A stretch of 42,762 bases of DNA from Planctomycetales bacterium (GTDB lineage Bacteria; Planctomycetota; Planctomycetia; Isosphaerales; Isosphaeraceae): assembly GCA_027451885.1 (NCBI GenBank), contig DAIDHX010000133.1, forward strand, positions 1-42,762, written 5' to 3'. The number at the start of each line of letters is the position of its first letter. Positions within the stretch are counted from its first letter, which is position 1. The notes under the pieces were generated by a model that was not told where the DNA came from, searched no databases, and worked only from the letters and a program-made list of their open reading frames with translations. Shown here piece after piece: positions 1 through 42,762 of the stretch. Both the position numbers and the translations under genes were made by a program.

Positions 1-447
1 GCCCAGCCGCTCAAGGAGCGCGGCGGCGCGCGTGCGGTCAAGCGCCTTGCCGCGGTGCGCGGCGAGTCGGAACGGCGCCTCGAGTGCATCCGCCACCGTG
101 GGCTCCTCAAGCATCGGACGCTGATGCAGATAGATCACGTCCGCGCGATAGATCGGCACCAGATCGCCGTGCACCTTCTGACCTCTCCAAAGGATCGAGC
201 CAGTCTCCACGCGATCGAGCAGCGCGATCGCGCGCAGGAGCACGGTCTTGCCCACGCCGGTCGGCCCCACAAGCGCCAGGCGTTCACCCGGCTCGATGGC
301 CAGATTCATCTGCTGGATGATCCAGTCGCCGCCGGGCCCGCGTCTGCGGCCCACATCAACCGCCTGGATGAGCGGACGGGAGCTCAGGCCTTCGTTCCCA
401 GCGCGAGCGACAGGGATGGTTCGAGCAGCGAAGGTCCGTTCCGACAT
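1..447 (-). CDS. ABC transporter ATP-binding protein, partial (3' end outside window)
   Basis: This is the N-terminal 149 residues of an ABC ATPase, read from an ATG at 447 and still open at base 1. The Walker A motif GPTGVGKT lies near residues 56-63, after a typical lead-in (NLAIEPGERLALVG). A Q-loop follows (IYLHQRPMLEEPTVADAL). The Q-loop wording resembles the FetA/YbbL group, which pairs with a FetB/YbbM permease for metal or phosphate-type export. That assignment is inference, because the signature, Walker B and partner gene are outside the window. The start lies 24 bp after the stop of the flavoprotein gene, so it is probably the distal gene of the cusBA operon. The ATPase identity is sure; the substrate is not. 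Confidence 0.85.
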   Translation of the reverse strand, partial: MSERTFAARTIPVARAGNEGLSSRPLIQAVDVGRRRGPGGDWIIQQMNLAIEPGERLALVGPTGVGKTVLLRAIALLDRVETGSILWRGQKVHGDLVPIYRADVIYLHQRPMLEEPTVADALEAPFRLAAHRGKALDRTRAAALLERLG

Positions 448-471
448 GGATTCTCTCGGATCGCGTTGGTT

Positions 472-1851
472 TCACGCTGGTGCTTGCCAGCCCTGCCGCG
501 AGGCTAATGATTGTACCTTCCCGCGGGCACGCTCGCAGGCCGATTGCCCCGCCAGCCAGCCGGTGCTCCAGGCCGCCTGGAAGTTGTAGCCGCCGATCGG
601 GCCGTCCAGATCGAGGATCTCGCCAGCAAGGAACAGCCCCGGCGCGCGCAGGCTCTCCAGAGTCGTGGGATCGACCTCCTCGAGCGCAACGCCTCCGGTG
701 GTCACCTCCGCCTTCGCGAAACCCATGGTGCCCGTCACGCCAAGTCGCAGCTTCTTGATCATCGAGACGAGCCGCATCCGCTCCAGGCGAGAAAGATCCG
801 GCCCGGTTCGCGAGCCCGGAATACCCGCGGCAACGACAAGCTGTTCCGCCAGTCTGCGCGGAATGGCTTGAGGAATGAGCATATGCGCAGATTGATTTCC
901 CTTGCGGGCGTGTGTCTGGATGTGGAGGTCAAGGGCTTCGGCGTTCATGCCTGGCAGCAGGTCGAGCTCGAGCGTGAGCTCTTCCGCGGTTGCGCCCACC
1001 GCGCGGCTGACGTCAAGAATGGCGGGTCCCGAGAGGCCGAAGTGGGTAAACAGCACGGCTTCCTGCCGCGCGGCGAGGATTTTCCCGCTGGGATCGACCA
1101 CCCGCGCGGAGGCTTCGAGCGCGATTCCCTTGAGTGCCTTGATCCAGCCGGCGTCCACGGTGAGAGGAGCAAGCGCTGGGCGCGGCTCGATCACGGTGTG
1201 CCCGAGCGCGCGTGCGAATCCGTAGCCATCGCCGGTTGTACCGCAGCCAGGATACGATGCGCCGCCAACCGCCAGGATCACAGTCCGCGCCAGGACAGCG
1301 CCTGTGCCGGTCGCCACCTGGAACGCCGGATCGGCTTCGCCTGAGCGCGCAAGCGGTTCAATCGCCGCCACGGGCGTGCTGGTGCGCAGCTCGACCTGGG
1401 CGTGCTGAGTCCACGACACAAGCGCGTCAAGCACCTGGATGGCTCGATCCGAAACCGGGAAGATCTTGCCGTTGGCCTCGATCTTGACCGGGACGCCGAG
1501 CTGCTCGAAGCGTGCGACCGTGGCGTCGACGTCGAGCGCGCGGAGCGCGGGCGTCAAGAACGGGCCCGCAGCGCCAAAGGCTTGCAGGATCGCGCGGAAG
1601 CCGCGGCAGAGCTTCGTGTCAAACCCGGGATCAACGCCGCCGCTGGCCGCTTCAGGTCGACGCAGCCCGCGCGCGTTGGTGAGATTACAGCGCGTGCCGC
1701 CGGACATCAGAATCTTCACGCCGGGCCGGCGGTTCTTTTCGAGCAGAAGAGTACGAGCCCCTTGCGCCGCGGATCGGGCCGCCGCGAACAGGCCCGCCGC
1801 TCCCGCGCCAATCACCACCACATCGTGGATGTTCGTCTCGACCTGCTGCAT
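472..1851 (-). CDS. BaiN/HI0933-family NAD(P)/FAD-dependent oxidoreductase
   Basis: A 459-residue flavoprotein of the HI0933/YhiN/BaiN family. The N-terminus holds the dinucleotide-binding motif GAGAAG (residues 15-20), followed by the family signature MSGGTRCNLTNA (about 49-60). The C-terminal part contains GGVALEEVDPTTLES and GEILDLDGPIGGYNFQ, the conserved FAD-contacting end of this family. Length is normal. BaiN itself reduces bile-acid intermediates, but most members have no known substrate, so no reaction is assigned here. The ATG at 1851 lies 9 bp after the cusA-like stop, so it is very likely cotranscribed with the efflux genes. A link to metal stress is only a guess from position. 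Confidence 0.9.
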   Translation of the reverse strand: MQQVETNIHDVVVIGAGAAGLFAAARSAAQGARTLLLEKNRRPGVKILMSGGTRCNLTNARGLRRPEAASGGVDPGFDTKLCRGFRAILQAFGAAGPFLTPALRALDVDATVARFEQLGVPVKIEANGKIFPVSDRAIQVLDALVSWTQHAQVELRTSTPVAAIEPLARSGEADPAFQVATGTGAVLARTVILAVGGASYPGCGTTGDGYGFARALGHTVIEPRPALAPLTVDAGWIKALKGIALEASARVVDPSGKILAARQEAVLFTHFGLSGPAILDVSRAVGATAEELTLELDLLPGMNAEALDLHIQTHARKGNQSAHMLIPQAIPRRLAEQLVVAAGIPGSRTGPDLSRLERMRLVSMIKKLRLGVTGTMGFAKAEVTTGGVALEEVDPTTLESLRAPGLFLAGEILDLDGPIGGYNFQAAWSTGWLAGQSACERARGKVQSLASRQGWQAPA

Positions 1852-1860
1852 GTGCTCATC

Positions 1861-4800
1861 TTAACAATCGACGGTCGACCTGTTCGACAGGGGCGCATCG
1901 GGATCGAGGGTCGCGCGCAGACGATCCCAGAAACCGATTCCTTGCATTCGCAGCCAGCGCCTCCTGGATACCGCGAAGTAAAGAACAGGGAGAAAGACGT
2001 CGATCACCTCGTCGGCGATGAGCAGCCCGCCAAGCACGGGCGCTGCCATCGGCCGGATGACTTCGGATCCCACTCCCGTCGCCCAGAGCATGGGCGCGAT
2101 CGAGAGAACCGCCGCCCCCTCGGTGAGCAATTTCGGCCGCAGGCGGTGAATCGCGCCTGTGAGAATCGCCTCACGCAGCTCCGCGATCGAGCCGATCCCC
2201 GCCAGCCCCCCCCGTTCCTCGATCGCCTCGTGCAGGTAAACGAGCATCACCACGCCAGTTTCCACCGCCATGCCGAAACAGGCGATGTAACCCACCTGCA
2301 CCGCCACGCTGAACTTGAAGCCGAACAGCCACTGAAAGATCGCCCCGCCGGCAAGCGCTCCCAGCACGCTGGTCATCATCAGCAGGGCGTCGATCCAGCT
2401 CCTGTGGGTCATATAAAGAATGAGCGCGATGAGCGCGATGACCGCCGGAAAGACCAGGCGCAGCGTCCGATTGGCACGGATCTGATGTTCAAAGGCGCCT
2501 GTCCATTCGAGATAAACGCCGCTGGGCAAGCCGGGAACAACCTTCTCGTTCACGCGTTGCCGCGCTTCCTCGACGAATCCGACCAGGTCGCGGTCGTCGC
2601 TCACGCGAAGCTGCACGTAGGATCGCAGGAGCCCGTTCTCGCTCTTGATCATCGACGGTCCCTCGACGATTTTCACATCGGCGACGGAGGCGAGCGGGAT
2701 CTGCATCGGCTGCCTGGCCGCCGCGCCGGACGCCTGGCCTGGCGCCGTCATTCCGGCCATGCCGTTCGACTCCGCGCCCGCGGCTGAAATGCGAGCGGCG
2801 ACCAGGATATTCTTGAGCGCCTCGACGTCGTCGCGAAAATCACGACCATAGCGCACGCGCACGGGATAACGCTCGCGCCCTTCCACCGTGAAGGTGAGCG
2901 GCCGACCCCCCATCGCCACTTCAACCACGTCCTGGACGTCTCCCACATTGACCCCGTAACGGGCTGCGCGTTTGCGGTCGATCGTGATCTCGACATAGCC
3001 CTTGCCAGTCACCTGGTCGGCAAAGACATCAACCGCGCCACGAACTCCGCGCAGGGTCTCGGCGACCTGTTGCCCCACGCGCTGAATGTCCTCCAGCCGT
3101 GGACCAAATACCTTGACCGCCACGGGCATCCGCGTGCCGGTCGAGAGCATCTCGATCCGGTTCGCGATCGGCTGCGTGAAGCTGTTTCCCCAGCCGGGCA
3201 TTTGAAGCGCATCGCCCATTTCCTCGACCAGATCGGCCTTGGTTTTTTTCCACAGCAACAGCCAGCCCGCGAAGGAACGGTCGAGCCCCGCGCGAATCGT
3301 CTCAATCTGCTCGGGCGCGGGCTCCGCCACGACGAGCCCGCGACCGCGCCCGAGTGCCACGAGCTGGCTGATCGCGGATTCGTTCGCGGTGGCGACGGCA
3401 ATGTCAAAGAGCTCCCAGTTCAGCGCTCCGATGCGCTTGAGCATGCGTTCGTGATGCCGGGTTTCAAGCTCGCGCTCGATGCGTGCGAAGAATGAAAGCT
3501 CGGGAAAGCCCAGGAGATCCCTGACGAATCGGAGGCCGCGTTCGCGAGGAGCGAGCGGGGGCGCGAGCAGCTCTGGCTGATCGCGGGCGACGCCGAGCGC
3601 AACGACTCGCCGCGCCAGTGCGCGGACGAGCGCGGCAACGTCCTCGGGCAGCACGGTCGCCGCCAGCCTCTCGGCGTGGGGTGTTTCAAGCTCGGCGGCG
3701 AGTGCATCCCGCTCACCTGGCTCGAGCGGGCGAATGAGCAGGGCAGGGGAAATCGCGGCGAGTGTGGCGTCGATCGCGTCGCCGACGAGCGCGCGGCCAA
3801 GCTGCGGGCGGAACTCCGCGAGCGCTGTGGCGGCGTGGCCGCGCAGGCGTGAATCGACCGCGGTTGAGACGGCCATGGCGGCCTCGTTCGCAAGATCGTC
3901 GCGCTCGGGTTGGAGCGCGGAGGTTCGCAAGATCCCCGCGCCTTCCAGCCCGCGCATGGCGTTGCGCGTCACGCGGAGCGCGTCCTCGGGTTTCAGCTTG
4001 CGCCTGGTCCAGAGATCGTGATCGCGCAGGTTGATCACCGTTTCAATCATGTCGAGCGGCGAGGGATCGGTCGCGGTCTCGGCCCGGCCGGCCTTGCCGA
4101 CAACCTGCCAGACCTCGGGAAACCCGCGCAGAACCGCGTCCCGCACCCGCAAGTCGCGACCGACCTCGGCGATCGACGCCCGCGGCACCGTGGTGGGCAT
4201 CTCGAGCAGGCTTTGCTCATCGAGATCCGGCATGAATTCTCGCCCAAGCCGCGTCGAGGCCGCCAACCCCAGTCCCAGAATCACCACGAAGAGCCAGCAA
4301 ACCAGCCCGGTGCGATCCATCAGCCAGGCGAGCATCGGCTTGAACACGGCGATCATCGAGCGTACAAGCCAGTTCTCGTCCTCGGAACGAATCCGCCCCT
4401 TGAGGAAGATCGGGATCAGCGCGGGCACCAGCGTGATCGAAAGCAGGGCGACTCCCACAAGGGCGAAGGTTTTGGTGAAGGCGAGCGGGTGAAACATCTT
4501 GCCTTCGCGGCCCGAAAGCGCAAACACAGGTAAGAATGATAGAATCGTGATAAGAACAGAGAAGAAGATCGGCCTGCCGACCGTGCGGCACGCTCGGACG
4601 ACGATCTCGGTGGTATCGCCGCGCACGGGCTGCCTGCCGAACTGCCGCGCCAGGTGGTGGGCTGCGTTTTCGCCCATGACCACGGCCTGGTCGATCAGAA
4701 TGCCCACGCTGATGGAGATCCCCGCAAGGGCCATGATGTTCGAGGGCATGCCCAGGATGCGCATCATGAGAAAGCTGAAGAGGATCGCCATGGGCAAAGT

Positions 4801-5895
4801 CGCCGCGACCACGAATGCGCTTCCCAGGTGCCCCATCACGAGCAGGATGGCGAGCGTGCAGATCAGGAGCTCCTCGCGCACCGTGCCCAGCAGCGTTTCG
4901 ATTGCCTTGTGGATGAGCGGCGTGCGGTCATAGAAAGGGACGATGCGCACGCCTGCCGGCAAGCCGGGTGCGAGCGCGGCGATCTTTTCCTTGATCTTGC
5001 GCGTGACCTCGAGCGGATTCTCGCCGTAGCGCATGAGCACCACGCCGCCCGTGACCTCGCGCCCGTCCTTTTCGAGCACGCTGCGGCGAAATGCCGGCCC
5101 GATCTGCACTGAGCCGAGCATGCCGATTGTGATGGGAGCGCCCGATCCGCGCTCCGCGACAACGGTGTCGCGAATGTCGTCAAGCGACTCGATCCAGCCC
5201 ACGGAGCGGATCAGAAACTCGGCATTTCCCTGATGGATCACGCGCCCGCCGACCGAGGAATTGGAACGCGCCACGGCGGAGTAAACCTCGCCCAGGCTGA
5301 TGCCGTAAGCGCGCAGGGAGCCGGGATCGAGGTCGATCTGGTACTCGCGAGGCGCGCCCCCGACCGAGGCAACCTCGGCCACGCCCGGCACGCTGTTGAG
5401 CTGGTAGCGGATGTACCAGTCCTGGATCGAACGCAGCTCGCTCAGGTTCCGCCCCTCGCCTTCAACCGTATACCAGAAGATCTGGCCCACGGCCGTGGCA
5501 TCAGGCGCAAGGTAGGGAGTGACGCCCGGAGGCAGGAATGTCGCCGCGATCGAAAGCTTCTCGAGCACGCGCTGGCGGGCGAAGTAGTAATCGGTCGCAT
5601 CGTCAAAAATAATGGTGATCATCGAGAAATTGAACTCGCTCGACGATCGCACCACCTTCACGCCCGCCAGCCCCTGCAGGTTCACCGAGAGCGGGTAGCT
5701 GATCTGATCCTCGATCTCCTGGGGACCGCGGCCCATCCAGTCGGTGAAGACGATGACCTGGTTTTCCGAGAGGTCCGGAATCGCGTCCACAGGTGTGGTC
5801 ACAAGCGCGCGGAGCCCCGCGGCCCCGAGCGCAATCGCGCCCAGAATCACAATCATGCGATTGCGGATCGACCATTCAATGATCGCGCCGATCAT
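1861..5895 (-). CDS. cusA: CusA/CzcA-type heavy-metal efflux RND permease with large insertion
   Basis: A 1344-residue HME-RND inner-membrane pump that drives metal export with the proton gradient. The N-terminal helix (about 13-31), the helix bundle at about 340-500 and the second bundle at about 1145-1310 are intact. Charged relay residues are present: D402 in GILIDQAVVMGEN, E1212 in GMAVETGVVMLVY and K1255 in RLRPK, matching CusA D405/E939/K984. The hallmark GKAGRAETATDPSPLDMIET sits at 600-619. CusA/CzcA proteins are usually about 1040-1060 residues. The excess here is a 245-residue insert at about 640-885, before the conserved IANRIEMLSTG block, plus a Gly/Ala/Met-rich insert at about 1036-1062. 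The start codon overlaps the cusB stop by 4 bp. Metal specificity (Cu/Ag or Zn/Co/Cd) cannot be fixed by eye. Confidence 0.93.
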   Translation of the reverse strand: MIGAIIEWSIRNRMIVILGAIALGAAGLRALVTTPVDAIPDLSENQVIVFTDWMGRGPQEIEDQISYPLSVNLQGLAGVKVVRSSSEFNFSMITIIFDDATDYYFARQRVLEKLSIAATFLPPGVTPYLAPDATAVGQIFWYTVEGEGRNLSELRSIQDWYIRYQLNSVPGVAEVASVGGAPREYQIDLDPGSLRAYGISLGEVYSAVARSNSSVGGRVIHQGNAEFLIRSVGWIESLDDIRDTVVAERGSGAPITIGMLGSVQIGPAFRRSVLEKDGREVTGGVVLMRYGENPLEVTRKIKEKIAALAPGLPAGVRIVPFYDRTPLIHKAIETLLGTVREELLICTLAILLVMGHLGSAFVVAATLPMAILFSFLMMRILGMPSNIMALAGISISVGILIDQAVVMGENAAHHLARQFGRQPVRGDTTEIVVRACRTVGRPIFFSVLITILSFLPVFALSGREGKMFHPLAFTKTFALVGVALLSITLVPALIPIFLKGRIRSEDENWLVRSMIAVFKPMLAWLMDRTGLVCWLFVVILGLGLAASTRLGREFMPDLDEQSLLEMPTTVPRASIAEVGRDLRVRDAVLRGFPEVWQVVGKAGRAETATDPSPLDMIETVINLRDHDLWTRRKLKPEDALRVTRNAMRGLEGAGILRTSALQPERDDLANEAAMAVSTAVDSRLRGHAATALAEFRPQLGRALVGDAIDATLAAISPALLIRPLEPGERDALAAELETPHAERLAATVLPEDVAALVRALARRVVALGVARDQPELLAPPLAPRERGLRFVRDLLGFPELSFFARIERELETRHHERMLKRIGALNWELFDIAVATANESAISQLVALGRGRGLVVAEPAPEQIETIRAGLDRSFAGWLLLWKKTKADLVEEMGDALQMPGWGNSFTQPIANRIEMLSTGTRMPVAVKVFGPRLEDIQRVGQQVAETLRGVRGAVDVFADQVTGKGYVEITIDRKRAARYGVNVGDVQDVVEVAMGGRPLTFTVEGRERYPVRVRYGRDFRDDVEALKNILVAARISAAGAESNGMAGMTAPGQASGAAARQPMQIPLASVADVKIVEGPSMIKSENGLLRSYVQLRVSDDRDLVGFVEEARQRVNEKVVPGLPSGVYLEWTGAFEHQIRANRTLRLVFPAVIALIALILYMTHRSWIDALLMMTSVLGALAGGAIFQWLFGFKFSVAVQVGYIACFGMAVETGVVMLVYLHEAIEERGGLAGIGSIAELREAILTGAIHRLRPKLLTEGAAVLSIAPMLWATGVGSEVIRPMAAPVLGGLLIADEVIDVFLPVLYFAVSRRRWLRMQGIGFWDRLRATLDPDAPLSNRSTVDC

Positions 5896-7763
5896 GAGTG
5901 CGCCCCCGCCGCGTGAGAGGCTCGCCCCTCGGCCGGCGCGGCGTGAAGCTCGTGACCCGAGGGCGCCTCCGCGCGCGTCGCCGGGTCGATGCGACTCTCG
6001 GCGTCGATCAGAAACGCACCTTCCGCCGCAACCTTCTCACCCTGCTTGAGCCCGCCCATCACGGGGAACCGGTCGCCAACCCGAGGCCCAAGCATCACCT
6101 CGCGTCCCTCGAACACGCCCCGCGCCACTTCCACATAGACCAGCTTGCGGGTCCCCGTGTCGACAACCGCCAGCTCGGGAACGCAGAGAACCTGGTCGCT
6201 CGGGGCCGCGGATAATCGCGCCAGGTATCTGGCAGGTTCGGCCTTGAGCCTGGGCACGCAGGCCTCGCAGCAGGTGTAGACCTTGCGGCCTTCGATCTCC
6301 ACAAGCACAGGCGCGCCCATCGTTCCAAGCTTCGAGCCGGTCACAGGACAGACGCCTTGCTCCTGTGCTGCGCTCGGCCTGCCTTGTGCTGCGCTCGGCC
6401 TGCCTGGCAGGGCGGTCTGCGCGGGGGCCGCGAGCTGCGCCAGATACTTCGCGGGATCCGCCTTCACGCGGGGCGGGCAAGCGTCGCAGCAGGTCCAGAT
6501 CGTTTGCCCGCCCAGCTCCACCGCAACCGGCGGACCCATCGTGCCCAGCTCCGCCTCCGTGACAGGGCAGCGCCGCCCATCAGGATGCGCCCCGCTCCCG
6601 CCCGAGTCAGGCCCCCGCGCCCCGGCCAGACGCGCAATCGGCGTCTTAAGCGTCACCCGCGCCCACATCCCGGGCCGCAGCCGATGACCCGGATTCTCAA
6701 GCTCGAAGCGCACGTCCACCGTACGCGTCGAGGGATCGAGATGCGGCTGCACAAATTCAACCTTGCCAGGGAACACCTCGCCCGGAAACGCCGCAAACCA
6801 CGCCTCCACCGCCTGGCCGGTGTGGATCAAGCCAACCTGATGTTCATAAACCTGCGCCTGGATCCACACCGAATGCAGGTCGGCCACCTCGAACAGTGTG
6901 AATCCTTCAGGAACTTCCTGCCCCTCGGAAATGAATTTCTTGTAGACGTGCCCGCTTTTGGGCGAAAGAATCGGAATCGTAAAAGTATCCTTGCGCGTTT
7001 TCACAATCTGATCGATCTGCTCCGGTGTGATCCCCCAGCGCTTGAGCTTTTCCCGCGCGGCCTGCACGAGCTCTTGATAGTCCGTCGCCAGCGACCGGGC
7101 CAGCTCGGATCGCGGCGGGGCCGTCGTCTCCGTACGCTGGCTCGCGCTCAAAAGCTCCTGGATCGCCTGGGCGAGCTCGGGGCTGTAAACCTCGGCAAGC
7201 GTCTGCCCGATCAGCACGTCCTGCCCGGTGAAGTTGACGTGGAGCTTCTCAACGCGCGTACGCCCGGGAACCCTGGACACGATGTTCGCGATCCTGCGCT
7301 CATCGAACGCAACATAGCCCACCGTGCTCAGCGTTTGCGCGAGAGGTGCGTAATCGACGGCCACCGTGCGGATTCCCGCCTGTTCGATCCGGAGCGGGGA
7401 GAGCTCGACCCGCGCGACGGCACCCGGGCCGGGCGCGGCTTTCGCCCCCTTCACCCTGCGCGAGAGCGGCATGTTGCAGATCGGGCATTGACCCGGAGTC
7501 TCCTGCACAACCTGAGGATGCATCGGGCAGAAATACTCAAACGTCGCCGCGGCGGCGGAAACGCCCAGGGCCGAAGGTCTGCGCCATTTCTCGTAGCGAT
7601 TGACAAGCTCTTCCCACGAGACGAACACAAAACCCGTTGCCGCCACAATCGCGATGAATCGCAGCCTGAGCTCGACCACCTTGAAGATCAGGCGGAACTT
7701 ACCCCAGCGCGAGGGAGCACGAACCGACGCGGAGGAACCCCGATCGACCTGGTTGGAATCCAT
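5892..7763 (-). CDS. cusB: CusB-type periplasmic adaptor with HMBD and two YHS-like Cys domains
   Basis: A 623-residue membrane-fusion protein of the HlyD/CusB family, anchored by a helix at about 34-50. Residues 77-102 form a heavy-metal-binding domain (YFCPMHP, then CPICNMPL), as seen in many CusB and P-type ATPase N-termini. The lipoyl/hairpin/barrel core spans about 115-375. Between the barrel and the membrane-proximal domain (about 525-600) is a 140-residue insert with two similar Cys-rich repeats at 399-443 and 472-516. Each reads CPVT...LGTMG...TCC-x2-AC...ADPAKYLA or a close variant, like YHS/TRASH metal-binding modules. A linker between them carries a 7-residue duplication. It should link the CusA-like pump to an outer-membrane channel. 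Overlap with the pump gene implies coupled translation. Confidence 0.92.
   Translation of the reverse strand: MDSNQVDRGSSASVRAPSRWGKFRLIFKVVELRLRFIAIVAATGFVFVSWEELVNRYEKWRRPSALGVSAAAATFEYFCPMHPQVVQETPGQCPICNMPLSRRVKGAKAAPGPGAVARVELSPLRIEQAGIRTVAVDYAPLAQTLSTVGYVAFDERRIANIVSRVPGRTRVEKLHVNFTGQDVLIGQTLAEVYSPELAQAIQELLSASQRTETTAPPRSELARSLATDYQELVQAAREKLKRWGITPEQIDQIVKTRKDTFTIPILSPKSGHVYKKFISEGQEVPEGFTLFEVADLHSVWIQAQVYEHQVGLIHTGQAVEAWFAAFPGEVFPGKVEFVQPHLDPSTRTVDVRFELENPGHRLRPGMWARVTLKTPIARLAGARGPDSGGSGAHPDGRRCPVTEAELGTMGPPVAVELGGQTIWTCCDACPPRVKADPAKYLAQLAAPAQTALPGRPSAAQGRPSAAQEQGVCPVTGSKLGTMGAPVLVEIEGRKVYTCCEACVPRLKAEPARYLARLSAAPSDQVLCVPELAVVDTGTRKLVYVEVARGVFEGREVMLGPRVGDRFPVMGGLKQGEKVAAEGAFLIDAESRIDPATRAEAPSGHELHAAPAEGRASHAAGAHS
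6198..6611 (-). other. Inserted tandem YHS-like metal-binding region in CusB
   Basis: This part of the adaptor gene encodes about residues 385-522, which ordinary CusB proteins lack. It contains two copies of a 45-residue Cys module. Each copy has one Cys before VT and a TCC...AC cluster about 26 residues later, then a conserved Lys-Ala-x-Pro-Ala-x-Tyr-Leu tail. The copies are similar but not identical, so the duplication is not recent. Four or more Cys per module makes metal sensing or delivery plausible, by inference. Confidence 0.7.
6364..6405. repeat. Perfect 21-bp tandem duplication inside cusB
   Basis: A 21-bp unit beginning TGTGCTGCGCTCGGCC occurs twice back to back with no mismatch. 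It is in frame and encodes a repeated GRPSAAQ in the linker between the two Cys-rich modules. The identity suggests a recent slippage event that lengthened the linker. Confidence 0.95.
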
Positions 7764-7887
7764 GATCCACGCTCCCAGACAGAGTCTGATTGAAACAGAA
7801 GAGCCATCCGTCGGTGTTCAAGGCAATGAACAGAAAGCGCTGGCCCACGCGCGGGGAATGCGCGCGGACTGGCCGGGATGGAATGGC

Positions 7888-8313
7888 TCAGATGATCAAC
7901 CGGACGATCTGGAGATGGATGGGCACGCGCGAAAACCCCAGCCCGCGAATCACGCCAAACGGCCTGGAATACCTGGGCGCCGCGATGGGAAAATCAAGGG
8001 GCGGCGTACCGCGATCGCGGTCGACCCGCGGCGCAATCGGGACGGGTGCACGCCTGGGCTCCTGCGGGCTGGGCGCCGGGGCCCGGCACTGGCAGGACGA
8101 GGGTATCTCGGGCCAGGCACACGCCTGGGGGCCCGCCTGCGCCTTTTCAAAGGATTTGGCAACGCAACAACAGACCGCGCGGGGGGAAGGATTGCAGCAT
8201 CCACGCGTGCGGCCGGACGTGCCCGCGCTGGCCTCGCTGGGAAGTGAGATAAACCCCAGCGCCAGGAAGGCGAGCCATGCGTGGCGAATTGCGCCTGTCA
8301 CCCGTGAACTCAC
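7888..8313 (-). CDS. Small secreted Cys-rich protein, head of the efflux operon
   Basis: A 141-residue ORF with a GTG start. Residues 1-30 look like a signal peptide (hydrophobic WLAFLALGFISL, then SEASA as a likely cleavage site). The mature part begins with a Cys cluster (C39, C40, C48, C49, C50, C65, C74, C76) and ends in a Pro/Arg-rich tail with no recognisable domain. It is the first gene behind a promoter with a perfect TATAAT at 8346-8351, and lies 124 bp upstream of cusB in the same direction. A periplasmic metal-binding role is suggested by the Cys content and position but not shown. No good Shine-Dalgarno was found; a GTG four codons downstream is another possible start. Confidence 0.6.
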   Translation of the reverse strand: MSSRVTGAIRHAWLAFLALGFISLPSEASAGTSGRTRGCCNPSPRAVCCCVAKSFEKAQAGPQACAWPEIPSSCQCRAPAPSPQEPRRAPVPIAPRVDRDRGTPPLDFPIAAPRYSRPFGVIRGLGFSRVPIHLQIVRLII

Positions 8314-8345
8314 TCAGGAACCCGTAAACAACCTGCCCAACTTGA

Positions 8346-8373
8346 ATTATAGCCCGGTTGGGAGTCGCAACAA
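8346..8373 (-). promoter_or_regulatory. Sigma70-like promoter of the minus-strand efflux operon
   Basis: On the minus strand, TTGTTG (8368-8373) and a perfect TATAAT (8346-8351) are separated by 16 bp. The start of transcription would be near 8339, about 25 nt before the GTG of the Cys-rich gene. A 6-bp inverted repeat (CCCAAC at 8336-8341 and GTTGGG at 8357-8362) brackets the -10 box and could be an operator. Confidence 0.55.
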
Positions 8374-8520
8374 GTACGAAAGCCCCCGCGACCAGGAGCC
8401 GTGGTGTTCCAGACCCAATTCTACCGGAGCGAACCCGGACTCGTTGCTGATCCTCTCGCGGACCTTGCCCGATTGCCGTAGAAAAGCTACGCCATCCGGA
8501 GTACGATTCATGGTGTAGAG

Positions 8521-8526
8521 AAGGAG
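8521..8526 (+). promoter_or_regulatory. Shine-Dalgarno of rloA
   Basis: AAGGAG lies 7 bp before the ATG at 8534. Such a strong site is uncommon for genes in this window and fits the view that the RloAB pair came from another host. Confidence 0.8.
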
Positions 8527-8533
8527 ATTAAAA

Positions 8534-9868
8534 ATGATCATTGCTTTCACTGTCGAAAACTATAAACCCTTCCTCGAAAGCACGACGATCGACTTCACCG
8601 CCGGAAAGACGTTCGGACTTCCCGGAAATCTACTCCGACTCCCAAATGGCCAGCGTTTCGTGAAATCGATGGCCCTGTATGGTCCGAACGCGTCCGGCAA
8701 GACGACAATTCTGGATGGTCTTTACGCGCTCCAGTCCTTCGTTCTCTTCAGCAGTCAAGACCAGAAGCCGACATCCCCTGTTCCCCTCTTTGAGCCCTTC
8801 ACCCTCGGCAGGCAATCGTTGAAACAGCCGGTGCGTATCGCACTCACAATCCAACTGGGCGGCGACACATACACTCTCGATGTCTCAGCGACGGCCGAGC
8901 GGGTTTGGAGCGAGTCGCTGAAAGTGCAACGCACGATGAATCAACCAATCCGCAAGGCTCCAGCCCGGACACTGATTGAGCGTGCGTGGGACCCAAAGAG
9001 AAAACGCTACATCGCGACACTTCACGACGATGTTGGCACGGAGCTGACTCGAGATGCGGCGAAAGAGCAGACAACGCCAAATCGTTTGATGATTGGGAAA
9101 CTTGCGTCGTTGAACAGCGACACTGCGAGACGCGTTATCGAGTGGTTCGATAAGGATCTCGAATTCTATGACTTGCATCGCAATCAGCGCCGCGAGGAAG
9201 AAATGCTAACCGCGGCTGCAAGGCTGTTCAAGGATAATGGTGCATTTGCGGCGCTGATCGGGCGCCTTCTAAAAGACGCTGATACGGGTATTCGGGAGTT
9301 AGGCGTCGTTGACGAGGACTTCGTCGTCCCTGTGCTTTCCGAGCAAGAAAAGAAACTGGAATTCAAGAAGCGTATTCAACCGACGCTCTCGTTCCGTCAT
9401 GTCACGAAAGATGGGTCGGAGATCGCCTTTCGCTCTCGTCAGGAATCGTCCGGGACCCTCCGCTTCGTGGCATTGCTCGCTGCCCTTCTGCAACCGACGG
9501 ACCGCCCGCGTCTGGTTTGCATCGACGAAATCAGCGCCAGCTTGCACCCTGATCTGGTACGCCGCCTGATGCGCATCGTCCATACTCGTGAGTACAATCG
9601 GTTGGGAACTCAGTTGTTGTTTACAACACATGACACAACGTTGCTTGATCCGCGAGATCGGCTGCGCCGTGATCAAATCACCATATGCAGTAAGGATCGT
9701 TTCGGGAGAAGCACCGCAAGGCGGCTGGATTCGTTTCAGGACTCAGCGAGGTCGGATGCCAACCTGCAAAGGCAGTATCTGGACGGGCGTTTTGGCGGCT
9801 TGCCACGATTCGGCCCGACGCTTGAGGACGTTTCGGTTGACGATGAGCCGCTGGAGGTGACTTCTTGA
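8534..9868 (+). CDS. RloA/AbiLi-like AAA ATPase (putative phage defence)
   Basis: A 444-residue ABC/SMC-type ATPase of the AAA15/RloA group. The N-terminus (MIIAFTVENYKPF, start of a DNA-repair-ATPase-like fold) leads to Walker A GPNASGKT at 50-57. A signature-like ESSGTLRFVALLAALL follows, then Walker B RLVCIDEISASLHP and the H-loop FTTHDTTLL. Length is normal for the family. It overlaps the next gene, an RloB homologue, so the two form the pair known as RloA/RloB or AbiLi/AbiLii, which is linked to abortive infection and often found beside restriction systems. Here no restriction genes are adjacent. Base composition is clearly more A+T-rich than in neighbouring genes, pointing to horizontal transfer. 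The trigger and mode of action are unknown. Confidence 0.85.
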   Translation: MIIAFTVENYKPFLESTTIDFTAGKTFGLPGNLLRLPNGQRFVKSMALYGPNASGKTTILDGLYALQSFVLFSSQDQKPTSPVPLFEPFTLGRQSLKQPVRIALTIQLGGDTYTLDVSATAERVWSESLKVQRTMNQPIRKAPARTLIERAWDPKRKRYIATLHDDVGTELTRDAAKEQTTPNRLMIGKLASLNSDTARRVIEWFDKDLEFYDLHRNQRREEEMLTAAARLFKDNGAFAALIGRLLKDADTGIRELGVVDEDFVVPVLSEQEKKLEFKKRIQPTLSFRHVTKDGSEIAFRSRQESSGTLRFVALLAALLQPTDRPRLVCIDEISASLHPDLVRRLMRIVHTREYNRLGTQLLFTTHDTTLLDPRDRLRRDQITICSKDRFGRSTARRLDSFQDSARSDANLQRQYLDGRFGGLPRFGPTLEDVSVDDEPLEVTS

Positions 9869-10617
9869 AGAAGGCGATTACCAATCGGCGCATTCTGATC
9901 GTTGGGGAGGGTCGTGAAACGGAATACAACGACTTTGTCGGCTTCCGAAACGCGATGGAGGATGAACTTGAAGACACGGCGACCTCGATCCAGATCGCTC
10001 GTGGGAAAGGCGGCAATGCGGATGGCATTGTGCGGAACGCGATCAAGGAGGCGAAAAAGTTTAAGCCCGACCCAGGACGGGGTGATCGAGTGTTCCTGGT
10101 AATGGATACGGAAGGGCCCGGTCGCGCGCCAGAGCTACCCAGCGCCGAGAAAAAGGCTAGAGAAAATCGCATCGATATCGTGTACTCATGCCCGTGTTTT
10201 GAATTCTGGATTCTGTGCCACTTCGAAAAGCCGCCTGGCCACTACTTCAATGATTGCACTCGGGTCATTTGTGATCTTAATAAAAAGTGGACTCGCGTCA
10301 GCAAGAGTGCTTACGACAAAGCGGACAAGGATATCTTCGAGCGGTTGCATTGCTCGCTGGAACTCGCCTGTGAGCAGGCGTTGGACCGCAACCTGAAACA
10401 CAGCAGAACACCGGGTAGCAATGCAAGCCATCCGAATCCGTCCACCCAAATCCACGAATTGATCGCTCTCTTGATTGGCGTTCGAGGTGGGCAGAAGTGT
10501 CCCGTTTCAGGAAGCTGGACGACAGTCAGCGGCCCTGCCCAAACGACAAGGACCGAGAGAGGAAAAACCCTGCCGAGTTCGGACGGTGGGTCCGGGAGAT
10601 GGCGTTTACTCTCTTGA
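9865..10617 (+). CDS. RloB/AbiLii-like protein (putative TOPRIM-type effector)
   Basis: A 250-residue partner of the upstream ATPase. The start is TTG at 9865, overlapping the rloA stop by 4 bp, with GGAGG at 9853-9857 as its ribosome site. RloB family landmarks are visible: RRILIVGEGRETEYNDF near the N-terminus (acidic residue after a beta strand), RVFLVMDTEGPG in the middle, CPCFEFWILCHFE, and HPNPSTQIHELIALL near residue 200. The acidic residues fit a TOPRIM-like metal site, so nuclease activity is a reasonable inference. After IHELIALL about 45 residues follow (rich in Gly, Ser, Thr and Arg) that do not look like the family, probably read-through after loss of the original stop. The ancestral end would be near 10490. 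Confidence 0.82.
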   Translation: MKKAITNRRILIVGEGRETEYNDFVGFRNAMEDELEDTATSIQIARGKGGNADGIVRNAIKEAKKFKPDPGRGDRVFLVMDTEGPGRAPELPSAEKKARENRIDIVYSCPCFEFWILCHFEKPPGHYFNDCTRVICDLNKKWTRVSKSAYDKADKDIFERLHCSLELACEQALDRNLKHSRTPGSNASHPNPSTQIHELIALLIGVRGGQKCPVSGSWTTVSGPAQTTRTERGKTLPSSDGGSGRWRLLS

Positions 10618-10943
10618 GGAGCAGGGCGAGCGGGGTCATCCTCTCGGCCCGAACGAATCCTCTTCTTGCACCCGTCTGGTTTCGTGTGATTCGTTTTCTT
10701 CGCAAGAACCCGCAATCCTTGCGCAGTCCGACTGGGATGAGCAGAAATCGGGAGATTCTTGATTCGGGTCGCGCCAACGTCCGTTAGATTCAGGATGAGA
10801 AGAACCTGGAACGGCGTCTGAGCCTTCCGCCTTTCACCTCTCACGACTCACGCAAAGCACCTCGGCGATTCCCCCAGTCGATCAACCCGTAAATCCGATG
10901 CCGGACGGGTCTGAGCACCTGGCCCGCGGTTTGTGTTCGTTTT

Positions 10944-11199
10944 GTGACCGGCTGGGCGCCCGCGTTGAGGGGCGGACCTGGCACAAATGCACGCACTTGC
11001 TTGCGCTGCGTGCTCGTATCGGCGGCGCAATCGAGGGTGTTGTTTCGCGCCGACGAAGGGAACCCAATCGCGCCAGAAATCGAACCCAGGCGCGTCAGAA
11101 AATGAGGCCATAACCGCTGCGCAAATCCGAGTTCAAGATCTCCATAACATGAATCCAGAAAGAGAGATCCGTTGACTGCGAACCGAACCCATTGCGCCC
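10944..11199. repeat. Long direct repeat, copy 1
   Basis: A block of about 256 bp starting GTGACCGGCTG and ending CATTGCGCCC. It recurs at 11255-11510 in the same orientation, offset by exactly 311 bp, with scattered substitutions and compensating small indels. It contains an internal near-duplicate of GAACCCA(A/G)(T/G)CGCG(C/T)CAGAAAT, about 22 bp apart. Confidence 0.9.
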
Positions 11200-11248
11200 G
11201 TGCGAACCGAACCCATTGCGCCCGTGCGAACCGAACCCACCGCGCGGA
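11177..11248. repeat. 24-bp tandem array, three units
   Basis: Three adjacent 24-bp units at 11177-11200, 11201-11224 and 11225-11248, each beginning TGCGAACCGAACCCA. The first two are identical; the third diverges at its end. A fourth, separate unit occurs at 11488-11511 at the end of long repeat copy 2, and a partial one near 11538. The array fills the junction between the two long repeats. Confidence 0.9.
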
Positions 11249-11254
11249 AAAATC

Positions 11255-11510
11255 GTGACCGGCTGAGCGCCGGCGTTGAGGGGCGGACCTGGCACGAATG
11301 CACGCACTTGCTGGCGCTGCGTGCTCGTATCGGCGGCGCGGTCGAGGGTGTTGATTCCGCGGCGACGAAGGAACCCAGGCGCGCCAGAAATCGAACCCAG
11401 GCGCGTCAGAAAATGAGGCCACAACCGCTGCGCAAATCCGAGTTCGAGATCTCCATAAAATGAATCCAGAAAGAGAGATCCGTCGACTGCGAACCGAACC
11501 CATTGCGCCC
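11255..11510. repeat. Long direct repeat, copy 2
   Basis: Second copy of the block at 10944-11199, in the same orientation and 311 bp downstream. Differences from copy 1 are mostly single bases (for example AACATG versus AAAATG near 11457). No terminal inverted repeats, target-site duplications or transposase were seen, so its class is unknown. Confidence 0.9.
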
Positions 11511-11972
11511 CCGCGGAGCGAAGCCAACCGCGTCGGCGAACCGAACCCAGCGCGGGAGGTGACGGCGAGGGAGGAATGCGGCCGTCGCTCGGTGATGAGG
11601 TCGGTTTACGGCGGGTCGGGTCGTGCGGGGAAGGCGGAACGTGACGATCAGGCGGTTTGGGTCGCCGGGATGCGACTTCGCTTGTTTGTCACTGTCACCC
11701 AAATTCACGCCAGAGGTCATGAGGAAGCAAACGTGCAACCCTCGAGAGCCGAATGTGGCCTTTGCCCAGGGTGCGGAACAGTCATGGCGGTCCGTGGAAG
11801 GTTGTGTCAGGACGAGGGTTTCCCTGGCGTGTGGAATCCGTTCGATCCAGCGAGATCGTTCCAGTCGCACGAATCGTCAAAAGCTTTGGGAACGGTGATG
11901 TCGATGAGAGGATCAGGAAGGGCGTGGTGGGAGTGCGCTCGGATCGGGGTTGGAATTCGCCAGGGGATGCGG

Positions 11973-13400
11973 ATGGATCGCCGCCCAATCCTGCTGCTGG
12001 TCCTGGCGTTTGAGCTGGCTGGGTGCGCCCAGCCTGATCGGCGTTTGTCCGCGGGCAAGGTGGATCATTCGGTCGTCCCCGCGGTTCATCAGGTCGAGGA
12101 AACGCCTGCGCAGCGACCGCTGGAGGCCGAGACCCTGTCGCCGGCGAGGATGTCAGCCGACCTGCTTGTCGGCCCGCAGCCGGTGGAGGCTTACATCGCC
12201 GTCGCGTTGCGTGAGAACCGCACCGTGCAGGCTGCGTATCACAACGTGCAGTCGCTGAAGCACCGCGTTCCGCAAGCGGTCGCCCTCGAAGATCCCTATC
12301 TTTCAAACACGATCTTCCCGATCCCGAGCGTTGCGCCTCAGTATTCGCTGATGGGTTATAACCCGTATAACTTTTCGCTTGCCCAGCAATTTCCGTGGTT
12401 CGGAACCCTTCGTCTGCGAGGCGAGACCGCTGCGCGTGACGTGCAGGTCGCCCTGGCCGAGCTTGCCGCGGCCCAGCTTGACGCCGTGGCGGCGGTCAAG
12501 CGGGCGTATTACAGTCTGCACGCCAGCGTGAAGACGCGGGAAATTCTCCGTGAGAATCGCACGATTCTCGAGGATTTTCGCGAGGTTGCGCGTGAGCGGC
12601 TGCGCAGCGGCGGGACGCAGCAGGACGTGCTCCGCGCGGAGGTGCTGCTGAACGAGCTCGACCGGGAGCTTGCCACTGCTGAGCAGGGGATCGCCCAGGC
12701 GCGGGCGGCACTTGCCAGGCAGATTCACGCGCGTGCCGACTCCGATCTAGCGACGGTTCCCGAGCTGCCGCGGTTGTCGGTCCCCAGGGAACTTGAACGG
12801 CTCGAGGAGATTGCGGCGAGCGTGCGGCCGGAGATTCAGGGCCGGCTTGCGGCCGTGGCGCGCGACGAGAAGGCGGTGGAGCTCGCCCAGAAGCGCTACT
12901 ATCCCAACGTCACGCTCGGCCTTGCGTTCATGGACATGACGAAATCGAACGCGGCCACGCCGGCCACGGCCGCGGGAGCGCCGAATGTCGGCCTGTTCGT
13001 CGGCCTGAACCTGCCGATCCACCACAAGAAGTATGACGCAGGCGTGCTGGAGGCGCGGGAACGGGCCCTGGCGGACGCCAAGCTTTACGAGGCCCAGCGC
13101 GACCTGGCGTCGAGCGAGATTCAGGATCTGCTCGCCCAGGCCCGCGCGGAGGAACGCACGCTGGATCTGCTCCGAGACGCGATTCTGCCGCGAACCAAGC
13201 GAACACTTGAGCTTGCCCGCGGCGACTATGCGAAGGGAAACGTCGATTACGCCACGGTGCAGTCCGCGCTCCGCGAGGTGCTCCAGATCCAGCTTCAGAT
13301 CACTCAGAGCGAGGCCGAGCTCGCCAGGGACCTGGCCGCACTCGAGCGTGCCGTGGGCGCCGAGATCGCAGGTCCCGCGGAAACACCCCCCCAGAGATAG
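11973..13400 (+). CDS. cusC: CusC/TolC-type outer-membrane efflux lipoprotein
   Basis: An outer-membrane factor of 475 residues. The N-terminus is a lipoprotein signal with lipobox LAGC (Cys 18 from the chosen start). Two OEP repeats follow, rich in long helices: the first with QQFPWFGTLRLRGE and a coiled helix with LRSGGTQQDVLRAE, the second with GLFVGLNLPIHHKKYDAGVLEARERAL and a final helix with GNVDYATVQSALREVLQIQ. The ATG at 11973 was chosen because AGGGG ends 6 bp upstream and the signal peptide starts there; the frame is open much further upstream (to 11460) but has no family sequence. It should form the channel for the CusBA-like pump, whose genes are divergent and about 3.7 kb away. 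Confidence 0.9.
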   Translation: MDRRPILLLVLAFELAGCAQPDRRLSAGKVDHSVVPAVHQVEETPAQRPLEAETLSPARMSADLLVGPQPVEAYIAVALRENRTVQAAYHNVQSLKHRVPQAVALEDPYLSNTIFPIPSVAPQYSLMGYNPYNFSLAQQFPWFGTLRLRGETAARDVQVALAELAAAQLDAVAAVKRAYYSLHASVKTREILRENRTILEDFREVARERLRSGGTQQDVLRAEVLLNELDRELATAEQGIAQARAALARQIHARADSDLATVPELPRLSVPRELERLEEIAASVRPEIQGRLAAVARDEKAVELAQKRYYPNVTLGLAFMDMTKSNAATPATAAGAPNVGLFVGLNLPIHHKKYDAGVLEARERALADAKLYEAQRDLASSEIQDLLAQARAEERTLDLLRDAILPRTKRTLELARGDYAKGNVDYATVQSALREVLQIQLQITQSEAELARDLAALERAVGAEIAGPAETPPQR

Positions 13401-13418
13401 TTATTTATCAATGCACAC

Positions 13419-13928
13419 TTACATCGACATTCCAGGTGCTGTGTATGTGCCTGGGAATGGCGGCGGCTGATAGAAAGGATAGGCAAGCGATGGCGGCATA
13501 ACGCCCATCGCGGGCGGATCGAGCAGCGAACTGGAGCGCCCGCGCCCGATTCTGGTCATGCCCCCCTGCCGCATCGAGCCCGGGCGCACCAGCAGCGATC
13601 GCGAGCGCGGGAGAAGTCCGCCCCCCATGGGCTGCGTTGAGCTCGCCATTGGGGCCAGGCTGAAGCGTGCCCGATTCGAGCCGATCCTGGCGCTGTCCCG
13701 GGGGCGGAATGCGAGCGAGCTCGATCCCATCCGGATGGGCATGAAGCCGCTGAACGTACCCGAGTAGGGGATCAACGGCGCCGTCGCGGACATCGAAGGG
13801 TCGGCGACCGGCATCCCGCTGCCGTAACCACCCAGCGAGGTCTGAGCGTGGCAGGGCGAGACGGCCGTAATCTGGCTGATCCCCACCAGGAAAACGAAGG
13901 CGCCTGGCCGGCGAATGCCCCCGATCAT
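13419..13928 (-). CDS. Secreted Met-rich hypothetical protein
   Basis: A 169-residue ORF with a clear signal peptide: basic start MIGGIRRPG, hydrophobic AFVFLVGISQITAV, then a likely cut after CHAQ near residue 30. The mature part is low in complexity, rich in Met, Gly, Ser, Pro and Arg, with about 12 Met in some 140 residues (motifs such as GMP, FMPIRM, APM, QPM, AMGVMP). No domain was recognised. It converges on cusC, with 18 bp between stop codons. Met-rich periplasmic proteins can bind Cu(I), so a link to the efflux system is possible but rests only on composition and position. Confidence 0.65.
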   Translation of the reverse strand: MIGGIRRPGAFVFLVGISQITAVSPCHAQTSLGGYGSGMPVADPSMSATAPLIPYSGTFSGFMPIRMGSSSLAFRPRDSARIGSNRARFSLAPMASSTQPMGGGLLPRSRSLLVRPGSMRQGGMTRIGRGRSSSLLDPPAMGVMPPSLAYPFYQPPPFPGTYTAPGMSM

Positions 13929-14035
13929 TGCTCCTGTCCTCCACTCGGCCGAGACTGGCTGAGGCGCACCCTCAGTACCAGGATCGGCCGGGCGGAGGGG
14001 TTGTGTCCAGTCCCAGCCGCCGTTTCGAGGCAGGC

Positions 14036-15352
14036 TCAGAGCGTGCTGAAGTAGTTCATCACGGCGAAATCGAAGTACTCAGGCTTGAGCTCGAGCGGGA
14101 GCTGGTTATAGACGCAGTAATTGCGGACCTGGAGGAGCAGATCGCGGGGATGGCAGCAGCGGAACGGCCTGCCCGAGCGCTCATAGTGGGTGTGGACAAG
14201 GTAGTCGATGGCCTGGGGATCGACCTCGTGGAAGCCCAGTTTGGGGGCGAACAGGCCGATCATCATGCGGAACGTCGATTCGCTGGGGTCGGGGGCGTTG
14301 ATCTTGTAGGGAATGCGCCTGAGAAACGCCTCGTCGACAAGCTGGCTGGGTTCGAGGTTGGTGGAGAATATGATGAGCTGGTCGAATGGTACGCGGATCT
14401 TCTTGCCGTTGGGCAGGCTCAGGAAGTCGTAGCGTTTTTCGAGTGGAACAATCCAGCGGTTCAGGAGCTCGACCGGCTGCATGCGCTGGCGGCCGAAGTC
14501 GTCGATCAGGAAGGTGCCCAGGTTGCTTTTGAGCTGCAAGGGTGCTTCGCAGACCTTGGTGACCGAGTCGTAATGGATCTCGAGGTCCTCCATTCGCAGC
14601 TCGCCGCCGGCGACGATGGTCGGGCGCTTGATCTGCACCCAGCGGCGATCGTAATCGGCGGTTGCGAGCAAGCCATCCCCACGTTCATTCTCGACGACCT
14701 CATGATTCGCGGGATCGAAGAGCTTGATGATTTGTCCCTCGGCATCGATCACGCGCGGGATCCACACCGTGCTGCCGAAACAGCGCGTGATGCGCTCGGC
14801 GATGCTGGTCTTGCCGTTGCCGGGGTAGCCGTAAAGGAAGAGCCCTCGGCCGGAATTGATCGCCGGGCCGAGCAGGCTGAACATGGAGTCGGGGACGACC
14901 AGGTCGGAGAACGCGCGTCTGAGATCGCCTTCCGTGGGCCGTTCGCTCGCGATCGTCTGGGCCGCGACGGCGGCAAGGTAGTCTGTGAAGCTGACGGGGG
15001 CTGAGCCGACATAGCCCGACTCCTCGAAATAGCCGCGGGCTCGCATCCGCCCGGTATCCGTGAGAGCGTAGATATAATCATTTGCAGATGCGGAATTGGC
15101 GTAGCTCAGAATTTGCTGGTTTTTGAGCTGGCGGAGGAATTCTGGGAAAGGGCCGAATGGCAGGCCGAGCTCCTGGGCGATTTTCCGCCCGGAGCACATG
15201 CCGACGTTCATGAGCAGCTTGAGCGCCAGGCTTTCGACAACCGCGAGGTTGAGCCCTGCCTCTTCGAAGCTGTCCACGACGCGAGGGCGGAACGCTTCTC
15301 GCCTGGGGGATTCGGAAACGGTGCTCGGCGCGGGTGCGGCCATCGTGGTCAC
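14036..15352 (-). CDS. AAA+ family ATPase with N-terminal winged-helix-like region
   Basis: A 438-residue ATPase. Residues about 30-115 resemble a winged-helix module (LKLLMNVGMCSGRKIAQELG...IYALTDTGRMRA). Walker A GYPGNGKT is at 175-182. A Walker B-type TFLIDDFGRQRM and a sensor-1-like IIFSTNLEPSQLVDEAFLRRIPYKI follow. The C-terminus (HPRDLLLQVRNYC) resembles a lid domain. The likely start is GTG at 15352, with GGAG 9 bp upstream; an in-frame ATG is at 15343. Such ATPases are common and conserved in planctomycetes, but their target is not known to me. It lies 105 bp downstream of tsaE in the same direction and may be cotranscribed. Confidence 0.85.
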   Translation of the reverse strand: MTTMAAPAPSTVSESPRREAFRPRVVDSFEEAGLNLAVVESLALKLLMNVGMCSGRKIAQELGLPFGPFPEFLRQLKNQQILSYANSASANDYIYALTDTGRMRARGYFEESGYVGSAPVSFTDYLAAVAAQTIASERPTEGDLRRAFSDLVVPDSMFSLLGPAINSGRGLFLYGYPGNGKTSIAERITRCFGSTVWIPRVIDAEGQIIKLFDPANHEVVENERGDGLLATADYDRRWVQIKRPTIVAGGELRMEDLEIHYDSVTKVCEAPLQLKSNLGTFLIDDFGRQRMQPVELLNRWIVPLEKRYDFLSLPNGKKIRVPFDQLIIFSTNLEPSQLVDEAFLRRIPYKINAPDPSESTFRMMIGLFAPKLGFHEVDPQAIDYLVHTHYERSGRPFRCCHPRDLLLQVRNYCVYNQLPLELKPEYFDFAVMNYFSTL

Positions 15353-15457
15353 GTCGTGAGTCTCCGGGGCGTTGCGAGCACGCCGGCATTGCAGCCGGGC
15401 GCGGGGAGCGATCGAGGTCCCTTCCTTTTGAAACGCTAGGTCGCGCCCGCACGACCG

Positions 15458-15970
15458 TCAATCGGCGTGGAGTCCGTGGGCTTGAAGCGATGCCTGGAGC
15501 GCCTGGGATTGCACGGGCGGGAGAGTGATGGACGCGCGTCTGGAGCCAGGTCCGGTGGACTCGAGCCGGATCATCCAGGCGCCCATGGGAAGCAGGCTGG
15601 CGACGCGGTCGGCCCATTCGACCAGGCAAAGGCCGTCTGCCTCGAGATCCTCGGCGACGGCCAGATCCTCGAATTCAGCGGGACTTTTGAGGCGGTAAAC
15701 ATCGAAATGGCGGATTGGGAGCCTGGCATCATATTCGTGAACGAGGACGAAGGTGGGGCTTGCGATCGCGGCGGGGTCGACGCCCAGAGCCTCGGCAATC
15801 GCGCGCACCAGCCGGGTCTTGCCTGCGCCCAGTGGTCCAACCAGGCCGATGACCAGGCCCGGATGCGCGACCGCGGCGATCGCCTGGCCCAGCCGCTCTG
15901 TGTCGGCTTCGGTCGTGAGCGAGGCCTGGAGCTCCGCGGCGGCGTTCGCGTCTGGCTGGAGCGTGCTCAT
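15458..15970 (-). CDS. tsaE: tRNA threonylcarbamoyladenosine biosynthesis ATPase TsaE
   Basis: A 170-residue P-loop protein that acts with TsaB and TsaD to make t6A37 in ANN-decoding tRNAs. Walker A GPLGAGKT is at 45-52. The family block SPTFVLVHEYDARLPIRHFD and then LVEWADRV (the TsaE E-W motif) are present. Length is typical, with a short N-terminal extension. It follows thiL by 33 bp in a minus-strand run with glxK. Confidence 0.93.
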   Translation of the reverse strand: MSTLQPDANAAAELQASLTTEADTERLGQAIAAVAHPGLVIGLVGPLGAGKTRLVRAIAEALGVDPAAIASPTFVLVHEYDARLPIRHFDVYRLKSPAEFEDLAVAEDLEADGLCLVEWADRVASLLPMGAWMIRLESTGPGSRRASITLPPVQSQALQASLQAHGLHAD

Positions 15971-16003
15971 GGTGCGGGATCTCGCGGCCAGGGCGCCTGC
16001 GAA

Positions 16004-16945
16004 TCAGGCGCGGGGACGAAGGTGGTCGAAGCTGCTTGTGGGCCATGCGATGGGCTGGCCATCCTGATCCACAATCACCCGGTCCAGGCTTGCGGTAATG
16101 GTGCCGACGCGGTGGAGCGTGGGAAAGCGGTTCAGGAGGGCGTCTGCTTCGGGGGCGGGGACGGTGAGACAGAGCTCGAAATCCTCGCCATCGGTGAGCG
16201 CGTGTTCGAGCGGGCTCTTGCCGTCCTCGCGTGCCTGGTCGATCGCGTCGTGATGGATCGGGATTGCCTGGGCGTCGAGGATCGCGCCCTTGCCGCTTTG
16301 CTCAAGGATGTGGCCGAGGTCGCCGGCGAGTCCGTCCGAGATGTCGATCATGGCGTGGATGAGGTGGGTTTCGGCCAGTTCGAGCGCGAGCTCGATGCGG
16401 GGGTCGGGGCGGAGGTGACGGCCACGGTAGAGGCTGCCGCCGAGCGGGCCTGTGACGAGAATCGCATCTCCCGCGTGGGCGTCTTTTCGTTCCGGAGTTC
16501 CGAGCGGCGTGGTTGATCCCAGAATTGTGACCGCGATGACGAGGGGGCCGTTCCAGGTGTTGGTATCGCCGCCGACGAGCTCGACTCCGAACCGATCCGC
16601 CATGGCCCGGGCGCCTTTCACGAGCCCAAGGGCCAGCTCGACCGCATGTTCGCGGGGCAGGGCCACGGCGATGAGCGCTTCACGCGGGACGCCGGCCATG
16701 GCCGCCACGTCCGAGAGATTGACCCCGAGGGCCTTGTATCCCACGGCCTCGGCTCCGTCCCGCGCCAGGATGAAATGGCGCCCGTCCATGAGCATGTCGG
16801 TCGTCGCGAGCAAATGGCCGTCTCCTCTCGTATCCAGCACCGCGCAATCGTCGCCGATCCCGGTCACGGTGCGCGCGCCGATCGGGCGCGGGGCATGGCG
16901 GCGAATCCAGTCGATCAGGCCAAATTCGCCGAGCGGTTCGCTCAT
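16004..16945 (-). CDS. thiL: Thiamine-monophosphate kinase ThiL
   Basis: A 313-residue kinase that phosphorylates thiamine monophosphate to thiamine pyrophosphate. ThiL landmarks are visible: GEFGLIDWI at the N-terminus, GIGDDCAVL, TTDMLMDGRHF, GYKALGVNLSDVAAMAG, GGDTN, ILVTGPLGGS, MIDISDGLAGDLGHI and TDGEDFELCLTVP. The start was placed at the ATG of MSEPLGEFG; the frame is open 28 codons further upstream, but that part reads into the glxK tail region and is unlike the family. The glxK stop is 31 bp upstream and tsaE 33 bp downstream, so the three probably form an operon. No TPP riboswitch was seen. Confidence 0.94.
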   Translation of the reverse strand: MSEPLGEFGLIDWIRRHAPRPIGARTVTGIGDDCAVLDTRGDGHLLATTDMLMDGRHFILARDGAEAVGYKALGVNLSDVAAMAGVPREALIAVALPREHAVELALGLVKGARAMADRFGVELVGGDTNTWNGPLVIAVTILGSTTPLGTPERKDAHAGDAILVTGPLGGSLYRGRHLRPDPRIELALELAETHLIHAMIDISDGLAGDLGHILEQSGKGAILDAQAIPIHHDAIDQAREDGKSPLEHALTDGEDFELCLTVPAPEADALLNRFPTLHRVGTITASLDRVIVDQDGQPIAWPTSSFDHLRPRA

Positions 16946-16976
16946 GATCGGGACGCTCCGGAAATGCTCAAGACGA

Positions 16977-18134
16977 TTACCCTTGCCGGGGCTCTGCGCG
17001 AAACCGCGCGATGGCCCGCGCGGCGGCACTCTCGAGCAAGAGAGCCGCCTTCGCGATCGATTCCTCGACGCTCATTCCATCCTTGCAAAGCTCGAACCAG
17101 GCCGAAACTTCGTGGGCGAGAAGCGGGGGCGCATCGGGCTCGATCCGGCCGGCGATCACGTAGACGGGCTTACCGAGCTTGTGCGCCAGGCGGGCGACGC
17201 CAGCGACCGTTTTGCCGGCCGCGCTCTGGGAGTCGAATTTGCCCTCGCCGGTCAAAACCAGGTCAGCGGACTGGATCCTCTCCTGGAGGTGTGAAGCATG
17301 AACGACGATTTCGATCCCGCGCTCGAGCTGCCCGTGTGCGAACGCGACCAGGCCGCCGCCAAGCCCGCCCGCCGCCCCCGCGCCCGGCAAGTCATGGATC
17401 AAAACCCCCAGGTCTCGCTCCACCACGGCGGCGAAATGCGCCAGGTTTCGAGCGAGAATCTCGACCATCTCCGAGGTCGCCCCTTTTTGAGGGCCGAACA
17501 CATGCGAAGCACCCCGTTCGCCGCACAGGGGATTGTCCACATCACAGGCGACCACGATTTCGACCGCGCCCAGCCCCGCGAATGCAGGCTCAGGATCGAT
17601 CCTGTGGAGCCTGGCCAGCGCGCCGCCGCCGGGTCCCAGCTCACTGCCAGTCGCGTCGAGCAAGCGGTATCCGAGCGCCTGGGCCATGCCCGCTCCACCA
17701 TCATTCGTTGCGCTGCCGCCAATGCCCACGATCACGCGCTTCGCCCCCGCGGCAAGCGCTGCACGCAGCAGCTCACCGGTGCCGCGCGTCGTTGCCCGCA
17801 AGGGATCGCGCGCCTCGGGAGAAATCAGCGCAAGGCCCGAAGCCCTGGCCATCTCAATCACCGCCGTCCGGCCGTCACCCAGAATCCCATACGACGCATC
17901 AACTGGGTCGCCAAGCGGACCCGTCACCCGTATCGGTGCGGAAACCTGCCCCCCCGTGGCGGCGACGAGCGCGTCCATCGTGCCCTCGCCGCCGTCCGCC
18001 ATGGGCGCCAGGTCAACCTGAGCGCCAGGTGCGGCGTTCAAGATCCCGCGCTCAATCGCGTGTGCGGCCTCAGGCGCGGTGAGGCTGCCGCGGAACTTGT
18101 CGGGCGCAACCAGAACTCGCAGGGTGTTGCTCAT
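16977..18134 (-). CDS. glxK: Glycerate 2-kinase (GlxK/GarK family)
   Basis: A 385-residue type-I glycerate kinase, which forms 2-phosphoglycerate from glycerate. Recognisable blocks are LVAPDKFRGSLTAPEAA at the N-terminus, APMADGGEGTMDAL, EMARASGLALI, GIGGSATNDGGAGMAQALG and DLVLTGEGKFDSQSAAGKT. Length is typical. It is the first gene of the minus-strand run glxK-thiL-tsaE and diverges from the blaI-like gene. No other glyoxylate or glycerate genes are in the window. Confidence 0.93.
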   Translation of the reverse strand: MSNTLRVLVAPDKFRGSLTAPEAAHAIERGILNAAPGAQVDLAPMADGGEGTMDALVAATGGQVSAPIRVTGPLGDPVDASYGILGDGRTAVIEMARASGLALISPEARDPLRATTRGTGELLRAALAAGAKRVIVGIGGSATNDGGAGMAQALGYRLLDATGSELGPGGGALARLHRIDPEPAFAGLGAVEIVVACDVDNPLCGERGASHVFGPQKGATSEMVEILARNLAHFAAVVERDLGVLIHDLPGAGAAGGLGGGLVAFAHGQLERGIEIVVHASHLQERIQSADLVLTGEGKFDSQSAAGKTVAGVARLAHKLGKPVYVIAGRIEPDAPPLLAHEVSAWFELCKDGMSVEESIAKAALLLESAAARAIARFRAEPRQG

Positions 18135-18224
18135 CGCCCGTTAGGCTCGGCAATCACCACCCAGTTGTCAAGAAGTGGGGCGCACAAGCCGGCGAATGCC
18201 GCGAGTAAACCGATGGGTCGGTCC

Positions 18225-18252
18225 TTGACGGCGTACAATTGAACGCTATGAT
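18225..18252 (+). promoter_or_regulatory. Promoter of the blaI-M56 operon
   Basis: TTGACG (18225-18230) and TATGAT (18247-18252) are separated by 16 bp. The spacer is exactly the first operator copy, so repressor binding would block RNA polymerase. Transcription would start near 18259. Confidence 0.75.
18231..18246. promoter_or_regulatory. BlaI-type operator 1
   Basis: GCGTACAATTGAACGC is a 16-bp near-perfect palindrome, with mismatch only at one symmetric pair (A/A). It fills the -35/-10 spacer. MecI/BlaI repressors bind TACA-N-TGTA-type dyads, and the TACA half is present here. Confidence 0.75.
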
Positions 18253-18253
18253 G

Positions 18254-18269
18254 GCGTACAAGTGAACGC
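18254..18269. promoter_or_regulatory. BlaI-type operator 2
   Basis: GCGTACAAGTGAACGC differs from operator 1 by one base and lies 23 bp downstream in the same orientation, directly after the -10 box and over the transcription start. The spacing is close to two helix turns, which suits cooperative binding of two dimers. Confidence 0.75.
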
Positions 18270-18286
18270 CAATGAGGAGGAGCGAG

Positions 18287-18670
18287 ATGTCCAAACGACC
18301 CGCGCCGGCGAAATCCGAGCTGGAGATCGCCCGCATCGTCTGGAAGCTGGGCGGGGCAACGGTCCGGCAGGTGCTGGACGAGCTGCCGCCGGAGCGAGGG
18401 CTCGACTTCAAGACGGTGCAGACCTACCTGCGCCGGCTCGAGGCCAAGGGGTATTTGAAGACGCATCGTGAGGGACGGAGCAATGTCTATCGCCCCACGG
18501 TGCGCCCCGGGAAGGTCATCGGCGAGGTGATGGACGACCTGGTGAAGAGCCTGTTTGACGGTGAGGTGCTCTCCTTGTTTCAGCATTTCGTGCGTGATCG
18601 AGGCTTATCCGCGGACGAGGTTCAGAAGCTCCGGCAGCTTCTGGATCAGGCCGAGAGGGAATCCCAATGA
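18287..18670 (+). CDS. BlaI/MecI/CopY-family transcriptional repressor
   Basis: A 127-residue winged-helix repressor. The DNA-binding part covers residues 1-75 (ELEIARIVWKLGGATVRQVLDEL, then TVQTYLRRLEAKGYL and GRSNVYRPTV). The C-terminal dimerisation helix region contains SLFDGEVLSLFQHFV. ATG 18287 is preferred over ATG 18272 because GAGGAGG (18274-18280) sits 6 bp before it. The stop overlaps the next start (ATGA), so it is coupled to the M56 protease. Two operators in its own promoter indicate self-repression, relieved when the protease inactivates the repressor, as in BlaR1-BlaI. No beta-lactamase gene is nearby, so the signal is not known. Confidence 0.92.
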   Translation: MSKRPAPAKSELEIARIVWKLGGATVRQVLDELPPERGLDFKTVQTYLRRLEAKGYLKTHREGRSNVYRPTVRPGKVIGEVMDDLVKSLFDGEVLSLFQHFVRDRGLSADEVQKLRQLLDQAERESQ

Positions 18671-20703
18671 ACCAGTCGCTCGCGGGTTGGGTTGGGCTTG
18701 TCTGGACGCAGACGTGGCAAGTGAGCGCGGCGGCGCTTGCGGCTGGGCTGATTGTGCGGCTGTGCTGCCGCCGGAGACCCCGTCTGGCGTATGCGCTGTG
18801 GATGCTCGTTGTATTCAAGGCGCTTGTGCCTCCCTTGTGGAGCAGCCCGACGAGCGTCTTTAGCTGGGCGGGATCGAGCGGCCGGGTCATCGCCGCGCCG
18901 ACTTCAAGATTGCACCGGCTTGCGGCTGACATACCGGCCTCAGCGCAGGCGACGGCCGCGGCTGCGCACGATCCGCGGGTCGATCCGTCTGGGGGTGACC
19001 GGGTCGCAATCGGCTTCGCGGGGCTCTGGCTATTCGGCTGCGCGGGCCTTGCGGCGTGGATCATTCTCGGGCACCTGATCACAACCAGGCGTATCGCGCG
19101 CAGCGCCATTGCGCCGCCGCGGGAAGTCGCGGCCTTGATGGCCGAGATCGCGCGTGAGATCGGGCTGAAGCAGCGGGTTGAACTGGTGGTCAGCCGGGCG
19201 CCGATCGGTCCCGCGGTCTGCGGCCCGCTACGGCCGCGCGTGCTCTTGCCCGCCGTGATGCTGGGCTCAACATCTCCGGCCGAGCTCCGGCTGATCCTGG
19301 CGCACGAGCTCACTCACATCCGCAGAGGTGATCTCCTCGCAGGCTGGATCCAGCTCGCCGCGCAGCTTGTCTGGTGGTTTCACCCCCTGGTCTGGTGGGC
19401 GAATCGGCAAGCCTGCCGCGAGCGCGAGCGCGCCTGCGACCTGGACGTCGTTGCCGGATCCGGCTGCCGCCCGCTCGAGTACGCCCGCGTCTTGCTGGGC
19501 GTCATCGAACGAAACTTGCAGTGTCAGTCGCCTGTCACGTTTCCGGGGCTTCGCGCCCTGGAGGTCACTTCTCGAAGACTGGAGCTCATCATGCAACATG
19601 CGCATTCACAGTCACGATGGTCCGCACGAGTTGCCGGGCTCGCCTTCGCGGCGGGGATTGCGGTTCTGATCCCAGGCGCGGGGCTGGATCGAGACCAGGA
19701 CGCGCCCGCACGCGGCCAGCCGAACGCCCCTCGCTCGGGCGCTTCCAGCGCCGCTGCCAGGGCCACGGCCATCGCGCAAGACGAGGGCCAGGCAGAGATC
19801 ATCGCCGTTCAGGCACGCCTGCAGGTGAAGGAGCGTCGCCTGGAATGGGCGCGAAGGATGTGGCAAAAAGGGTACGTCTCCCGGGCTGTTTTGCACGCGG
19901 AAGAGCGGGCGTTTCAGCAGGCCCGCACGGAATGGGAAACTGCGCTCGCAGCCGTGCGGACGGTGTCGATCAAGGGCGTCGTGCGCGAAAAAGCAACCCA
20001 TCGCCCGCTCGCCGGCGTGCGGGTGACCATCGCGAGCGCGGAACGCGAGCCCGGGTCGGCCGTCACCGACCGCAATGGCCGCTACAGCATTGATAACCTG
20101 CCGGGCGCCCGGGAGTATTCGATCACCGCGCTGCCGCCCCGCGGCGAACCCTACTTCATCGCCAGTCGAACCATCAGCGAGCAGATTCCAGCTTCGCTCG
20201 ATCTCGAGCTGATCCGCGGAATTCCCTTTCGCGTCCGCGTGGTCGACAATCAGACGGGCAAACCCGTGCGCGGCTCCATTGCGTACTTTCCCCTGAGCCC
20301 GAACGACCCGTTCGCGCGGGGCGTGAACGGCTATGTGACCGGCGGAAAGGCAACCATCGGCGCGTTTTACGAGTCCGAGGCGACCGAGGATGGTGAATTC
20401 TTTGGTGCTGTGCTCGCTGGGCCCGGGATTCTCTGCTTCAGGTATCCGTACGAGGCGGGGGACGAAAGCCGAACGGACTTCCCCGTCATCGTGGAATATC
20501 CCGACGGCAAGGCCCACATCAAGCTGACAGATCAGGACCGCGAACACGGCCCCATGGCATTCGTGCCGATCCAGTCAGCCCCAATCGCGTGGGGCGCACT
20601 GCCACTTCAGCAGTATGCCGGCGTGCTCGCCATTGATCCCAGGCCAGGCGCGGAGTCGGTGTTGTACGAGCTGAAAATCCCGCCACGCAAGCCCACGAAA
20701 TAA
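18667..20703 (+). CDS. M56 (BlaR1/MecR1-like) membrane metalloprotease with carboxypeptidase-regulatory-like domain
   Basis: A 678-residue membrane protein. Helices lie near 18-32, 42-58 and 115-137, and another near 320-337. The zinc-protease motif HELTH is at 213-217, with the third ligand region RERERACDLD at 251-260, so the cytosolic protease looks active. After the last helix comes a helical stretch (375-430) resembling a coiled coil. Residues 433-510 then form a carboxypeptidase-regulatory-like beta fold (KGVVREKATHRPLAGVRVTI, DRNGRYSIDNLPG), and a beta-rich tail follows to 678. Classical BlaR1 has a penicillin-binding sensor instead; no SxxK active site of that type was seen. It probably senses an envelope signal and cleaves or triggers the coupled repressor. 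Confidence 0.88.
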   Translation: MNQSLAGWVGLVWTQTWQVSAAALAAGLIVRLCCRRRPRLAYALWMLVVFKALVPPLWSSPTSVFSWAGSSGRVIAAPTSRLHRLAADIPASAQATAAAAHDPRVDPSGGDRVAIGFAGLWLFGCAGLAAWIILGHLITTRRIARSAIAPPREVAALMAEIAREIGLKQRVELVVSRAPIGPAVCGPLRPRVLLPAVMLGSTSPAELRLILAHELTHIRRGDLLAGWIQLAAQLVWWFHPLVWWANRQACRERERACDLDVVAGSGCRPLEYARVLLGVIERNLQCQSPVTFPGLRALEVTSRRLELIMQHAHSQSRWSARVAGLAFAAGIAVLIPGAGLDRDQDAPARGQPNAPRSGASSAAARATAIAQDEGQAEIIAVQARLQVKERRLEWARRMWQKGYVSRAVLHAEERAFQQARTEWETALAAVRTVSIKGVVREKATHRPLAGVRVTIASAEREPGSAVTDRNGRYSIDNLPGAREYSITALPPRGEPYFIASRTISEQIPASLDLELIRGIPFRVRVVDNQTGKPVRGSIAYFPLSPNDPFARGVNGYVTGGKATIGAFYESEATEDGEFFGAVLAGPGILCFRYPYEAGDESRTDFPVIVEYPDGKAHIKLTDQDREHGPMAFVPIQSAPIAWGALPLQQYAGVLAIDPRPGAESVLYELKIPPRKPTK

Positions 20704-20730
20704 GTCGCGGTGAGTCCGAGGGGATCGCCT

Positions 20731-20919
20731 TTATGCCCGATCCGTGGCTTCACAAAGCTCGGCAGGCAACTCGAAGACGATCTCCTCACGCCTGACAGAA
20801 ATGTCGTCGGGCGCCTCAATCCCAATCCGAACCGAGTTGCGGTCGATCTTCACGATCGTCACCCGGATGTCAGAGCCCACCTTGAATCCCTGCCCGAGCT
20901 TCCTGCTCAGTACCAGCAT
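20731..20919 (-). CDS. csrA: Translational regulator CsrA
   Basis: A 62-residue RNA-binding protein that binds GGA-containing leader hairpins. It begins MLVLSRKLGQGFKVG and contains VRIGIEAPDDISVRREEI, with the RNA-contacting Arg of the VxREEI block conserved. The ATG at 20919 is preceded by AGGAGGAGGGG, an unusually strong ribosome site that itself contains GGA, so autoregulation is plausible. The frame is open upstream to 21015, but that part is not CsrA-like. It converges on the M56 gene (27 bp between stops). No fliW or flagellar genes are in the window. Confidence 0.95.
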   Translation of the reverse strand: MLVLSRKLGQGFKVGSDIRVTIVKIDRNSVRIGIEAPDDISVRREEIVFELPAELCEATDRA

Positions 20920-21273
20920 GACCCCTCCTCCTTGAGCAAACAGGTTCCGACTCCAGCACTTCTGGAGCCAGGATAGACACCCCTCAAACACAGCACTTTC
21001 CATGCCAACCGTCAAATTCAGACCATTCGCACATCTTGAGGGGAATTCGTAAAAACTGCCGAAGTCCCGTCAAAATCGTGAGATTCCGACGCCCGTCTCC
21101 ACCGGCTGCCATGTCCGACGATTCCGACGCAGGTTACAATCGGGCCCGAAATTGCAAGATTTACATGAATGCGGTGCCTATCCTTGCCGCAACAGTGACT
21201 GTAATTCTTACAATCGCTCAGCGAGTGTTGTCAAATTGGCGCGAACAGGCGTTCTGCGCTGGATATCCGGGGG
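20920..21273. other. Divergent intergenic region csrA / YfhO-like gene
   Basis: This 354-bp region is noticeably more A+T-rich than the genes on either side. It must hold promoters in both directions. One minus-strand candidate is listed separately. No small gene was found. Confidence 0.5.
21205..21234 (-). promoter_or_regulatory. Candidate csrA promoter
   Basis: On the minus strand a perfect TTGACA (21229-21234) is followed after 18 bp by TAAGAA (21205-21210). The -10 match is weak. If real, the csrA leader would be about 280 nt long. Confidence 0.25.
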
Positions 21274-23862
21274 TTGAGCTTGTCAGTCTCCCAGGGGAAA
21301 GCGTGGTTCAGCAGCGCAGGATGGGTCGTTTTTACAATTCTGTGTGTGCTGGCATGGATGTTTCCGATTGGAGCAGGTGGGCAGATGCCGGTTGGGGGGG
21401 ATGTGACCGGCTTTTTCATTGGGCTCATGAGCTTCCTGGGTGAGTCGTATCGCGCCGGGCGACTGCCACTGTGGAACGACCTGTGGGGATACGGCTTCGC
21501 GGGGGTGTCTGAGAGTCAGATGGGTGTGTTCTATCCCCCGCACTGGCTGTGCTATCGCTGGTTCGCGGTGGAAACGGCCTATGTGCTTTCTCTGGTTGCA
21601 CATACGGTTGTGGGGGCGATTGGCGTGTTCTGGCTTGGGCGCAGGCTCGCGCTTTCGCCCATGGCGGCCAGCCTGGCGGCGGTGGCCTGGTCAGCGAGCG
21701 GGTTTGCCTTGATCCACCTTGCCCATCCCTGGGGCTATACGACGGGCTGCTGGATGCCCTGGGCCCTGGGACTTGCGTGGATGATCTTGAGCCAGGAGGG
21801 GGGGCCGGGGTTGTTGCGGCGATCGCTCGGGCTTGGGCTGGTGCTGGCGCTTCAGATGCTGCCGGGTCACTTTCAGCTTGCGTTTCAGACGCAGGTGGCG
21901 ATTGCGATCCTGGTAGGCTGGCTTCTGCTTGAGAATCTCGCCCGCCGCCTGCGCCGGGGGGGCGATCCAGGCTCGCGGACTTACCCGGCTCTGGGCGTTG
22001 GCCGTGGATCGCTGGTCGTGTCTGGCGTGCTCTTCGCATTTGCGCTCGCGAGCTCACAGCTTCTACCCACGGCCAGGCTGGCGCGGCTTGCGAGCGATCA
22101 ACGCGGGTTTGAGTATCTCTCCGGCTTCGCATCCACGCCGTTCCACCTGGTGAGCTGGGTTGCTCCAGGACTCTTTCATCGTTCCAGGCTCTGGCGGCCG
22201 ATCGTCTGGGATCCATTTCATACGTCACCGGAAGAGAATCTCGCCTACGTGGGCCTTGTGCCATTTTTCCTGGCGATTCTGGCGTTGGGCCGATTGAGCT
22301 GGCGTGATCGGGCCGTCCGGGCGCTCGGTGCGCTTGCGGCGATTTCGCTCTTCTTGAGTCTGGGACCGTATGTGCCCGGGTTTCGAATCCTGATCGAGCT
22401 GCCGGGCTTTTCGTTCTTCCGCGCTCCCGCGCGCTGGACGCTCGTCACGTCTCTGGCCGTCTCCCTGCTGGCGGGAAAGGGACTCGACGGCTGGCTTTCG
22501 TGGCGGAAGCCTGCGCGTGGTCTTGCAGCATTGTCGGCGGTTGGTATCGGCTGGATTGCCTTGACGCTCGCGGTCCTGGAGCTTGCGATCGCCTGGGGTG
22601 GGAGCGCCTCCTCGTCCGGGATTTCGCGGGGATTTGACCGGGCGTTCCAGCTCATGCCGTGGGAAGGTGATCCGCCGTTCGCCGCCGTGATCGCCCGGGT
22701 TTCTCAGCCCGATGTGGATTCGCGCATCCCCGCTGGCGCTCCCCCCTCGGTCGCGCTGCGCAAAAGCGTGAAGCCGTCCAGTCTCGCCCTGGAACGGGTA
22801 AGGATTTACACACGCGAACTGGGCGAGACCGCGGTGTTGTTCGCGGTTTTGCTGGCGGTGGCGATGCTGGCGTCTCGATTCGGGCCCAGGCGGACGCAGG
22901 CCGCCTTGCTCACGCTGGCGATCGCCGATCTGCTCGTACTTTCCCGGCACCGGCTGGTTGATGTTGCACCCTTGCGATCACTCGTCGAGCAAAGCCCTGT
23001 GCTCAGGAAGCTCGCGAGCGAACCGCGCGGAACGCGCGTGGCTGCGCATCTGGGCAACTTGCCGATCCGCGCCGGGGCGGACACCCTTGCCGCCTATCGC
23101 ACGCTCAACCTGCCCGCCCTGGAATCGCTCACCGCTCTCGCTGGCAGCCTTGCCGTGGACTCGAGCGGAAACTCAGGCGCTGCCCAGGCCCAGTACGCCG
23201 CGGGTGTGGGCGTGCGCTTGTTTGATCCAGTCGAGCTACGCACGCTCGAGCTCGTGCATCGCGACCCTGGCCCGATCGAGATCGTGGAGGACCCGACACT
23301 CGCGAGCTGGCTCTTCGGCGCGGACTGGGTTGCCGAGCAGGGCAGTTGGGTCCGCCGTTTCGGCATCTTACGCAACCAGGGAGCTCCGGTGCGCGCATGG
23401 TTCATACCGGAGACCGCCGATCTCGACCTCGGGATCCTTGCTCAGTGGTCAGGCGATGTGCGCGAAATCCTTGCGCTTGTGCGTGAAGCGTTTCCACTCC
23501 TCGAAATCTCGAGCACCCCTGAACAATCCTCGATCCTTGTCGATACCGACGAGCCGGGGTGGATCATGATCTCCCGGCTGCACGATCCTCAGTGGTCCGC
23601 ATCCTGGGCCGACGAGGACGGTACGATCCGCGACGCCGAAATTCTATCGGCCTGTCCCCAGGCAAGCCGCGCTGGCGGTTGGCAGCGAATCCGGGTCGAA
23701 AACCCCGGGCGGTCGATGCTCGAGCTGGAATACCTGAGCGATGACGTCGAGCTCGGAATCGGCCTCTCCATTCTGGCAGGGAGTTCCTGGCTTGTGCTCT
23801 TCGCCTGCACCCATTTGCCGGTTCGAAGCAGGGCCCAGCCCACTCCCGTGGACCGCGTTTGA
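21274..23862 (+). CDS. YfhO-like polytopic membrane protein (putative GT-C type)
   Basis: An 862-residue integral membrane protein. The first two thirds consist of many hydrophobic helices (from about 12 to 530). The early loop has GGDVTGFFIGL and RAGRLPLWNDLWGYGFAG...GVFYPPHWL, the pattern of YfhO and related GT-C-like proteins, where an Asp after the first helix and the Pro-Leu-Trp-Asn loop are conserved. A soluble domain (about 575-830) and one last helix (about 832-848) follow. YfhO-type proteins glycosylate surface polymers with lipid-linked sugars; whether that holds here is unknown. The start is taken as TTG 21274, after a G-rich stretch, and is not certain. It stands alone between divergent csrA and a convergent DUF1559 gene. 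Confidence 0.7.
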   Translation: MSLSVSQGKAWFSSAGWVVFTILCVLAWMFPIGAGGQMPVGGDVTGFFIGLMSFLGESYRAGRLPLWNDLWGYGFAGVSESQMGVFYPPHWLCYRWFAVETAYVLSLVAHTVVGAIGVFWLGRRLALSPMAASLAAVAWSASGFALIHLAHPWGYTTGCWMPWALGLAWMILSQEGGPGLLRRSLGLGLVLALQMLPGHFQLAFQTQVAIAILVGWLLLENLARRLRRGGDPGSRTYPALGVGRGSLVVSGVLFAFALASSQLLPTARLARLASDQRGFEYLSGFASTPFHLVSWVAPGLFHRSRLWRPIVWDPFHTSPEENLAYVGLVPFFLAILALGRLSWRDRAVRALGALAAISLFLSLGPYVPGFRILIELPGFSFFRAPARWTLVTSLAVSLLAGKGLDGWLSWRKPARGLAALSAVGIGWIALTLAVLELAIAWGGSASSSGISRGFDRAFQLMPWEGDPPFAAVIARVSQPDVDSRIPAGAPPSVALRKSVKPSSLALERVRIYTRELGETAVLFAVLLAVAMLASRFGPRRTQAALLTLAIADLLVLSRHRLVDVAPLRSLVEQSPVLRKLASEPRGTRVAAHLGNLPIRAGADTLAAYRTLNLPALESLTALAGSLAVDSSGNSGAAQAQYAAGVGVRLFDPVELRTLELVHRDPGPIEIVEDPTLASWLFGADWVAEQGSWVRRFGILRNQGAPVRAWFIPETADLDLGILAQWSGDVREILALVREAFPLLEISSTPEQSSILVDTDEPGWIMISRLHDPQWSASWADEDGTIRDAEILSACPQASRAGGWQRIRVENPGRSMLELEYLSDDVELGIGLSILAGSSWLVLFACTHLPVRSRAQPTPVDRV

Positions 23863-23897
23863 GCGAGGCTTCAACAGGATCAATCGAGACCGCCGCA

Positions 23898-23920
23898 GCG
23901 CCCGAAATCGTCTCGGGCGC
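23898..23920. terminator. GC-rich hairpin between convergent genes
   Basis: A perfect 8-bp stem GCGCCCGA / TCGGGCGC with a 7-nt loop lies 36 bp after the YfhO-like stop and before the convergent DUF1559 stop. No T-tract follows in either direction, so it may only be a pause or RNA-stability element. Confidence 0.35.
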
Positions 23921-24099
23921 GCCTGATCATTCCATCGGTCCTTGCGCTCTCAAAAGAGACCGAGCCATCACTCCCCAGAAATGCCTGATCTTGATCCTGG
24001 GAGCAATCGGAGCCTTTCAATCAAAAGCCGAGAACGCCCTGGAATCGCTTGGCCAGCGCGTGTGGTTGGTCGTGAACCAATTCGACTCAGAGTGATTTG

Positions 24100-25122
24100 T
24101 TAAAAGGCGCCTTCATCGACGATCTCACCCCCCGCCACGGTTCCGAGCGCGCGCCAGGCCATGCCGTCAATGGTGGATTTGACAAACCGCGCAGCGCCGT
24201 CGCCAAAGAGGGCGTTGACGCCGCCGGGGTGATATGAGCGAGCGTTGATCGCGGCGAATGTGGGACCGCCGTTCTCCTCGTTTTTGCCGTTGAGATCGAG
24301 ATCCATTCCGGGGTAGTAGACCCTGCCAAGGATTATCTTGTTGGGCGGCCAGGCGGTTGTGAATCCGCCGGCGTGGACGTGTCCGTCGGACCATTCGGTG
24401 TGGAACTCAAACTGATTGAGTGTGATGCAGGCGCCGTTGTCATATTCCGGGGCGACGAGGAGGGGATTCGCATATGGGCTGGGAATCTGGTTGGGATCAT
24501 TGACCGATGGCAGGGTTATAAAACGGCAATTGGAAGCCGTCTGGTAAGCCTTGACCTCCGCCGCGAGCACGGTTTGAGCAAGCCCATCGGTGAACTCGGC
24601 CAGCCGTCGGCTTCGGTTCGGACCAAACGCCGACCGCGTCCATGGCCCGCTGAATCCTCCCCAGACAAACCAGTCGCCGCCACACAGGCCGTAATTCACC
24701 ACGCCAGCGATCCCGTAGTCATGCGTGGAAGGGGCCGGCCGGATCTCGCTGGGGCAAAGAAACACGGCAACGGAAAGCATCACGACCGTCGCGTTCGTTG
24801 GATCTTCCTTGAAGACCCCGATGTTGGCGGCATTGTAGAGCGGGTTACCCTCGAGATAAGGCAAAACGCGAGCCTGGGCGCTCCAGCCGGTGTCGTAGAA
24901 GACCGTGTTGTTTGCTCCTGAGAGCGACATCGACATCGGAAATACACCCAGGGTCGTATGATAGTTGTGCAGGCCGAGCCCGATCTGTTTCAGATGATTC
25001 AAGCACTGGAGCCGCCGGCCTGCCTCCCGCGCCGCCTGGACCGCCGGCAACAGAAGCGCGACCAAAAGGGCAATGATCGCAATCACCACCATCAGCTCGA
25101 TCAAGGTAAACGCCCTGCGCAT
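24100..25122 (-). CDS. DUF1559 protein with pilin-like N-terminus (copy 1)
   Basis: A 340-residue planctomycete-specific secreted protein. The N-terminus is a type-IV-pilin/pseudopilin signal (MRRAFTLIELMVVIAIIALL), with the prepilin Glu in FTLIEL, followed by LPAVQAAREAGRRLQCLNHLKQIGL. The C-terminus has the DUF1559 hallmark YHPGGVNALFGDGAARFV. The ATG at 25122 was chosen because the prepilin signal starts there; 34 further upstream codons are open but unlike the family. These proteins occur in dozens of copies per planctomycete genome and their role is unsettled. It diverges from argC. Confidence 0.93.
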   Translation of the reverse strand: MRRAFTLIELMVVIAIIALLVALLLPAVQAAREAGRRLQCLNHLKQIGLGLHNYHTTLGVFPMSMSLSGANNTVFYDTGWSAQARVLPYLEGNPLYNAANIGVFKEDPTNATVVMLSVAVFLCPSEIRPAPSTHDYGIAGVVNYGLCGGDWFVWGGFSGPWTRSAFGPNRSRRLAEFTDGLAQTVLAAEVKAYQTASNCRFITLPSVNDPNQIPSPYANPLLVAPEYDNGACITLNQFEFHTEWSDGHVHAGGFTTAWPPNKIILGRVYYPGMDLDLNGKNEENGGPTFAAINARSYHPGGVNALFGDGAARFVKSTIDGMAWRALGTVAGGEIVDEGAF

Positions 25123-25162
25123 GGCCTGCTCCACGCCGTCACGACCGGAATTGATTGGACCT

Positions 25163-25176
25163 ATGACAAATGTCAT
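25163..25176. promoter_or_regulatory. Perfect 14-bp palindrome upstream of DUF1559 copy 1
   Basis: ATGACA-AA-TGTCAT is a dyad 41 bp upstream of the gene start. On the minus strand it contains TTGTCA, a possible -35, without a clear -10. It may be an operator. Confidence 0.3.
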
Positions 25177-25267
25177 GATAGGCGTCGAGTCCGCCGGCCG
25201 CAAGCCTCCCGACGGAAGGAGCACTCCGCGGCGGGATGGCGGGTACGTTTGCGAACCTTGATCCTGT

Positions 25268-25298
25268 CGCCAGGCTCGAAGGTCCAGCGAGCCTGGCG
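25268..25298. promoter_or_regulatory. Strong 11-bp-stem hairpin in the argC leader
   Basis: CGCCAGGCTCG pairs perfectly with CGAGCCTGGCG around a 9-nt loop. It lies 117 bp before the argC start. No T-run follows, so a simple terminator is unlikely; a leader RNA element or protein site is possible. Confidence 0.5.
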
Positions 25299-25315
25299 TT
25301 GAGCGGCTTGCACTT

Positions 25316-25361
25316 GTCGGGAAGTCGGCGGATTTCTACCGTTTGGTAGGTGATGCCCGAC
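25316..25361. promoter_or_regulatory. Nested hairpin in the argC leader
   Basis: An outer stem GTCGGG (25316-25321) / CCCGAC (25356-25361) encloses an inner stem CTACC (25336-25340) / GGTAG (25345-25349) with loop GTTT. It follows the 11-bp hairpin by 17 bp and precedes the GTG of argC by 53 bp. Confidence 0.4.
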
Positions 25362-25414
25362 TCGGGGGCTGCTGGGGCTGTGTTCGAATCACCGGGGAAT
25401 GATCTGGGGGTGCC

Positions 25415-26431
25415 GTGAGTACGACGAAGGTCGCGATCGTGGGGGCGTCGGGCTACGGAGCCAGGGAGCTGTTTCGGCTGTTGCTCAAGCATCCGGGAGT
25501 TCAAGTGGCTGCCGCGAGCTCTCGGCAGGATGAATCTCCCCGCGTGGATGAGCTTCACCCCAGTCTGGCGGGCCGGCTCGACCTGCGCTGCGAACCGTTC
25601 GACCCAGCCGCGATTGCGAGCAAGGCGGAAATCGCGTTCCTTGCCTTGCCGCACACAGCGAGCATGGCCGCCACGCCCGCCTTGCTCGAAAATGGCGTGC
25701 GGGTGATCGACCTGAGCGCGGATTACCGGCTACGCGATCCCGCAGTTTACGCGGACTGGTACGGCCACGTGCATACGGACGCGCCACGGCTCGGTGAGGC
25801 GGTTTACGGGCTGCCCGAGCTTTATCGTAAGCGGATTCCCCCAGCCAGGCTGATTGCCAACCCTGGCTGCTACACTTCAACAAGCATCCTTGCGCTTGCG
25901 CCCTTGCTCGCCGAGAAGCTGATCGAGCCCAGGGGGATCATCATCGACGCCAAGAGCGGAGTCTCGGGCGCGGGTCGATCGCCCAGGCTCGACTATCACT
26001 TCCCCGAGTGCAACGAAAGCCTTGCCGCGTACGGCGTTGGCCGCCATCGCCATACACCCGAGATTGAGCAGATCCTCTCTGACGTTTCCGGCCGGGAGGT
26101 CGAGGTTATTTTCACGCCCCACCTGGTGCCGATGGATCGAGGGATCTTCGCCACGATCTACGCCCAGCCCACAAGGTCTGTCTCCGAGGCCGATTTGCTG
26201 GCGATCTGCCGCACGTACTACGCGGCTGAGCCCTTTGTGCGCGTCCGCGACCGAATCCCCGCGACCAAGGACTCCGCGTTCACAAACTTCTTTGACATGA
26301 CGCTCCGGCTGGTGCGTGGCAAGGTTCTCGTACTCGCCGCGCTCGACAACCTGATCAAGGGCGCTGCGGGGGTTGCGGTGCAAAATCTCAATCTCATGCT
26401 CGGGCTCGATGAGACCACCGCGCTGCTCTGA
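25415..26431 (+). CDS. argC: N-acetyl-gamma-glutamyl-phosphate reductase ArgC
   Basis: A 338-residue NADPH enzyme of arginine synthesis (third step). The nucleotide motif [14 protein letters not shown] is at 10-23. The catalytic Cys is C152 in NPGCYTSTS, followed by [22 protein letters not shown] and [12 protein letters not shown]. Length is typical of the type-1 family. The start is GTG at 25415. No other arg genes lie in the window, so it is a stand-alone arginine gene. Its leader carries two stable hairpins. Confidence 0.96.
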
Positions 26432-27088
26432 CAGTCATCCATTCGACCCGATTAATTGGGCGATCGTGGATGTGATCCGCGTGCCTGACCTGGTCTGGAA
26501 AAAAAAACTTGAATTCGCGCGCCAGGTGTGGTTACACTTCGGTGTCCTGCTGGGGGCTTTGCATGTTCGCTCCGCAAGTCCCTGGGCAGGGCCAGCGTGT
26601 TCCACGCTGACGTCCTCCTCTCCAAAACGAACCTGTGTCAGTTGTCAGGGAAAGCTCCCCGGCGAATTTGCATGCGCCTGGCCTGCACGTCGTGGGAGCC
26701 TTCGCGGGCCTTGGGCCATTGCGCCTGGTCCGCTCTCGCGGTAGCTAGTCCTCGATTTCTTTAAGAATCACCTGCGTTGGCCGTTCTCTGTGCATGCGTG
26801 TCCCTGTGGGCGTTGCCGGGGGGGTTCGTATTGCGCGCGGTGAATGCATTAACATGCAAGTGTTAGTATTGTATGTTACAGATGATGGCGTAAAGAATCG
26901 GTTGCAAAAGAAGCTGTACAAGCCACAAATGTGAAGGTATCGTTGTGTGTTGTATCACTCACGGCTCTCCTTGAGGTTCCGGGTTAGATTGCGGCCAGGC
27001 TTCTTTTGCGGAGGCGGATTCGCTCGGCATGGCGAACTGCCCGGTGCTGATTTCTTGATTTCAATTGATTTCGCAGGCAGGACATTTC
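26432..27088. other. Intergenic region argC / small lipoprotein gene
   Basis: No gene is seen in about 650 bp. The first half is GC-rich with short hairpins, such as a perfect 7-bp stem CAGCGTG/CACGCTG around a 3-nt loop (26593-26609). The part from about 26840 to 26960 is A+T-rich and contains two inverted repeats, and is the likely promoter zone for the downstream lipoprotein and DUF1559 genes. Confidence 0.5.
26845..26878. promoter_or_regulatory. Overlapping inverted repeats in A+T-rich upstream region
   Basis: TGCAT-TAAC-ATGCA (26845-26858) is a perfect short dyad, and TAACAT (26850-26855) is mirrored by ATGTTA (26873-26878) with a 17-bp spacer. It could be a regulator site about 210 bp upstream of the lipoprotein gene. 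Confidence 0.3.
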
Positions 27089-27307
27089 ATGCAAAACGTG
27101 ACTCACATCGCACGGATTGATCGGCGTCGGCTGCTCGCCTTCGGTTTGGCGGCGGGTTTTCTGGGTTTGGCGGGTTGCGAAAACAGCGGGGCGCCGCAGG
27201 AAAACACCACGCCCCCCGTGAAGGGGGGCGGGCGCGCCCGGCTGAAGATGATTGAGGAAAAGGTTGACGAAAACAAAGCGAAAGCAGCGGCCAAATCCAA
27301 GTCGTGA
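27089..27307 (+). CDS. Small lipoprotein
   Basis: A 72-residue ORF starting at ATG 27089 (MQNVTHIARIDRRRLLAFG), with a signal peptide and lipobox LAGC near residues 26-29. The mature part of about 44 residues is hydrophilic, with a Pro/Gly segment and a Lys/Glu-rich helix (LKMIEEKVDENKAKAAAK). An AGGCAGGA stretch upstream may serve as the ribosome site. It lies 81 bp before a DUF1559 gene in the same direction. Small lipoproteins beside DUF1559 genes are usual in planctomycetes; the function is unknown. Confidence 0.75.
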   Translation: MQNVTHIARIDRRRLLAFGLAAGFLGLAGCENSGAPQENTTPPVKGGGRARLKMIEEKVDENKAKAAAKSKS

Positions 27308-27388
27308 GCTGGCCTTCACGCACGTTCGCTGTGCAAGTGCTGGGCGTCATTCGTTCGTTTGTATTTTCCCCAAGTGAGAGGACTGCAC

Positions 27389-28435
27389 ATGAAACCCTTG
27401 TCTCGTCGCGGCTTTACCCTGATCGAGCTGCTGGTGGTCATCGCCATTATCGCCGTGCTGATCGCGTTGCTGTTGCCTGCTGTACAGTCAGCGCGTGAGG
27501 CGGCGCGCAGGGCGCAATGCACCAATAACCTCAAGCAGATCGCCCTTGCGGCCATGAATTACCATGACCAGCAAGGCGTCTTCCCGATCGGCTCTCCGAT
27601 GAAGCCCGATCCCATGTTCGGCTACACGATGGTCGAGGATCAGAGCACGTTCGTATCGATGCTCGGCCAGTTCGACCAGCAGCCGCTGTTCAACGCCATG
27701 AACTTCAGCCGTAGCATCTACTCGGGTGCGAACAGCACCATCTACGCCACGGGCCTGACCACGCTCTGGTGCCCGAGCGACGGTCAGATCGTCAACAAGC
27801 GTCTGAGCTCCGGCCCCTACGGTGACAATCCGAATCTCACCTACTGCTTCACGAGCTACGGCGGCGCCACGGGAACGTGGTTCCCCGAAATGCTCTTTTT
27901 CTGCAACGTCACCTATCCGAACCCCATGAATAGTTGCCCGGCATTCCAGCCGATCATCAACTCCATGAACGGCATCTTCATCTACTCGGTGTCGAACAGC
28001 ATCGCCACCATCACCGACGGCACGAGCAACACGTTCATCTACAGCGAACGTGCCAACGGCCTCTTTACCAATGGCGAGTCGAATTGCTGGGATTGGTGGG
28101 GTGACGCGGTCGAGTCGGACACGCTTTTCACCACCCTCTATCCCATCAATGCATTCCGCAAGGTCCCGTTGACGTCCGACGAGTATACGCAGTCGTGGGT
28201 TGAGTCTCCCTCGAGCTTCCACCCAGGCGGGGCGAACTTCGCGTTCGCGGACGGCTCCGTGCACTTCATCAAGGAGACGATCAGCTCCTGGCAGTACAAC
28301 CCGGCCACTGGGTATCCGGTCGGTGTTTCCAACAGCAACGGCGTCTACATGCTCGCGCCCGGAACGCAGCTTGGCGTGTTCCAGAAGCTGTCGACCCGGG
28401 CCGGGGGCGAGGTTGTCAGCTCCGACCAGTATTAA
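27389..28435 (+). CDS. DUF1559 protein with pilin-like N-terminus (copy 2)
   Basis: A 348-residue secreted protein with the prepilin-type start MKPLSRRGFTLIELLVVIAI and the family block LPAVQSAREAARRAQCTNNLKQIAL. The C-terminus has FHPGGANFAFADGSVHFIKE, the DUF1559 hallmark. Start ATG 27389 follows GAGAGG by 6 bp. It is followed by a strong terminator, so the unit lipoprotein-DUF1559 probably ends here. It differs considerably from copy 1, so this is not a recent duplication. Confidence 0.94.
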   Translation: MKPLSRRGFTLIELLVVIAIIAVLIALLLPAVQSAREAARRAQCTNNLKQIALAAMNYHDQQGVFPIGSPMKPDPMFGYTMVEDQSTFVSMLGQFDQQPLFNAMNFSRSIYSGANSTIYATGLTTLWCPSDGQIVNKRLSSGPYGDNPNLTYCFTSYGGATGTWFPEMLFFCNVTYPNPMNSCPAFQPIINSMNGIFIYSVSNSIATITDGTSNTFIYSERANGLFTNGESNCWDWWGDAVESDTLFTTLYPINAFRKVPLTSDEYTQSWVESPSSFHPGGANFAFADGSVHFIKETISSWQYNPATGYPVGVSNSNGVYMLAPGTQLGVFQKLSTRAGGEVVSSDQY

Positions 28436-28473
28436 GCCGGGGTGACCCCTCGTTTTATTGCTGACCTCTCAGG

Positions 28474-28520
28474 GCGGGATCGATCTGGCTCAGGCTGGGT
28501 CGATCCCGCTTCGTTTTGTG
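28474..28520 (+). terminator. Rho-independent terminator after DUF1559 copy 2
   Basis: A perfect 10-bp stem GCGGGATCGA (28474-28483) / TCGATCCCGC (28500-28509) with a 16-nt loop is followed by TTCGTTTTGTGC. It separates the DUF1559 unit from the kai genes. Confidence 0.75.
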
Positions 28521-28552
28521 CTTTGATCGACTGGCACCACGCAATTCGAACT

Positions 28553-28561
28553 TGCTAAAAT
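28553..28561 (+). promoter_or_regulatory. Candidate extended -10 promoter of the kai operon
   Basis: TGC-TAAAAT is an extended -10 element between the upstream terminator and kaiB. The -35 region (TGGCAC at 28532-28537) is poor. Transcription would start near 28568, giving a leader of about 73 nt. Confidence 0.4.
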
Positions 28562-28640
28562 CCACGAGACAATCAGGAATCCGGCGTCGGGGCAGCCAGG
28601 CCCAGGCGCCGTTGGTACTTCCGCAGCCCTGAAGCATGCG

Positions 28641-28919
28641 ATGAAATATCTGATCAAGCTTTACGTGACCGGGCAAACACCTCGCTCCATGCGAGCGATC
28701 GATAATCTGCGGCGAATCTGCGAGGAGGAACTCAGGGAAGAATATGAGCTTGTGGTGATTGACGTTCTGGAACGGCCGCAGCTCGCGGAGGACGAGAAGA
28801 TTCTGGCAACCCCGACCGTGGTCAAGGAGCTCCCGCTTCCCATCAGGCGCATCATCGGCGACCTCTCGGATAGCGAGCGCGTGCTTCTGGGTCTTGACCT
28901 CAGACCTTACGAGGCGTGA
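28641..28919 (+). CDS. kaiB: Circadian-clock-type protein KaiB
   Basis: A 92-residue thioredoxin-like KaiB. Family landmarks are [18 protein letters not shown] at 6-23, [22 protein letters not shown] at 38-59, and [26 protein letters not shown] at 62-87. The Pro-rich segment needed for the fold-switching state is kept. In cyanobacteria KaiB binds phosphorylated KaiC on the CI ring and helps dephosphorylation. It is 78 bp upstream of kaiC, in the same direction. No kaiA is present, as is normal outside cyanobacteria. Confidence 0.95.
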
Positions 28920-28997
28920 TCGACGGTTGGGCGATGGGAAGTCGGCGCGGGAGTGCGCTTGCTTCCCTTCGGATATTGGCAAAGGGTAGAAGGCGAG

Positions 28998-30548
28998 ATG
29001 ATAACGATCGACCATCCGTTTTCCGTCCCCAAGGTCAAGACGGAGATCGACGGTTTCGACCTGATTGCGAATGGTGGACTCCCGGTTGGCCGATCCACCT
29101 TGGTTTCGGGTACTTCAGGCAGCGCGAAGACCGTTTTTGCCGCCCAGTTCCTGGCCGCGGGGATTGAGCGGAGCGGTGAAAATGGAGTTTTCGTCACCTT
29201 CGAGGAGCCGCCTGAGGATATCCGCCGGAACATGAAGGGTTTCGGCTGGGATATCGCCGGCTGGGAGGCCAGCCGGCGGTGGGCGTTCGTGGATGCTTCT
29301 CCCCAGCCGGGCCAGCCGCTTCAGGTGGCCGGTCCTTATGATCTGGGTGCGCTGCTGGCGAGGGTGGAGCATGCAGTGCAAAAGGTGGGTGCCAGGCGGG
29401 TCTCGATCGACTCGGTGGGGGGGATTTTCACCCAGCTTGGAGAAAACGCCAACATACGGCATGAGCTCCTCCGGCTCTCGATGTCGATGCGTCGGCTCGG
29501 GGCGACGACCGTGATCACCGCCGAGCGGCTTGAAGACAAAGGTCCCGTCTCACGCCACGGCGTTGAGGAGTTTGTCTCCGACAACGTGGTGCTCTTGCGG
29601 AACGAGCTTCAGGACGAGGTGCGGCGCCGGACTGTCGAGATCCTCAAGTTCCGCGGCGCCACACACCAGAAGGGGGAGTGGCCGTTCACGATCGTGTCGG
29701 GTGAAGGCATCATCGTGATTCCGCTCTCCGCGATCGAGCTCAAGCAGAAATCGTCGGACGCGCGGATCACCACGGGGAATATCGAACTCGACAGGATGTG
29801 CGGCGGCGGTTTTTTCCGCGATTCGGTGATTCTGGTCTCGGGGCCGACCGGCACGGGCAAGACGCTGGTCTCAACCGAGTATCTGGCCGCGGGCGCCCGC
29901 GCGGGCCAGCGCTGCCTGCTCTTTGCCTTCGAGGAAAGCCGCGAACAGCTCTTCCGCAACGCGGCAGGCTGGGGCGTTGAATTCTCCGAGCTGGAATCGA
30001 AGGGGCTGATCCGGGTGATCTGCGAGTATCCCGAGGCCATGGCGCTCGAGGATCATCTGATTCGCATCAAGAAGGAAATTCTGGACTTCAATCCCGATCG
30101 CGTGGCGATCGACAGTCTGTCGGCACTCGAGCGCGTGGCCTCGCTGAAGAGCTACCGCGAGTTTGTGATCGGCCTGACGTCCTACATCAAGCACCGCGAG
30201 ATCCCTGGGCTCTACACGGCGACGACCTCAGCGCTCCTGGGTGGGACATCGATCACCGAGACGCATATTTCGACGATCACGGACTCGATCATTTTGCTGC
30301 GTTATGTCGAGGACATTGGGCGCGTGCACCGGGGGATCGCGGTGCTCAAGATGCGCGGTTCCAGGCACGACAAGGACATCCGCGAATTCGTCATCGACCA
30401 CGAAGGGCTGCACATCCTGGGGCCGTTCCGCACGGTCTTCGGGATTCTTTCCGGAAATTTCCGCCAGGTGACTCAATCGGAACTCGATCAGGTTGAAGTG
30501 ATTCGTGAGGCAGCCACGCCTCTCCCGACGCAACGGAACAGCGGCTAA
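28998..30548 (+). CDS. kaiC: Circadian-clock-type ATPase/autokinase KaiC
   Basis: A 516-residue double-RecA protein. CI: Walker A GTSGSAKT at 38-45 and catalytic Glu pair E69-E70 (VTFEEPPEDI). CII: Walker A GPTGTGKT at 282-289 and E312-E313 (FAFEESREQL). The autophosphorylation pair matching cyanobacterial S431/T432 is S425/T426 in ETHISTITDSIILL. The R-x-KMRGS-x-HDK-x-IREF block follows. The C-terminal tail is short and lacks the KaiA-binding A-loop extension of cyanobacteria. The ATG at 28998 was chosen for its KaiC-like start and nearby AAGG; a GTG at 28953 is possible. The gene is 13 bp from a hybrid kinase gene, its probable output partner. Confidence 0.95.
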   Translation: MITIDHPFSVPKVKTEIDGFDLIANGGLPVGRSTLVSGTSGSAKTVFAAQFLAAGIERSGENGVFVTFEEPPEDIRRNMKGFGWDIAGWEASRRWAFVDASPQPGQPLQVAGPYDLGALLARVEHAVQKVGARRVSIDSVGGIFTQLGENANIRHELLRLSMSMRRLGATTVITAERLEDKGPVSRHGVEEFVSDNVVLLRNELQDEVRRRTVEILKFRGATHQKGEWPFTIVSGEGIIVIPLSAIELKQKSSDARITTGNIELDRMCGGGFFRDSVILVSGPTGTGKTLVSTEYLAAGARAGQRCLLFAFEESREQLFRNAAGWGVEFSELESKGLIRVICEYPEAMALEDHLIRIKKEILDFNPDRVAIDSLSALERVASLKSYREFVIGLTSYIKHREIPGLYTATTSALLGGTSITETHISTITDSIILLRYVEDIGRVHRGIAVLKMRGSRHDKDIREFVIDHEGLHILGPFRTVFGILSGNFRQVTQSELDQVEVIREAATPLPTQRNSG

Positions 30549-30561
30549 TCGGTCCAGTTCA

Positions 30562-32112
<1,551 letters not shown>

Positions 32113-32119
32113 GGCATGG

Positions 32120-33460
32120 CTACGAGCCGGGATGGCTTGTGTGAGGTCCCGCGCGGCGCCTGGGTGCGTGGCCGGCGGGAATCTCCGCGTTTTCGTGATG
32201 CTGGAGAAGTTCCGGGGGCAGACACGGCATTTCGGCCTCGGCCGTGGGATCGTCGTGAATCGAGCGATAGCCAAGCCCGTAGCCGGCGGCTTTCATGAGT
32301 GGCGTGACTGCGTTGCGGAGATGCAGAGGAACAGGGGCGTTGGGCGTTTTTGCGGCGTCCTCCGCGGCGGCGTGGAAGGCGGTTTTGACCGTGGCGGACT
32401 TGGGCGCCCGGGCCAGGTAGATCGTGGCCTGGGTGAGCGGGAACAGGGCCTCGGGAAAGCCGATCAGGTGGCTGATCTGAGCCGCCGCGGCCGCCTGGAC
32501 CATCGCCTGTGGGTCCGCGAGCCCCACATCCTCGCTCGCCAGGATGCAAAGCCTGCGTGCAATGAACATGGGGTCCGCGCCCCCCGCAATCAATCGGGCC
32601 AGCCAGTAGAGCGCTGCGCGTTCGTTTGAGTTGCGGGTCGATTTGATCAAGGCCGACACCAGGTTGTAGTGATCCTCCCCCTGGCGATCGTAGCTGAAGC
32701 GGGCTCGTCCCAGCGATTGCTCGAGTGTGACGCTCTCGACGCGGCGTTCTCCTGTCTCGCCGGCAGCGGTGGCAAGCACGGCCTGCTCGAGGGCTGTGAG
32801 CGCAACGCGTGCGTCGCCTCCGCTGGCCTTCGCGAGCTTCTCGATCAGGTCGTCCGAGACAATCGGTCTGAGCCCAGCCAGTCCGCGCTCGGCGTCGTGC
32901 AGGGCTCTGCGCACGATGACGGCCACTTCGGCCGGCTCAAGCGCGCCTAAAGTGAGCACTCGCGAGCGCGAAAGGAGCGCGGAGTTCACCTCGAACGAGG
33001 GGTTCTCGGTTGTGGCGCCGATGAGCGTGATCGTGCCATCCTCGACTGCCCCCAGAAGCGCGTCCTGCTGCGCCTTATTGAAACGGTGGATCTCATCGAT
33101 GAAAAGGATCGTGTGCGCCTTGCCGCGGATTCTGCGCGCGTGTTCGAGAGCGTCACGCACCTCCTTCACGCCAGACGACACGGCGGAAAGCGCCACGAAG
33201 CACCCTTGCGAGCGTTCGGCGATCAGTCGAGCCAGCGTTGTCTTTCCCGATCCCGGCGGACCCCAAAGAATCAGCGAACCAGGTTGCCCGCCGCGCTCGA
33301 GCACGTGCCGTAAGAGCGAGCCTGGGCCCACAAGCTCCGCCTGGCCCACGAATTCCTCGAGCGAGCGCGGGCGCATCCGTTCGGCGAGGGGCGCATCCTG
33401 GAGCACGTGAGCGGGCTCCTCGTCCTCATCAAAGAATCGCCTGGTCGATTCACGCGACAT
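32120..33460 (-). CDS. rarA: Replication-associated recombination protein RarA/MgsA
   Basis: A 446-residue AAA+ ATPase acting at stalled replication forks. ERMRPRSLEEFVGQ begins the core, Walker A GPPGSGKT is at 67-74, and Walker B TILFIDEIHRFNKAQQDALL follows, then sensor-1 LIGATTENPSFEVN. The C-terminal tetramerisation region carries RLIAGGADPMFIARRLCILASEDVG. The last 35 residues form a Pro/Arg-rich tail less conserved in the family. It converges on the kinase gene with only 7 bp between stops. Confidence 0.95.
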   Translation of the reverse strand: MSRESTRRFFDEDEEPAHVLQDAPLAERMRPRSLEEFVGQAELVGPGSLLRHVLERGGQPGSLILWGPPGSGKTTLARLIAERSQGCFVALSAVSSGVKEVRDALEHARRIRGKAHTILFIDEIHRFNKAQQDALLGAVEDGTITLIGATTENPSFEVNSALLSRSRVLTLGALEPAEVAVIVRRALHDAERGLAGLRPIVSDDLIEKLAKASGGDARVALTALEQAVLATAAGETGERRVESVTLEQSLGRARFSYDRQGEDHYNLVSALIKSTRNSNERAALYWLARLIAGGADPMFIARRLCILASEDVGLADPQAMVQAAAAAQISHLIGFPEALFPLTQATIYLARAPKSATVKTAFHAAAEDAAKTPNAPVPLHLRNAVTPLMKAAGYGLGYRSIHDDPTAEAEMPCLPPELLQHHENAEIPAGHAPRRRAGPHTSHPGS

Positions 33461-33658
33461 ACGGCAGAGCTCCGGAACAAACGAACACGCTGGATTTCTG
33501 ATCGTCGCACGCCGGCGCTGGAAAACTCAACAGGTTTTGCGCGTGGGGCGCTGGTGTGTGCGGGCCGAATCGGCGTGCCGGCGTCGAGGCAATGTGATAA
33601 GTTGCCAGAAGCATTCCTGCCTGTCTGATGGATCGACCGCGATTGCAAGGAGGTCGCC

Positions 33659-36481
33659 ATGCCGGCTCGCCGCCGAATCGTGATTGTGGGCCTCGGTCTG
33701 GCCGCAAGCGCCTGGCTTTTGCTGGACTCGCCGCGTGTGCTCTGGGCGCAGGCCGCGGGCCGGCTCACGGTGCGCTGGCTGGGCCAGGACGGGCGTGATT
33801 ATGTGGGTCCGCACGGCCGGCTCGAGCCCAGCGAGATCCAGGATATCCATCTTGTGGTCGAGGGGCTCGATCCCGCGCGTGAGCTCGAGCAAGTGGACAT
33901 TTCGGCGGAGGGGGATCGCTGGAATTTTGCACCTGTCGGTCCTTGCTGGAAGATCGCCGTGGCCCGCAAGGCTCGCTCGCGGAGCGCGGATCTCTATCTC
34001 GAACCGGTGCGGGCGGAAAGGGGCCGGCCGTTTCATCTGGCGATCCGTTATCGCGGCGGCGAGACGGCGGAGATCGACTTTCGCGGTCGTACCGCCGATC
34101 CGCAGCTTGCGATGGCGAGCAAGCCTGCCACCGGGCGCTGGCTGGGCCAGGATGGGCAGGACTGGATCGGAACCAGGCCGGTCGTCGGCCCGGACGGGCT
34201 TGTCGATGCGTGCGTGCGTCTGGAAGGGCTGTCGATTCGGCGCGTGCTCCAGTTCATTCGAGTGGAGTCGTCTGGGGGCGAGATCTGGGAGTACGGCAAG
34301 AATCCTGAGCTCCGGGTTCCGGCGGAATTTGTGCGTGAGAAGGACGGCTCGCGGGGTGTGCTGTATTTCCAGCCACAGAAGGATCTGGCGGGGAAGAAGC
34401 TGCGGATCACGATCGGGTACGACGAGAATCGCCGGCAAACGTTGACGCTGGCGGCGGGCCGTTGCGATCCCCGGCTGGCGATGCCTCGCGGTCGGATGCC
34501 GGAGCTCGTGGAGCTGAAGCTGAGGGCGAACTGGCTGGGTCAGGATGGTCAGGGGGCTCGGCCTGGTGAGGTGCGGGTTGCGGTTGCGGGTTTGCCTGGT
34601 CAGGCGATCCGGGGTGCGATTCTCACGAACAGCACGGGAGTATCGTGGCTTTACAAGCGGGATGCCGCGTTCGCGCCACCGCTTTTGTTCAATCCTCGAC
34701 CGCTGCATTTTGAGTCGCGAGGCGGAGGCAGCGTGGATCTTGGGTTCGAGCCGGTGCGGAACGAGCTGGGATCGCCGCTTGAGCTCACGCTCTTTCTGGC
34801 GGACGGCCGGGTGGGATCAGCGGCGATCGAGGGGGGCCAGTGCGACCCTGCGCTTGCCTACGCGGTCACGGTCGCGGGCAAGGCGCTCGCGCGTCCGGGG
34901 GATGATCTGCACGCGCTCGCCGCGCGGGGTGGAATGATCGAGCTTGAGCCCGGGGTCTACACGCTTTCGCGCCCGCTCGACATTCGCGAGCCCGCGACGC
35001 TCGTCGCCCCCAGGGGCGCGGAGCTCCGATTCCACCAGCCGCCGGACGCCGCACCCTGGACCACAGCCATCAAGATCTGGAAAGGCGGAACCACGCTCGA
35101 AGGCTTCCGTGTGCGGTTCGACGGCCCCGTGCGCTGGAATGAGCAGGTGTCCTGGGGGCCTGCCGTCATGGGCATGCCCGACAATTTCGATAACGCCCCG
35201 AGCGAAATCCCCGGCCTGGTGACTTTCCGCAAGCTCGATGTCGAATCGCCGCCGGCCGCCAATCCTTCCGGCTGGGTCGATGCGCCGAGGCTCATGCGGC
35301 TCTTGCGCGCGCGGCAGGGCGTGATCGAGCAGAACGTGCTCCGCGGCGGCACAATCGAGTTTTTCGGCGGGCCCTGGCGGATTGTTGAAAACGAGTTTCT
35401 GGGCACGCCCGTGGGCACGATCTCGCACGCCGTCTTTACCGGCCATGGCGTGCACGACGTCGTTGTCAGCGGCAATCGCGCACACATGGTCGAGCCCGCG
35501 GGCAAGACGTGGCGATTTCTCACATTCACCTGGTTCGGCGCCCACGATTTGGTCTCGAAGAACGAGGTCGAGGGGATTGGCGCGCGTGAGGGAGATACGG
35601 TTGCCTGGAGCAACGAGCCGGAAGTCGTGCTCACGGAGGCGTATAGCCTCAAGTATGAGGGGATCGTGCGTGAGGTTGGCGGCTCCGGGCGGCTGATCCG
35701 AATCGGCAAGCCGCAGGGAAGCCCGATCGGCACGGGCGAGCTTGTGGGGATTCTGGACGGCCCCGCGGCGGGGGAGTTCCGCCGTGTGGTGCTCGCCCTC
35801 GACCCCACGACCGTGCTTCTCGATCGACCGGTTCCGGCGGGAACCCTGTCGGTGTCAATCGCCTCGGGTTTTCTGGGTGAACGGTTTGTCGAGAATCGGA
35901 TCGACCTCCGCGGCGGCAGACGATCCGAGGGTTTCGTTCTCGTGGGCAACCACTTCGGCACGACGCTGGCGGGAAACCACGTGCTGGGCGGCCAGCATGC
36001 GTTCCGGATCACCGGCATCCCAACCGAGGAGCCGCTGGGCTGGGGCTGGTCTCATGCGCCTTTTCTGGGCGGCAGCATTGCTGGGAATACGCTCGAGGAC
36101 GCGCTCGAAGGGGGCGTGATCCGGCTTGATCATGATCCGCGCTACATCCGTTCGAACCAGGGCAGGCGCTACCTGAGCCTTCGCCTTGTGGACAACGTCG
36201 TGCGCTGGAGTGCCGAATTCCTCTCGCGGCGGCCGAGCGAACCGGCGGAGACCGTGGGCATCACCCTGGGCGCTCTGCCGACGCATGATCCGGCCGAGCT
36301 CGCGGTCGAAGCCAGGGGCAATCGTCTCGAGGCGCCCGCGTCCCGACCTCGCACGATTCCGCTCCTGATCCACGGGGCTCTTTACAACTCGGAGCGGATC
36401 GTCAATCGTAAGCTCGATCTCGCGGCCCAGGCCTCCGCGCTCGTTCCCCAGCGGAGCGCCTTGCGACCTGCCAGGCGCTGA
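33659..36481 (+). CDS. Secreted beta-helix protein with three WLGQDG repeats
   Basis: A 940-residue exported protein. Residues 1-33 are a signal peptide (basic MPARRR, hydrophobic IVIVGLGLAASAWLLL, cut near WAQA). Three similar beta-rich modules of about 120-130 residues each start with the motif WLGQDG, at about 40, 161 and 291. Each ends in a phrase like CDP-x-LA or ADPQLA. From about 400 the sequence reads as a right-handed parallel beta-helix (LEPGVYTLSRPLDI, then recurring short strands with Asn, such as VVSGNRAHM and LVGNHFGTTLAGNHVLGGQHAFRI), like pectate-lyase-fold proteins. No catalytic motif was recognised. Start ATG 33659 follows a strong AAGGAGGT. It is a single gene with convergent and divergent neighbours. 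Confidence 0.85.
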   Translation: MPARRRIVIVGLGLAASAWLLLDSPRVLWAQAAGRLTVRWLGQDGRDYVGPHGRLEPSEIQDIHLVVEGLDPARELEQVDISAEGDRWNFAPVGPCWKIAVARKARSRSADLYLEPVRAERGRPFHLAIRYRGGETAEIDFRGRTADPQLAMASKPATGRWLGQDGQDWIGTRPVVGPDGLVDACVRLEGLSIRRVLQFIRVESSGGEIWEYGKNPELRVPAEFVREKDGSRGVLYFQPQKDLAGKKLRITIGYDENRRQTLTLAAGRCDPRLAMPRGRMPELVELKLRANWLGQDGQGARPGEVRVAVAGLPGQAIRGAILTNSTGVSWLYKRDAAFAPPLLFNPRPLHFESRGGGSVDLGFEPVRNELGSPLELTLFLADGRVGSAAIEGGQCDPALAYAVTVAGKALARPGDDLHALAARGGMIELEPGVYTLSRPLDIREPATLVAPRGAELRFHQPPDAAPWTTAIKIWKGGTTLEGFRVRFDGPVRWNEQVSWGPAVMGMPDNFDNAPSEIPGLVTFRKLDVESPPAANPSGWVDAPRLMRLLRARQGVIEQNVLRGGTIEFFGGPWRIVENEFLGTPVGTISHAVFTGHGVHDVVVSGNRAHMVEPAGKTWRFLTFTWFGAHDLVSKNEVEGIGAREGDTVAWSNEPEVVLTEAYSLKYEGIVREVGGSGRLIRIGKPQGSPIGTGELVGILDGPAAGEFRRVVLALDPTTVLLDRPVPAGTLSVSIASGFLGERFVENRIDLRGGRRSEGFVLVGNHFGTTLAGNHVLGGQHAFRITGIPTEEPLGWGWSHAPFLGGSIAGNTLEDALEGGVIRLDHDPRYIRSNQGRRYLSLRLVDNVVRWSAEFLSRRPSEPAETVGITLGALPTHDPAELAVEARGNRLEAPASRPRTIPLLIHGALYNSERIVNRKLDLAAQASALVPQRSALRPARR

Positions 36482-36563
36482 TCTCGTCTGGATCCGCCGG
36501 CTCGGGCGCGCAATTCGCAATCAATCATTCCCCGTACGAGCTTCACCCGATCCGGTACCCTCC

Positions 36564-38264
36564 ATGTCGAGCAACGCCATCCCAGCCCCCCATCGATCCT
36601 GGTGCGCTCCCGGCGATGTGAACGCCTTCTTCGGGCTCATGCTCGATAACGTCGGCGGCATGATTCTGATGACGAGCCTGCTCACAGGCGCGTTTCACAT
36701 GCCGGGCGCGTTTGTGCTTGAGAAAATGATCCCGGGCACGGCCTGCGGCGTGCTGATCGGCGACCTGATCTACACCCTGATGGCGCTCCGGTTGGCGCGC
36801 GTGTCCGGCCGGAGCGATGTCACCGCCATGCCGCTCGGGCTTGATACGCCGAGCACCTTCGGCGTGGTCTTCCTGATCATCGGCCCGGCCTATCAGCACG
36901 CGGTCAAGCGCGGGTTCGATGATCTTTCCGCGGCAGAACATGCCTGGTTCCTGGGCATCACGATGCTGCTCGCCTCGGGCGTCTTCAAGCTGGCCTGCTC
37001 GATTGTGAGCGGTTGGGTGCGGCGGATGGTTCCGCGCGCGGGGCTGCTCGGTTCGCTCACCGCGATCGCCCTGGTGATCATCAGTTTCCTGCCCCTGCTG
37101 GATATCGTGGCCTATCCGGTTGCGGGCCTGGCCGCGCTCGCCGTCATCCTGGCCACTCTGACCGCGCGGTGGAAGCTCCCGTTCCGCGTGCCAGGTGCAT
37201 TCGGAGCACTCGTGGTCGGCTGCGTGATCTATTACGGCATGCATCTGCTGGGGCTTGGACCAGGCCTCGGTTCCGAAGGCGAAGCGCCAGGCGCGGGGCT
37301 CAGGGTTTCTCTGCCAATTCCCGTGGGCGAGTGGTGGATCTGGTTCCAGACCAACTGGCGCGAGGCCGCGTCCTATCTTCCCATCGCCATCCCGCTGGCG
37401 CTCGTGACCGTCATTGGCGGCATCGACTGCACCGAGAGCGCAGCCGCCGCCGGCGATGACTACTCCACCGGGCTCGTCATCGCCGTCGAAGGCTTCGCGA
37501 CTCTCGCCGGTGGAATTCTGGGCGGCGTCATCCAGACCACGCCATTCATCGGACACCCCGCCTACAAGGCCATGGGCGCCCGCGCGGGCTATACCCTCGC
37601 CACCGCACTTTTCATCGGCGCGGCCGGCGTCTTTGGCTACTTCGACTGGATCTTTTACATCATCCCCAAGGCCGTCGTGTTCCCCATCCTCATCTTCATC
37701 GGACTCGAAATCACCGCTCAGTCATTCCATGCCACCCCCAGGCGGCACTTTCCCGCCGTGGCCATCGCCTGCGTCCCCGCCCTCGCATACCTGGCATTGC
37801 TTGCAACCAAGCGTTTGTTGCCCGAGCTCGACAGGCCCTTCACCCAGCTCTCGCTCGAAACCCAGCACTGGATTCAGTCTGTGATCATGCTTTCCGGCGG
37901 TTTCATCCTGACGAGCCTGCTGTGGGCGACGGCGCTTGCACACATGATTGATTCACGTGCGCGGGCCGCGGCGATTGCACTGGGGGTTGCCGGGGTTTTT
38001 TCCTGGTTTGGCGTCATTCACTCCCCGCTTGAGTCGAGCCCGATCGCCACTCCGGGCGCTGTGATCGCACAGCTTCGTGAGACGGGGCGTTTCCAGGCCA
38101 CCGCGCACCAGACTCCCTATCACTGGACCGCGGCATACGCCCTTGCGGCTGCAATTGTTCTGGGACTCGCACGCTGGCGCGCCGATCCACAAAATGCACC
38201 GGCCTCCCCGGCTGAGCCGGAGCATCATGAGGAATCCTGGACCGGGGACGACCGCAAATCCTAG
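36564..38264 (+). CDS. NCS2-like (xanthine/uracil-type) permease
   Basis: A 566-residue inner-membrane transporter with about 12-14 hydrophobic helices. The start (APGDVNAFFGLMLDNVGGMI) and the middle block ALVTVIGGIDCTESAAAAGDDYSTG, then GGILGGVIQTTPFIGHPAYKAMGARAGYTL, fit the NCS2/SulP-like fold, in which conserved Glu and Gly residues near helices 8 and 10 form the substrate site. The family match is partial, so the substrate (nucleobase or other anion) is open. The C-terminus ends in a hydrophilic tail. No purine or pyrimidine genes lie beside it. It follows the beta-helix gene by 82 bp in the same direction. Confidence 0.7.
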   Translation: MSSNAIPAPHRSWCAPGDVNAFFGLMLDNVGGMILMTSLLTGAFHMPGAFVLEKMIPGTACGVLIGDLIYTLMALRLARVSGRSDVTAMPLGLDTPSTFGVVFLIIGPAYQHAVKRGFDDLSAAEHAWFLGITMLLASGVFKLACSIVSGWVRRMVPRAGLLGSLTAIALVIISFLPLLDIVAYPVAGLAALAVILATLTARWKLPFRVPGAFGALVVGCVIYYGMHLLGLGPGLGSEGEAPGAGLRVSLPIPVGEWWIWFQTNWREAASYLPIAIPLALVTVIGGIDCTESAAAAGDDYSTGLVIAVEGFATLAGGILGGVIQTTPFIGHPAYKAMGARAGYTLATALFIGAAGVFGYFDWIFYIIPKAVVFPILIFIGLEITAQSFHATPRRHFPAVAIACVPALAYLALLATKRLLPELDRPFTQLSLETQHWIQSVIMLSGGFILTSLLWATALAHMIDSRARAAAIALGVAGVFSWFGVIHSPLESSPIATPGAVIAQLRETGRFQATAHQTPYHWTAAYALAAAIVLGLARWRADPQNAPASPAEPEHHEESWTGDDRKS

Positions 38265-38578
38265 GAATCCAGGATATAGACGACCCGTCCCCTGCGCTAT
38301 ACCCTAGTGGCTGTCATCCCCGCGACGATGCAAGCGCTCTTCGCCGCGAGGGGTATGGAATTTGCCGGGAATCTTGCGTCCAGCCGATCACGTTTTGGAA
38401 TCGAGTGTGTCCTGGAGGAGGAATTCGCCGTTCCGATCCACCGGCGTCGGAACAGTGACAGCGGATCGCGTGAACAATCAGGCGCGTGAAAAGACGACTA
38501 ATTTAGCCTTTTATACCGGGTACGAGCCGTCGTGGACCGGTTGATGTCAAGGTCGAGACGGTGCCTAACGGATCGCAT
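38265..38578. other. Intergenic region before ptsI
   Basis: About 310 bp without a convincing gene. A 60-codon ORF at 38307-38489 has no domain or ribosome site. The A+T-rich segment near 38495-38520 (ACTAATTTAGCCTTTTATAC) is the likely ptsI promoter region, but no clear -35/-10 pair could be fixed. Confidence 0.45.
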
Positions 38579-40348
38579 ATGCGTAAAGGGATCGGAGTGA
38601 GTCCGGGGATCGTGGTGGGCGTGGCCCATCGCGTGGAATCGGTCTTCGGCTCACTCGAGGAACAAACCCTGGCCAGTCCGAGCGAGATCCCCGCGGAAAT
38701 CGAGCGGTTCGACCGCGCGGTGGCCGAATCCGCGCTTGAGATTGACAGTTTTGTGCAGAAGGTGTCGCGCGAGCTTGGGCCGGCGGAGGCCGAGATTTTT
38801 CGGAGTCACGCTCAGATTGTGAGCGATCCGACGTTGATTTCACGTGTTCATGCGTTGATTGAGGAGCAGCAGCTCACCGCGCTTTCGGCGCTTCAGATGG
38901 TGATGCATGGTTTTGCGGCGCAGTTTGCGCGGATTCAGCAGGACTTTTTCCGGGAGCGGATGACCGACATCCGGGACGTGATTTTGCGGATCGAGTCGCA
39001 TCTGACGCGGCGTACGAGCGAGCCGATCGGCCACGGGGGCGAGGCGCACAACGGCAGCGAGTCTGTGATTCTGGTGGCGCACGAGATTCTGCCCAGCCAG
39101 GCGATGAGCCTGGGCGATCTGCCGATTGCGGGGATTGTGACCGAGCTTGGGGGCTCGACCTCGCACGCGGCGATCCTGGCGCGGAGCAGGGGAATCCCCG
39201 CCGTCTCTGGTCTCGAGGGGATCATGGCCGAGGTTGAGAGCGGGGACATGATGATCGTGGACGGCCGCGACGGCATGGTGCTTGTCCGCCCCGATCAGGA
39301 AGCGACCTCCGCCTATCGCAAGGTTCAGCGCGAGTTTTTCAACCTCAAGGATCGGCTCGTCGCCAACCGGGATCTGCCGGCTCGGAGCGCGGATGGCGCG
39401 CAGGTGGAGCTGCTGGCCAATATCAATAATATCGCGGATGCACAGGCCGCGCAGAAGGTCGGGGCCGCCGGCGTCGGCCTGTTCCGCACCGAGTATCTCT
39501 TCCTCACTCACCACGACGTTCCAGATGAGGAAGAGCAATACGAATACTACCGCCAGGTCCTGCAGAGCTCGCCCAATGAGTCGATCACGATCCGCACGCT
39601 CGATCTGGGGGGCGACAAGACGGTTCCCTATCTCGGCCGCCGCGGCGAGCCCAATCCCTTCATGGGCTGGCGCTCCACCCGCATCTTCTTCGAAAACCCC
39701 AAGCTTTTCGTGACCCAGCTCCGCGCGATTCTCCGCGCGGGGCGGCATGGCAAAATCTCGATCCTGTTCCCGATGATCACCACGCTCGAGGAGCTGCGGT
39801 TTGTCAACAACCTGGTCAAGGAGACCAAGAGCGACCTCAGGCGCGAAGGAGTGCCCTATGGCGAGCACGTCAAGACAGGGGTGATGGTTGAGGTTCCCGC
39901 GGCCGCCGTTTGCATCGACGCGATCCTGCGCGAGACCGACTTCATCTCGATCGGGTCCAACGATCTGATTCAGTATCTGGTCGCCGCCGATCGCGACAAT
40001 CCCAAGGTCGCGCAGCTCTGCGAGCCGCTCAATCCCGCGATTTTCCGGCTCCTGCGTACGGTGTTCGAAGCCTGCCAGCGCACGGGCACTCCGGTGACGC
40101 TCTGCGGCGAGATGGCCGGCCAGCCGCGCCCGTTCCTCGTGCTCTTCGGCCTCGGGCTCAGGAAATTCAGCATGAGCCCAGCCTTCATCCCCACGATCAA
40201 GGCGCTGCTTGCTTCCGTCACCACCGCGCAGGCCGAGCGCTTTGCACACCACGTGCTCCAGCTCACGACCAGCGAGGAAATCCGCTCGTATCTCACCGCA
40301 CGGCTGCACGAGGTCTCAGCCACGCTCGAGATCTTCGACACACCCTGA
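38579..40348 (+). CDS. ptsI: Phosphoenolpyruvate-protein phosphotransferase (enzyme I)
   Basis: A 589-residue enzyme I of the PEP phosphotransferase system. The N-terminus MRKGIGVSPGIVVGVA is typical. The phospho-accepting His is H196 in GGSTSHAAILARSRGIPAVSG. The PEP-binding barrel shows GLFRTEYLFL, FMGWRSTRI, SIGSNDLIQYLVAADRDNP and the catalytic Cys in TLCGEMAG. ATG 38579 was chosen as the family start; a GTG six codons upstream is possible. No ptsH, EIIA or sugar permease is in the window, so it may serve a regulatory (nitrogen-type or HPr-kinase-linked) branch rather than sugar uptake. Confidence 0.95.
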   Translation: MRKGIGVSPGIVVGVAHRVESVFGSLEEQTLASPSEIPAEIERFDRAVAESALEIDSFVQKVSRELGPAEAEIFRSHAQIVSDPTLISRVHALIEEQQLTALSALQMVMHGFAAQFARIQQDFFRERMTDIRDVILRIESHLTRRTSEPIGHGGEAHNGSESVILVAHEILPSQAMSLGDLPIAGIVTELGGSTSHAAILARSRGIPAVSGLEGIMAEVESGDMMIVDGRDGMVLVRPDQEATSAYRKVQREFFNLKDRLVANRDLPARSADGAQVELLANINNIADAQAAQKVGAAGVGLFRTEYLFLTHHDVPDEEEQYEYYRQVLQSSPNESITIRTLDLGGDKTVPYLGRRGEPNPFMGWRSTRIFFENPKLFVTQLRAILRAGRHGKISILFPMITTLEELRFVNNLVKETKSDLRREGVPYGEHVKTGVMVEVPAAAVCIDAILRETDFISIGSNDLIQYLVAADRDNPKVAQLCEPLNPAIFRLLRTVFEACQRTGTPVTLCGEMAGQPRPFLVLFGLGLRKFSMSPAFIPTIKALLASVTTAQAERFAHHVLQLTTSEEIRSYLTARLHEVSATLEIFDTP

Positions 40349-40383
40349 ACCGCCCGCGACCGCCAGTCCCCGCGCGCGGCGGC

Positions 40384-40434
40384 GCGGGCTGGGACACGGA
40401 GCGGGCTGGGACACGGCGCGGGTTAGGACAGGCC
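40384..40434. repeat. 17-bp tandem repeat, three units
   Basis: Units at 40384-40400, 40401-40417 and 40418-40434 begin GCGGG(C/T)T(G/A)GGACA. The first two differ only in the last base; the third is diverged. It lies in the gap between the convergent ptsI and bTHX genes. Confidence 0.85.
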
Positions 40435-40458
40435 TGCGCCGGGCCAAAACGCGCAGGC
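40432..40458. terminator. Hairpin between convergent ptsI and bTHX genes
   Basis: A perfect 8-bp stem GCCTGCGC / GCGCAGGC with an 11-nt loop. Neither side is followed by a T-tract, so termination is a guess based on its place between two gene ends. Confidence 0.35.
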
Positions 40459-40493
40459 GCCAGGCCCGGGTCGGCCGCGGCCGATTGCGATCG

Positions 40494-40613
40494 TCAGCTC
40501 TTCTTCTCGGCCGCCGGAGGCTGGGTCGAGGGCTTCGTGACCTTCGCCCTGCGCTTGCCGTATGTGCCCCGGAAAATCTTGCCCCGCTTCGACCTTCGAT
40601 CGCCCTTGCCCAT
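40494..40613 (-). CDS. Small ribosomal subunit protein bTHX
   Basis: A 39-residue basic protein starting MGKGDRRSKRGKIFRGTYGK, nearly the same as the Thermus Thx peptide, followed by a Lys/Pro/Ala tail (RRAKVTKPSTQPPAAEKKS). Thx binds in the head of the 30S subunit and stabilises the 16S rRNA there. AAGGAG (40622-40627 on the minus strand) lies 8 bp before the ATG. The C-terminal tail is longer than in Thermus. The gene is below the size most gene finders keep and could easily be missed. Confidence 0.92.
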   Translation of the reverse strand: MGKGDRRSKRGKIFRGTYGKRRAKVTKPSTQPPAAEKKS

Positions 40614-40676
40614 TGCACTTGCTCCTTTTGATCGGACGCCCCGCGCGTTTCTGCGCTTGAGTTTCGCGATCGCTTG

Positions 40677-40706
40677 ATTTAAGATTCGTTCAATGACGTT
40701 TGTCAG
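40677..40706 (-). promoter_or_regulatory. Candidate promoter of the bTHX gene
   Basis: On the minus strand CTGACA (40701-40706) and TTAAAT (40677-40682) are spaced by 18 bp, about 64 bp upstream of the bTHX start. Confidence 0.35.
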
Positions 40707-40753
40707 TCCCGGGTCGATCTCGAGCGCGAGTCTCGCTCAAATTGGGTGACGCC

Positions 40754-42762
40754 ATGACCCAGAGGCCGCGGTTGGCGGTGCCGATTATGCTGGCCTTCTG
40801 GGGTCTCGGCTGCCAGTCCAGCCAGGAGCCGCCGGCCGCGCCCCTTGCGGCGATCACGACGGCCGGAACCGGGGACGCGTGCAAGCCTTCGGTCCGGGTT
40901 GTGCCCGGGGACCATACCCTAACCGCCGACGACGCGGGTTTGCAACTCCTGGCGCTCGAGGGGGATGTCGGCCAGGACTGGCTTGATCCGCTCCAGGTGG
41001 CGTGGTCGGTCGAGCCAGCGCGCATCGCCACGATCGACGGCACGGGGTATCTGCGGCCGGTCGCGCCCGGTCAGGCGACGGTCAAGGTCGTCTACCACGG
41101 CCTGGTGGACACAGCGCGGGTGACGATCGAGCCGCGCCAGGAGCGTGCGTGGAGCTTTGCCCAGGACGTGGCGCCCGTGCTCACGCGCGCGGGGTGCAAC
41201 ACGGGGGGCTGCCATGGCCGCGCGGCCGGACAGAACGGGTTCCATCTTTCGTTTCTCGGTTACGATCCCGCCGGCGATTACACGGCAATCGCACGCGATG
41301 AAAAGCTGCGCAGGATCTCGTTGTTCCGGGCCGAAGCCAGCCTGTTGCTCGCGAAAGGCTCGGGCCGCGTTCCCCACGCCGGCGGCGTGCGGCTCAAGCC
41401 TGGCTCTCCCGAATACGCGCTCGTGCACGACTGGATTCGCGCAGGCGCGCGGCAAGAGCAAGGCAAAGCGCACGGCCGCGTGGTCGAGATGCGCGCGGAG
41501 CCCGCCTCGCTTCGCCTGGACGAGCCGGGGACGCGGCAATTACGCGTCCTCGCCCGCTACGCCGACGGCCACGAGCGCGACGTCACACGGCTGGCGATCT
41601 TTCGCTCGCGCGACGACTCGCTCGCCAGAGTTGACGAAAACGGCCTCCTCAAGATCCAGGGCCGGGGCGAAACCGACGTGGTGATCCGCTACCAGAGCAC
41701 AGTGCTCGCCGCGCGGGTTTCGGTGGTTGTGAATCCCAGGCTCGATTACGACTTCGCCGCGCGGCCGCGGGCGAACTTCGTCGACGACGAGCTCTTCCGC
41801 CGGCTCCAGGCGCTTGGGGTGCCGCCAGGCGAGCGCGCCAGCGACGCCGTCTTCTTGCGCAGGGCTTCGCTCGACCTGATCGGCGCACTCCCCACGCCGG
41901 AGGAGATCCGCGCCTACATGGCCGATCATGACCCTGACAAACGCGTGAAGCTCGTCGATCGTCTGCTCGCCCGGCCTGAGTTCGTGCTCTTCTGGCGGAT
42001 CAAGCTGGGCGATTTGCTTCAGATCAGCCCCAATCGTCAAGGCCCAGGCGCCTATCGCTACCAGGAATGGATCGATCGCTGCCTGCGGCGAAATCAACCC
42101 TGGGACGAGGTCGTGCGCACGTTGCTCACGGCCGTGGGCGACCCCCTGGATCCTGAGACGGGCGGGCCCGTGAATTACGCGCTCGACGGCCTGCTTCCCA
42201 ACGAGCAGGCCGAGCGCACGGCGGAGCGGTTCCTGGGCTTGCGGCTCAGGTGCGCCCAGTGCCACGACCACCCCTTTGATGTCTGGACCCAGGATGATTA
42301 CTTCGGGCTGGCCGCGTTTTTCGCCCGTGTGTCCCGCGAGGCGAACATGGACGGGCGGGTCAAGGTGGTGCTAAATCCGAAGGGAAACGTCGTCCATTTA
42401 CGGACCGGCAAGCCGGCGGAGCCGAGATTGCTGGGGGGCAGACCGGTGCCAGGCGCAGTGCCGGCCGATCCTCGCGCTGCACTCGCCGAGTGGATCACCG
42501 CCGCTGAGAATCCCTATTTCGCCCGCGCGACCGCGAACTGGGTCTGGGCGCAGCTTTTTGGCAAGGGGCTCGTCGATCCCGTCGACGACATGAGCCAGGC
42601 GAATCCGCCGGTTCATCCCGACCTGCTGGCCGCGCTTGCCGATCACTTCGTCGCGAACAAGTACAACCTCCGCGACCTGATTCGCACCGTGGCGGTATCC
42701 GAGGCGTACGCCCTGAGCTCCGCGCCTGTTGCCGGCAATGCCGGTGATACGCGGCTGTTTTC
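40754..42762 (+). CDS. DUF1549/DUF1553 lipoprotein with Ig-like domain, partial (3' end outside window)
   Basis: The first 669 residues of a large planctomycete surface protein, still open at the window end. A lipoprotein signal ends in lipobox LGC (Cys 20). A Big_2-like Ig domain covers about 50-130 (VAWSVEPARIATIDGTGYLRPVAPGQATVKV). Then come a cytochrome-like CX4CH motif (C148, C153, H154 in GCNTGGCHG), a second Ig-like segment (about 240-330), DUF1549 (about 335-540; FRRLQALGVPP, RRASLDLIGALPTPEEI) with a CAQCH motif at 500-504, and the start of DUF1553 (NWVWAQLFGKGLVDPVDDM). These proteins occur in many copies in planctomycetes, often with DUF1501 partners; heme binding and function are unproven. 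The start ATG 40754 is supported by the signal peptide. Confidence 0.92.
   Translation, partial: MTQRPRLAVPIMLAFWGLGCQSSQEPPAAPLAAITTAGTGDACKPSVRVVPGDHTLTADDAGLQLLALEGDVGQDWLDPLQVAWSVEPARIATIDGTGYLRPVAPGQATVKVVYHGLVDTARVTIEPRQERAWSFAQDVAPVLTRAGCNTGGCHGRAAGQNGFHLSFLGYDPAGDYTAIARDEKLRRISLFRAEASLLLAKGSGRVPHAGGVRLKPGSPEYALVHDWIRAGARQEQGKAHGRVVEMRAEPASLRLDEPGTRQLRVLARYADGHERDVTRLAIFRSRDDSLARVDENGLLKIQGRGETDVVIRYQSTVLAARVSVVVNPRLDYDFAARPRANFVDDELFRRLQALGVPPGERASDAVFLRRASLDLIGALPTPEEIRAYMADHDPDKRVKLVDRLLARPEFVLFWRIKLGDLLQISPNRQGPGAYRYQEWIDRCLRRNQPWDEVVRTLLTAVGDPLDPETGGPVNYALDGLLPNEQAERTAERFLGLRLRCAQCHDHPFDVWTQDDYFGLAAFFARVSREANMDGRVKVVLNPKGNVVHLRTGKPAEPRLLGGRPVPGAVPADPRAALAEWITAAENPYFARATANWVWAQLFGKGLVDPVDDMSQANPPVHPDLLAALADHFVANKYNLRDLIRTVAVSEAYALSSAPVAGNAGDTRLF

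Follow-up and report, generated by a model that had tools for sequence, protein, structure and literature searches.

In a planctomycete genome, we found a CusB-like periplasmic adaptor with two tandem cysteine modules inserted between its barrel and its membrane-proximal domain (MPD), encoded beside a CusA-type heavy-metal pump. On balance, we favor the view that these modules act as built-in Cu(I)/Ag(I) chaperones, which pass metal to the pump. The arrangement of known parts is new; it is frequent in its lineage and belongs to a broader pattern. The locus lies in a stretch of 42,762 nucleotides of a Planctomycetales bacterium from the family Isosphaeraceae (GCA_027451885.1, contig DAIDHX010000133.1), which was analyzed at its full length and is referred to below as the window. 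The relevant features are listed in Table 1.

Table 1. Features of the adaptor, the pump and a possible outer-membrane partner in the window
Feature	Position	Strand	Basis or remark
CusA-type heavy-metal RND pump, 1344 aa	1861..5895	-	TIGR00914; 4-base overlap with adaptor end
Pump insertion, ~256 aa (aa 631-886)	3238..4005	-	Between second and third methionine sites
CusB-like RND periplasmic adaptor, 623 aa	5892..7763	-	HlyD_D23 and RND_mfp profiles; fold match to CusB/ZneB
N-terminal helix, aa 19-61	7581..7709	-	AlphaFold2 secondary structure; putative membrane anchor
N-terminal HMBD, aa 77-98; Cys 79, 93, 96	7470..7535	-	PF19335
Barrel-sandwich/hairpin part, aa 141-368	6660..7343	-	PF16576 (HlyD_D23)
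YHS/TRASH-like module 1, aa 399-444; Cys 399, 425, 426, 429	6432..6569	-	Profiles, self-alignment, models
Inter-module linker, 27 aa	6351..6431	-	Disordered in AlphaFold2 model
Perfect 21-bp tandem duplication in linker, GRPSAAQ twice	6364..6405 (6364-6384 + 6385-6405)	-	
YHS/TRASH-like module 2, aa 472-517; Cys 472, 498, 499, 502	6213..6350	-	Equivalent of the single copy of single-module relatives
MPD, C-terminal part, aa 523-600	5964..6197	-	Alignment to CusB 320-396
Outer-membrane efflux protein (TolC/CusC-like)	11460..13400	+	PF02321, 102.4 bits; possible third component, putative partner

The adaptor was recognized by the RND_mfp profile TIGR01730 (112.3 bits versus a cut-off of 94.9) and by the Pfam domain HlyD_D23 (PF16576, 233.7 bits, cut-off 30). 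Its score for NF007303, the CusB subfamily proper, was 91.9 bits and did not reach the cut-off of 390; therefore, we call it CusB-like and not CusB. An HMBD at the N-terminus had been proposed in the preliminary description, and Pfam confirmed it (PF19335, 37.8 bits, cut-off 23.6); its match among solved sequences is the P-type ATPase domain 8ovl. Since the predicted helix precedes the HMBD, we expect the pump-facing side of the adaptor to hold all three metal sites. The protein has 12 Cys residues: three in the HMBD, four in each module, and one at position 527. In a phmmer comparison to E. coli CusB, residues 70-374 correspond to CusB 38-319 and residues 521-597 to CusB 320-396, so that the insert falls between the adjacent CusB residues 319 and 320, i.e., at the barrel/MPD junction, where it had been placed previously. 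In the AlphaFold2 model of the adaptor (mean pLDDT 81.5, pTM 0.55), the modules are well ordered (pLDDT of approximately 86-95 in this model and in that of the insert), with disorder in one flank and in the linker, where residues 449-462 are under 50. Among solved structures, this model is nearest to CusB in the CusBA complex and to ZneB.

The two modules, 46 aa each, align without gaps, with 62% identity at the protein level and 66% at the DNA level (47 codons). The alignment score of 181 compares to scores of at most 60 in 1000 shuffles, and the earlier claim of two tandem Cys modules is thus upheld; the range originally given for them, 6198-6611, contains both and is slightly wider than the modules themselves. 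Each has the pattern C-x25-CC-x2-C. Together with the HMBD, the modules would make up three metal-binding units in one adaptor, a proposal that the sequence supports; such an adaptor may, as suggested earlier, be an active metal collector. We aligned 73 of 80 modules (78 from relatives and the two of the window), leaving out L117, L133, L141, L145, the second module of L154, L171 and L173, which were near-duplicates or cut short. Residues C7, C33, C34, C37 and M17 are invariant across these 73 modules, and Met482 and the Cys residues of module 2 are invariant across 40 adaptors. The duplication in the linker is perfect, as described before; it adds GRPSAAQ and brings the linker to 27 aa, compared to 16-22 aa in five other distinct double-module adaptors.

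The modules appear to be a divergent subfamily of the YHS/TRASH clan that is cleanly captured by no Pfam or NCBIfam model, an assignment for which the profiles give weak support and the predicted fold somewhat stronger support. We make it because profile and fold, each weak alone, converge on one clan. The two-module insert scored 28.5 bits with PF08394 (Arc_trans_TRASH, cut-off 27), the whole protein 23.7 bits and module 2 alone 19.8 bits; with PF04945 (YHS), the insert scored 21.7 bits and did not reach the cut-off of 30.3. Among the 73 modules, matches at E ≤ 0.01 numbered 34 for PF08394, seven for PF24273 and four for PF04945. A search of NCBIfam returned no dedicated or usable family for the module, and a sequence search of the PDB returned no credible solved relative. 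In the model of the insert, each module has a beta-hairpin and, after it, two short helices. The first 12 rows of the Foldseek comparison of this model to the PDB are toluene/o-xylene, toluene-4- and phenol monooxygenase hydroxylases, with a best E-value of only 0.35. More hydroxylases and ribosomal chains of the L24e type (9qf4, 4adx, 1ffk and similar chains, which we take to be L24e from the entry titles alone) make up most of the rows that follow, all at E ≥ 0.35, with the TRASH domain of ZMYM5 at rank 21. VIA-align gave these hydroxylases Z values as high as 5.6, which is middling by the tool's own scale. The YHS/TRASH kinship suggested in the preliminary description is retained tentatively, with YHS below its cut-off, PF08394 marginal, and structural E-values high.

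Compared to YHS/TRASH domains (PF04945, PF08394; the T4MO/ToMO hydroxylases, L24e and ZMYM5), the modules share the core C-x(n)-C-x3-C, present as C399..C425-x3-C429 and C472..C498-x3-C502 and invariant in relatives, so that three of the four canonical TRASH ligand positions are Cys; their predicted hairpin-plus-helices fold appears similar as well. They differ in scores below or barely above the curated cut-offs, in an added Cys that forms a CC pair, in an invariant Met within a GSMG motif, and in the fourth ligand: the Cys or Asp expected at -3 from the first Cys, according to the four-ligand scheme in PMC4626032, is absent, being replaced by a Gln that is nearly invariant in the 73 modules and by Gly in module 1 of the window.

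The neighboring pump matches TIGR00914 (CusA/CzcA) with 967 bits, versus a cut-off of 701.45. Met566, Met616 and Met916 align to the CusA methionines that presumably form the CusA metal-cleft site, a statement that covers the pump of the window only, a regular-expression count over all pumps being too crude. Because these three CusA-type methionines are kept, the pump likely transports Cu(I)/Ag(I), by analogy to CusA. The 256-aa insertion has no Pfam match and no credible sequence relative in the PDB. Many planctomycete relatives have insertions of approximately 100-400 aa at the same pump site, mostly paired with module-bearing adaptors. We compared 75 pump-adaptor pairs located at most 800 bases apart, which came from 80 pump regions (40 of normal length and 40 longer) picked, blind to the adaptors, among the matches listed; the pump set excludes one fragment, five duplicates and 18 ORFs that did not contain both parts of a pump. 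Joint modules accompany 28 of the 33 insertions of at least 80 aa, six of the 13 insertions of 10-79 aa, and two of the 29 pumps with less than 10 aa. On the tree, the insertion changes only three times, and the test of independent pairs, being without power, gave no significance; these two results point to co-inheritance and are not proof of contact. We therefore dropped the idea of a proven coupling between pump insertion and joint module: the raw association is strong (Fisher p of about 1e-8, a value that ignores relatedness), and the independent pairs are not significant.

Adaptor matches at E ≤ 1e-30 are present in 70 of 99 related genomes. The adaptors of Isosphaeraceae usually have one module and sometimes two, and the single copy aligns with module 2 of the window. 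The double module is not unique to the window, since five other distinct adaptors also have two. Among 114 distinct adaptors, taken from a non-random sample (the search profile combined the module with the following domain, and 80 of 300 relatives were kept) and annotated with home-made profiles, the joint carries YHS-like modules in 56 (50 single, 6 double), HMBD in 37 and neither in 20, with one adaptor lacking a scored MPD; C-terminal YHS-like modules occur in 34 of the 114. When loci selected by their pumps were added, the 166 distinct adaptors comprised 56 with YHS-like modules, 65 with HMBD (39 of them single-copy, with a maximum of five copies) and 45 with none detected, the last class including L240 and L254, which have degenerate HMBD-like stretches. 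In the five HMBD-joint adaptors that were tried, the HMBD stretches found by Pfam numbered 3, 3, 5, 4 and 2. Several tandem HMBDs are seen in the joints of L191, L229, L230, L234 and L236, three to five by profile and perhaps six by eye, and L223 and L225 have His-rich stretches between barrel and MPD, with pumps that have no insertion. On an adaptor tree built with the joint excluded, the joint switches from one type to another 10 times or more, and the copy number of the YHS module changes approximately four times among the 56 adaptors with a YHS-like joint.

One to five HMBDs in the joint, or a module at the C-terminus, are found in other Planctomycetota and in a few other phyla. Of 294 genomes of the phylum, 132 contain the module, which also occurs outside adaptors, in short proteins and in tandem arrays; in the handful of genomes checked outside the phylum, two Hydrogenedentes had clear matches, and Riflebacteria and Wallbacteria had weak ones or none. 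The genome of the window encodes a second adaptor (L002, 448 aa), its gene beside a second pump, which keeps the HMBD and the MPD, has lost most of the barrel/hairpin, and carries its YHS-like module at the C-terminus. A further protein of this genome (L003, 147 aa), which is probably a lipoprotein and has one YHS-like module, is a possible free chaperone.

In the mechanism that we propose, the two modules and the HMBD would use thiolates, and perhaps the conserved Met as well, to capture Cu(I) or Ag(I) in the periplasm, and ligand exchange would move the metal from these adaptor domains to the methionine sites of the neighboring CusA-type pump. The modules would thus be a cis counterpart of CusF, which acts in trans in E. 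coli, or of the C-terminal domain of SilB. Metal transfer from the adaptor to the pump is probable, because Cys-rich domains occupy the joint and other metal-binding domains occupy it in relatives; metal binding, the choice of metal, affinity, and transfer with its direction are what we infer. The invariant Cys and Met residues, the YHS/TRASH-like fold prediction, the methionines of the pump, and the recurrence of metal-binding modules at the joint all argue for built-in chaperones. Conversely, the missing fourth TRASH ligand, the weak fold E-values, and a CusF-like domain also encoded in the genome argue against them, and, as the periplasm is oxidizing, the four Cys residues could form disulfides. 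The 45 of 166 adaptors without a detected joint module indicate that the module is not essential.

The CusF-like domain deserves a separate comment. PF11604 has no match in the adaptor of the window at E ≤ 10. It matches in 42 of the 45 genomes of the window's family (ORFs of 255-1337 aa), including the window's own, where it lies in a 376-aa ORF on another contig; we therefore rejected the idea that the modules make up for the loss of CusF. A CusF gene adjoins the adaptor only in L057, L058 and L062, all with an empty joint, but these are the three seeds of a home-made profile and are too few to argue from. CusF itself is described as a nonessential chaperone in PMC8277102.

The most serious rival to a chaperone function, although we consider it rather unlikely, is a metal-gated switch, in which the modules sense metal, shift the barrel/MPD joint, and turn the pump on, the exported metal not being delivered by them. 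The modules are located at the joint, where, according to PMC4446572, ZneB binds zinc and changes conformation, and the same source reports that CusB activates CusA; in addition, a YHS domain makes a cyclase copper-responsive (PMC4626032). However, joint copy numbers from none to five and a disordered linker suit a carrier better than a precise lever. Switch and chaperone can both be true. We give less credence to the idea that Zn-bound or disulfide-bonded modules only shape packing or dock on the pump insertion, without a role in metal flow. In its favor, the YHS domain carried by toluene-4-hydroxylase has neither a bound metal nor a known role, and the TRASH domains include ribosomal L24e, which binds Cd through four Cys (PMC4626032). 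The co-occurrence of joint modules and long pump insertions would also fit; however, it has few independent origins, and a purely structural role hardly explains why two different metal-binding families occur at one place. Very improbable, in our view, is a mobile Cys domain without function in a tolerant loop: this loop takes from 5 to 323 aa across adaptors, and the 21-bp duplication in the linker looks fresh, but the ligand residues are invariant across divergent copies, whereas the linkers are not.

A broader and distinctly tentative extension of the chaperone hypothesis is that the joint may be a modular port that has repeatedly taken up metal domains (one or two YHS/TRASH-like modules, or one to five HMBDs) as a covalent metal-relay array, and that its evolution in Planctomycetota went together with that of a large pump insertion next to the metal cleft; the result would be a separate class of pump with a built-in loading arm. 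The route of metal from the periplasm to RND pumps, whether through a chaperone, through the adaptor, or directly, is only partly settled, and metal domains borne on the joint offer a natural covalent intermediate. The natural series of no module, one YHS, two YHS, and one to five HMBDs provides ready-made comparisons, and a function is suggested for a widespread, unnamed planctomycete Cys domain.

Three other segments of the window deserve mention. Positions 8534-10617 (+) encode an AAA ATPase and a partner that resemble AbiLi/AbiLii, a candidate phage-defense pair. Between 10841 and 11870, repeated peptide-like stretches (FGSHGRNGFGSQSTDLSFWIH...) in minus-strand ORFs suggest a local DNA repeat. 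At 28953-32112 (+), a KaiC-like double ATPase is followed by a putative sensor kinase with a receiver domain, the kinase being named by eye.

We found no description of this adaptor arrangement by title and abstract in the open-access literature, which is weak evidence of absence and concerns open papers only. Compared to known systems, the adaptor resembles E. coli CusB (3ne5, 3h94) in its fold, its CusA-type pump neighbor and its N-terminal metal-binding region. It differs from CusB in the barrel/MPD insert, which CusB does not have, and in the N-terminal site, which is Met-based in CusB (PMC4446572) and a Cys-containing HMBD here. The same paper describes metal transfer from CusF to CusB and an N-terminal region of CusB that can pass metal to CusA. 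SilB of Cupriavidus metallidurans, another metal adaptor, likewise has a metal-binding domain built in (PMC4446572); that domain is CusF-like and C-terminal, whereas the domains of the window are YHS/TRASH-like and internal. ZneB of the same species (3lnn), the best sequence match to the window adaptor among solved adaptors (aligned stretches of chain 171-280 and 287-350), also handles metal at the barrel/MPD interface (PMC4446572); in ZneB, however, this site has no inserted metal domain, whereas the adaptor of the window carries two modules there.
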